Source: Siphonodentalium dalli
Lineage: Eukaryota > Mollusca > Scaphopoda > Gadilida > Siphonodentaliidae
Length of the DNA stretch: 64,000 nt
Assembly (NCBI GenBank): GCA_032622095.1
Contig: CP136063.1
Coordinates: forward strand, 23,748,987-23,812,986
Reading direction: 5' to 3'
Part shown: positions 1-64,000 of the stretch, piece by piece
How positions within the stretch are numbered: position 1 is the stretch's first letter
How the letters are laid out: every line of letters starts with the position of its first letter
The notes under the pieces: generated by a model
What the model was told of the DNA's origin: nothing
Seen by the model: only the letters and a program-made list of their open reading frames with translations
Databases searched by the model: none
Position numbers and translations under genes: made by a program

Positions 1-135
1 ACACATCAGTATGCTCAATAAACACACGGGAATATGTTCACGACATACACACACAATATCTGTATCTACTAAGACCTGGTTTACAACAAACATTAATAAC
101 TCCAACATGGAGGCGAGAATTTAGTACTATATGAA

Positions 136-1086
136 CACATCTGCTAGTTCATATGTATGTGTCCGCTTGCGCCTGATTGGTTGGTATCGGTGACTTCAAA
201 CATTGACTATGGTTTGGTAGCAATGTGTTTATATGAGGATACTGAACACACTTCAATATCTACACGACACAAAAACACTATATCTCTACACAAAACTTGG
301 TGACCATTTTTAGCGCAAAAATGTACACACCCAACATGGTAATGATAATGTGGGATCTGCTAATCACTATGCTAAAATGTGGGCGACATCTTGTTTGACG
401 TGTGTGACGTAACACTCTGATTATGGTTTAAACTCTAAACGTTTGGGACGATGAACAATTTTGGATATAAAATTATTTCGTAGATTTTCACAAAATCTAT
501 CCAAGTCAGCATCATGGATAAATGTTCGTATTATATCACGGATTGCATTTGTGATAAGTTAATGAACTGTAATTTTAATAAAATGCGTATATAATGTCTT
601 AAGTTTGTAAACTGTGCTAGAAGTGCGATTTTCTAATAAAAATGATACATGTACATCGCTTTTGTTATCCATCTTTTCTGCTGGTTCGCGGACATATATA
701 TATATACATACGACTAGCAGGTATGTGTTTGTGCAGATGGTTCACGGAAATCCGTATGTTGATGGGCACCGCCTGGGTTTCTTGACGCAGGCAATTGAAA
801 GATTGTCATTGTTTAAAGGTACTCATTCCGAACAGACGGTCCCCATACCATCAAGATACAACAACAGCATTTCTTCAAAATACACTTTAGTTATCAAAAT
901 CGATCTATTGCAACAACATTATTTAACCACTGTCAATTGTGTTATCAAATTTCCCAAAACTTGTTATTTATCAACATTTTTTGTTAAACAAATTATGGCC
1001 GTATTATCACCAACGTATCACGAAATTTGACCGTATTACCACTTGATTTAGAGTTATCCATCTTCATCCGCAATTTTGTCCGAGAC
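136..1086 (+). repeat. Left arm of the 6-kb inverted repeat
   Basis: About 0.95 kb, complementary to 4290-4790 plus 5690-6285. An open frame at 614-1030 gives a 138-residue peptide. A similar peptide can be read on the other strand at 4364-4630, sharing SSKYTLVIKIDLLQ. The two readings are homologous DNA in opposite orientations, and I do not call either a gene. Confidence 0.6.
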
Positions 1087-1726
1087 CCTCAGTTTGACCA
1101 CGTGTTTCTGGTCCACATATTATTACACATCTCGAGAAATAACAAACTTCAAAAATCGATATCTGATCACTCTGAGCTTTGATAGGTGGGTTCCTCAACC
1201 CGAACCAAATATATTTTACCTCTGAAGCCAAAGAAGTCGCAATTTAGGAGCGTCTGGTCGGATTAAGTACCTTTATACAAAGCCGAAATACATACATTTC
1301 GAGAAATGATATTTGTCCAATTCTGATACCGGAGAATGGGGCAATGACCAGAGTAATGATATTATAGTATATTTTATTTCAAGTCAGGCTAGTCTGTCTC
1401 CCTGTCACCCGATTAACGACGAATATATATTATGTTAGGCGGTCTGTTCTGGTACAATGCACGGCTATATAATTATGTATCATATAATTGTTGCATTTAA
1501 AATGATTATATGTATGGACGGTATATTTATAGATACATTTCTTAGGGACTACTCGGTGGCTTATCTCGTTCTGGTTAGTGGCTGATGTATTTATCAAAGG
1601 TTGAGTATGAATGTACTGAGTGATGTTGTGGATTGCGATACAGGGAAGGCCACTCTATTGCGCCGAGCTGATCACACAGTCAGGACATCTTTGATTGTTG
1701 CATTTAATAGTGTTGCAGAATACTTC

Positions 1727-2216
1727 TTAATACATTCGTCATGCAAACGCCGTAATATGATAATATGCAAGGCATATAGAACGACCCAGTCATAATAGTA
1801 AGAATTATATTTGTATTGAATACGGGTGCTTTACATAATCATTATGATATAGTTAAACCTTTATAAATGAACACCATTGATATGAAGTGGGAAGTAGTAA
1901 ACATAAACATCGTATTGGCTGCTGACTTCAGAAAAAATCAAAACTTCGCTGCAAAACTTGATGTGATATTATTAATACATTCGTCATGCAAACGCCGTAA
2001 TATGATAATATGCAAGGCATATAGAACGACCCAGTCATAATAGTAAGAATTATATTTTTATTGAATACGGGTGCTTTACATAATCATTATGATATAGTTA
2101 AACCTTTATAAATGAACACCATTGATATGAAGTGGGAAGTAGTAAACATAAACATCGTATTGGCTGCTGACTTCAGAAAAAATCAAAACTTCGCTGCAAA
2201 ACTTGATGTGATATTA
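1727..2216 (+). repeat. Two-copy tandem duplication, 245-bp unit
   Basis: Copy one is 1727-1971 and copy two is 1972-2216. Both begin TTAATACATTCGTCATGC and end near GATGTGATATTA. I noticed a single substitution between them (TTTGTATT against TTTTTATT), so the duplication is recent compared with the other repeats here. Confidence 0.9.
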
Positions 2217-3624
2217 TAATTAACACAGATTACGTGTGTATGAGCACGGATTGAACGCTCAATCAAAACATCAATCAATATATGGCTAATCTATAGTGAG
2301 GTGACATCAGTAATGTTGTCCGCGAAGACGACAAGAAACGTTCAGCCATGTCTGGATTCCGGCCCGCAGAGACAAATGACGCTTTGACGTCATTACGCCG
2401 CAACTGCCTTCATTTTGTTAACAAATAAAACTGATGTAATATGAACCTATGTAGGACATATCCATAACAACTTACTGTTTATAAATAAATAAATACATCA
2501 GTTGTCCATTGCCATATCAGAAGTTGTGAAGTAGAAAATTCGTTTCATATCTGATTCCGCGATTTTGTGAAACCACTGCTGGAAGTCACGTGATTTTTTC
2601 ACGGAAATGTTGTGTGAATAAAAATTTCTCCTTCACGATATACTTTAATTTATGTGTGACGTCACAAGTACGCACGCCCGCCTGTTGCCTATACACGACC
2701 CGAGCTCGGGCGCACAAGCGCGCGGAGCGGGTCGTTATAAATGTGTGTTATGTTATAGTATAGTATGTTATGATGTAAATTAGTTGTCTAAGTTATTTCA
2801 TATAGTTAGATAAGCATGCAGTGGTAGTTGTTTGGGTCCATGCCGTTCTTGGTGTCCGGCTGTGCGGTTGGTAAACATATTATTCAATTAAGTATGGGGT
2901 AATTACCTCGTGTTAGAACATTCGTACTCAGAAATGCACGAGGGCCTGCGGAGCCTGAACGAATTCTGAGCCGTATTTTCAAACATGAGGTCATTATCTT
3001 ACCTAGACCACAGGCAGCTTGGCTAATGGCTTATTACATATACATATAGGGCGTTGATATCCTCCGGTCGTCCTGATCCGATACTATTGATTGATCGCTT
3101 TTATGACCAGAATAACTGCACCTTTTTCACCTTGTTTGTCAGCTGGACCGGTATATAAACCGGTAACTGACCACACATATTTTGTTCGATCATAGAACAA
3201 GCCAGCGTTAAGGTCCTCGTATGTGGCCATGTTGCCCCAAATTACAGAATATTGTGGTATTGTTAATTTCGGACTTCACGAGTGTAGTGTCAGTGCTATT
3301 TTTGTGACAATTATTTCATTGTTTATCTACATTGGTTTGAATCTATCAGATGTGTGTGTGTGGCAGGGCGAGTTTCGTCTTGTCATTTCCCTACCAGCTG
3401 TTTTGGGGAATTAGCGTTTCTTCTTTATCCATTTGGCGTGGAAATAGATGATATACGATTCTTAGGTACGATATATTCATTCGTCAGATGAGACGTCAAT
3501 ATTTATCCCCGAACATAATCGTATATACCATCCCCACGCCACCTAGGCAACAAGGTGGGAATTTGGTATTGGTAATGCGAGCCAATGAGAAGCTTGGACA
3601 CCAGTGATGGACGTCTCATTTACA
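2217..3624. other. Interior of the foldback element, no gene seen
   Basis: No open frame resembles a known protein. A GC-rich inverted repeat sits at 2695-2735 (ACGACCCGAGC against GCGGAGCGGGTCGT). A short peptide frame at 3223-3414 has no recognisable features. Confidence 0.5.
2695..2735. repeat. GC-rich hairpin
   Basis: The left half starts ACGACCCG and the right half ends CGGGTCGT, with a GC-rich loop containing AGCTCGGGCGCAC. It stands out from the AT-rich surroundings. No function is implied. Confidence 0.5.
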
Positions 3625-4137
3625 GATAAGTCCGTAAAACACATCGTTCGTTAATCACTTGGTTGCCACTGTCGTCTGTCGATCCGGGATCTCGACCTGG
3701 TACATGGTAGATAAGTCCGTAAAACGCTTGGTTATAACAGTCGATCCGAAGCATATGCACCAGATAGACAGTGGTAACCAATTGATTAACGAACGATGTG
3801 TTTTACTGAATTAACTACCGGTGCACCAGGTCGAGATCCCGGATCGACAGTGGTAATCAACTGATTAATGAACGATGCATTTTACTGACTTAGCTACCAG
3901 TGTACCAAGTCCAGATCCCGGATCGACAGTGTTAACCAACTGATTAACGAACGATGCATTTTACTGACTTAGCTACCAGTGTACCAGGTCCAGATCCCGG
4001 ATCGACAGTGGTAACCAACTGATTAACGAAGGATGCGTTTTACTGATTTAGCTACCGGTGAACCAGGTCCAGATCACGGATCGACTGTGGTAACCAACCT
4101 ATTAACGAACGATGCGTTTTACTGATTTAGCTACCAC
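3625..4137 (+). repeat. Minisatellite, ~79-bp unit, with an inverted head
   Basis: The core GGATCGACAGT recurs at about 79-bp steps from about 3840 to 4085, each followed by a GATTAACGAACGATG segment and a TAGCTACC segment. At 3625-3750 the same motifs occur in the opposite orientation (GTTCGTTAATC, GATCCGGGATC), so the array starts with inverted units. Roughly five direct units. Confidence 0.8.
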
Positions 4138-4839
4138 TCGAAGTGACATTACACTCGTCATCGGTTAGAATAACATCAATTAAAGTTTCTGAGTGCTCTG
4201 TTTCGTGTCAAACTTGGATCATATTCCTTTGATATTTCCACATGAAGGTAAATATTGATTTTCATTTCAATCGCCCGCAAAGACAATGTGTCTCAGACAA
4301 AATTGCGGATGAAGATGGATAACTCCAACATCAAGTGGTAATAGGGTCAAATTTCGTGATACTTTAGTGATAATACGGCCATGTTTTGTTGAACAAAATA
4401 TTGATAATTAACAAGTTTTGGGAAATGTGATACCATAGATGACAGTGGTTAGCATTATTGTATTGCAATAAATCGATTTTGATAACTAAAGTGTATTTTG
4501 AAGACATTTTGTTGTATCTTGATGGTATGAGGACCGTCTGATCGGACTGAGTACCTTTAACCAATGACAATATTTCAATCGCATGCCTCAAGAAAACCAC
4601 GTGGTGAGAAATAAGACCGCCCATCAACATACGGATTCCGAAAGTTAAGTGCGTATGCTAACCAAAAATGTGGATCTCATAAATTCCCCCTCGAGGCGAC
4701 AGCTATGTCCAATTTTGACTGGTGTATATTTGCATATAAATGCCTGTAAATCGCATGCGTATTTATGTCCGCGTACCATCTGCACAAATACATACTACAC
4801 GGGTGTGCTAATTGGTTTGATGATATGGCACGATGCTAG

Positions 4840-4888
4840 CGCGGAAGAATGGAACAAGATGCGCAGCTTCAAGTTCCATCCTTCCGCG
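4840..4888. repeat. Hairpin
   Basis: CGCGGAAGAATGGAAC is followed after a short loop by GTTCCATCCTTCCGCG, a 16-bp stem with one mismatch. It lies in the extra segment of the right arm. Confidence 0.7.
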
Positions 4889-4969
4889 ATGGCACATGTG
4901 CCGTATCAGCAAACCCATGACCACACGTGTCGTTCTGTGTTCATTACACGTCAGGCGTCCTATAATCCG

Positions 4970-5125
4970 TGCATTAAAGATACGGGCGGCGTTGGCGGTG
5001 GGTATGCTGTTAAAATATTCACCTGCGTCAAAAACCGCCATAAACAGAAATAATAGTAAAATATAGACATATGTTGTTCTTATACCAATCATAAATATGG
5101 CATAACAGTATGTTATTGTCAAATC
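4970..5125 (-). repeat. Copy of a dispersed repeat also found at 61.5 and 62.2 kb
   Basis: Read on the minus strand, GACAATAACAT...ATTTATGATTGGTATAAGAACAAC matches 61495-61590 and 62160-62240 on the plus strand. The neighbouring GGGCGGC...GGTGGGTATGCTGTTAAA at 4983-5015 matches 62440-62490 in reverse. The copies are diverged. Confidence 0.6.
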
Positions 5126-5963
5126 TTTTTCCTTTGTTATGTAAACAAAAGCAAAACACGTTACATAACCTGGCCTTTGTTTAGATTAGGATATGGAAAC
5201 ACAAAGAGCGTTATTTGTTACTGTTTTCCTGATATGGAAATAATAAAGAGCGTTTATATCATTTGTGTGTGATTAACCACTACAATTGAGCTGTGTTATG
5301 TGAACAGAAGCAAAACTTCTGTATCGCAAGCAGGTTCTTGTTTGCCTGCACCATCGTACGTCTTGGCGACAATATACTATTTAGGCGCTGATGATGTTTG
5401 GCATATGAACTCAACTATAAATGTTTTAATATTCCGTCTGTTGATGGCGATTTGAACAAATATGAATATGTATGCAACGAACTCCGCCGGTGCCTTTAAC
5501 GAATACAGGCTTAGAAGGTTTATTTAGGCACATACATGGCTTGTTTTTTCATGTCTGATGATGCATTTATTTTATAGTTCCGGTTGCATGGTTGAGGCGA
5601 ACGTCATGTGCGTCAATGCGGATGTGTTGATATGGAACAGCAATACTTCAACACTGTACTTCTAGGAACAAGCGTGCAATAAACGTACATATAACTCGTA
5701 TGTGCATATATATTTACGCGAACCATCTGCACAAAGACATACCTGCAAATCGTATGTACATATTTGTCCGCAAACCATTGGAAAAAATGGACAACACAAT
5801 CGATTGCATGTTCATTTTAATTTAAAAAAATCACATATCTAGCACAGTTTACAAACTTAAATCATTATATAAGCATTTTATTAAAATAACAGTTCATTAA
5901 CTTATCAAAAATGCAATCCATGATGTAATAAGAACATTAATACATACGCGCTCAATTTCATAG

Positions 5964-5987
5964 CTTTCGGGCCAAGCCCTTCGTCAG
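5964..5987 (-). ncRNA. Hammerhead-like core motif, unproven
   Basis: On the minus strand the order is CTGACGA, then a GGGC-TTG-GCCC helix, then GAAA. This fits the CUGANGA / stem II / GAAA core of hammerhead ribozymes, which occur in Penelope-like and other retroelements. I could not find convincing stems I and III or a cleavage UH, so this is a core-like motif only. It lies in the outer right arm of the foldback element, next to a duplicated GTGGTACAGTGGTAC segment. Confidence 0.25.
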
Positions 5988-6289
5988 TGGTACAGTGGTA
6001 CGCCACACATGTGGTACAGTGGTACACCACACACGTCAAACAAGATAACGCTCATATTTTATTATAGCGATTAGCAGATCCCTCATTGTCGTCGCCGCGT
6101 TGGATGTGTAATTTTTGCGCTGAAAAACACATCGTTTGTAGACATATATAGTGTGCTTACATCGTGCATGTATTCACGTTTGTCTAGTATCCTCATTTAA
6201 ACACAATGATACCATAGTCACATTTTGAAGTCGCCGATACCAAACCAATAAAGCATAGCCGGACAAATGCATAGAACTAGCAGATTTGA

Positions 6290-6735
6290 GTAGCATATGG
6301 AAGTGTTTGTGAGTTGCATACGGATGTTTCTGTGAGTTGCATATGGATTTATTTTGTGATTAGCATATGGGTATTTTTGTGAATAAAATATGTATATTTA
6401 TGTGAGTAGTGTGCGGATGTTGGCATGAGTAGCTTATGAATGTTTCTGTGAGTCGCATAATTTTGGATGCTTTGTGAGTAGCATATATGTTTTTGTGAGT
6501 AGTGAATGTGTTTGCAAGTAGCGTATGGCTGTTTCTGTTAGTAGCGCATGATGTGAGTAAAATATAGATGTCCGATGTGTGGTTAAGTCGTGAGAATATT
6601 ACGTTTTGTTTCTGTGAGTAGCATATGTATTGTTTGATGGTATTGTAATGATGTTTTGTGAGTATAATGTGGATGTTTTTTTGTGAGTATAATGTGAATG
6701 TTTTTGTGAGTAGCATATGGATGTTCGTAAATCAT
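6290..6735 (+). repeat. Degenerate minisatellite of GTGAGTAGCATATG-type units
   Basis: Variants of TGTGAGTAGCATATGGATGTTT recur about every 25-32 bp across the segment, with substitutions and length changes. The open frames seen in it on the minus strand are by-products of the repeat. Confidence 0.75.
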
Positions 6736-7010
6736 TTTGTCTGACCGACACAGCATCGTAAATAACAATATATAAAGTTTAAATATGGTATATCTCTTCC
6801 AGCTAGATCTTAAAACAACAAAACAATTTTTATCACATAATTTGGCCATAAAAGCAGTTTCATAATTATCGGTAATAGACACGTTTAATATCAGCGCGTG
6901 CGATGACGTCACGGCGTTCTTCAGATAACTTGCGATCGCTGTAGTTTATTATTGTTGTTTTCGATGAATATTTCGCGTTGCTTCGGGTTTATTTGATCAT
7001 GTGATAAAAG

Positions 7011-7155
7011 GTATCTCACACTCGTCCTATTTTATACGTAATTTATCAACCTCGTCCTCTAAATTCTATTTGAGCCTCGGTAAACCTCGGCTCAAATCGA
7101 ATTTAGTGAACTCGGTTGATAAATTCCGTATAAAATAGGAACTCATGTGAGATCC
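7011..7155. repeat. Hairpin with ~66-bp arms
   Basis: The left arm 7011-7076 (GTATCTCACACTCGTCC...TTTGAGCC) is the reverse complement of 7089-7155 (GGCTCAAATC...GTGAGATCC) with a few mismatches and a 12-base loop. It looks like a small foldback or MITE. Confidence 0.8.
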
Positions 7156-7221
7156 TCTATATACGAAACTGCTCAAACAACCGTTTCTAAAGTATTAAAC
7201 TCAAAAGATGAAATTTTGTGC

Positions 7222-9640
7222 CATATAGTCCAGTGCATTTATGAGAAAAATGTGCCAAAACTAATTGCAACAAAATGTGTCTTAGCAGGAATAAGTCTAT
7301 TAACCCAATGTAAACAACATACTAAAAATAAAAAAAGGATCAAGAGTGGCGAATGTGATAAATAATGTGAAATAAATTTGTCAAAATTTGGTGAAATACT
7401 CAATTTATGGCTTTCCAAATATGTTTATAAAACAAACTCCATTTCACAAGTTCTTCCATTTATATATCCTTTTGTTCAGTACACAATTCTGATTACAGAA
7501 CAAAAAATATTTTTCAGAGACGTTGAGTATTTTTCGAGTTATGTGCCTCCAAAATTGGGAGTTTGTCTAATTTCGGAGCCTCAATTTCTACTAAAATCCA
7601 TATTTTGTGGTCTAGTATTTTAAAAACTGGAGAAAAATGAAGGAATATCTTGCTGTTGTATTAGTTTCCTCACTGTAGTGTGCACGAACAAAATATTAAT
7701 TTATGCTTTGATCGAGAAGATAAAACTATTCTTAAACAAAATGTGTGGTCCATTGTATGGACTTGCCTTGTGACAAATCACTGGTATAATTAAATACCAC
7801 ATTATAGGTCATACAACGCAATAAATTGATATATATGGCCTGTATTTCTCATAACCTCTCATGTATTCTAGGGTAAATACACTGTGCTGGAATTGCTAAA
7901 CACATGTGTCACAACCAACTTATGGCCCTATGAATCCTTAGTATTGACTTTTTTCCAACGATTGTCATTTTTGGACTTTTTGTCCATATTTAATATTTTT
8001 GTTTTACACAAATAGTAAACAACAATGAGTACAATTAGTGTTTAATGTGTAAACTCATTTCAACGTTCCTCATAAAACGTGCTAACGTGTTGGCAATATA
8101 GGATTACATTGGTTATGCCAATCAACAGTAACTGGATTTCACATATTCTTCAAGAAACTGTCTCCAAATTTTTACGTTGATAATGGAGTAGGTGAAATCC
8201 CAAAAGGCTATGATCTTGCCACCATATTCTGGTCATTGGAGACAAAGGGTTGTTTTATTCCACTTTGTGCAGATAATTCTTGCATAATGGAAAGTTTAAT
8301 ACTTTACTGGAGGTTGATTTAGGACTTTATGGGCATGTTATATAGGACAACAAAAATGATCGCAGCTCCAAATATGAACATCGGGACAGGAAGTAGTATA
8401 TACTGTATAACATAATAAGGTTTGTAGGAGCTGGTGATAGTAAAGTTTTCAAAGTCAAGATCCATGTGTTCTGAGATTTTGTCAAAATGGTTTCCAATAT
8501 AAGGCTATTACTAAAGTGTATTAGGAGGAAAGTTCAAATGATTTTACAAACTATACGCACATTGTTTTTACTATTTATACACAGAAACCTTTAAAGATTG
8601 ATTTTATCTTTATATAACAAATTTGAAATAGTTGCGTGGGTATAAAATAATAAATATGAATTGAAGACCACGGAAAGGCTTCAGTCAATTAATATTGATT
8701 GTATTTCGAATATTTTAATATGAAATGAGATGATTAATTGGGACACTTTATTTGCCTATTTTTAGAACGGACCATTCACGCGATACCATATGGCGATAGA
8801 TAGCATTAGCCTGTTCCTATAACTGCGTACCGAACGTCAAGTGTCTCAGATTGATTGAATGTATTGTTTTATTCCGTAGTTATAAGCGACAATGAGACTA
8901 ATTAACGTTTATATAAACATAGGCAAATAAGCCTGAAGGAATATTTAGAAAAGGGTCAATACTAGGATTCGTAGAGCTATTAGTTGATTTTCTACGTCAT
9001 GATTGTGTGTTTAACCATGTATACTTAAGTGATTATGAGAAATACAGGGAATATGAATATATATAATTATTATGTCGTATGACCTCAAATAAGCTATTTC
9101 ATATACAATGGAACACAGATTTTGTTTAAGAATATTGTTGTCTTCTCAATCATAGATGCATAAAGAAATCATTTTTGTGCACACGGAAATTACTAAAACA
9201 TGATATAGCTTCATTTGTCTTTAGTTTTTAATATACAATACCATACAAAAAATTGATTTTAACTAATTTTGAGAAATTGAGGCTCTGGAATTAGATAAAC
9301 TCTCAATTGTTTAGGCAGATAACTCTAAATATACTCAACATATCTGGGTAAGGTTTGTTCTGTAATCAGGATTGTGTACTCTACAAACTGGATATACAAA
9401 TGGAAGTCCCTTTGAAATAAAGTTGTTTTCATAAACATTCTTTAATAGCCATAAATTGAGTATTTTACCAAATGTTGACATATGTATTTCACAAAATTCA
9501 TCAATTTCGCCTTTGTTGGTTCTGTTTTATTTTTAGTATGTCGTTTGTGATGGGATAGAGTACATATTCCTATTTCCACTGAGAAAATTTGTGTTGCAAT
9601 TAGTTTGAGGTGAAACCATAAATACACTGGACTAATATAA
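7222..9640. mobile_element. Foldback region, ~0.4-kb inverted arms
   Basis: The left arm at about 7222-7600 is complementary to about 9245-9640. Examples are ACATACTAAAAATAAAA at 7319 against its complement near 9535, and CAGTACACAATTCTGATTACAG near 7477 against the complement near 9365. The arms keep partial peptide similarity (HTKNK, KLIAT, YTILITEQ), which suggests they came from one coding segment, now broken. The interior contains a copy of the palindromic family seen at 42-48 kb (8587-8960). Confidence 0.6.
8587..8960 (+). repeat. Palindromic-family repeat copy 1
   Basis: GCGTGGGTATAAAATAAT, TTTCGAATATTTT, GGACCATTC and TATAAGCGA(C/T)AATGAG occur in the same order as in the reverse complement of 43370-43690 and of 46205-46580. 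The level of identity indicates a shared mobile family. No coding capacity is seen. Confidence 0.75.
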
Positions 9641-10860
9641 CAGGCCCCCACAGACAAAACATATATCTGATTCACACAATCTCCTGTTTCTTGGTCTCGC
9701 CAATTCGGAATTATTGTTTATAACCTAGAATCGACACGGAAGGTCGTGGAAAGCTATATACCATATTGAATAAAAAAATTCACCATAAACCTGTTACAAT
9801 TGGCATACATACATGTACCACAAAATATATTCACATTTGTTTAAACTAATATATATGGGCAATAAAGTAATCTTTTCGGCAATACATAAAGGTAATAGCA
9901 AGTATATATTCTAAGTACACAATACATTAACAAGTGCGTAGGAACTAGCCGGTATGACTTTTGTTCTAAATATTCACCGACATGCTGAACAACATGCCAA
10001 ATTGAAATTTGTTGTAGGGTTTGTCTTTGTCTCGGATATATTCCATTTATGTTATGGCTTTTATTAAATACAATGAGATCACATTATACAGTTAAATGTC
10101 CACCATAATCAGTATTAATATTACAATCATCGTGCTTCCTAACAATATAATGTTGTAACTATAGACGCACCGACTCAATGTAAGTGTTCATTGTGTAACA
10201 TGTTCTTGCTTCAGTGAGCGTGAACAAATTCACATTTCGAATCGCGTTAATCATGTAATGATTGGAATGGCACAATGAGATATCTCTCAACTCATATCCA
10301 TCTTGAAAATCTGGGTCAGAACCCGTGTCTACCCTGGACTAGCCCAGACTGCGATTATCTGTTTTATCCACGCCGTCGGTAACAGGACATCATTAAAAAG
10401 GGAGCCCTTTCACCAAGAGCTGATAAGTCTGAACATGGGTTCGAATAGTGGCACATAACATATCCAACATTATATTACAACAGCCCATTGCACTTCCTCT
10501 GAAATTGTATATGTGACCTTTCTATTACTGGTACGGACGTATACATATGTGTGTCAGAGATATGGGCGAACGAATCAGCATGAGTGATCATTCCTGCAAA
10601 TATGCTTGAAAATTACTTCAACATTATATATGGTGCACATGCAAATTAATATTCATAGTACTTTTAATGATAATTTATTTTATTTAGGCAAAGACTCTCT
10701 ACTTCAAGTCAAAACACCTTTTCATCCAAAATTTGTTTCAAAGTTGGCATAATTGGTTCGTGCTTGAATTTTGCTATTTATCTGTCATCTTCAAACATCT
10801 TAAAACGTAGTAATCTGACCCCTCCAGCCTCAGTAACATAGTGTAAACATAGTAACCTGA
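9641..10860. other. No gene recognised
   Basis: AT-rich sequence without a recognisable open frame, RNA gene or repeat array. Confidence 0.4.
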
Positions 10861-10864
10861 CTGA

Positions 10865-13316
10865 CATCAACATGGTGGAAAACTTCTAGTAAATTGAAAA
10901 TCCGAAACTCCAAAACTGATATTCCTCCTCTAGAACAGAAAGGACATATATACTCGAGTAAATACGAAAAATGACTACTTCTGCAGCATTTCATCGGTTG
11001 ATGATTCCAAATCTGACCCTTTAAATCCCATCCCAAAACATATTTCTGCAACGTTCGATAGTGTTAAAATTACAGGAGACGATATTATCCAGGTACGTAA
11101 AAACCTACATAGTGATAAAGCATGTGATTATGACGACATTAGCCCTCGCATTCTAAAACAAATACCTTAGCATAGTTAAACCCATATACATTGTCTTAAA
11201 AATGTTCAGGAATAACTCCTACATAGTGGAAAAGAGCAAACGTTGTACCTATTTTCAAGAAAGGGGACCGTTCTGATCCAAAGAACTATAGGCCTATATC
11301 TCTTCTGAGCTGTTTGGGGAAAGTATATGAGAAATGTGTTGTTAAACATTTATAAAAATGTCTTGCCACCAACAAAGCACTAACGAAGTTTCATGCGGGT
11401 TTCCTCTCGGGCGATTCTAAATCAAACTAAATCACTGAAATGTCTCACATAATTTGATAACGGCCTTGGTGTTAGACTTCTCGTCTTCGTTATAAGTAAG
11501 GCGTTTGACAAAGTTTGGCACATCGGTCTTGTGTACAAGTTGACAGAAATACTCGGTGACTTACGTGGTTGGAAGATAAATGACATTACGGGCAGAGAAC
11601 AACGAGTTGTGCTGGGATCAGAATCGTCGAAATGGAAGTCCTTAAATGATGGAGTGCCTCGAGGCTTTCTCCTTTGTCTTATCCTTTTTTAAATCTACAT
11701 TAATGACATTGTCCACGATATATTATGTCATAACCGCCTATTTGCTGATGATACTTCGATTTCTCTGCCGATTCGCGACCCGTATTCTCGTATTCTCCAG
11801 AAAGATATAAAAATGCTCGAATCGTGGTCAAAATGATAACTTTCAATGCATAAAAACTGACAGTATGTGTATATCTCGAAAAACGTTCCCACTCGTACAT
11901 GATCCGCTTTATATGAACGATGTCCCCTTGGAAATAGTCAGCCAACACAAGCATCTCGGTATAACATTCAATGAAACGGATCAACCCAAATTGATGCTGT
12001 GTGTGCCATTGCATGACAGGAGCTGTCTGTACTTAGGTAATACAAATTAGTTCTCGATAGAGCTACTTTGGCAAAATGTTATATCACCTCGGTTAGAACT
12101 ATACTTGAATATGCGAGTATATACTGCTTGGGGAAACTGTCATATCACCGATTCGTTGAACATAGAATGTATTGAGTATGATGCAGCACGCCTATTAACC
12201 GGCGTAACTAAATCTTCCAGTTTTTAAACCCTGTTAGAAGAAACTGGATAGGAACTCTTAAGCAAACGGCGCGAGAAATCCATATTATACCTATTCAAAC
12301 AATGATACAAAGCAAAGCCCCTAACTACCTGAACAACTTGCTTCCCGCTCGCTTATTTGAGGCATCCGAATCAAACATGGAAACTCAAAATGTGAACGAC
12401 TATCGAGACCATAGATGGAATACTAAATCGCATGAAAGTTCATTTATACTAGAAACAACCTCTCCGTATGATTCATTTTCAGAAGAAATTAAAACCATAT
12501 CTGATTTTGAATTATTTAAAAAGGAAATTACATGTAACATTAACGTAAAACGAAAGAAGCCTTGGTACTATTGCTCGTACAGTCGAATACCTCAGATACG
12601 TCATGCTCGCCTGCGTATTGAATATAGTAACTTAAATAGTCACTAACTATCTAATTATATTTCCGATACTGACCGTTGTGTGTGTGGTGCGATTGAAGAC
12701 ACGTATCATTTTATTTTTCCAATAGCCGCAATACGAACACGGCCGCCGCGAACTTTTAAACAGTCTACCCGACAATCTTATATTAACTGACTGTTCTTTA
12801 TGGAGATGACAATGTAAACAAAAACTACAACCGCCGCATATTTAAATCGTTTAAAAAATTCGTTCTGGACACAGGAAGTTTCAGTGAATGATGTACATGA
12901 GCATCCATCAAGCGGCATCTGAACTTCATATATCAGGCGTGTAATCACGCTACAGCGACGATACTCCGCATGCAATGAGTCTCACTTGTTATTACACTGC
13001 CCGAAGTACCACAATCCTAGGCAAGTCTTTAGCAGTTACGCGAAGAATGTGATATCAAATTACGATGTGTTAGACGAGCGCCAAAAGCTTCAAGAAATAT
13101 TCAAATCTAATGATAAACAACTGAGCAGAGCTCTAAGTAAATATTTAATTGAAGCCGAAATATTACGACAATAACACTGTAATCACTCAGCACAAATATT
13201 CTAGTCATATATTTTATTTGCATGTTTATGTATATATATATTTTTTTTTTCTTTCTTTGCCATATCCTGTATCCGTATAGCGATTGCGCAATAAAGTATC
13301 TATCTATCTATCTATA
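10865..13316 (+). pseudogene. Decayed LINE retrotransposon (reverse transcriptase region to 3' end)
   Basis: Codons can be followed across three frames. Segments visible are WWKTSSKL near 10872, NDYFCSISS near 10970, then reverse transcriptase motifs: VPIFKKGD and NYRPISLL near 11245-11310, and the active-site FADDT near 11738. A KHLGITFN segment follows near 11950. The tail carries Cys/His motifs (CGAIEDTYHFIF near 12685; HLLLHCPKY near 12992) typical of Jockey/CR1-type LINE C termini. Stops and frameshifts throughout show it is dead, and the endonuclease end is missing. The 3' end is a (TCTA)n tail at 13298-13316. Clade assignment is uncertain. Confidence 0.85.
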
Positions 13317-14165
13317 GAATTGTTAGCCAGCGGCCGGGATCATTCGAGGGTTTATGCCATTCTGCCGAAATGCAAATAACACACAACCACGCACTGTTTT
13401 TTTTCTAAGCTGAACATAGTTTTATTTCCACCCCAACTACCATATACACCTACTACCTCGCCCACATACTACTATAATGATAAACGATTTATAATTAATG
13501 AACACGTATACATACTGTGTGGGTTTCCCTTGGTACAGAATACTACAAAAAGATCACGATTACTGTTGCTCCCTTTCCAATAAAATACATATATCTATAG
13601 ATATATACATACCTTTATGCAAATGGAACAGAGTGAAATTTATTTACTATGTATACATGTATATAACATATGCAAATTAATATGTAATGAATTGTGTTGG
13701 AGAATAAACTATGTTTAACTTAACAGACTATAAGTATAAATAACGCATTCATTAAATCTTGGAGTCAGCACAGAGCACTATTTATTGAAATATGCTAACC
13801 AGTCAGCCATTGAGGGGTATCTTCCATCTGTCATTCGTACATATTGGTGAGAAATATTGTTGGAAATTATAATAAAATGTCCTGGTTGACACGCTCAAAC
13901 ATCAGTTTTGTGAAGAGCCAATCTAACATTTTGGATTTGAACGCGAATATAAAATCAATCAACCAACTCGAAGTGTTTTCCATTTTCTGCAAATTGTCCA
14001 CGTCATTCGGTTCCAATAACGCTTATTCTCAACTATAAAACATATTTGGCTCAGCAACATTCACACTTTTTCACACTTCACGCCCATATAAACACATAAT
14101 TTCATCGAAGCGGGCCGAAGAAAGCAAGTATTACATATGATACTCATTTTAGATATAGAGGATCT
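13317..14165. other. No gene recognised
   Basis: AT-rich sequence between the LINE tail and a hairpin. Short open frames here have no recognisable features. Confidence 0.4.
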
Positions 14166-14169
14166 ACAG

Positions 14170-14291
14170 CTAGTCTCAGTTTATAGCGGAATAAACGATT
14201 CCAGTAAATTAAGTTTTGACCGAGCATTTGGTGAGGTCCAGACCTAATTTACTGGACGAGTTGTGTAAATTCCGCTATTAACTGGGGACGA
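14170..14291. repeat. Imperfect hairpin
   Basis: The left part contains TTATAGCGGAAT and TCCAGTAAATTA; the right part contains TAATTTACTGGA and ATTCCGCTATTAA. Arms are about 50 bp with indels, consistent with a small foldback element. Confidence 0.65.
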
Positions 14292-14869
14292 GTTATAGAT
14301 TATATTTATTACATGATCCAAAAACCTCGACAAAACATAATTAAATCAACAAATGGAACGCGAAACTAACATCGGCTTCTATAAGGCATGCGGTGATGAC
14401 GTTTCACGTAACTATGCGTTGTTTGCCCGCGTAAATAAATAGTCCCAGATAAATACAGACTCTTTGGCGTATTTAATGGCGTATAACTAATGACATAACT
14501 TTTTCAAATTCTTCATTCATTATAGTTTGTTGGACAAATATTAGAGGCCATAATATTTTGAGTCGTGGCATACGGAATGTAAACAGACGACAAACCGGGA
14601 GTCAAAGGTCACCTGGCACTATTTCCTGTTATTAAACGAATGGTTAATATCACAATTTATAGAATGGGTTTACTGAACTGAATACGGGTAGGATCATGTA
14701 ATAAATGATTAATTTATAATCGAAACCAGGCGTGTCACTTGTCACGGTTATACACCAATCGCTAGCCGATCGTGAACCCCGAGTACTTATCTTTTGATAG
14801 TCAACCGTGTGTGTTAAGTACAAATATAAAAACACTGCACATGCTGTCCAGCAACTGAGCATCAGTGAA

Positions 14870-14946
14870 GTCCGTTCGCACCTCTGTTGGGTCTGTTTAC
14901 ACCTCTGTTGGGTCTGTTCGCACCTCTGTTGGGTCTGTTCACACCT
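14870..14946 (+). repeat. 21-bp minisatellite touching the stop codon of the fibrinogen-domain gene
   Basis: The unit CTGTTGGGTCTGTTCGCACC, about 21 bp, repeats roughly 3.5 times. The last unit overlaps the final codons and TGA stop (14939-14941) of the minus-strand gene, so the array forms the start of its 3' UTR. Confidence 0.85.
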
Positions 14947-15570
14947 CGCGTACTAGCATTGTCGTCTCCATCATTGATGCCACAGACAAGTCTTTATTCC
15001 AGATCATTCCCAAATTGGCTACCCAATCACCGTCCGTTATGTTCAGATACCTTCCGTTCAGATTGCTATCAAGGCAATTATTGTACCACCAGCCGCCTTC
15101 TTGAAAGATTGCACAATTGCCTCCAGCCATGTCGTTGTCACTGTTGAATGTAGTGAATTTCATTCCATTGTGATAGGTCAAAGAATCGCCAGCGGTACCA
15201 GAGTAACCCCCAACGTTCAGAATGAAATAGGTGGATGCGTCTCCAACACTGAATGCGGAATATCTCGCGAAATATTTGTTTCCAAGTGGGGTTGTGAGCT
15301 TGATGTACAACTCGCTCTGTTTGTTGATAATTAGTTTGTGAATCCAATCCAGACCAAGCCAGTAGTTACCATCACACTTGTCGCCGAAGCCTGTGGCGTA
15401 ATCAGACCAGCTCCGATAGAAGCCCACACTTCCGGTGTTCCGTTGTTGGACAACAGTCCAGCCTCCACCCGCTGTCGTCTGATCACATAAAACGTTTAGT
15501 TGTGTGTCGTTCAGTTGAATGGTATACATACCACTGGCCGTGTACCCAGAATCAAGTAGAGTCTTACAAT
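14939..15570 (-). CDS. Exon 4: complete fibrinogen C-terminal domain
   Basis: Acceptor TTTCAG at 15571-15576, then Asp-Cys-Lys in phase 1, 209 further codons and TGA. The length of about 210 residues is normal for a fibrinogen C domain. Key features are GGGWTV, KCDGNYWLGL, the SDNDM calcium-site segment and GNCAIFQEGGWWYNNC. Whole domain on one exon with no break. Confidence 0.9.
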
Positions 15571-18500
15571 CTGAAATGTGCAATATTATATGAAAATTAT
15601 TGATTCTGGTGCATCTCAGTAAAATGTTCAAGCGTGTTAGAACAATAGCACTATTTAATATGATGCAATTGACTGAATATGAGACCACATTAGTCGATAG
15701 GATCATCATCAATTAAACTATTGCATGATGCTGACTTCAGTAATCTGTATCGAACGAATCACTTGACAGACGGCGTTGTGTATCTTTACCAACAACACGT
15801 CATAATATGAGTCATAAAACGGCGTTGTCAGATTTAGGATGGGAACAAAGATCTATATAACGTGGTGTTTTATTTGACTGAACAATTACTCCACTGCACG
15901 GATATATCACCAACCTTCGAAGGCAACTGCTAAACTTGTACAATTTAATCAATCACATTTTAACACCCATTTGTGCGTATCACAAATTCGCACATATCGG
16001 GATGGAATCATTTTCGCCGTCGTAAACTTGCCCTGTGACACGAGCCAGCTTTTCCATCGTGTAGCGGCTTGCGTTGGCCGAGTGTTATTGAATGAAACTG
16101 ACCTTGTGCTGATTGGTCCGGAATCGTTGTGTTGCACTCAGTGAGATCTGGGGTGGTCGTCTGCGGATGTGTGGTAGATGGATGCACTGTAAAATTAACA
16201 TGACGCTTGAATGGACCCAAAGCCTTCGAAGTGACACAAAACTGTGTAAAACAACTATCATCAAAAATACCAGAATAGATGCATGTAGATTGACCATGTA
16301 CTTATAATAACTCATCAATAATGAGATTCGGATATCAAGTCCGCTGTCATATAAACATGTGGTTGCAGATTAATTACAGATAAAGGTCCAATTTATCCAA
16401 TAAGATACCAGTTTTTTTCAAAGCATGACGGTAAACATTGGGAAAATGTCAAAGCATTGACAAATCATATTCAGACTAACTTTTTAACTTACTATGCTAC
16501 ATGTTTCGCGATATTTGTTAATAAATCACTTTACAAGTTTGTGTTACATAACAATGATTTCAACTACCGAAAGTTAGTCATTGAATAACTATCAATACAG
16601 AACAGACTGTATCTATTTCTCCCATGTTCTTCTGAGTGGTGCTGTTTTTTTTATTTTATTTCATTTGTAAATGTACTTACATCGAGTGCATTGGGTCCCT
16701 TTAGTTATATACTGACATTTTTATAGTTAATTTGGGAGATATATCTTGGAAGTATTCGCTGATTGGAACATAACACTTTGCGTCGTTTAAATTATTATCG
16801 TCCCAATTAGTATTTCGGTTCTATTGCGTTAATTAGTGTATTATACATTATACGACCGTCACATTTTCACTTCGTTCGTATATATGCATATGTATATCGA
16901 ATACGTTACTCTACAGTTCCAATAACTGTTAATCTTGCGGTATTTAATTGCAATACCTGAATCATTGGGTTACGCGTTCATGTAGGTCTCAGAAATGTCC
17001 GAAGATGTTGACATGCAGTCATAACTCATTCTGTTGATTGTATGATTGTCGGTAGTAATACGTGCTAATAATAAGTGTGATTGGCGGCGTATATAGGTCT
17101 TCCTAAAGATTCGTATTTTTGTATGGCCGCACGTAGAACAAAACACTGTCTATCGTGCTTTTTTCCGTTACATTAACCGAACTGGTTATCGCTAATAATT
17201 TGGTTTGCATTCAGATAAGTAGCTAATCAGTCATTGATTATTTTATTGAAAAGTTTTCCCACTGATGAGCTAATGGCTATAGCACGATAATTGTTTGGCT
17301 CGTAATTGGTCCTTTTTGTGTATTGCTTTGACCAGTCGGGCGGATAAATTCCCGATATATAAATAACATTAAACAATTTCACAAAGTCGTCGATCAGTAT
17401 GGGGACAGTTTGTTTTAGTAAGTCATTTGAGATTTGGTCAGGTCAAACAGCTTTAGCACGTTTCAGTTGTCTAACGACTTTAAGTATCTCATCTGCCGTA
17501 ATAGTTTTGTCATTTATAGGAATCAATGTGCCATTAGTTTTAATATATTTTTTCTGTAAGAGTGCGTAGTGGAAATTTGGACCAATACAGTTCCTTAAAG
17601 AAGTCAACCGCATCATCCGCATTCGGTCCCCTCAAAATGTCTCTCTTTCTGTCGTAACTTTGTAACTATCTTCCAACAATCTCGGGGGGTTTCAATGTCC
17701 AGTTTATCAGGAGTGTTATAACGCTCTGCATAACATGTGTTGTTATAACGCTCTGCATAACATGTGTTGTTATAACGCTCTGCATAACATGTGTTGTTAT
17801 AACGCTCTGCATAACATGTGTTGTTATAACGCTCTGCATAACATGTGTTGTTATAACGCTCTGCATAACATGTGTTGTTATAACGCTCTGCATAACATGT
17901 GTTGTTATAACGCTCTGCATAACATGTGTTGTTATAACGCTCTGCATAACATGTGTTGTTATAACGCTCTGCATAACATGTGTTGTTATAACGCTCTGCA
18001 TAACATGTGTTGTTATAACGCTCTGCATAACATGTTTTGTTATAACGCTCTGCATAACATGTGTTGTTATAACGCTCTGCATAACATGTGTTGTTATAAC
18101 GCTCTGCATAACATGTGTTGTTATAACGCTCTTCATAACATGTGTTGCGATTGTTATAACGCTCTTCATAACATGTGTTGCGATTGTTATAACGCTCTTC
18201 ATAACATGTGTTGCGATTGCGTTTTAGTTCCCATGTTTAGTATTAAGCTATCTCATTCTTAATCTGTCATCATTTGGATGTTTCCGCATGTTTTTAATTG
18301 TAAAATCAAGATATCGTTAGCACCTATTGTCAAACCATTTCTTTCTACACGGTATGTATCCACGTTTAATCCTTTTAACTGAACATAAATTTGTATTTAC
18401 CTGAGAGATTATATTCAATAAGTCACTTGCGGCTTCCCGATCAACTTCGGGGTTTTTATTCCCAACTCAGTAACTGTTAACATGTTGGTTGTGATAATTT

Positions 18501-21500
18501 GTGAAGTTGTGTTTACTTCGAAAATACTGAACTCAGAACTGCTGAATCAGATGTGAATGGCAGATTCACATTTTAGCGAAGGTGGTGGCCGTGGGTCATA
18601 GACTTATATACCGGCTTATATATCGGCTTATATACCGGCTTATATACCGGCTTTTATCATGTCAACTGGTTGGATCGACCAATGAGGACGCTCCGTTGGT
18701 AGAAGCATATCAGGAGACATCGGGTCGTCATCTTTGTATCCCGTCCCATATGGAATCCATATGGGACGGGCTAGGTTCCCATATGGGGTCGATGTCCGCC
18801 ATTTTGCTTTAGTTAAATTAAATCACCACTTCAATTAAACATAATCTTGTATTTGTGTCGATGATCAATGAGCAATGCGTGAAAATCTGTCTGTGATTAC
18901 GAGGAAACTGATATGAGTACATTATTGCGAGCATTGTTGCTGATCAAACACGAAATACGCCCAAAATTATCTTCATAAGGGAACTAGTCCACTACTAATT
19001 CATAGGAATCAGGGAGCTAAATGTGTTCTAGAGTCGGGGAGCGAGTACACCGTGGAATGCTAAAGGTGAAGGTAACTTAAGAATGACCTTCACCTGATAC
19101 ATGCGACACGTTATTAAAGGATGACATCGCGTTTATTTGATTTGTACATCATATCTAAATAATTTAAACTGGTGAATGAATGGGGGAATGGATTTTTGTG
19201 AGCGGGAAATTTATTTAACTAGCTGCTGTAGTTCTGGGTTTTTCCAGATCAAATTTGGCTGTGGGATAGCCCTGTCGTACACTTGGGGATTTATTTTTAA
19301 AAGTAAACACATGACCTATGATTTTTCTTGCATTTTCGTGATCAACTGGTGTCAATCTAGCTGGGTAAACATCACTGGTATGGCCTGCAGGCTTCAATTC
19401 AGTGAATTTGGCCGAAACGTTAACACTGTCGCCAATGGGAAACCATTTAGTTCAGTGATTCCCACAGTTGCCATACAAAACACCAGCGCGAAATAATAGG
19501 ATTACCCCCCTTATACTGTACGTTGTAAACAAACGTCTGCTTTTCTACGGAAACCCATTTCGAGACTTGAATTTCTACATTCATTACAAACAAAATGAAA
19601 CGCTTCGCTTCCGCTTCAAACGAAGAAATCGAACAAAAACGAAGGTTGGTGCACTGCAGTAGTACCATAAGGGCAAACAATCAACATTCTAATTCTTTCA
19701 GAGAATATCTCACAGAAAAGTGCATGAATACAAATTTTGAAGAATTTGACAATGTTGCCCTCAATGAGGCCCTTGGTCATTTATATATCGATGCCAGGAA
19801 ACCTGATGGTGAACATTATAAGGCAAGTTCGCTAGAGAATATTCGACACAGCTTGAATAGGCATTTGAACACACCACCCCATGATAGGAAGGTAGACATC
19901 ATAAAGGATCCTGAATTTGCAGATTCAAATGCGAGCTTCAGAGCAGCTCTTGCCGAGTTGAAAAGACTTGGGCTAGGATCAACAGAGCATCATGCGATGA
20001 CCAATGCAGAAGACAGAAGACAGCTGTATAAGTCAATTTACATGAGGCCAACAACTCCATTTGGACTTTTCAATAAAGTTCAATATGATGTTCGACTCTA
20101 TTTCTTTAGGCGAGGACGGGAAAACATGAGAAATATGACAAAATCAACATTCGCCATCAAATATGACAACAAAACTGGATTGAAATACATCGTAAAAACA
20201 GAAGACGAGCTTACGAAAAATCACCGCGAAAGAGACCGGGAACTTGTCAGTGGGATTATGCCGGAGGTAAGAGGAAATCCATATTGCCCGGTTACCAGCT
20301 TTGAAAGTTATTTTGCAAAATTACACCCCGATTTCGAATTTCTATAGCAAAGACCACTGGACAGTTTTCAACCGGAGTCATTACGTGGTACTATAATAGT
20401 CCAGTTGGTGAAAAGACACTGGGTAGATTCATGACAGAATTGAGCAAAAAAGCCAAATTATCACAGATTTACTCCAATCACAGCATCAGAACCACAGGAG
20501 CCAGCATTTTGTCTGCAAACTCTTTTGGCGCAAGCCAAATAATGTCTGTAAGCGGACATAAGTCTGTTTCGTCTCTGTCTATTTATCAACGAGTCACCGA
20601 TGATGAAAAGCGACATATGGGACTGACACTAGCAAATGAGATGACAAAGGACACAGAGCATCCATATCATTTGGCATTACATTCCAGCACTGCTGCTATG
20701 CAATGAGATGAAAGCAATTGAGTTCCCTGTGCCAGCTCCTGGAAGTTCAATTTTAGTTCAAGGACTGGAGGTTGCGAACATTACTCCCCAAAAATCACCA
20801 ACCATGTTACAAGATTCTCATGATTTTGATCTCAATGAAGTTATTGAGTCTATGACTAGGCGAGATACGCATATATCACAGAATCACAGTCAAAAGGATG
20901 TAAAGATCTTTGCAGGAACGCTCCCTGTGTTCGACAATTGCACAATCCACAAAATCAGCATACAATTCAACAACAAATAAAAGAATCCTGACTCACCAAT
21001 AATTGTTCCAAATGTGACATTGTGACGGACTATCATGATGCACGCCATGTTGTCATAAATAATTACATTAAAAATGCCATTTATTCTGAGTATTTAGTTA
21101 TTTTCATTTCCAATTTTAGCTGCGAATAATTGAAAATCGCCGGCACAACGTCCTTGACATTCTCAAATCAATAATACAAACCAGCCCAGTGAAATCGCAA
21201 GTGGGCACGATTGATCCAGCAAGTGTGGGTGACATGATAAAATCGTTACAGGGCTCGTTGTTGCCGCTACGGTGACATATGAGGCTCAGGGAGATTAATA
21301 TCGGGCTCGGCTAGCGCCTCGCCCGATATTAATCTCACTTCGCCTCATATGTCACCGTATCCGGCAACAACTCGCCCTGTAACTTATAATATACCGGCTT
21401 ATATACCGGCTTATATACCGGCTTATATACCGCATTTGGCTGTGGACATGGGAATTTCAGGGATGACTATTCATCATCATCGTCATCTACACACAGTCCT

Positions 21501-23590
21501 GCATGCTACTCCTGCTATCATGGTCATGTCATCGCCATCATCGGCAACATCATCGCTACCACTGTCGTCATCATCGCATCGTCAGTATAATCATTATACT
21601 AATCACTATCAACCCAGTCACCACTTGTGTCATGTTCACGTCATCAGCATCATCGCATCATCAGTATAATCAGTTGGTATAATCATTATAATAATCGTCA
21701 TCGTCCACACAGTCATTACTGTTGCCACAGTTTCTGCTAAAATAATACTAATACATTTGATGAATTATTGGCACAATGCACAATTCAATTGTCTCAATAA
21801 GTGCCCGGTGTGCAAATTCGGATAGGTACAGTCACCCTCAGTCACTCGACAGAAGCTTCTTTCGCATAAAATAAATTCAAATAAGATTGGGGTCTAATAT
21901 TTAAACTATGTTATAATTGCATTGATCTATATACATGTAACTATAACAAATATATGATGAATAATCTTCACATTTCGCAGTTAATTATCAGAATCCTGGA
22001 TAAAATAATATAATTAACCATGTTCATGGCCTGAATACCTAACCAGACCAAATAATTGTGAAAATGAAGATAAACAAGGGTTATGTTGCTTACTATCATG
22101 AGGTAATAACTGTTGAATAAACTTATTGTTGTATTAATAACCTTTATGGTGTTAAGCCCGGTTGTTGTTATTATAAGACGGGAGGTAGTTTACGACACAT
22201 TACATAACTGATATGCCATCACTGGTCCATCGAATATAGGACGATACATTTACGAAAGCCCGGTAAACCCGGTTGTTTTATAAGACGGGAGGCAGTTTAC
22301 GACACATTACGTAACTGACATGCCATCGCTGGTACATCGATTATAGGACAATACATTTACGTATTTCATCTTACAGACCGCCTAGTCAACAAAATATAAT
22401 ATAACCAGTGCGGTATTAAGGTTTTTGACGATTAGTAATGGCATTTGTAAACCACCACCATTCAATCAACGCTCCCCTTACAAAATAAATTTGGGTTGTC
22501 ATCGTATGATGTATCTGAAGTACGAAACCGGCGATAGTTCGTCGCCTAACTTCGTCGATCTATTCGGCGCTTTTGAATTAGAATTATGTATCCATTTGTG
22601 ATGATAAAAAGTTTGGCCAAATGAAATTTTGTTTGGCCACTTTCAAAAAAAGTGATCAATGCCCACTTTGACCACCGACAGCGCGAACACTGATTTCATG
22701 TCATGTCAATATCCATCAGCTATACAGACGTCGATATTTCACTAACCTGTCCGACAATGGTCGCCGGTAAATCCTGATGGACAAGAACAATATTTGTCAT
22801 TCTGCAGTGTACCTCCATTGAGACAAAAGAAGATCTGAAATTGAATGTACTACTTATAATCGCCATTATGTAATGCTACTGATTCAAACTTACACAACTT
22901 TGTACTTCTGTCAATAAACCATACTGATTCTGTCTGATATATTCTTTAGGCATAAACACGTTTGGTATACATACATGTACAATTAGTACCTAATGGTCTA
23001 CATACGCATTATGTGTACACCAATTAAGTACATAGTCAACGTATACACATGAGTGACATCCGTGGATGCACACTTGGTACATAGTTAATGTTTACACACG
23101 TGTGACTTGCATACGAGTAAACTTCGTACATAGTCAAGGTATACAGACGAGTGACGAGTAAACATTTACACTTAGTATATTCAGAGTCGCAATGAGCCAC
23201 AGGGGAGTTTGCTCAATTTATTACAGGAGCCAATATTTAATGTATTCTAAATATGAACACCAACAGCAAACTGCATAAAATTACTGTCCTCACCTTCTGC
23301 ATGAAGTCAGTGTCTGGGTCTGGATCTGTCTGGTCGTCTGGGCCCTCATACCACTGTGATGATAGCCGACACTCGCTCGTCGCTCTGTTGAACGACGCAG
23401 ACAGACAGACATCCAGTGCCGAGCATCGCCGGCCACATTTCAGGGAGCTGTGAGATTGGACCGATTGAAGGTATCCGTCATCTGTGGTGCTGATTTCTCT
23501 TTTTTGAGTTTCACGGAGAACTGTTGATTTGCCATTTACCGCCCACGCCAGATATGTTAGCGCCATGAAGACTGCCACAAATAGAGTCAT
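14939..23590 (-). CDS. Secreted PAN/EGF-like/fibrinogen C-domain protein (four exons, spliced)
   Basis: The protein is predicted to be a secreted or extracellular recognition (lectin-like) protein. Exons are 23590-23294, 22834-22747, 16186-16103 and 15570-14939; all junctions are GT-AG and phases match (0, 1, 1), giving 366 residues. Residues 1-20 form a signal peptide (MTLFVAVFMALTYLAWA...). Residues about 21-99 are PAN/Apple-like with Cys in CGRRC, VCLSASFN and ECRLS. Residues 100-128 are EGF-like, 129-156 a Thr/Pro linker, and 157-366 the fibrinogen C domain, which includes GGGWTVVQQR, FNSDNDMAGGNC and WWYNNCLDSNLNGRY. The calcium-site region and the last Cys pair are present. The MTLF start is preferred because it begins the signal peptide. 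TTTATATCAG just upstream could be an acceptor for an untranslated first exon. A weak polyadenylation match is at 14305-14310. FReD function as pathogen- or self-binding lectin is family knowledge; ligand unknown. Confidence 0.85.
16103..16186 (-). CDS. Exon 3: Thr/Pro-rich linker
   Basis: 84 bases between TTTTACAG and GTCAGT, entering and leaving in phase 1. It encodes a spacer with TTHPQTTTPDLTEC, probably O-glycosylated, placing the fibrinogen domain away from the EGF-like part. Support is from splice sites and matching phase on both sides. Confidence 0.7.
16187..17209. other. Intron 2, part without features
   Basis: AT-rich intronic sequence of the fibrinogen-domain gene; no further exon or repeat recognised. 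Confidence 0.45.
17210..18390 (-). pseudogene. LINE fragment with an embedded minisatellite
   Basis: On the minus strand, segments of a LINE polyprotein can be followed: a KKWFD-like and HPNDDRLR segment (about 18380-18230), then after the minisatellite LDIETPRDCWKIVTKLRQ (about 17705-17650), ADDAVDFFKELYW, TITADEILKVVRQLKRAKA, FNVIYISGIYPPDWSK and NNYRAIAISSSVGKLF (about 17260). The motif order matches the pre-reverse-transcriptase and fingers region. Internal stops (one before PDQISN) show decay, and the active-site part is absent. It lies in intron 2 of the fibrinogen-domain gene, on the same strand. Confidence 0.8.
17711..18215 (-). repeat. 27-bp minisatellite (about 18 units) inside the LINE
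   Basis: The unit GTTGTTATAACGCTCTGCATAACATGT, less a few bases between positions, repeats at 27 bp; the last two or three units near 18130-18215 are 33 bp, with an added CGATTG and CTTC for CTGC. Both lengths are multiples of three, so every frame is kept. In the frame that continues into the LINE segment TPDKLDIETP, the unit reads CYAERYNNT without stops. Each unit contains the palindrome GTTATAAC. Confidence 0.95.
18601..18655 (+). repeat. 12-bp tandem repeat CTTATATACCGG, first array
   Basis: Four to five copies of CTTATATACCGG, one with TATATATCGG. A second array of the same unit and orientation lies at 21384-21432, beyond the recombinase relic. Confidence 0.85.
18740..18770. repeat. 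Near-perfect palindrome
   Basis: CCCGTCCCATATGGA is followed by ATCCATATGGGACGGG, a 15-bp inverted repeat with almost no loop. A further CCCATATGGGG follows at about 18779. Confidence 0.85.
19595..20980 (+). pseudogene. Crypton-type tyrosine recombinase relic (KIAA1958/DUF3504-like)
   Basis: In living copies this family is a DNA-strand-exchange enzyme. The N-terminal part (19595-20344) starts MKRFASASNEEIEQKRR and includes LNEALGHLYIDARKPDGEHY and the RRGRENMRNM segment with the first catalytic Arg. A TAG at 20345-20347 ends this frame. FNRSHY and WYYNSPVGEKTLGRF follow in two other frames (20370-20440). The C-terminal core (20431-20706) holds NHSIRTTGAS (His-x-x-Arg), MSVSGHKSVSSLS and the Tyr in SIYQR. 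A 90-residue frame at 20708-20980 may be its tail after another frame change. Two or three frameshifts make it inactive. It lies antisense in intron 2 of the fibrinogen-domain gene. Confidence 0.85.
21245..21383. repeat. Hairpin, ~60-bp arms
   Basis: GTTACAGGGC...GGTGACATATGAGGC...ATTAATATCGGGC is followed by its reverse complement GCCCGATATTAATCTC...GCCTCATATGTCACCG...GCCCTGTAAC with small mismatches. It lies just before the second 12-bp array. Confidence 0.9.
21384..21432 (+). repeat. 12-bp tandem repeat CTTATATACCGG, second array
   Basis: Three to four copies of the same unit as at 18601-18655, in the same orientation, ending TATATACCGC. The two arrays bracket about 2.7 kb holding the palindrome, the recombinase relic and the hairpin. 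Confidence 0.85.
21455..21690 (+). repeat. Degenerate CATCAT/CGTCAT simple sequence
   Basis: Trinucleotide-rich tract (CATCATCATCGTCATC and variants) with a partly duplicated ATCATCGCATC(A/G)TCAGTATAATCA segment. Confidence 0.75.
22155..22370 (+). repeat. Two-copy tandem duplication, ~105-bp unit
   Basis: AAGCCCGGT...AAGACGGGAGG(T/C)AGTTTACGACACATTAC followed by GGAC(G/A)ATACATTTACG occurs at about 22155 and 22257, with a few substitutions and a short deletion. Confidence 0.85.
22747..22834 (-). CDS. Exon 2: reduced EGF-like repeat
   Basis: 88 bases between TTTCAG and GTTAGT. It encodes FFCLNGGTLQNDKYCSCPSG followed by FTGDHC. Only four of the six EGF cysteines are present: the first is missing and the third is replaced by Leu in NGGTL. 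These two normally pair, so a whole disulfide appears to be lost. The exon is too short to stand out as an open frame; domain fit and phase support it. Confidence 0.85.
22980..23180 (+). repeat. Degenerate repeat of GTACATAGTCAA...GAGTGAC units
   Basis: About three diverged units of roughly 55-60 bp containing ACATAGT(C/T)AA, GTATACA and (A/C)GAGTGAC. It lies in intron 1 of the fibrinogen-domain gene. Confidence 0.55.
23294..23590 (-). CDS. Exon 1: signal peptide and PAN domain
   Basis: Begins at ATG (23590-23588) and ends AAG before GTGAGG, phase 0, coding residues 1-99. It contains the hydrophobic leader and four PAN-type cysteines, and closes with an acidic DQTDPDPDTD segment. Confidence 0.8.
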
Positions 23591-23799
23591 TTTCGACCTG
23601 ATATAAAGAACCGCCACAATCAATCAGCTGGCGCATACATGCGTTATATGGTGCATATATTACCACAGTTCATTTCGCAATGAACGTGATACTTTTCGAG
23701 CCCTTGTACACGATGTGTTACCCCTCTGTTGAGCCTATTTTGGCATCAAATCGATATATGTTAAGCAAACAGGATAAAATTACTTCGCATTAGCCCGCA

Positions 23800-24375
23800 C
23801 ACAATGCCGTCGCTAAATAGGGAAGTCAGGATTTACAAGGGTAATAACAATCTCGTTACCCCCTTGTAAAATTGATATTACCCTCCAAAAAATGTCGTCG
23901 ATATATAGAGGAGACAGGTTTTACAAGGGTAATAACAATCTCGTACCCCACTCGTAAAATTGATATTACCCTGCAAACAAAGTCCTCGCTATATAGAGAA
24001 TACAGGTAATAGCAATCTCATATCCACCTTGTAAAATACATATTTCCCTGCAAAAAATGTCGCTGCTATATAGAGAAGACAGGTTTTACAAGGGTAATAA
24101 CTATCCCGTTAACCCCTTGTAAACTTGATATTACCCTGCAAAAATGTCGTCGCTATATAGAGAATGCAGGTTTTACAAGGGTGATAACAACGTTGCATCC
24201 CCTTGTAAAATTAATATTAACCTGCAACAAATGTTGTCGCTATATAGAGACAGATTTTACAAGGGTAATAACAATCTCGTATCACCCTTGTAAAATTTGA
24301 TAGAACATTGCAAAAATGTCGTCGCTACATGGAGAAGACATTTTTACAAGGGTAGTAACAATCTCGTATCCACTT
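23800..24375 (+). repeat. Tandem array of ~85-99-bp hairpin-forming units upstream of the fibrinogen-domain gene
   Basis: About six to seven units of GTCGTCGCTATATAGAGA, TTTTACAAGGGTAATAAC and TTGTAAAATTGATATTACCC. Within each unit the last two are an inverted pair, so each can fold. The near edge is about 210 bp upstream of the start codon of the minus-strand gene. Confidence 0.85.
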
Positions 24376-25115
24376 TCAAACAGTTTGAAAGTCGAAAGTT
24401 CATCGTGACAAGCCACGTTGGTTCCTGGTATGCTGGTTATCGTGATACTTGCGCCTCATTTGTTTAGGTTGTCCGATTCATTTACCATTACTTGTGTGAA
24501 GTAGAGTGCTCTATTTTATATCCACTAACATATAGTTTCCAAACGAAATGAGACCAGCAAGTATTGTGAACAACAGCTATTTATTCCCTTCATATCGTAC
24601 AAGCAGTCCAAAAAAATAGAGTTACCTTTCTTGGCTCGTTTATGCGCTTTATATATATGGGAATATCTTGTTAATAGAGACCGGGGATAAATACGTTACA
24701 CGACTTGTCGGCTCCCGTACCACCCTCGGCTATCGCCTCTGGGGATACGAGCCTCTGTCGGGCATACCACACCGTATCCCCCCTCATATAACCAATAGGA
24801 GATAAATAAATATAATTCGATAGTTCCTTCTGACATTTTCGGGATCTATTCGTAAACCGATATCGTGTGATATAAACTTTAAACAGTCTAACGTATTTTC
24901 GAACTAATAGAACATTCACAAGCAACGTGCTTATAATTGTAGTATAGTCTCGTAGCACATTGTTTCCACACACACTCATAATTGTTTCCTAGAAGGTACT
25001 TAGCGAACCAAATGGAGAACACAACGGACCTATTTGGTTCAATGTTATTGTTCTATCTGGAGAACCCAAGCAACACAAATTTGATCTCCCATCGGGACAA
25101 AATTTGAAATGCATG
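24376..25115. other. No gene recognised
   Basis: A short GC-richer segment at about 24680-24790 with scattered complementary pieces; otherwise unremarkable. Confidence 0.4.
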
Positions 25116-25119
25116 TTGT

Positions 25120-25525
25120 TTACTAGATTTGGTTCTTTATATTGGTTTTGCGTGAACAACCAAACATGTGTGTTATGTTATTGGTTTGGTTCTTTATATT
25201 GGTTTTGCATGTGTGTTAGGTTATTGGTTTGGTTCTTTATATTAGTTTTGCACGAACAACCAAACATGTGTGTTAGGTTATTGGTTTGGTTCTTTATATT
25301 GGTTTAACACGAACAACCAAACATGTGTGTTAGGTTATTGGTTTGGTTCTTTATATTAGTTTTGCACGAACAACCAAACATGTGTGTTAGGTTATTGGTT
25401 TGGTTCTTTATATTAGTTTTGCACGAACAACCAAATATGTGTGTTAGGTTATTGGTTTGGTTCTTTATATTGGTTGTGCGCGAACAACCAAACATGTGTG
25501 TTAGGCTATTGGTGTGGTTCACCTA
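25120..25525 (+). repeat. 57-bp minisatellite, about seven units
   Basis: GGTTTGGTTCTTTATATT followed by AGTTTTGCACGAACAACC and AAACATGTGTGTTAGG recurs at 57-bp spacing from about 25127 to 25525; one early unit is short. 57 is a multiple of three, which explains open frames on both strands; these are not genes. Confidence 0.9.
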
Positions 25526-25529
25526 CTGG

Positions 25530-28500
25530 GATAATCCAGTGAACCAATAAGAATTGTTCTCTATGGTTAGCATTGATATGAATCTGCGTGGTACCGCAAA
25601 CAATTACATTGCAATATATCAGCATGATATTATATGATATTAGTATGGAAGCGCTATTTTACAGAGGGTTCAAATTAGAGTAACTCAAATAGTGGGTTTA
25701 GTAACTTTAGCAACGACATATTGGTATGATGTAGTTGATTCTACCGTTGTTGGTTGGTATTAGGTATCGCGTGTTGTTATGTTAAACAGATAATAAATCG
25801 TTAAAACGGCAGTCATGCAGCCTATGTGCGTTCTGGGATGTTTAATGTATTTAAGGTATCTATAAGTATACGTGATTTTGTATAGAAAATAATTATTTTA
25901 ATCATAAGGAAACGTAACAAATCAGTCAAGGACCATCACAATATAGGCGATAGAACGACTTTCGGTGTAACAATTCCTACACGGTGACCGGGAATCTAGT
26001 TGTGTGGTTTAAAGTTGTCAAAAGTTCGAGTCAGGGGTGCAGCAATTGATTAAACAAATTTAGTGCCGATTTCAACCAAATTGATACCTATTCCGCTCCA
26101 TCGATAGATTATACGAGGTCACATTCCAACACACCGGTCCCATATGTACCACATATCTGCAGCGTTATGCACTCGAACCATATATAATGAGAACCGGCCG
26201 TTGTATATGTCATGCCCACCGCACCAACGGTCCGTAAAATTTCGAAGGAGGACCATTACATGCTTCGACAAACATTTTACAATCGTCAAAAACTCGAAAT
26301 GCGATGGAAGGGTCGCTGACCGTCGGCGCAAAAGGTTATTTAGGGTTACCCCCACCCAATGTCAAGCAACTCACACCACCAAGTCATATGCAATCTATTT
26401 TCAATTCAATTTTCAATATCTTTATTGTCTCCTATTTGTATTATAATATATAACAAACAAATATTTGAAATAATAGAGACAAATACAATATAATATGAAT
26501 GTTGATATAATACGGACATATAATTATATACACAATTAGCAGGGAAAGCTGCACTGTAATTATGTGCACATACAAGATGGCATGTATGTTGATTCTATTC
26601 AAACTAATTTGAACTATTTGTGATGCGAATCTGACTAATTTCAACACGTTTGTTGTATTTTTGTTCTTAGGAAAGACGGCAGTTCGTTGCATGTGAACAG
26701 ATAATTGTATTCGTTATCCGGTGTATAGTCGCAGCAAAGCTGAATAAGAAACTTCTGAGTTTTTCCAATTGGAAACTTCAATTCCGAGCCGATTATTTCC
26801 AGTTATTCGCAGTTTGATCAGGTATGAATTAAATTTTGGCAGCAGTTCTAAAAGATATTTCTATACTACAAAAGATACTTTAATAATTTGATATCGAGTA
26901 CATTTTAGCTTTGTGTTCAAAATTCGTTCCATGTTTACAAGTGTTCAACATATCGAGCAAGGTATTCACCATATATAAGTATCGGTGTACAGCACTCGAC
27001 AGCTTATATGAATACGGTTAACAAGTTTTACTCATAGTCGTATTCAATGTGGATATATATCGTGTAGCATCCACTTCTCTATACACCATATAAACCATAC
27101 CAAACGATATATATGTCACTAATCAGAGGACCAGGCAATGTGATTAACAGGGCCGAATCAGCAAACAATGCCTCTCGCAACAAAGAAACGGTACACAAAA
27201 CATTTCAGCTAGCACCCCTGAACAATCGAAGATAAATTATTGTTTGCACATAGGCAAATGAGGGCTCATACCAAGATAAGATACGTTTAATAGGCAAAAC
27301 ATCCTTATAAGGACAGTACGCAAACATAATATATAGTTGTACATTGAACAATATAATAAATGATATAATAATAGATGGTAATATATAACCTTAGTAAAGC
27401 TGAATGTGCATAGGGTCGTCTCGTTTTCATTTATTCATTGATTATGAGGCGATGCTCATTCGCGTGCGGAAAATAATTTTCGGATTATTTGACATATTGA
27501 AGTGCATGAGTTTGAAATATTGTTGGATAGGATTTTGACAAGCTGCTAGCAGGAAGTATATCCAATTCTGAGGAAAACTCTAGTTTATTGCGTGTATGAC
27601 AGTAAGCGTCTATATTGCATATTGGAAGCGCTTATGCCCAAACTAGTCAACAGTGTGTGCACTTTGCATAGTCATAGATGTCCATGTTCAAATTGTAATT
27701 TGACTAATATAGCGTATGGTGCAACTTCTAGTTGTTGATGTATATGTATAGACGTATGAGTCTCGATTAAGTTGGCAGGAATTGAATGATAACACCTTTG
27801 CATACTCATTAGTGTATAATTCACACAATATTTCGGCCTTCTGTGAAGCCTTTATCAACGTTATATAATTATAGCTAACTCAACATCAACCGTCGTACTA
27901 AAAACGTAGACAATATATAATATACCTAAAATAATCAATCAGTTGTGTCACTGCATGATGCCCTTCATGGTTGCGCTTTTTATAGTTTGCTATATTTAGG
28001 ATAGTAACATCTTAAAACATACATGGATCTGGTTTGCGAGACGGATTATGACCATCAAGCAGTATAGTTATTGGGCCGTTATTTTTCCACTTAATTACAA
28101 TATTATAGCATGTCTTAAATTAACTTGCGAAGTTTGAAGTACATGTAGTCTCATAACAAACATGTCTATACTTTTTAAATACGAACTGGTATCGGTTTCT
28201 GTTATACTTTAGAACCATATTGGTCCATGTGGCAAGATGGAACTAAGCAATTATATGTGTTCGAAGTGCCAAACAAAAAGATATATTTTGGCACAAGGGA
28301 CAACCCTGCCCTAAAATAAATGTGAGTTATAAAACGCAAATTCGGCAACATAATAATGTTCTAAGTGCAATATATCGTATACAGTTATTTGTGAATTCAT
28401 GTTAAATTATTATGCTAGCTAAGACATATAACAACCCTGTTATCTCAGAATGTCCACCGTCGACCAATTAGTGTGATCCTAGAAACAATTCAAACTTAAA

Positions 28501-28740
28501 ACATCGATTTATTCAAAATCATAAACAGAGCAGTTGGGACATATTGGAACTCGCGTCGCGATATGTGTGCGTCTCAAGATACGCACAAGAGAGTAATATA
28601 GTAATGTTGCATACTATTAGATATATGTTATATTCTTCGAACCTAACGCTACTGACACATATTGATAAGGGTTACGCTATAGTGTAAAACGTTTTAATAA
28701 ATGTATTTATTATATACTTGCCCATGAATTATAAGGTTTT
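25530..28740. other. Long non-coding stretch, no gene recognised
   Basis: AT-rich. Open frames of 78-100 residues at 26119-26446 on both strands have no recognisable motif. A short hairpin near 27827-27862 (minus strand TTGATAAAGGC...GGCCGAAATATTGTG) resembles conserved ends of retroelements but is too weak to assign. Confidence 0.4.
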
Positions 28741-28742
28741 AG

Positions 28743-28795
28743 CAGTGAGATATAAGTGATATCCCACTAGTGAGATATAAGTGATATCCCACTGG
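28743..28795 (+). repeat. Two-copy 27-bp repeat
   Basis: AGTGAGATATAAGTGATATC followed by CCACT is present twice in direct succession. The first unit begins at about 28745. Confidence 0.8.
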
Positions 28796-28864
28796 TGAAA
28801 TTTCTGATGTATTGACATTCATTGGGGGGCCATAGGCAAGTAACTAAGGTATATAATAAACAGA

Positions 28865-29017
28865 ATATCCACACTTTTTCAGTGGATATGGGTTAAATCT
28901 CATTCGTGATGACAAAACATTTGAAATTCCACTCGTGGCTAAAGCCACTCGTGGAAATTCAATGTTTTGTCATCACTCATGAGATATAACCCATATCCAC
29001 TGAAAAAGTGTGGATAT
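28865..29017. repeat. Long hairpin, ~75-bp arms
   Basis: ATATCCACACTTTTTCAGTG...TTCCACTCGTGGC is followed at once by its near-perfect reverse complement GCCACTCGTGGAA...CACTGAAAAAGTGTGGATAT. The loop is only a few bases (TAAA). It looks like a recently formed palindrome or MITE. Confidence 0.92.
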
Positions 29018-29888
29018 CCTCTATATCTCATATTGATTTATAGATTACGGGGTGACGTGGTTATATTCTCAGTAAAAGCAATGGCTTTCAACTGTGTGGT
29101 AATGTTCGACAGAAATCCCTAGAGCGATCCTGACGTTTTTGTGTGTGGCAAGCTACGTCATGACGTAACGATAGTTGCTTATATTGTGATGCCAAAATTG
29201 TTGGAAAACAATGAATTTCGTCGACAGAACTGCTAATAATTAACAATTTCATTTCTGATTGGGTTATGTATTAATAATAGCCGCACCGTTTTGGGATGTG
29301 TAAGTGATTATTGCACTCGAGCGTTTCGCGGAACAATACCCCAAGTCGCCAATTCAATTCAATTTATTAGTATTCTGATCATCAAAATAGATATAACAGA
29401 AACATATTGCAAAAATTGATGCAAATATAATTTTTGCATGGATACACATGTGGATATAATATAAGTTGTATACAGTAATAGTGACTTGATATGTATATAA
29501 TTATATTTATCTGATATATATATCGGTTTACTGTTCTGTTCGGCGTTATCGGTTTCGTGTTCGGTTATTGGATATGGATTTTGAATGGTTGTATATAGGA
29601 ATTAGGAATTAAGCCTCAAGAGGACTCAGATTGTACTACTTTTAGCGCATTTCGTATGAATAATGATAATTTTCTCAATGTTTTCTTGTTGTGGGTTCTG
29701 AAAAGAATGTCCGATTTTTATTTTAGTCTTAAAAATTCCCTCGGCCGGGGCAGGGGGTGCGCGCAACCCCGGTAACCATGTAAGGCCTCCGGCGCTGCGA
29801 TCTGTTCAAGATGCGATCGATAGAGGTTTTGATCTCCAAAATCAACAACGCATTTGAAGCTTTGTATTTTCAAATAAATGTTATTTAT

Positions 29889-30345
29889 CCTAAACATCTC
29901 TGTAAATTTTCAAAACAATTCTCCAATAAATGCCGGCTGTTCAGGTTGCGAATGGATTTATCTCTGATATCCAAGATGGCCGATGGCCTGCCAGCCATGT
30001 TTTAAATGAATTTAAAAAGAAATATGGCTCCCATCTAGAGGATTGATATGTATACTTTGGTGATAATCGGATGACGGATGTGGTCTGTACGGTGTGCCAA
30101 AGGATTAACTCATGGAAAAAGTAAAACCGAAGATGGCTGACAGGGGCCATGTTTTTCATTGAACAATTTTCAAATTCGGCAGCTCCCATCTAGAGGGATC
30201 CTAAACATGCGTGTATATTTCCAAAACAATACTCCAATAAATGCGGACAGCAGGCCGTGCCAATGGATTCACATTTGAAATACAAGATGGCTGTTGCCGG
30301 CCACGTATTTTTTTATAGAATTTCAGGAGAAATGGATGACCTCGA
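29889..30345 (+). repeat. Diverged direct repeat, ~310-bp spacing
   Basis: CCTAAACAT...CAAAACAAT(T/A)CTCCAATAAATGC followed by AATGGATT and CAAGATGGC occurs at 29889 and about 30199; CTCCCATCTAGAGG occurs at about 30028 and 30183. An old, short tandem arrangement. Confidence 0.6.
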
Positions 30346-30504
30346 ATCTAAAGGTCACCACCATGAAATTGGTCGCATACTTATCGGATGAGGAAAATAT
30401 TTTATTTGAGTCGAGAAACCAACCCATAAAAGCTCAGAGTATTAGATGTGGACTTATGAAATATGTTATTTTTCACCACCTGGAATATTTGGCGGCCTAG
30501 TTGG

Positions 30505-30730
30505 CAAATATTCGACCAGCCGACCGACATACTCTTGATATAACAAATATTTCGGCATTTAACAAAATGTTGACATATAACAAGTTTCGGGAAATTTTAT
30601 ACTATAGTTAACAGTGATTAGCATTATTTTTTGGCAGTTAATCGATTCTAATAACTGGCGCGTCATTGAAGAAATGTTGTTGATGGAATTTGATGAAGCG
30701 GGGACCATCGAATCGGATTGTTACCTTTAA
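30505..30730 (-). repeat. Third copy of the repeat found in the 6-kb inverted-repeat arms
   Basis: ACAAGTTTCGGGAAAT, AGTGATTAGCATTATT, ATCGATT and GACCATC...GGTACTT-like pieces follow the same order as 4405-4560 and the reverse complement of 800-1000. The same family is therefore dispersed in the window. Confidence 0.6.
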
Positions 30731-30790
30731 ATACTTTTCGGGCAAATGATAATGTACAAGATATACGAATATTTGATTTTTAAAGGTCCT

Positions 30791-31264
30791 TACATATATG
30801 TGACCCGCCATATCAAATCCAGTCGTAAGTCGGGATTGTTTTACCCTGTGCCAATGCATTCTCTTATATATGCGAGTCGACCATAGGTCGTCTCGCATAT
30901 ATAAGAGAATGCATTGGCGTAACAATTTTTTATCATTTTGTTTTAAATAAATGTTTCTTACAATTTTTAGGACATAAAATAAAAAACATCCATTACCCTG
31001 CAGGGAGCCCCACACATATATAGAAGCATATAGAAGAGTGTCGTCTGCTCATGTTTGTCTGGGGCTTTGTATGGGTGAAATTATAAAATTGTTAAAGAAT
31101 ACAAGAACAAATTATTAAAATTGTAAAAAATTGTTAGGCCAATGCATTCTCTTATATATGCGAGGCGACCTATGGTCGACTCGCATATATAAGAGAAGCA
31201 TTGGCACAGGGTAAAAAAAATCCCGACTTACGACTGGATTTGATATGGCGGGTCACATATGTGC
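30791..31264. mobile_element. MITE with ~126-bp terminal inverted repeats
   Basis: The left arm 30791-30916 starts ACATATATGTGACCCGCC and the right arm 31138-31264 is its reverse complement, differing at only a handful of positions. Each arm contains its own sub-hairpin around GCGAGTCGACC...GGTCG. The interior is about 220 bp and non-coding. A target duplication is not clear. Superfamily is not assigned. Confidence 0.9.
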
Positions 31265-31419
31265 ACTTGGTACTAACTGTGTATATAATCTATAACTGAT
31301 CTGTTTGTACATATAGTAATCTCAATGATACAAGAAATCCAATCTTGTTGTTATTTATGTAATAAATCAGCTGATCTTTGCCAGGCGGCCAAATAGTCCA
31401 GGCGGCAGGTGACGAAAAA

Positions 31420-31560
31420 TAACAGATTTCAAAAATCGAAATCTATTAACTCTGAGATGTGATGGGTGAGTTCCTCGACTGAAATCAAATACCACCCCCA
31501 ACCGAACAAATAATAAATTTGGGGCGTCAATGGTTCATTAATACACATTTATATAGTTGA
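31420..31560 (+). repeat. Dispersed repeat copy shared with 1130-1290 and 60150-60280
   Basis: AATAACA(A/G)A(C/T)TTCAAAAATCG, CTCTGAG and GGTGGGTTCCTC-like segments followed by GGGGCGTC align in order at the three places, with clear divergence. Confidence 0.55.
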
Positions 31561-32635
31561 ATTCATGTGCCCGACCTGTCAGCTCTGAGAAATGTGAAAA
31601 TTCAGCTTCAAAACTAATTCAGCTATATATTATTATACTCTCTAGCCGGTAAGTTGTATGCAACACGACAAAATATGGAAAATTTTCACCAAAAACGAGC
31701 TATGGCTGTCATCATTCATGAGTTTCTAAATGATTTAATCGGGCGTTGTTACTTCGACAACGTGCTGCCACTTCACAGTAAAAGACTTAAATTTTCTTTT
31801 AAATGAAACAATAGTGTTGAACGGTAAGGTCACATATCGCGTCATCCTTATGTGCCGTTAGTAATCGCTCACTCACGCTAGTGTGCTATGATTTTTATGC
31901 ACGCAATATTCGTACATAATTTAAATGTAACTTCCGCTTATTACTTCCGAACATGGCAGATCTGAATTTTTTTTTCACGAAAAGACTTTTCAAACTTAAT
32001 ACAAAATTATTATTATTGTACAAAAATAGTACCCAGTGTACGGTATCCCGATTTACAATCGTGCATGATTCCCCTACAAAACATAATTGCTTTACCAAGG
32101 AGCTGCAGCACTTTCTCAAATTAGACACCAGATTCGTTCATTTAAAATTTTAATTAAGAGATCCGTTAACAGTTTTTGATGGGTATTTTCCCAACTGTGT
32201 CATGTTGCAAAAAAGGGACATGACTTTTATGTTCAGGAGCCTTTTCACACTGACTATTATAGCTGAATTTTCACAATTTCCAGACTTGCCTGCGAGTTCC
32301 AATTTCGCAAACAAATCGTTGATTTTCTTATTTGCTGAAGCGATTATTGCCGGATAAGCGTCATATTGTCGCTTGTTTTGTTTTCTCCCAAACAAATAGA
32401 AAAACCATACACCGTCCAATACAGTGAGATGTCGATATAAACCATTTTTATTTCGCAATTTGATTTGAAATGACAGAATTAAATTTGGCGCGAAACACGC
32501 CAACTTTCTCACTGATCGATATTTACTATATGGCCTACAATTTGCAACACTTCTTCAAATATTTCCGTTATTTTGTCAAAACCACTTCTTCAAATATCTC
32601 CGTTAATTAGTTAATAAAAATATTTTCTAATTTTA

Positions 32636-32715
32636 GGATCACATATCAAAATGAGAGGATATGGTGATCCCCTTTTCATGGGATCACCATATTTTCTCAT
32701 TTTGATATATGATCC
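32636..32715. repeat. Hairpin, 35-bp arms
   Basis: GGATCACATATCAAAATGAG...GGTGATCC pairs with GGATCACCATATTTTCTCAT...TATGATCC across a 10-base loop with few mismatches. Confidence 0.9.
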
Positions 32716-34960
32716 TGCCTTCATTGAGCCACGAGTGACTCCTGAGACGAGGATCACATATTATATGATACCCTATCCTACGGAGGATCACATAGTGTTG
32801 ATATCTACACCCGTGCGCATGGCCTGCATATTATTACTTTTCGGCACTCAACTAGCAAAAAATGTGTACTAATCAAGCTGTGCCCAGGCCCATATAGCCG
32901 TCGATTCCGGCTAAAAATACCGACAAGATCATGCTCACGGTGAAAATATTCACTGACCCAACCCATTTTCCGTATAATTATTGTATATGTATTCCCGTAA
33001 ACTTATAACTGTTACAGTTAAAAATATTGTTATTCGTGTAAACTCCATATCCACTACAGTCATAAACACGGTTATTCACGTAAATTTAATACTAGTACAG
33101 TAGCAAATCCTTGCTATCGTGTAAACTTTATAATGTAAACCTTAACAGCCACCACCATAATTAATGAATGAATGAGATCGATCCATATAGTACCTGTAAT
33201 ACCTATGAGTCTACATCAAAATTATGGAATCGGAATCAATAATTATTGAATTCATATCTAATCGAGTAATGTTTAATTATGTAGTCATGTTACTTGTAAA
33301 CTTATTACTGTAACAGCAAAATATTGTAGTAAGTAGTAGAATATTTTTAAAAATATATATGTCCTTCAAGTTTTCTTAAAGCGAGACTATGTCAATTTCA
33401 ATAAATTCCCGTTAATTGTAACGATACAATATCGATATTTATAGACAAATCATTAACTTGAGTCGCATATGTCTTTTATAGATGCTCAGGTCAACAGGTT
33501 ATCTTTAAATCAAATTTATTAATTTAATATAGACTTTAATATAGACTTACTTTAAAGTAAGCCATAAACTAAGTTACGAATAATTTCCATGTAAAAGAAG
33601 TACTCAAATTAATGTAAATGGACAGTGCATTGAGCAACGCTTGGCACACATCGTGTAAAACATTATGTTGATAGGGGAGTGAAGTTCAGTGAACTCAATC
33701 CAATCACTGACCACACTAACATTAACAAGTATCTGGGACTATTGTGCATATAATATAACAATTATTTGATACATTTTCCTGAAAAAGTGTACACAAATAT
33801 ACCGTTGATGAGAGTTCTATTTTTGCATTCCGGCTTATCTGCCATTTCTAACATTTCTTCGTACTCAGCAGTTAGTCAAATAATGGAAATCATGTTACGT
33901 TATTCTACAAAGCGGAGCATGTAGAACACAACAACAGTGAGTAAATTATCCCTGTAAAGACATTGGCTTTTTTATAAATCGAATTGATTAAACAACGAAC
34001 ATGATAACTGTTTGAAAACATAACAGTACTTGAAAATCTCTTGCAATTTTTGGCTGGAGATGCCAAACGTGCGACAGCCCCTTAAATTGGCTATAATAAA
34101 ACACATTTTCGGTGTCAAACCATCATGTCCTGTATATTTGATGTTCATAATTGACCCATGGTTATAGAACTGTTTTCATTTTTCATGATGCTTGTCATAA
34201 TTTTCACAATTAAAGGCGAAAAGAACGTATGTTTGTTTTTTAATTTTGATTTATTTTAAATTCAATTGAATTTAAATTTAATTTAAAAATTTAATTGTGC
34301 AAGCTGTTCGATCAAAAAAATACAATATTTTAATTTAATTGTTTTTATTTAAAATTAAAATTATTATCTAAAATAAAAATGTTAAATTGAGCCAGGAGTC
34401 CAATCTAACGACAATCACAAATTTAATATAAATCAAAAATGAAATCAATTTTGAAATTATTTTTAAATCGAAATGCTTAAAATATCAATAAGTAAGAAAT
34501 TGAATAATTTAAGTAGATACCATGTCTATGAGCAACCCTAATCTCCTCCTAAATAATGATATTATTGAATTATATCAGTATGTGCGCCTAAATTATCAAC
34601 AATTTAATAAAGTATGACGTCATAACAAACAGTTCACACGATCAAATTGACCTGAACTCATAATTTGGCAGAACATTTATTTGTCAATTTTGATATAAAT
34701 TCATATTTACCTTTCTTGTCACACGTGCCACGCTGAGTAACGCTAGATGTGGCTTTAAAATTATTATTGAATATCTCCGACATACGTTCATGTGTCGCAA
34801 AACAAATAATTGGACGAGGAACTATCCCTACGATCTCTCACCATTTCATTTTTAAAACTAATGTATCTCTGACACGCATTCCTGTGTTTCAAAACATCTT
34901 AACCTGGCGTGGAATTGTTCCGGTGGTACGCCATAATTTAATGTTACAACTAAGTAATAA
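32716..34960. other. AT-rich stretch, no gene recognised
   Basis: Very AT-rich, especially 34230-34480. No supported coding region, RNA gene or array. Confidence 0.4.
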
Positions 34961-35405
34961 TAATAATAATAATAATAAATAGTTTTTATATAGCGCTTTA
35001 TCCCATATGGCCCAGAGCGCTTACATTCCTACTAGTACCCTGCCCTCTATCACACGTGATATACATACATCTATACACACCACATACCTATATATATACA
35101 CATACATCAAAATAATTAAACAACATCTGAGGTAGCTTCCCCATAGTGAGCACAGAATAATTCAGACTTTAACAAAGTTTTGAATTCGGTCAGAGAGTTT
35201 GCAAATCTTGTGTCGTGTCTCAGTGAGTTCCAAACATTTGGCGCATACGAATCAAATGCTCTATCGCCATAAGTTTTTAAATTTTTTGATGGAATATCCA
35301 TTAGAGCTTGTGCCTTTGACCTCAGATTCGTAGGTGGAACATACATACTTAAAAGTTTATCAAAATATTGAGGCAATACAGGGAGAATACTTGAACTAGA
35401 TTCTG
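34961..35405 (-). pseudogene. LINE 3' end (C terminus, 3' hairpin and ATT tail)
   Basis: The minus-strand frame 35376-35116 contains LLSMYVPPTNLRSKAQAL, LKTYGDRAFDSYAPNVWNSL and FKTLLKSELF, the usual C-terminal signature of CR1/L2-type LINE polyproteins. Beyond the stop lies a 3' UTR with AAGCGCT...GGGATAAAGCGCTATA, then an (ATT)n tail at 34961-34979. The 5' part is lost, as in typical 5'-truncated insertions. The same 3' terminus is found at 47086-47350. Confidence 0.85.
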
Positions 35406-35568
35406 ATTTTTTATAACAGAAGTAGATGTGACATACCTTCTGTGCTGATGATGAACAATCCCTGTAATATCTCGCAATTTAATTTTAGAACCTTAATAAT
35501 CTGACGTAGAATTGTCCATTGGAGAATAAACTGCAGCGAATCTGGTATAAACGTGGTGCGTAATGTGT

Positions 35569-35931
35569 TCATGCGACATAAAGGTGGAAGTAAGTATCTG
35601 TTTGCTGGACACGTGACCAAACGTTATACGCTAACTGGACAGGGCGTGCAACGACCCGACCTATATCGTCACGTTTCACCTTAGTGATTAACACAATATC
35701 TGTTGTTGGGCGCGGACAAGACGCAAACTCCTTTACATCCAACGCACCAACGTGCTTTACGAATGGTTCATTGATTAGAACATTTATATTGTTGCAGTCG
35801 AGGACAACAGTGTTGTAGTTCATTGAATACCATTTTACTCTTGAAAACGTTGTGGAAACTGAAATGTGTTTAACAAAAGTGCTTAGCGTATTGATTCGTG
35901 TATTGTCGGTCGTTTTACATTGATCTCCCAT
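35569..35931 (-). CDS. Unrecognised open frame, 120 residues
   Basis: It starts MGDQCKTTDNTRINTLSTF and includes RVKWYSMNYNTVVLDCNNIN, CPRPTTDIVLITKVKRDDIG and RPVQLAYNVWSRVQQ. The composition is protein-like, with few low-complexity stretches. I do not recognise a family. It sits directly upstream of the LINE 3' fragment on the same strand and may be a relic of an element or gene. No splice or promoter signal was established. Confidence 0.3.
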   Translation of the reverse strand: MGDQCKTTDNTRINTLSTFVKHISVSTTFSRVKWYSMNYNTVVLDCNNINVLINEPFVKHVGALDVKEFASCPRPTTDIVLITKVKRDDIGRVVARPVQLAYNVWSRVQQTDTYFHLYVA

Positions 35932-36488
35932 GATTCCATATGGGGTCGTTCTTTGCCGTCTTCGTATTATTCTCGGGACGCAATGGACATCGCATTCCTG
36001 ACTTGAGTAGCACGAATTTGGTAACTTTAATCCAACATCTATATTAGTTGTCGTGCTTCCTTTGCCTACTGCCCAGTCTTGACCCGAATGATGACTATAA
36101 ATTTAAACTACACCATTATTTTTATTGTAACACAGAAATGTCGTTATATCAGTTCGTAGGAACTCCTCGATAAACTTTTTATCAATATTGGTGCACCTCA
36201 CTCAACCCCCATCCCTGACTACAGTTTTGACACTTTGGCAACTTTGAATCATACCATAGATTCATTGTACAATGGAAATAACAATATATACGTTTGCTGG
36301 AAATCGACGACAAAAATGGTTTGTCAATTTGTGTGCCCCTTTCTACCCCTATTCCTGACATGGATGGCACCACATATATATGGTTGTCAAAATAAACTGT
36401 TCGGAAGTTTTAAACCGAGGATGTGCAATTGGTATTATACGAACTTGAGAGTGGCACTAAAATGACTCTCAATTTTAGCTCGATGTGG
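35932..36488. other. No gene recognised
   Basis: Mixed sequence with a diverged direct resemblance between CTTTTTATCAATATTGGTGC near 36175 and flanking text; no supported feature. Confidence 0.35.
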
Positions 36489-36562
36489 ACCCAAAATGAG
36501 GCGATTCTAAGCCCAAAATGAGACGATTCTATGCCCAAAATGAGGCGATTCTAAGCCCATTA
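36489..36562 (+). repeat. 25-bp repeat, three units
   Basis: CCCAAAATGAG(G/A)CGATTCTA occurs three times in a row, ending with a fourth partial unit. Confidence 0.9.
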
Positions 36563-36735
36563 TGAATCCTATTATAAGTCCATAACGTGAACAGGTTGAT
36601 AATTTGTGCCATAAAATCTGAAAATGACCATTATTTACTGTTTGCACCGTGTGCGCTTTCCGCATATCTGTTTTATGTTGATGATTGTCTGAAATGCCGC
36701 TGTTGTAATATGCTGTGCGATCAAGTTTGCCAACG

Positions 36736-36848
36736 ACTTATTTGTTATTGTTCCGTTTTGACTCTTATTTGTTATTGTTCCGTTTTGACTCTTATTTGTT
36801 ATTGTTCCGTTTTGACTCTTATTTGTTATTGTTCCGTTTCAACTCTTG
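36736..36848 (+). repeat. 27-bp repeat, about four units
   Basis: CTTATTTGTTATTGTTCCGT followed by TTTGACT repeats four times at 27-bp spacing. The LICYCSVLT peptide reading is a by-product. Confidence 0.9.
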
Positions 36849-37667
36849 AATAGGCACGAACTCGTCGATTAATGTTGTTTGTTTTGTGCTGCCCTGATTG
36901 TTGTGGATTTTGATCGCACGAATTTGTCAGCACAAAGTCAAACGTGGTCCTCAACAACATTATCCGTACTTTTTCAACATAACAGGAACACCAACTTACG
37001 TGACATTCAGGCTGGTGTGTCCTAGACCATACGGAGCTACTACTGATTCTATTCAATCAGTAGTATGGCCTAATTTGCTCCATTGAGATATTAAGTTTTA
37101 TCTGAACAAGCACACATATTACTACTAAATAAAACAAAATATCAACAAAATACACCTTGGTATTTTCTTATAGATATATAATAAACATGACTGTTATAAA
37201 TTGACATTTGGAAAGCATACCATAATCCAAGAAATCTCAATGTTTACACATTATTTCCTAGAATGACACACATAAATGGTGAATCCCCCAAAAATCCAAG
37301 GAAAGACATCACATGTTTTGTCAAATCTGGGGTTTCCAGTTTATAAAGCAAGGAACCCAGGGGGAATTTTCACCTTTTGACCAATGACATGACCTAATGC
37401 TTTTCCATGTGACCTTTGACCTGGTCACTGCCAAATGACATCACATTCATCAATGGTTATACCACATATTCAAGATGGGAGTCCATTTTTGGAATTGGAA
37501 ATAATGTTTTTAATTTGGATTATGCTTACCAAATGTAAATGTATACCAGTCATGGTTATTATACATCCATAAGAAAACATCAAGGCCTATTTTGTTGATA
37601 TTTTGTGTTATATGGTAGTAATTTGTGTTGGTTTAGATAAAACTCAGCAGGTCAACGGAGACGATTA

Positions 37668-37710
37668 GCCGCTAAAATGGCTAGTTTGGTATACTTGCCA
37701 TTTTAGCGGC
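37668..37710. repeat. Short perfect inverted repeat
   Basis: GCCGCTAAAATGGC and GCCATTTTAGCGGC are separated by 15 bases. Confidence 0.85.
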
Positions 37711-38762
37711 GTAGTGTCTAGTGTGTCCCACAAACCACTGAATAGCCGTAACATGCTAAATTTGATAACAAACGCATGAGTGAGGCTATGGGATCCAATT
37801 GTCCATACCGTCTCATGCTCAATAGCAATGTGTTAATCAGTGTTCATACCCTTGCATTCTCTGCGAGCGATATTTCACACAGGACTCATGTTGCATTGTG
37901 TCTAGTCCATATCTTCCTTCATAAGGCCGATTACTTTCCCAGGCGGGTTCGATCTGCCAATACTGTGGTAATTTGATTCCAGCAGCTGGCATGTGAAAAG
38001 TTTTTATCCCAATATTTCAACATCATCGGACACAACAAAGCAATGTGTAAAGCATAGGCCAGTTCCGTCATAGCAACATGTGACATAGTTGACAAAGTTT
38101 GGAACTAAGTTGGTCTTACGTTCAGTTAGTGAGGACACCCGTTGGTCGAGTATATATAGAGTGATCAGTGCATTAAACCATCATATGCGATGCCGGTCCG
38201 ACTTTGTGTAACAAGATAAGCTTTTCGTGTATCTGGGCAAGTTTGTCAATTACTTTCCGGGGTCGGTGGTTTCTTCTGTAAGCTATTATTTATCAACAGA
38301 CACAGATCAGATGGCATTATTATTATGTGGGATCTGTGGCATGGATTGAAAATACAGCCTATTTGGAGTCAGTGTGAAAAAGGCTCCTGAATTTTAAGTG
38401 TTTTAAACGCTGAACATAAAACAAATTATATCACCAAATGGGCACTTGGTTAGAGTGAATAAAACTGTATATTTATTTTTCAAAAAGAAATAATTGGGTA
38501 TTGCTCAACTGCCTTTATGTTCAACTTAGTCTGGTAAAAGGTCTTCCTTTCTATACGGATGTTGCACTAAATCAAGAGATAGATAAGGTTAGTCGACTGT
38601 TCAGTATTGTACACGTACAAACTTTAAACAGAATTGATCCAACCATCTTTTGATATAAAATAAATTGTGGCCAGACTGTAACTTCAATACGCCTAATGTT
38701 TTTTTAAATTCAATGCCGCGTGAGTTCCAATCGGAAAAAACGCACTTCTTTATACAAGCGGA
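37711..38762. other. No gene recognised
   Basis: AT-rich, without a supported open frame or repeat. Confidence 0.4.
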
Positions 38763-39088
38763 ATAATGAGCCAACGCTTATAAAACATGTATTCCGAATA
38801 AAAATAATGAGCCAACGCTTATAAAACATGTATTCCGAATAAAAATAATGAGCCAACGCTTATAAAACATGTATTCCGAATAAAAATAGTGAGCCAACCC
38901 TTATAAAACATGTATTCCGAATAAAAATAATGAGCCAACGCTTATAAAACATGTATTCCGAATAAAAATAATGAGCCAACGCTTATAAAACATGTATTCC
39001 GAATAAAAATAATGAGCCAACGCTTATAAAACATGTATTCCGAATAAAAATAATGACCCAACGCTTATAAAACATGTTCCGAATAAAA
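38763..39088 (+). repeat. 41-bp minisatellite, about eight units
   Basis: ATAATGAGCCAACGCTTATA followed by AAACATGTATTCCGAATAAAA repeats at 41 bp. Units are almost identical; the fourth has GTGAGCCAACCC and the last has GACCCAACG and a short deletion. Confidence 0.95.
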
Positions 39089-39594
39089 AGGATTTCCGCG
39101 TGATATGGCTCCATTGGTTGATGTTTTGAAATCCATTTATTTCACGGACTCACCGATGGGTTGAACACTGGTTTGTCAGCTCAATTCACCGTAGGAAACA
39201 AAGACATTTCGCGCCATTGTTAACCCGAATTTGTCGCTAGTTTTAGTCGTCAGAATGCATGAGATAACAATCCGAAGTTATGAACTTGTTTTGTGTATAT
39301 TAATTCCACTCCAATTTGTGCATATGAATGTTGGTAGCATCTAATTATTATTATTATATCTTTATTTTCCTCCATTTACTGAAGAGTCATAAATAATGAT
39401 ACAACCAATATTACATGTAATATGAACATATAATGAGCCCAGATTAACTAGAAAATCATATCGTAAACATAATTATACAATACGTGAGTATGATGTAGAC
39501 GAGAGCTCGCACTCGAATGAGTATATACATATGTAGTGAGATTATGATAACAGTGATGATTAGTGATAGTGCTGGTGGCGGTTGATGGTAAGGA

Positions 39595-39905
39595 ATATGA
39601 CTATGGCGTTTAACAATGGTGATGATGATTATGATGCCGACGACGATGATGATGATGATGATGATGATGATGAATATGGTGATGGTGGTGGTGATGATGA
39701 TGACGTCGAAGACGATGATGATGGATGACGATGACAATTGTGATGATGATTATGATGACGACGACGGCGATAATGATTAAGGGGATGATGCAGATGGTGA
39801 TGATGATAGCATCGAAGACGATGATGACGATGATGATGATGACGACGACGATGATGATGAAGATGGTAATGCTGTTGGATGTGATGATAATAATGACAAT
39901 GATGA
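39595..39905 (+). repeat. GAT/GAC trinucleotide tract
   Basis: A long imperfect GATGATGAT and GACGACGAT tract. The Ile- or Met/Ser-rich peptide readings on both strands are artefacts of it. Confidence 0.95.
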
Positions 39906-40085
39906 TGGTGACTTACGGTTAAGTATAGTATAGCTGTCGATGCTAGCTTCAGCCCACTTCATATACTATAGTCAAGATGTAAATAATTGTACACCGTATT
40001 ACCGCATAGTTAATCATAGTAATATCTGACTGATTTCGATTGTTCAATTGACTAGGGTGTGTTTTTCATAATTTTGCAGTAACTG

Positions 40086-42330
40086 TTACCATGAAGTTGA
40101 GAAAGGCGTTAATATCATAAATTGTATATATATATATATATCGCTAGTACCATGAGCCAAATGAGGCAAGATCATTTCGTTCGTTGAAAGACCGTCAATA
40201 ATAACATAGCATTCTACGCCATAACGATCAATGCTATCAAAACACATATTATTTCGTATTGTTGTCAGGGAACTGCATTCAATGAGTACGTGCTGTACTT
40301 TATCAAGATATGTTTTAAGAAAGTTAGGGCACTGGATTAGTGATTCGTTTAAGTACGTGGTTGCTTCGACCACAAGAGCTGTAGTTAGATAAGAATGTTT
40401 ATTATATGAGAATTTTCAACAGAGTAGCCAAAGATCAGACATGCTAAGGTTAGCATGTACATTCCGAAACCGATTGAATGATGTGTCCATGTCTGTTCTA
40501 ATTTTCCAATCTGACTCGGTTATGTTTCGAATATTGTTTCTCGTTAGCGCCTTCCATGACTCTTTCGATGGGAATAATCCAGACCTGATGTACTCATATA
40601 CTGCATTCGCCAGGTTGTGTTTCTCGAGTAATGAGAACACTTCGCTGATAAAAGTGGTTGTCGGGTTCAATGAGTAAATGTAATCAAACAGCCTAGTCTC
40701 AAAGATTGTTTTACATGCTTTTCCAGGCTTTAGTCGACAAAGGGATCCAAAGAGTGAAATCTTTCTGGCATCAATACTAACTTGAAGTGGGTATATTCCT
40801 AGCAGGCCAGTAACGACATCGGTTCTGCATCGGAAGGGTAGGCCTTGAATACGCTTCAAGCAAAATCTGTGAACTCTTTCAAGCTTGATAAAGTTTGAAT
40901 TTGATAAGCCAAAGAGAAATTCTGAACCGTGAAGTCCACGAGAAAGTACCACTGATTTATATATCACCGTTGAACTATGAGGTGTTATGCCTCCCGCGTA
41001 CATACCAGCAGTGCTTAACATAAGATATGTTGACCGAAGTTTTGAGCTAACACTTTCTGTAAGAGTATTTGGAAAGTCACTTTTATGCAATGGTATGCCC
41101 AGGTGCGTTATTGAATCAGTTTTGTTAACTGCTATGCCATTTAGCATCCATGAGCGATTGACGGAGGCATGTTTAGATTTCTCATTGAATATGATTACCT
41201 GACATTTCTGCTGGTTATACATATATCGCCATTGTTTACTGTAATGGCCACAAATATCCCATACTTTTTGTATGCCAAATGATGAAAAGAGAGAGGAGGG
41301 TCATATCGTCTGCCTGAGTTGGAGACGAGCAGTTGATACCTCGCAGCCTGAAACCAAAGTTCGATTGTTCGAGCTCACAGAGAAAACTATCTATGTAGAT
41401 GGCGTAGAAAATCGGAGCGAGGGTACTTCCCTGTCTTGTTCCTTGGTTGATAGGTATTATACGGGATGTAAGATTTTCGTGGCGTACAGTACAGTTCACA
41501 CCAGTAAAGAATTCGTTGAATAAACGTAGAACACCACAATTTGCTCCGCGTTGAAAAGTGTCTTGTAGAGAAGGCCATTGATCCAGACCGTATCAAATGC
41601 TTTGCGTACATCAAGAAAACACGTGAAGAGACGTGAATTATTTTCCTCTACATACGAAATGATTTCCTGAATTATGTATGATGACATAAGACAGCTTACG
41701 TGTTTTTGGAAACCGTGTTGTAGAATGAGCGTTTTTATCAGGTTAGGGTTGTTTCTCTCCGAGCGGTTCAGAATGATTCTTTCGAGTATTTTGTATATGA
41801 CTGGAAGTAGGGTGATGGCTCGGTAGCGGTCGGACTTTGATTTCGATTTGCTCCCTCCCTTGTACAACGACACAATAATACCAAGTTTAGCTTTTTTGGG
41901 AATATATGAAAAACGAAGCATATATGAGAACAGCTTTGCTAAGTGCATCTTTAAACGATGTCCACGATATACGATGTGTTCATAACATAATAAATCAGTG
42001 CCTGCAGCTTTGCCTGTTTTCAATGTTTTTATGACCGTTGTCAGTTCTTCCATGGACACAGAGTATGTTATTATGTCATCATATGACCCACGTTCGGGAT
42101 CATTTAAGAGAATAGACACGATTTCGTTAATATCGTTAAAGATAGAGTTGTCGAATTCGTCAAACCCAAGTGGGGGGTATAAAGTTTTATAATAATTTGC
42201 CCATGCATCAGTTATTTCATTGCGAGTTCTTATCGTGATGCCACCAACCTCAAAGATGCTGCTATTTGTTTCTTTTCGTTTAGATGTAACCGTGTTGAAT
42301 TTTCTAAAAAATTTCTAAAAACACTGGCGT
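40086..42330 (-). pseudogene. Decayed LINE retrotransposon, 5'-truncated
   Basis: The minus-strand reading follows GITIRTRNEITDAWANYYKT near 42240, then MEELTTVIKTLKTGKAAGTD (42055), LGIIVSLYKGG, YRAITLLPVIYKILERII, CFLDVRKAFDTVW (about 41590), TRQGSTLAPIFYAIYID (about 41430), and the active site QADDMTLLS (about 41320). It goes on through NQQKCQVIIF, THLGIPLH and SKESWKALTRNNI to a C-terminal QCPNFLKT...HVLIEC motif at 40300. Frameshifts near 41555 and 41275 and a stop at 40416 break it. The Ala-Asp-Asp catalytic pair is intact but preceded by Gln rather than Tyr or Phe. No endonuclease domain is present; the 5' limit abuts the palindromic repeat at 42420. Confidence 0.9.
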
Positions 42331-42419
42331 GTCTCGTCCAATATGACTTTTCACCGCAACCTGGACTCGTACAAGAAAAACACATACTGTACACAACATT
42401 GTATAATACATTACACATA

Positions 42420-43362
42420 CAATTTCTGATCTCTGTTAACAGTAACCAATAGTGTTCGTTAGCTAAACAACCACACGTTTAGACCAGAACATATTCGAAA
42501 TATAATCAATATTAATCGATAGAAGCATTTATGGACATGGGTCTTCGATTCATATCTAATCATTTGTAATTTTTAACAATGTTTAACAAAATGTTTTCAA
42601 AATTTGGTAAATGGTTTATAGGTCACAAAACACAGGTCAAGTTCGAAATTGGTCACGGTCCAATGATTTTGACGGGTTTATGCTCTCTTTTTTTTCCGAC
42701 TTCGAAATTGTATTCTTTTGTGTTTCTAAATGATAAGGTAATCAAACTTGAATCTCTTGTCGTTGTGTGTGCTGTCCACATTTAAGACCCACCGGATTAT
42801 CGTCAAGTTGGAATAAATTTTTATCGGTATTTGACTTCTTTGTCACAAAACGAAGCAACATATAATGCCCCAAAAAAGCCACATCTTTTAAGCGGACGTG
42901 GGATCGGCCAGCTTTTTATGTTCATACCTATATACCCAAATGGGCAACGCACAACGTCATTCTTATACATGCATAACTCACTCGTGCATATAATATCTTC
43001 ATGCGTTGGGGGAATAAACATTATCTCTCACTGACATGTTCTTGGCCATTTTGGCGTGAAAATAAGATATTGATACCATCATAATCAGGAGCGCATCGAG
43101 AGTCAAATATTGTAACCATATTACATACCGAACAAATCAAACTCAAATGAAAAACCGTTAAAGGTGGATTATCTCTTTGTAAGCATGTATTATATAGTTA
43201 CCGGGTTATAAAATATTAGATTTGAATCGAAGACTCCTGTCCGGAAATGCTTCTATCGATTAATATTAATTTTATTTCGAATATTTTCTGGTAAAAAGGT
43301 GTGTTTATTCAGCTAACGAACAATAGTGGTTACTGTTAACAGAGACCAGAAATTATATTGTG
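42420..43362. mobile_element. Palindromic-family foldback copy 2
   Basis: 42420-42575 (CTGTTAACAGTAACC, TTCGTTAGCT, CGATAGAAGCATTT, GGTCTTCGATTCA) is the reverse complement of about 43210-43362. The interior of about 630 bp contains open frames of 66-68 residues that I do not recognise. No transposase. Confidence 0.75.
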
Positions 43363-43690
43363 CAATTTTGTCACAAATAAACTTTAATTATACTCATTAT
43401 CGCTTATATCTGTGGAACAAAACAATACAAACAACCAATCTGTGACATTTGACATTCGTTGCGTCGCCGTAGGAACAGCCCAGTGCTCTATGTCGCAATA
43501 CTGTCTCATCCGAATGGTCGGTTCTAAAAATAGTAACATAAATGGGCCCGATTTAACATTCGAAATAAAATAAATATTAATTGATAGAAGCTTTTCCGGA
43601 CATAGGTCTTCAGTTCATATCTATTATTTTATACCCACGCAACTATTTAAAATTTGTTATTTAAAGAGATAATCCATCTTTAAAATCGTG
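43363..43690 (-). repeat. Palindromic-family repeat copy 3
   Basis: It continues directly from the right arm of copy 2 and runs through TCATTATCGCTTATA, GAACAAAACAATACAAACAA, CGAATGGTCGGTTCTAAAAA and AGAGATAATCCATCTTTAA. The same order is found at 46205-46580 and, inverted, at 8587-8960. Confidence 0.8.
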
Positions 43691-43884
43691 CCATCTCTAC
43701 AAATGACAATTTAGTTAATGCCAACGTGCTCCGTGGTCTTGGTTAATTAAATTCCGCTAATCAGACCGTGCAATTATGGTTGAAACAATGGCGACATGGG
43801 AAAACGGATTTTCCTTGTAATGAGGTATTTTGCGATGAAATGTTATTTTCTCCTTCATATATACACACATGTTGCTGTTTAAAT

Positions 43885-44025
43885 GGGTGCAGGACGTTTC
43901 GGCACCTAAACGTTTCCGTACCTGTTCATCTGGACGTTTCGACACCTGGGTTTTCGGCACTTTTTGTTTCGGCCCAAGTGCTTGGACGTTTCGGCACTTC
44001 ACAAAGACGTTTCGGCACTTGTTTC
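43885..44025 (+). repeat. Degenerate GGACGTTTCGGCAC repeat
   Basis: Six or so imperfect copies of (G)GACGTTTCGGCAC(T/C)T with spacers of different lengths. Confidence 0.7.
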
Positions 44026-44259
44026 TTTTTCTTTTCTTTCATATATAATATTGTCTTAAGTTGTCTTTGATGTTTGATTGCATCAGCTGCATTTCCCAAT
44101 ATGATTACCGACAGGCCAAGAGACAACAAACGCCAATCAACTCTACTTGTTCGTCATGCCCCCAACCTGGTATATACATTGGTTTCGACCTGTTCTATCG
44201 CGTGTAAGGGTACCCAACCACTTTTGGCGTTTGGCCGCAACACTATTTATGTGGTGCAA

Positions 44260-44960
44260 TCTTATAGAAATATCGTTATTGATGTCCCTCTTATATATCG
44301 TGAATAGATCGGATGGTCTGTTTAGAGAGCTATCGTGTTATGACGTAGGCGCTATCGACCAATTTGATTCGCACATCTACACGACATGAACAGCCCCTTG
44401 ATATAATGGTCGGGACGTCAAGCTCCTCACTCGCGTGAAGTATGTGAGTATATCAGGTATTGATGGACCTCTTATGTATCGGGATAGATCGGATGGTCTG
44501 TTTAGAGAGCTATCGTATTATGAGGTAGGAACTATCGACCAATTTGATTCCCACATCGACACGACACCAACAGCCCCTTCATATAAGGGTCGGGACTTCA
44601 AGCTTCTCACTCGCGTGAAGTATATGAGTATATCAGGTATTGATGGACCTCTTACATATCGGGAACAGAGAACTATGATAGTATGACGTAGCGAATCGAC
44701 CAACGGTATTTTCAAATCGACACCACACCACCAGACTCTTGACAGAAGTGTTTGGACTTCAAACTTCTCCACCTCGTGGAGTATGTGGGTATCTTAGCAA
44801 TATTAGTATTGACGACCCTCTTATATATCGCGAACATACACTGTTGTCTGTTCAGAGAGCTATCATAATTTGAAGTAGCGAATTGACCAACATAATTTTC
44901 ACATCGACGCCGCAGCATCAGGCCCTTGGTAGAACGGCGATATATGTCGATATTTATGAG
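44260..44960 (+). repeat. ~180-bp tandem repeat, about four diverged units
   Basis: GATCGGATGGTCTGTTTAGA recurs at 44307 and 44486, AGTATATCAGGTATTGATGG at about 44447 and 44627; a third and fourth, more diverged, unit follow to about 44960. Confidence 0.85.
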
Positions 44961-45397
44961 TAAACATTGTGCATCTTTCAATACGCTACGTTAACCCGTG
45001 CTATACTAAATGGATTATCACATTCAGTCATAAAATCATACAATGGAACGATCTATTATTCATCTGGACCGATTATCAAGTCTTCATTGAAACCGCGAAG
45101 AGAACGCCAGAACAAATCCAGTCTTCCTATCGTTTTGGGAAGACAATGGAGGGTAAAATGCGACCCATGAAGTTAACAGTAGCATCAGAGGACTGCGGGA
45201 TGAATTAAAAATAATAACAGCAACAAAAACAAATAAAGAGAACATTCTAGCATTATCCAAAAACCCATTCAAGGCCCAGTAGATGAGGGTTAATTTGGGC
45301 TCACATCAGAGAGGACTTAGTTATCAGATTCGAATGTAATAATTGTGTAAGATTAGTTATGCTCAAGTATACCCTCATAATTATACAGGACGTGGTC

Positions 45398-45520
45398 TCT
45401 TCATGTATTGGTGGATATTGCACCAGGACTGCACTCCTAGCCTATCCCATCATATCTTCATGTATATGGTGGATATTACATCAGGACTGCACTCCTAGCC
45501 TATCCCAACATATCTTCATG
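45398..45520 (+). repeat. Two-copy 57/58-bp duplication
   Basis: TCTTCATGTAT...GGTGGATATT and ACTGCACTCCTAGCCTATCC occur twice; a third TCTTCATG starts at 45513. Confidence 0.9.
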
Positions 45521-46204
45521 GTCATGCAATTCCTAACTCTACAACAAATCCTGGGTACGTTATAATAAGTGGCTGACGGATAATAAAGGGGAGTTATCGA
45601 TGTTGTTGGGATCCTCTACCATATTCAAAGTAAAGTATTGATTACTTGGTGTGGTATTGAAAACAACAGGTATTTATCTGGCGGTCCGCCTGGTAAATTA
45701 TAAAATTTGCAATAAATATATTTTTGAGAATTTTGTTCTGGAATTACATCATTTGACCCACATTTGAAAAATCATAATTGCATGGGCCCCGGACCCTTTC
45801 CCAAAATACCCAAGGGTTCTGATATCGGCGAAGCAGACACTTGTGTCCAATGTGAAGAAGGTGGTGGTGTGGTTAAAGCTTCCTTAAGACAACGATTCAA
45901 GACTCACTCCAATATGCGAGATGTGTACAAATTTAAGAGCGGTCTGACTCATGTTATTGCCAAGCCATTATGGCAAAACTAATAAAATTTGAAATAAAAG
46001 GTTACAAAATACAGTGCCTTAAGAGTTCATTTACAATATTAAATTCAGATAAACTGTATACATAGTATACATGTATAGAAAACACATTTAGGGCTATTAA
46101 TACTTTGTATCTTATGGGAATTCTTTTTTTAAATAATAAAAAAAAGGTTCCCCCCACCCTATTTTTTTGCCCTCCGTTACCGGAAACAAAGGTATTTTTT
46201 TTAG
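45521..46204. other. No gene recognised
   Basis: A 72-residue frame at 45764-45982 has no recognisable motif. Otherwise AT-rich. Confidence 0.4.
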
Positions 46205-46749
46205 GCCTAACGAACAATAGTGGTTACTGTTAACAGAGACCAGAAATTTTATTGTACAATTTTGTCACAAATAAACGTTAATTATACTCATTATCGCTTA
46301 TAACTATGGAACAAAACAATACAAACAATCAATCTGGTACATTTGACTTTCAGTGCGTAGCCATAGGAACATCCCAGTGCTCTATATCGCAATATGGTAT
46401 CATCCGAATGGTTTGTTCTAAAAATAGACACACACACGGTCCCGATTAAATATTTGAAATAAAATCAATATTAATTGATAAAAGCTTTTCCGGACATTGG
46501 TCTTCAGTTCATATTTATTATTTTATATCCACGCAACTATTTAAAATTTGTTATTTGAAGAGATAATCCATCTTTAATAAAAGTTAATTTAAGAAAACAA
46601 AAATTAAATCAATAGATATTTTGTTTTTAAAGATGGATCATCTCTTCACTATTTTAAATTAGTTTCGTGGATATAACGTAATCAATATGCATTGAAGACC
46701 CCTGTCCGGAAACACTTCTATCAATAAATTTTATTTTAAATATTTTATT
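46205..46749. repeat. Palindromic-family repeat copy 4, left part
   Basis: 46205-46580 matches 43320-43690 in the same direction. 46620-46749 then turns back as an inverted copy (AAAGATGGATCATCTC, GAAGACCCCTGTCCGGAAAC). Its continuation is found only after 47691, because a hAT-like element is inserted at 46750. Confidence 0.8.
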
Positions 46750-46776
46750 CACAGGGGCCTGTAACGCGCTTATTTT

Positions 46777-46926
46777 TTTACGATCCACGCAGCTCCTCGT
46801 GTTGATATTCATTACGACCTGACCTCGATTCTAATACTGAGCTGTGATTGGCTGTTTCTACCATGGCAGTCACGGAAAGGTCAGGTCATAATGAATATTA
46901 AAATGAGGAGCTGCGTGAATCGTAAA
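46777..46926. repeat. Hairpin inside the hAT-like element
   Basis: TTTACGATCCACGCAGCTCC...ATTCATTACGACCTGACC pairs with GGTCAGGTCATAATGAAT...GGAGCTGCGTGAATCGTAAA, arms of about 48 bp and a loop of about 55 bp. Confidence 0.9.
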
Positions 46927-47085
46927 CAAAAAATGAAAACAAAATTAGAATTATCGACAGATTTCGCCTCTATAAAAATAGTTTACTTACGATGTGTTGA
47001 TTTGTATGAGTAAATAAATTATTAGCCGACAAGTAATCACTAAGCTCCGGATATTTAGTTGATCGTTTGACCGATTGTTAATGAT

Positions 47086-47350
47086 AGTAATAATAATAAT
47101 AATATTTGTATAGCGCTTATCCCCAATAAGCGGGCCCTAAGCGCTTGACATAAACATAAAACAGAAATATAAATATACACAATATCAAAGTCACTTTCTG
47201 AAACGCCGCGCAAACAAGTAAGTTTTCAATGACTTTTTAAATTCGTCGAGAGATGGTGACTCTTTTATGTTCAATGGCAGAGGATTCCATGCATTTGCGC
47301 ATGTTACTTTGAAAGATGTATGGGTGGTGAAATTAAAGACACATACCGGC
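47086..47350 (-). pseudogene. LINE 3' end carried inside the hAT-like element
   Basis: The minus strand reads VFNFTTHTSFKVTCANAW then NPLPLNIKESPSLDEFKKSL and KTYLFARRF, a LINE C terminus. Its 3' UTR ends with AAGCGCTTAGGGCCC, GGGGATAAGCGCTATAC and an (ATT)n tail at 47086-47103. The terminus matches that at 34961-35060. It lies wholly within the hAT-like element's ends. Confidence 0.85.
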
Positions 47351-47691
47351 CATTGCTACTGAGCCGTATCTAACTGGGAATTTACGCTCTCCGGAGACAA
47401 TTATTCGGTGGTTAAACATTTATATGAATGGTTCTGATGGGAGTTTGTGGTATTGATTGAAAGATGAATTCTTCGCCGATACATCCGTGGCTATATCGTT
47501 AGCATCAGTGGGGTGAATGGGCTAAATTTATCCGATCGCCGTGTGATGGTAAAAAGATGAATATCTACAGTTACCCTTGTGTCAAGTATACTACCATTAT
47601 CGTGAAGCAGGTGCGTATATAGAAGCGGCGTATATGGGCAGCGCAACGGGGGTGGACAGCGGAGCGCGTTACAGGCACCTGTGATTTTATT

Positions 47692-47850
47692 ATAGAATGA
47701 GAAGATTAAATGGGACACTTTATTTTTCTATTGTTAGAACAGACCATTCGGGTGATACCATATAGTCATAGAGATCATTGCTCCCATAGCGACAATCCGA
47801 ACGTCAAATGTTGTTGTGACACAATCCCTGATTGCTTGTTCTGCTAAACA
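47692..47850 (+). repeat. Palindromic-family repeat copy 4, right part
   Basis: GGGACACTTTATTT, TAGAACAGACCATTCGGGTG and CGAACGTCAAATG continue the family in the order seen at 8735-8845. The join with 46749 is restored when the hAT-like element is left out. Confidence 0.8.
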
Positions 47851-48027
47851 GGTGGTTGGTCGGAAAACGTCGTTGTCAATATGTATGGACATAACTCTGA
47901 AATATATCATTATCTGAATTTAAATATACTATACGCAAGTGAAAACGTGGGAATGTTAAAACTTCTACATCGGAACTTATTTAACCACAAGTGTTTTGAT
48001 AAACAACCTTTGAGCGTATTAAAATAG

Positions 48028-49703
48028 ATGTTTCCTTTGTTCCAGATAGTCAAGCTGCTTGTACATCCCATACCCGGGAGTTATACCGGTTGTTCTATAT
48101 CGAGAACTGGCATTTACAAAGAACTTTCTATCTCTGGTCGGTCAAGTAGTATGTCTGCAATGGACAAAGTGAGAGTATTCGGTGACGTGTTGGAAAGCAG
48201 ACGACACATGAGCAGTATGGCCGCGGAGACTAAAACAACCAATGGTGGAGGATCGTTTGCTACTGATGGAGATAGCTGTTCGGCGGATGATGGGCTAGCA
48301 TTTGCTACCGATGGAGAAAGCTGTATGGTTGATGAGAAGATTCAAGATGTTATACATCAAATGGAAGCTAAGCCGGCTACCAAAGTAAAGCAGTCTTCGG
48401 AATTTGAGGGAAGAAAGAAACGAAGTTATCAGAAGCGATATCAGTGTGAGATGTGCCTTAAACGGTTCATACACCTCAGTTATAAGGAGAAACATATGAT
48501 GAGCCATACTGGGGAGAACAATTCCAATGTGACGTGTGTTTTAAAAGATTCACTATTGAGTGTCATCTGAAATCGCACATGAGGATCCATACAGGAGAAA
48601 AACCCTACCAGTGTGACGTCTGCCTTAAACGATTCACTGAAAGTAGTCATATGAAAACACATATGAGGATCCATACGGGAGAGAAACCACATCAGTGTGA
48701 TGTGTGCCTTAATCGATTCGCACAGTCTGGAAATCTGAAAACACACATGTTGTTCCACACTGGAGAGAAACTTTATAAGTGTGATGTGTGTCTTAAGATA
48801 TTCGCCTTAATCGCAGAATTAAAAAAACACACGAGGATCCACACGGGAGAGAAACCATATCAATGTGATGTGTGCCTTAAGAAGTTCACTGAGTCTGGTA
48901 ATCTGAAAACACACAGGAGGATCCATACGGGTGAGAAACCGTATGAATGTGATGTGTGTCTTAAGAAGTTCACAGAGTCTGGTTCTCTGAAAACACACCT
49001 AAGGATCCATACGGGAGAGAAACAATATGCGTGTGATGTGTGTCTTAAGAGTTTTGCTCAGTCTTCTGATCTTACAAAACACAAGATAATTCATACATAA
49101 GAGAAACGTTATCAGTGCGATTTGTGTTTCGTGAAATTCACAGCGTCTTGTAGACTGAAAACACACATGAGGATCCATACAGGAGATAAGCGCTATCAGT
49201 GTGATGTGTGTCTTAAGAAATTTAATCGGCCTGGCGATCTAAAACCCCACATGGTGACCCATACGGGAGAGAGGCCGTATCAATGTGATTTATGTCTCAA
49301 GACATTCACCCAGTCTGGTCACATGAAAACACACCGGAAAATACACGCGACGGAGAGACAGTATGGGTGTGATGTGTGCCTTAAGAGATTCACTTTGCCT
49401 GGTGGTCTGAAAACACACATGCGAAGCCATACAGGTGAGAAACCTTATGAGTGTGATGTGTGCCTTCAGAGATTTTCTCAGACTGGTGGTTTGAAAACAC
49501 ACAAACTGACACACACAGGACAAAAACCCTATCAGTGTGAGGTGTGTCATAAGACATTCTCATCTCATAAAATGAAAATACACATGAGAGTCCATACAGG
49601 GGAGAAACCATATAAGTGTGATGTTTGTCTAAAGCGATTTAATCAATCTAGTAATCTTAAACAACACATAAAGACCCACACAGGACTTAAACCGCCAGCG
49701 TGA
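48028..49703 (+). pseudogene. C2H2 zinc-finger protein gene, 15 fingers, broken twice
   Basis: Tandem classical C2H2 fingers of the CDVCLKRF type, each C-x2-C-x12-H-x3-H with HTGEKP(Y/H)QC linkers: a DNA-binding regulator in living form. A possible N-terminal region of about 80 residues starts with ATG at 48151 or 48160 and has two related FATDG(D/E)SC segments. Finger 1 begins YQCEMC at about 48441. A single A missing from GAGAA-CAATTCC at about 48517 shifts the frame within the linker to finger 2. A TAA at 49098-49100 replaces the Gly codon of the linker after finger 8. Seven more fingers follow in frame to TGA at 49701-49703. Finger 14 (CEVCHKTFSSHKMKIH) has one residue fewer between Cys and His. 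No intron is seen. CTTTGTTCCAG at about 48045 might be an acceptor. Confidence 0.85.
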
Positions 49704-49772
49704 TGTGGGTCATGCGTGATGAATCCACTCGACCCTAGTGTATGTTGTGATTGCGTTGTATAATTAGATGTC

Positions 49773-49860
49773 ATTAACAAACTGATAGGCAATGTTCAGT
49801 CCCTTCGGTGTGTTTGTTATTAACAAACTGATAGTCAATGTTCAGTCCCTTCGATATGTT
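49773..49860 (+). repeat. Two-copy 46-bp repeat
   Basis: ATTAACAAACTGATAG(G/T)CAA followed by TGTTCAGTCCCTTCG occurs twice, shortly downstream of the zinc-finger stop. Confidence 0.9.
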
Positions 49861-51626
49861 GGTCTGAACCCGGTAGTTTGAACTGGTGTCAACTAATATT
49901 TTTACGACTGACATTTATCTCCGTTATATTTCGTTTGTATTCTCCGCTTCAAACTGGTGTTAACTCTTGAAATTCTTGGAAATACCTTATTGTATTATTG
50001 TTGCTACGATACGTATTATTGGTCGAGTCTGGACTCTTCATAGACGTTGTTAGTGTTTGATTAGTTGTCGTAAACTCTAATTTTGTGAACACTGTGTGAA
50101 ATTAGCAGCGTGACAGAGAATTTATATTGCACTACGTTTAGCTATGTGGCGAATCGACCGCTGCATAGGAATTCCGACAATCGCCTGATTGGCTCCATCG
50201 CTTTACTGATAGATGTTTTTGACTGGTTGACGTAATTCCTGTCTGTTAATGGAATTCCCAGCTATTTTCCACTAGAGGGCATTGAGACACTGTAGGCCCA
50301 GATATATTTATAGCGTTCAGACGACTGCATAGCAAAGGGTAAAAAAGAACATATTGTCAGTCTCTCAAATATATTAAAATCCACTGTTATTGTCTCAGTT
50401 TAGTGGTTATTATGATTATATATACAATGAAGATGATATGTTAAATTTAAGATTTTTTACCAGATAGATCCAGAGAAATTCTTTGTTGAAAATTTCTTGC
50501 AATTTGTGCTTGGGATTTATGCAAAATGTCCTTCTGACAGTGAATGCTAAATAATAATTTGCAATGATGGCTAGTTTATCTTACTTCGGGCGAAAAATTG
50601 AAAACGGCTGGAAATGGCTGTGACTTTGGCAAAGTGTTTTTCCGAGCATATGAAGCCAGTATACCAATAGCTCATTTTGTTATCGACCTGTCGTATCCGT
50701 CACTCCAAATTACGTAGAAAATCTTTTGGAGATTCCAATGAGCCATGTCCGTTTAATAAACAAATGTCACGAGTCCTTCAAAACATCGGTTTTCATGTGT
50801 CGTTATCGTCATTAGTCAGTTGATTGACTGACCATATATTTATGCATAACCAAAACATTTACAAAACAGATATTAATCTACATACAATATTTTAATTAAC
50901 ATTATGGATGTAACCAGACTGTAGAATAGGGGATTGGAATACTAGTTAATCAGCCCGGTGTCATATAGTATTTGGTGAAAATCTGTGTTTATACTAATAA
51001 AACGAGTACATGATTGGAATGTGATCGGATCACCCATTATTGATGACTTATTTTGCTGGTGTATCATGAACCTGATAGCTATTAGAAGTAAAACAGAAAA
51101 AAATCAGCATGTGCAATGGAGGAATTAAGTGGTTGGATAGATGCATTGTATTGCCAGCCGAAACACCTAGAGCTACGTACTAGTACTGTTTAGAAGCCAT
51201 GGTTTTGCGACTATTCATTCTGAATTACAAAATATTCTCCCATGCAACAGCCCAAACCACAGGCGACTCGGTGATTCCGGGGGCTTATTTCATGGGCATG
51301 TCCGGTGCGCCAAAATCATAATGTCGCCCAGATAATGCTCAGACTTTCAGAAAATAAGTTCACTGTTCAAAGAAGCTTTGATCTTCCATCACTAACCCCG
51401 ATATTTTTTATTTATTATGTTGTGTTCTCTTTTTTGTAGTAAATCTTGTATAGATGAATAAATCTGCTGAAGTATTTTCACATAGTGATCCGTGTGATAC
51501 TAGTAGTGATGAGACAGAAATGTTAAAATCCAAATATGTGTTCGGTTAACGACGACGTGTCTTTTGAATGTGTGGCAGACTATGACATGCGCAACACAAA
51601 TTTGAAATCAAGGACTAACGTATTAG
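49861..51626. other. No gene recognised
   Basis: AT-rich sequence downstream of the zinc-finger gene; no supported feature. Confidence 0.4.
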
Positions 51627-54600
51627 CTAGACCCGATGGCACTAGAAATGTATTTCATGAATTCATCATTTCTAGTGCCGCACGGCCTGCCATACCCTGT
51701 GTAAAACTATCTATTTCACAACATTTTTCATCTAAACAATGAATGCTAGCCTTATTACCTCACCATATATTTTCAGTCGGTTCTCCCCGCCACAAGTTGA
51801 CGCCAAAAGTTCCCTGTGTCGGTGTATCTAAATCCTTTAATCGGACATTTCTAAATTGTCGAATATTGGTGACCCGGATAAGTCGTCCATCCTCACGTTC
51901 TTGTTGACATTTTACACAAGACCACGTGCTCGGAAGAACTACTGGGTAATTTACTACGTCCGGTTTGGCCTATAGTTCATTTCACGAATAACCGTTAACT
52001 GATTTCAAGATTTTATTGTCAGCAAACCATTACAACGGTGTGAGTGTGTAATACAATGAAACTATATAACATCCTAGTTGAACCAAGCGAACAATATAAC
52101 TTCTGTCTTGTGTATATACTATTACAGCATAGTGTTAAATGTTAGTAATTATGTAGGCCTTGAAGATTTACCTGCATATCTATAGCTAGGAAGGCCTACA
52201 TACAAAATCTCATTTTTTGGTATGTGGCTTTGTAGATGTTCGCCAATCGCCATGGCTGCATACATGTGTCATAGACATGATACCTATAAGTATTCATCGT
52301 ATTTTGTTTCTTTTTATTGGCTTGGTATGCAAACTGACATTAAATTGGACATTTTCGACAAATTTGTTGTTATATCGGACAATGAAATATTTAAGTCATC
52401 AAACTGGACGAAGGAACGATCACTAGATCGTATTGAACCATGCACGATGCTCAGCGACTGATAAGTTCACACCGACTGACATGCCCGCAGCAGTTTTTGT
52501 CTCAAATAAATTGTTATCAAAAGTTCAAAACACATATTTCTGGCCGAGAAATAAGCGGAGTAAGTGTGATCATCATTTATCCACGCACTTGACAAATGTG
52601 GACCTGGTTTCTATTCGACACAAGCATGGAACATTGATATAAATCTATAAGTTTCATTTTTGTCTAACAAACGGACAACTTTAATAGCTTCAAATTTTCG
52701 CGTGACGTCGATTTTTGATATTTTGAATCAGCAAAACAAAAATTACATATATCATTGAAAGATGCATCTCCTGAATATACGAGATATGAAGATCACTCCG
52801 TTTTATCCGGAAATGTATCTGCTAACCGATAAAACAATCTCACTTCTTATAATTTTCACTTTTAACAAATCGTGTGGTGGGTGAGAGACATCTCATTTTA
52901 GTGATTATGGGGTATAAAAGGACGTAAAAAAATCTCAATAGAACTATATAAGATGTTCATCGAGCGTTAGCTCATAACGCAAAACATAGACTGGTCAGTT
53001 TGGTTTTCTGACATTTACGACAATTTTGTCGCATAAAATAAATAAAAATACGATGAGAAACTGGAAATGTTTATGCACATTCCGGACGGGATATATTTGA
53101 GTTTTGTTGACATATAGCGAGCGTAAATCTAAAAAAAACAGTGCTGCGATCGCGAAAACTTTTCAGCTTGGTAGGCCTATTTCGTCATTTACAGATCGCT
53201 GTGTTTGGATACTTTCCGTCACAGAACGCAACATAAGCTCCATCCTGAGTTCAGTCTCCTACACATGACTTACCCTGCCAGCACCTACATGGAATGTGAA
53301 GCAATGTCGTATTTATTTATTTTAGAAGCAAATTTGATGCCTCCTATATACATATTTATTTTAGATTTGTGTAGGTTACAGCTAATTCTGCATTATTCTG
53401 AGAAACATAAATGTCCATATTCGTTTGAAAATGGTCTAGGTCAAGCCAGAATGAATTGTAACTGACAAAACACTTCTGTAAAAAAATATTTTATTTTAAA
53501 AAATACACGTGCAGCGTTAAGACTTCTCTTGGCGCGGTGACTGAACTCTGTCTGCAGCTTGAACGCAACAGTCAATAGTTATTCGTGAAATGGACTATAA
53601 GCCAAACCGGACGTAGTAAATTACCCAGTAGTTCTTCCGAGCACGTGGCCTTGTGTAAAATGTCAACAAGAACGTGAGGATGGACGACTTATCCGGGTCA
53701 CCAATATTCGACAGTTTAGAAATGTCCGATTAAAGGATTTAGATACACCGACACAGGGAACTTTTGGCGTCAACTTGTGGCGGGGAGTACCGACTGAAAA
53801 TATATGGTGAGGTAATAAGGCTAGCATTCATTGTTTAGATGAAAAATGTTGTGAAATAGATAGTTCTACACAGGGTATGGCCACAGGTACATGTAACAAA
53901 TATTTTATTACTTACTATAAAAAAAGAAAGGTATGCCATTCTGGCGGCCAAATTTAAATTTGGTTTGCCGCCTTGGCCGGCGGGGGTTAATCTGCACCGA
54001 TTTAATTCGGGTAAACGGCTAAATATACAATAACTTACGTATACATGCAGTACAATATGCGATTACCACTGCATATGTTGCTTATTTCCTTGTTCCAATC
54101 AAAAGTGTATGTATTTGATATCTTAGATGATTTTATATAAGTGACAAGTCAATATTTTGTCCGTATATTCACAGTGAATTGTAGCTGGCCGCTGATTGGT
54201 TGAAATAAAAAAATACCTCTTTATTTTTTTTCCGTATGTCACATGACTTTTGTTGATACACAAAACGACATGCTGTCAAATATGGACGCTCGAAGTTGCA
54301 ACCAGGAAGTAAGTTCAAATTTCCCGCAAATAATCCAGAAATAGCTCGGCCAATCGGTGAACATCAATAATTCACTGCGGGTTCAAGATGAAATACGGAT
54401 GGATTCCCGATCAAGGTGCAATGTTTTATCGTTGTAAACAGTTAGTAATACCAAATATTGTCAAATTCAAGCAGAGAGGGCACAAGGTAGCACATTTCGT
54501 ATACTAATGTGTTTTTTAACGTAAGTCATAAAACATTTTGCCATTTACCCGAACAAAATCGGTGCACATTAACTCCTACACGGCCGAATCAACAATGGCT

Positions 54601-54747
54601 GCTCAATCTTGCCACCAGATTGTCAGGCCTTCTATGTATATAGTATATATATAAAAAAAAATTCACAAGCGCCTGTGGGTATGGCAGGCCGTGCGGCACT
54701 AGAAATGATGAATTCATGAAATACATTTCTAGTGCCATCGGGTCTAG
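51627..54747. mobile_element. Element with 366-bp terminal inverted repeats
   Basis: The left terminal repeat is 51627-51992, starting CTAGACCCGATGGCACTAG. The right one is 54747-54686 continued by 53881-53578; leaving out the hAT-like insertion it also measures 366 bp. TATTAG flanks both ends (51621-51626 and 54748-54753), a probable 6-bp target duplication. The interior (51993-53577) has open frames of up to 86 residues that I do not recognise, so the element is presumably non-autonomous. Superfamily is not assigned. Confidence 0.88.
53882..54677. mobile_element. Second hAT-like element (796 bp) with 8-bp target duplication
   Basis: It begins CACAGGTACATGTAAC and ends AAGCGCCTGTG. GGTATGGC is present at 53874-53881 and again at 54678-54685, an 8-bp direct duplication. 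The CACAGG...TGTAAC start resembles that of the element at 46750. Internally, CTGCACCGATTTAATTCGGG near 53993 and CCCGAACAAAATCGGTGCAC near 54548 are inverted. It is inserted in the right terminal repeat of the 366-bp-repeat element. No transposase. Confidence 0.88.
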
Positions 54748-55080
54748 TATTAGCCACAACAAGCGAAAGCTTATAAGGCTCAAGAATACAGGTAAAAAAA
54801 AAAAAAGACTACCGCTACTAGGGGCTAGTACCGGTTTGTTAATTTTAAACATGTTGAAACTTGAATGGGTTATGGTTTTATATGTTTATTGAGATTCCGC
54901 AGTTGATTTTACAGCGCACCCCATCAATCGGGTTAAATACAAGGGGAACGACTGATTCAATTAATTACATCATAATAAAACACAGTTCGTTGCAATTAGA
55001 AGTCTTACTACTTAATAGTCTTACATAATTTGTCATCCACTGATGCAAATGACGCAATAGAATCCATTGAAATTTGAATA

Positions 55081-55297
55081 TACAGTAATGCTCTAATTAA
55101 TTGACTTCTTAACAACAGCAGAATTATAGGTAACTTTTCAGGATTTAGTCGGAAATATGGCTTGTTGCCATTCATCGGAAAGCTCTCGGCGAGAGCTTTC
55201 CGATGAATGTCAACAAGCCATATTTCCGACTAAATCCTGAAAAGTTACCCATTATTCTGCTGTGGTTAAAAAGTCGATTATTTAGAGCATTACTGTA
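55081..55297. mobile_element. MITE hairpin, ~105-bp arms, TA ends
   Basis: TACAGTAATGCTCTAA...GGAAAGCTCTCG pairs with CGAGAGCTTTCC...TTTAGAGCATTACTGTA nearly throughout, almost without a loop. TA at both ends would fit a TA target duplication with CAGTAATGC termini, as in Tc1/mariner-type MITEs; that assignment is inference. Confidence 0.85.
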
Positions 55298-55539
55298 TGT
55301 ATCTGTAGATACATATACATGTACATGTATTACAGTGCAGGAATCGATTTTGGTTGTAGATGCACTGGTCCGAAAAAGTTACTGTTGAGTTCTTGCTGTA
55401 TATTTGAATTTGAACAACACATGGACTGATTGACCACATAAACTTTGTAGAAAGGCCAGTGACACAGTAGAACAACTAGATATGGCATGAAATGTGAGCA
55501 GAACAAAACTGGCATGCACTTTTGTCACAAGTGCTTTAT

Positions 55540-57420
55540 CATGGTACGATCTGGTACGGCTGTTGCAGTGAAAAAATTTAAAAGCCAGCATTTATCTCAG
55601 AGGGGCGATACCCTGTTACGGTCATGGTACGGGCTGGTACGGTCTGTGACAGTCATTTTGGATTCATTTCGAACTAAGTTTTTATTTTTGCAAATATTCT
55701 CGTAACAGTTGATTCACTTGGTACGGTCTGGTACGGTTGTTACAGTAAAAAAATTCAAAGCCAGCATTTATCTCAGAGGGGCGATACCCTGTTACGGTCA
55801 TGGTACGGGCTGGTACGGTCTGTGACAGTCATTTTGGATTCATTTCGAACTAAGTTTTTATTTTTGCAAATATTCTCGTAACAGTTGATTCACTTGGTAC
55901 GGACTGGTACGGCCGTTATAATAAAACTTTTCAAAGCCAGCATTTATCTCAGAGGGGCGATACCCTGTTACGGTCATGGTACGGGCTGGTACGGTTCGTG
56001 ACAGTCATTTGGATTCATTTCGAACTAAGTTTTTATTTTTGCAAATATTCTCGTAACAGTTGATTCACTTGGTACGGTCTGGTACGGTCGTTACAGTAAA
56101 AAAATTCAAAGCCAGCATTTATCTCAGAGGGGCGATACCCTGTTACGGTCATGGTACGGGCTGGTACGGTGCGTGACAGTCATTTTGGATTCATTTCGAA
56201 CTAAGTTTTTATTTTTGCAAATATTCTCGTAACAGTTGATTCACTTGGTACGGTCTGGTATGGTCGTTACCGTAAAAAATTTCAAAGCCAGCATTTATCT
56301 CAGAGGGGCGATACCCTGTTACGGTCATGGTACGGTGCGTGACAGTCATTTTGGATTCATTTCGAACTAAGTTTTTATTTTTGCAAATATTCTCGTAACA
56401 GTTGATTCACTTGGTACTGTCTGGTACGGTCGTTACAGTAAACAATTTAAAAGCCAGCATTTATCTCAGTGGGGCGATACCCTGTTACGGTCATGGTACG
56501 GGCTGGTACGGTGCGTGACGGTCATTTTGGATTCATTTCGAACTAAGTTTTTATTTTTGTAAATATTCTCGTAACAGTTGATTCACTTGGTACGGTCTGG
56601 TATGGTCGTTACCGTAAAAAATTTCAAAGCGAGCATTTATCTCAGAGGGGCGATACCCTGTTACGGTCATGGTACGGTGCGTGACAGTCATTTTTGATTC
56701 ATTTCGAACTAAGTTTTTATTTTTGCAAATATTCTCGTAACAGTTGATTCACTTGGTACGGTCTGGTACGGTCGTTACAGTAAAAAATTTCAAAGCCAGC
56801 ATTTATCTCAGAGGGGCGATACCCTGTTACGTTCATGGTACGGGCTGGTACGGTGCGTGACAGTCATTTTGGATTCATTTCGAACTAAGTTTTTATTTTT
56901 GCAAATATTCTCGTAACAGTTGATTCACTTGGTACGGTCTGGTACGGTCGTTACAGTTCAAAATTTCAAAGCCAGCATTTATTTCAGAGGGGCGATACCC
57001 TTTTTCGGTCATGGTACGGGCTGGTACGGTGCGTGACAATCATTTTGGATTCATTTCGAACTAACTTTTTATTTTTGCAAATATTTTCGTAACAGTTGAT
57101 TCACTTTGTACGGTCTGGTACGGCCGTTACAGTAAAAATTTTCAAAGCTGTCATTTATCTCAGAGGGGTGATACCCTGTTACGGTCATGGTACGGGCTGG
57201 TACGGTCTTTTAGTCAATTTGAATTCATTTCGAACAAAAATTTTATTTTTACAAATGTTCTCTTAACAGTTGATTCACTTGGTACGGTCTGGTACGGCTG
57301 TTACGGTGAATTTTTCAAAGCCAGCATTTATCTCAGGGGGGTAATACATTGTAACAGTCATGGTACGGGCTGGTACGGTGCGTTACAATAATTTTGGATT
57401 CATTTTGAAACTTAATCTGT
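55540..57420 (+). repeat. Satellite array, ~176-bp unit, 11 units
   Basis: GCCAGCATTTATCTCAG recurs at 55583, 55760, 55936, 56111, 56287, 56453, 56629, 56795, 56971, 57147 and 57320, with slight changes. Spacing is 173-177 bp except for two units of 166 bp, which lack a 10-bp GGCTGGTACG segment. Each unit is rich in GGTACGG. Units at the left and centre are very similar; the last two are diverged. Confidence 0.97.
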
Positions 57421-59346
57421 CGGAGGGCAATTAATTATGAGTGACACACCCAAATTCTTTGAGCCACTTTCTTTAGCCGCTAGCCCATATTTTTAGCCAC
57501 TTTTGTTTTTCTTTCTCAATTTGTAAAATTTGCTCACGGCAACATGGACACTGGTGCATGCTGGAATAAAACTGAATTCCACAAGATGTGGCAAATTACA
57601 AGTAAAATTTCATAAATTCTACCAATCAATTGCTGTCAGTAATTTTAAATTGAGGAATGTAATTTGCCTGCATATGTGAGGGCCACCCCAGTCATGAATC
57701 ATATCATAAGCAACCGAAATTAAGAGACGAAGACAAAGGAAACTTGTCCAAATTATAAAATTGGTTGCATATAAGAATGACTTTTTAAGATAAACATCAA
57801 TGATTATGTCTTTTATGAGCTTTTGGAAATTAAACTTTAATTCAAACTTATCCAGTAGGAATACTTCAGTCATCCAAGTCATTCTTCCAAAGCAGTGTAT
57901 GTTCAGCACACTGACCACAGACATTTAAGTCATCATAGCCATTCTTCAACATCAGTGTCTATTCCTGTCTTCTGTGCACACCTCACCATTGGAACAATTG
58001 CAATGAGTTATTACTAAATATATAGTTTATCACACATCTGCTCATATTGAACATTCCCAAGAATGACAGCTCAATATATCTGAATTTAAATCTGCCATGT
58101 AGTAGTATTTTAAAGATCCACAGCTCCTCTACACTGGCATCTGATGAATATACTGGTGCTTGACTGCATAGCATCATTATAGTTTATACTACTAAAGTCC
58201 CACATGCTGTGTCACACTTGTATATCGTGGAACAATATATATGTACGAAATTTGACGAATAACATATTGTATCTGCACAGATAACACACATGCTTCCTCT
58301 GTATGCTGTTCACGTTCTGGTACTAAAGTTTGAAATGCCAGTGATCATACTCTGAAAAGAAATTCATAAAATACTGTTTTTAAGAAAAGTCAATTTTAAA
58401 GACATATATTGCAGACTTATTCAATGAATATTAAGAGCATTGTTTGGTCATGGTACGATACACCCATGGTAATTCCAACAGAGGGTCTTTAACTGTTGAT
58501 TTGATGCACTGAACCCAAACTAAAAACTTGACCTGTATTTTGTACAACTAAACACATACATTCCAAATTTCATTCCATTCAGTTGAGAATATCTAAAGTT
58601 ATTATGCGGAATCCAAAAGTGAACTAATGGACAGACACACGGCATAATACATAATAACATAATACATTCGTTATTTTTTAAACGGGCATAAATGGGTGTA
58701 TATAAAATATCAGTTAATATCCAAACACTATACCCACTGGATCGAATTATGTGGCAAAAACCTGAGATTACGACTAAAATTCTAACCATATCTACTATAC
58801 CACTTCAGAGAACACAATAGATGAACTATGCACAAATGTGCATGTTATACATTGGAATTGACATTGTTTATTATTTGTTTGGATTGTTTTCTATTCATAG
58901 GGAATATACACATAATTTCAACAAACATACAACATATGGCTGTTTGATAAAGATGCACAATCTGATTTGATTGTCTCCAGATCATCCAGTTACAACATGA
59001 ACAACAACGGAAATTTACACCAAAAGCCATTTTAGTCATCCAAATTACAATGTAGTTCTTTACCAACAAATACTCATAACAGCAGGGGGCAGTCAGAAAT
59101 TTTTGTGACACATATGATACTTTTTTTTTTACCATTGAGCACACACCCCTAGACCCAATTTGTTTTCCATTTTTAATTATTAGCATGTTTTTCCCGACAA
59201 TTTTTTACACCCGCCCACCGCCCCAAAACAGCGAAATAATGCTTTTTCAGAAGAATATTATAATTTTTTACCACTTATAATATATTGACTGTTTCCTATC
59301 AACTGGTAGCTATTGTTGGTTTAAGTAATTACCTCAGTTTGACATG
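57421..59346. other. No gene recognised
   Basis: AT-rich. Minus-strand open frames at 57619-57924, 58520-58789 and 58845-59186 have no recognisable domain and contain long hydrophobic or simple stretches. Confidence 0.4.
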
Positions 59347-59735
59347 TAGCCTGGTCGATAACAGGTTTGACCCAGAACAAATTTGGACTAAGTTGGTTTT
59401 TATAATTTTCCACAAATTATAAATTTCATTTGATTTTGTCCATTTTGGCGGCCATATTGGGACAGACATTCAACCGATATGGTTTACGACTAAGCGATGT
59501 TTGTGTGCAAGTTATTTTATTACTAATTTGGTATTAGTTGGCGCATCTACCACTGAAATTCATAATTTTTCTATACCAACTGCCATCATGGACACCATCT
59601 TGGATAACAGAAAATGCTAAAGCAGATTTTGGATATGTTTTAGAGAATATATTCCCCTTCAAAATGGAATAGAAACCAACTTAGTCCAAATTTATTCTAG
59701 CTTAACCCTAACAATTTAGTTTATCGACCAGACTA
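59347..59735. mobile_element. MITE with inverted ends
   Basis: TAGCCTGGTCGATAA and ACAAATTTGGACTAAGTTGG at the left are matched in reverse by CCAACTTAGTCCAAATTT and TTATCGACCAGACTAA at the right. The arms are about 60 bp with indels, and the interior is non-coding. Confidence 0.75.
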
Positions 59736-60303
59736 ATGGCAGTGATTGCTTATGCGATGTGTCAATGATTTTTATGTTCGGAGTGACATAGTCTGACATA
59801 TATCGCAATCTTTGAAATTAGCTACTGCAATAAGTAATGCCATGGAAACATTGGAAAGTGCCCTGACAACACGTACTAGAATCTAACGTTAATTAAATTT
59901 GCTGTTGGACATTTTCTCATAATTTCAAGAGCTGCATACCATGTGTATTTGTTAATTTTACAACAAGAAACAATCAATACTGATTGTCCAAAGGTACAAG
60001 ATTGCTTAAATTTTATCGCTGGAATTGCTTTGCATTGTGTTGTCATCTGAAATTTATTTGCAATGACCTTGCTTGACCTCTCAATATATTGTATATCTTC
60101 ATATTTAGTGGAAGAATTCAGTGGAATGTTAGCTAGGCTGAAAATTAATCGAGGTGGATAAAATTAACAGATTTTATAATTCTGAGCTTTGAGGGATGGG
60201 TATACAATATTATTTAACCCCGAAGCCAAAGAAATAGTAATTATAGGGGCGTCAAATCAGATTATGCATCTTTAAAGTGATCAGTATTTATATATACACT
60301 TAC

Positions 60304-60411
60304 AGTTGTAAATTGAATACTTCCAAGTTCCAACTTTGGTCCAGTGTACGTTCTCCAATAAATTGTCTTCCACAGCAAGACTTCTGGCTGACTGGATGGT
60401 ATGTGTCCTCT
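60304..60411 (-). CDS. Candidate internal exon (108 bp), unrecognised
   Basis: On the minus strand ATATTTTAG precedes, and GTAAGT follows, an open 108-base segment that can be read in phase 1-1 as RTHTIQSARSLAVEDNLLE followed by NVHWTKVGTWKYSIYN. Splice signals are good at both ends. No neighbouring exon or known domain was found, so this could be chance. Confidence 0.3.
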
Positions 60412-60819
60412 CTAAAATATAACATACAAGTCTTATAAAATGACATGCACTATAGTATATGATACGATATGTACATAGATTTACATCAAATTTCACATAT
60501 AGTTCTGAATATCAAACTTTTCAATGTACCCGCTGCCATGTACATGGATTTAAAAACAAAAGAAGAAAACATTATTGCAGGCATCTTCATAGTATGGTTT
60601 GATGACAGGTGAAATGCCCACCATGGTGGGGGGGGCGGTCAGTAGTCACAATCTTCATGACTTCAAGTCAATTTGAGTTTAGTGCATATTAATATTAATT
60701 TTCATTTGCACTTCATTGTAAATGATTTGTGCAAATGGTTTGTACCAGTATGGTACTTCAGCCTAACTAATTTCTATAGCTGGATGTGTGCTTAAAGTGA
60801 TGGGCGGCCTTAATTTGTT

Positions 60820-62490
60820 GTAGGTTAAAATTTGGAAATAACATTTATCATATTATAATAATTTCCTCAAGAATATACTGATAGTATAGCATAATGATGA
60901 TATGAATGCGATTATTATTCACAAAACATGCTTTGTGTCAGAGAAAATGCAGGTCGAGCTTTGTTTAGTTTCTTGCATAAAAGCGCAGTGAATTGTTTAT
61001 ACATGTAAGCAGTCACGATATTGCATCATTTCCTGATTTAGATTCGCACGCATTATACATCAGTTGTAAAATCCGTAATTTTATGCGTCTACCACTCAAA
61101 ATACTATCATAGTAATTTAATTATTTGGTATTTATTACCATATATAGATATATAGGTTAGGAGAAAATACTAACTGGATTGGAAAATATTCAACTCTTTG
61201 CAAGAACAATTATATACCGGGTATGTACATTTTTCTGTCTGATGATTTCCCAATCATGAAGTAACATGGATTAGCTGGATTTTTATTAATGAAATGACAT
61301 CGTGGGGTAGAATGGATCGATTAAAATAAAATTTGGTATGATTTGAATGCGATTGTTCCAACAATTTTATCGTCGCCTTCAACAGCGGAACTGAACATTC
61401 TCATTGGATGATCCAATAGTTCCGAGTGTGTCTATAAACAAATGGTTATGTAATATTTCTGATGTTTGTTTACACGACACAACAAAGCGTAAAAATGTGA
61501 CAATAACAATTTTACATGCAATGTACGCAATATTTACGATTGGTAAAAGAACAACATCTGTCTATTTTATACAGCTTTACTTAATGTAACCTCCAACACC
61601 AGAGTAAGGTTACCACTTCAACACTCAGTGTACCGCAGTTACACCATGATTCATGCGGTCATGGTTCACAGGCATGAAAATGAAATTTAGTGATTCTCCT
61701 TTGGAACTTAAAGGCACCTATGACCTTCGTTATAACTTATAGGTTATAATTTGGAAATAACAGTTATGAAATTATTTTACCATTAAATGAATTATGAAAA
61801 TTTCCCCAAGAATATACTAATAGTATAGAATAATTATTGAATGAATGCGTTATTATCCACGAAACGCCCTTTGTATGAACCAAGCACGTAAATAGTGAAC
61901 GATAAGCAAAACACTCCACAATGTGGCGATTGTTTAGGAGAGTGATTGATGGTGACCCATTCAACACCAAATTCTTGAGAGGTGAAGATTAGCGATTGCT
62001 ATACCGTTATGTTGCAAACAACTTGTTGGCATTTCTAACCAATGTTCAATTAGTGGGGGTCTCCTCGGGTTGAATGTTTAGCTTGTCAAATACTCTTTTT
62101 TACGTACTGTTTGTAACATGGCATTTGTGTACATAACTAACATATTAAACACAGAGTACTAACATGACAATAACATGCCGCAATTAACGCGATATTTATG
62201 ATTAGTATCAGAACAAAGTTTGTCTATTTATGTTTAAGGTGGTTTTATGTGACTATTTAACCAGCAATATCCATTGCTAATTACCGTATCTTTAACAATA
62301 GGCTCATGGATGTATAATTTTCTTAAACTTTTGGTGCTAATAGACTGCGGTATAATAACCGAATGGTACTGCACTGTACTGTCAATTACTATGATTATAG
62401 CGGTACTACTGTATCTGTTTAGGGTGGTTTTAGTGGATGTAACTAGTTTAACAGCTATACCCATCGCGAAGGCCGCCCATATCTTTAAGC
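60820..62490 (+). repeat. Diverged direct duplication
   Basis: 60820-60930 (AAATTTGGAAATAACA, AAGAATATACTGATAGTATAG, GAATGCG) recurs at about 61740-61865. 61495-61590 (GACAATAACA, GATTGGTAAAAGAACAA, GTCTATTT) recurs at about 62160-62240. The order is kept, which suggests one old segment present twice. Confidence 0.6.
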
Positions 62491-62654
62491 ATAAATATTT
62501 GAGCTTCAGCATAAGAAGACACTGTTATTTGTGCTTCAGAAGTTCAGATGTGCAATTATTCGTGCTTCAGATGAAATAAGGAACAAATTTGAAACAGGCC
62601 TCACACTGCTCCCACAGATGTGTCCATATGCACCATTCCTATACATATTCTCAA

Positions 62655-62770
62655 AATAGTAATAATTATTTGTGCGTAAGCGTAATTATTTGCGCGTAAG
62701 CGTAATTATTTGCGCTTAAGCACAATCAACTGCGCTTAAGCGAAATCAACTGTGCTTAAGCGCAATTCAT
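62655..62770 (+). repeat. 19/20-bp repeat of GCGCTTAAGC type
   Basis: Six variants of AAT(T/C)A(T/A)(T/C)TG(C/T)GC(G/T)TAAGC in tandem. The unit itself contains the palindrome GCTTAAGC. Confidence 0.85.
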
Positions 62771-64000
62771 GGTTATATGTAACTAAACACCCCTGGTGAA
62801 TAAATAGGTTTATCCATAACTTAACCTTAACTCCTATTGACATATCACCTCTTGTTTTCATTGATTTGGATGGGCAGGGAGCTAGCCCAACTTCTTTATC
62901 AAAATGGCTGACTCGCAACAGTATGACCTTCTGTTTTATTGGAGCGACTCGTGATAGCATTATATTATCTTTGGTATATATTAGTTGAGGCTACTTGCAA
63001 TTACATTACTTTCTGTATTAGTCGGGGCGACTTTGATTTTCTTCAATTTTCTAGTATACAGGCACACCAAATGAGGGAAGCAAGCCCTCGGTGACACCAC
63101 ATTCACACTATATGAGCATGGAAATACTATAGATTTGTGCAAGAGATGCTGATTTAATAAACAAGAGAGTCCATGACTGTGGAGACGCCCACCTACTGTA
63201 AAGACTGAGAAGAAAGGGACTTTGAAGACTAACACAGTCAGTACTTGTCAAAATAAGTTAAGACAAGTAGTTCTAAACGTGGACATACATGTAGCTCGGG
63301 ATTTGCTGATGAGCCGGGCTCTTCACCTTGAAATTTGAAAGTGCACACTACTGTCAAATCTCCAACCCCCTTTTAAACAAGATAATCTTAACCATTCCAT
63401 AGTCCTAAGTTAACAAAATTAATTTTGCACACCCCTCTTTAAGAAATTTTATAACTGGAATGGGTGCTTCAAGCTCTCAAACTTTTGGGAATTTCCAGCC
63501 TGACATCTCCCATAAAGTCAAAATTTGTGCCCCATTACAACAGTTTAACATGAAGTCGGCAAATATAGACTGTTGGTTTAAAAACATACTAGTTGGAAAT
63601 TAAAATCAAATTATGAGAACTATTCATATAGTGAGTCTAAGTGGGGTTTAATGATGTCTTATTTTTGGTGTGGAAATCTAATCTACAACTAATGTTGTAT
63701 CCGAAAAGAAATTTTCAAGAGGAATCTATATATTATTATAACAGTAGCATACAACATAGATACAGGTAGTGTGGGTGGGGGAGCTATAACTCTTACCTCT
63801 GCCCCTAGTTGAACAAACATGAATCCCCATGTATGAGATCTATTCATCTAGTAATTTTAAACAGTGGCTTTTAAGAGTTGAAGTTAATTGATTTTCCAAA
63901 AAATGACCCCATTGGAACAGATCTGAACATGCTGCCCAAGGACCCTGCATACCAAATATAAGCTAAATAGACTTGAAGGTTCTTGAGAAGTAATAGTTGT
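62771..64000. other. No gene recognised
   Basis: Short open frames at 62736-62960 and 62981-63235 on the minus strand have no recognisable motif. The window ends without a supported feature here. Confidence 0.4.

Follow-up and report, generated by a model that had tools for sequence, protein, structure and literature searches.

A probable non-autonomous DNA transposon enclosing a LINE 3' end in one arm of a palindromic repeat of Siphonodentalium dalli

Introduction

The segment at 46750-47683 of the sequence analysed here, a stretch of 64,000 nucleotides from the scaphopod Siphonodentalium dalli (contig CP136063.1, 63% A+T, in the following called the window), has the ends of a DNA transposon, interrupts an older repeat and contains what looks like the tail of a LINE. 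This raises the question of what kind of transposon it is, and how the remains of a retroposon came to lie inside it. In the initial annotation it was interpreted as a hAT-like, non-autonomous element that carries a LINE 3' end and is split into an older repeat. Our analysis agrees that the element is non-autonomous, interrupts an older repeat and has a LINE 3' end inside it, but the hAT label is not settled. The element is real, the nest of mobile elements that it forms is of an ordinary kind, and at the centre of the nest there may be a short transposon family that is undescribed.

Ends of the element and the interrupted repeat

The following features define the borders of the element and its surroundings.

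46188-46749, unstranded: host repeat to the left of the element, its palindrome beginning at 46339
46742-46749, unstranded: left copy of the target site duplication ATTTTATT, 8 bp, exact
46750-46770, plus strand: left terminal inverted repeat, 21 bp, inner palindrome ACAGG-GG-CCTGT
46770-46933, unstranded: palindrome of 164 bp immediately inside the left end, self-complementary at 72% when gaps are allowed and at 88% in its outer arms of 56 nt
47663-47683, minus strand: right terminal inverted repeat, 21 bp, inner palindrome ACAGG-TG-CCTGT
47684-47691, unstranded: right copy of the target site duplication ATTTTATT, 8 bp, exact
47684-47811, unstranded: host repeat to the right of the element, from the alignment of the joined flanks

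The element is 934 bp long, and its 21-bp terminal inverted repeats agree at 20 of 21 positions when 46750-46770 is compared with the reverse complement of 47663-47683. It starts with CACAGGGGCCTGTAACGCGCT at 46750 and its reverse complement starts with CACAGGTGCCTGTAACGCGCT; the short form of the end sequence is CACAGGKGCCTGTAACGCGC. The sole mismatch between the two ends is at position 7, G or T, and this variable base is one of the two central bases of a short palindrome, ACAGG-NG-CCTGT, that is present in each end. Immediately outside, ATTTTATT is found on both flanks, and the identity stops after exactly 8 bases with no extension on either side. The duplicated sequence is made of A and T only, and the site is A/T-rich.

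When the flanks are joined with a single ATTTTATT, they align to a related repeat at 8590-8844 at 72.7%, with gaps elsewhere and none at the junction. This repeat copy is a paralogous empty site and not an allele. The initial annotation had stated that the ends match at 20 of 21 positions, that the 8-bp duplication is exact and that removal of the element restores the repeat as seen at 8.7 kb, and all of this is confirmed, the last point by the gap-free junction with the paralogue. The left flank has further relatives in the window; joined positions 588-977, which belong to it, match 43295-43683 at 89.5%, and it also matches 8912-8591 at 77%. Once joined, the host repeat forms a palindrome of about 530 bp (joined positions 739-1269, self-complementary at 68.6%), so that the element lies within one arm of an older repeat of the fold-back type. 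Several partial copies of this fold-back repeat family, with a length of about 530 bp, were observed in the window (8590-8912, 42412-42558 and 43158-43685).

A second palindrome is found within the element. It is 164 bp long and spans element positions 21-184, so that it overlaps the left end by one base. Comparison of the element with itself gave no comparable palindrome behind the right end, and there was no other copy of it within the window. TA flanks the core of the palindrome on both sides, and from these flanking dinucleotides it could be a separate and older miniature element of Tc1/mariner type with a TA duplication. Neither this palindrome nor the palindromic nature of the host repeat was part of the initial annotation.

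Of the stop-free stretches with 40 codons or more, ten overlap the element (up to 82 aa in length), and no transposase was recognised among them with Pfam. Nine did not match any family at E up to 1, and the tenth had a sub-threshold match to Hydrophob_seed (E 0.03), which is unrelated to transposases; shorter stop-free stretches were judged by eye only. The earlier description of the element as non-autonomous is supported. Shared subterminal motifs were not found beyond chance: there were 5 shared 7-mers, and 5 or more were reached in 102 of 300 shuffles.

The LINE 3' end inside the element

On the minus strand the element contains a 5'-truncated LINE 3' end, in which a coding C terminus is followed by a 3' UTR bearing a hairpin and by an ATT tail. 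Its parts, and the copy used for comparison, are listed below.

47355-47194, minus strand: open C-terminal end of the LINE ORF, of which 47200-47316 is matched by the second LINE end
47113-47144, minus strand: hairpin of the LINE 3' UTR, GCGCTTA...TAAGCGC, placed by likeness to the second LINE end
47088-47103, minus strand: ATT-repeat tail, the 3' end of the LINE, read as TAATAAT on the plus strand
47356-47662, unstranded: no similarity detected, either decayed LINE, body of the DNA element or both; the 5' break point of the LINE was not placed
34955-35478, minus strand: second LINE 3' end, the comparison copy, with C terminus, GCGC hairpin UTR and ATT tail in the same order

We compared 21 minus-strand peptides of the element, each at least 18 aa long, with the window. 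The C terminus matches the second LINE end at 35259-35143 with 14 of 39 residues identical (36%), which corresponds to an E of 8e-6 in the pairwise comparison and 0.004 across the window. Furthermore, the UTR and tail of the two LINE ends match at the nucleotide level (77%, E 1.8e-7), and a hairpin with GCGC arms precedes the tail at the same place in 34955-35060. Neither of the two hairpins is more stable than shuffled sequences (z -0.94 and 0.78), which means that the support for them comes from the similarity between the two copies and not from energy. A LINE C terminus, UTR and ATT tail had been assigned to the interior already in the initial annotation, and the comparison with 34955-35478 bears this out.

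The C terminus of the LINE matched none of the Pfam families, and a search of the whole window against Rfam at gathering cut-offs gave no hits. Between the two sides of the LINE piece there was no target duplication beyond chance; the longest word common to both was 7 bp, which was equalled in 330 of 500 shuffles, with the 5' break point unplaced. Short or absent target duplications are common among L2/CR1-like LINEs. We take the piece to be L2/CR1-like because its C terminus and tail are of that style, and a predicted stem-loop of the kind present in L2-clade tails points in the same direction. In ZfL2-1 and ZfL2-2, L2-clade LINEs of the stringent type, a stem-loop in the 3' tail is described as being recognised by the LINE protein (PMC4176376). 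The likeness of the element's LINE piece to these two is the hairpin before the tail. The difference is that no RT domain was found in the fragment with Pfam.

Origin of the nested structure

It is rather likely that the locus is a non-autonomous cut-and-paste transposon in one arm of a palindromic repeat, with an L2/CR1-like LINE 3' end inserted into it. The matching ends, the 8-bp duplication and the fitting empty site argue for a cut-and-paste insertion, in which the transposon would have entered one arm of the older repeat and duplicated 8 bp of the target. Since no transposase was recognised inside the element, it most likely moved in trans, and probably it was mobilised by a hAT-type transposase encoded elsewhere. 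The LINE would have inserted into the element by target-primed reverse transcription, antisense to the plus strand, with only its 3' end left, and this may have happened before or after the element jumped to its present site. A 5'-truncated copy with a retained 3' tail is the usual product of target-primed reverse transcription. The initial annotation had left the choice between insertion of the LINE and its capture by the element; because the 3' tail is kept and the 5' part is missing, insertion is favoured, and capture during gap repair appears less likely.

It is conceivable, if somewhat improbable, that the LINE 3' end is instead an integral part of a multicopy transposon family, captured by or inserted into the founder and then amplified by the transposase, an explanation that overlaps with the preferred one. 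It would account for a LINE piece that lies wholly between the ends of an element with clear insertion hallmarks, and MER6 is a published precedent in which the body and tail of a SINE were amplified by a transposase (PMC6887750). Against it, only one copy of the element is found within the window, and a later insertion of the LINE into a resident element would look identical. MER6 is described as a mariner-derived MITE of mammals with the body and tail of a V-SINE, and it resembles the element in having DNA transposon ends around a retroposon piece that includes the tail (PMC6887750). It is however a multicopy Tc1/mariner element, with 50 MER6 and 50 MER6A copies sampled for a tree, and its passenger is therefore known to have been amplified (PMC6887750). 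The element differs from MER6 in that it carries a LINE instead of a SINE, probably belongs to another superfamily and is seen in one copy.

Taken further, the element may be one copy of a family in which the LINE 3' end, with its predicted RT-recognition hairpin and its tail, has become fixed in a cut-and-paste transposon, and this we regard as unlikely. If the LINE tail were fixed in the family, the transposase would spread LINE tails, and transcripts of such copies might template the LINE machinery in trans, which would give two mobility routes. MER6 is reported as an example of retroposon tails being carried and spread by a DNA transposon (PMC6887750), and a LINE piece common to many copies would make another case after it. 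With the preferred reading, a LINE inserted into a non-autonomous transposon, the single copy documents layered insertions, and its clean ends can be used to look through a genome for a short transposon family.

hAT or P

The hAT superfamily is a plausible home for the element, and hAT is put ahead of P. The hAT end consensus is YARNG, and the end of the element, CACAG, fits it at 4 of 5 positions, the third base being C where the consensus has a purine. In the description of hAT elements in PMC3942097 the terminal inverted repeats are 10-25 bp, the duplications are 8 bp and short non-autonomous copies keep conserved ends. The 21-bp repeat falls within this range, and the 8-bp duplication is of the length expected for hAT and likewise for P. 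The target preference given for Hermes is nTnnnnAn (PMC2803484); ATTTTATT has T at position 2 but also T at position 7, which is half of the pattern, at one site and with a preference that may differ between hAT groups. The designation as hAT-like in the initial annotation is thus plausible but unproven: the 8-bp duplication, the 21-bp ends and the CA start fit, but the third end base and half of the target pattern depart from it, and P elements also make 8-bp duplications.

There is a smaller chance that the same architecture belongs to another superfamily that duplicates 8 bp, most plausibly P. The P elements and P-derived MITEs of Anopheles are reported to have 8-bp duplications (PMC1562414), a duplication of about 8 bp is attributed to P as well as to hAT (PMC3706591), and the end and target of the element agree only partly with hAT patterns. 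On the other hand, its 21-bp repeat is in the hAT range (PMC3942097) and is shorter than the 27-31 bp given for the Anopheles P elements (PMC1562414), in a comparison of lengths. The Anopheles P-MITEs are similar in their 8-bp duplications and non-autonomy, and their interior is described as unrelated to the transposase gene; the terminal inverted repeats of the parent P elements are the longer ones just mentioned (PMC1562414). The BuT2-derived hAT MITEs of Drosophila are alike in having short terminal inverted repeats, an 8-bp duplication and no transposase, and 24 short BuT2 copies measure 532-927 bp, to which the 934 bp of the element are close (PMC3942097). Unlike them, the element has an end that starts with CACAG, contains a LINE 3' end as well as a palindrome on one side only, and has no demonstrated autonomous relative.

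Specificity of the ends

The 20-base end motif, searched for in the window with any base at position 7 and up to 3 mismatches, occurs at two places, both of which are the ends of the element, and shuffled sequences average 0.01. We also scanned the window for inverted ends with at least 20 of 21 matches, 60-3000 bp apart and flanked by an exact 8-bp duplication; the element was the one pair obtained, and there was none in 20 simulated windows (first-order Markov). A chance pairing of the ends was thus rejected. With the local composition, 8 bases at fixed positions would agree exactly with a probability of about 4e-5, so the duplication is weak by itself and the case for an element rests on the ends. 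That the ends and the duplication are coincidental, with no element at all, can safely be dismissed, for although the duplication is A/T-only in an A/T-rich site, the G+C-rich ends, the duplication and the fit to the empty site are concordant and the simulations contain no such pair.

With looser settings (the first 12 bases, at most 2 mismatches and an exact 8-bp duplication) the scan of the window gave five pairs, the element included. The pair at 30916-31140 and two nested pairs at 42442-43333 were rejected as insertion duplications, because their duplications are identical or almost identical to their own reverse complement and continue into longer inverted repeats. The fifth pair is at 53905-54451. 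The segment at 30916-31140, 225 bp with long inverted ends (AGAGAATGCATTGG...), is a candidate for a miniature inverted-repeat element. What looks like its 8-bp duplication is a palindrome that belongs to the inverted repeat. The one at 42442-43333 is about 0.9 kb, also with long inverted ends (TCTCTGTTAACAGTAACCA...), and encloses fragments of the fold-back repeat.

The end motif was also searched for in viral, prokaryote and plasmid DNA. A 17-base piece of it had one hit in IMG/VR, in GC-rich DNA, which was judged to be chance, the rest of the element matching there by 11-base words only. The LINE C terminus gave 23 pattern matches in IMG/VR, and none of these was confirmed. No match was found in plasmids. 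In 257 Gb of prokaryote genomes the 20-base motif was hit once, against 1.9 hits expected. The hit is an exact motif at 673-692 of a MAG contig (L002), the frames of which appear bacterial on inspection by eye; a second end was not found there. A 15-base word of the element is found at 764-778 of the same contig, in the same order and orientation relative to the motif, 91 bases from it as compared to 232 in the element, and when the 100 bases tested were shuffled 2000 times, such a match was reached once. Because little else matches, we take this hit to be chance; the shared word speaks against chance and is unexplained.

Other features of the window

Two long frames at 40416-42314 on the minus strand are probably parts of one non-LTR retrotransposon. 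The frame at 41496-42314 matches RVT_1 (E 9.7e-10), and that at 40416-41300 matched no Pfam family. At 17613-18262 there is a tandem array with long frames open on both strands, the unit of which is about 27 bp as judged from the repeated peptide. It was also possible to observe two overlapping frames on the plus strand at 19571-20706, the first with weak matches to QRICH1 and DUF3504 below the curated cut-offs; we presume that these frames could be a Crypton-like tyrosine recombinase. In its A+T content and coding features the window has the look of animal DNA: a frame with a fibrinogen domain is located at 14939-15712, and C2H2 zinc fingers are encoded at 48486-49100.
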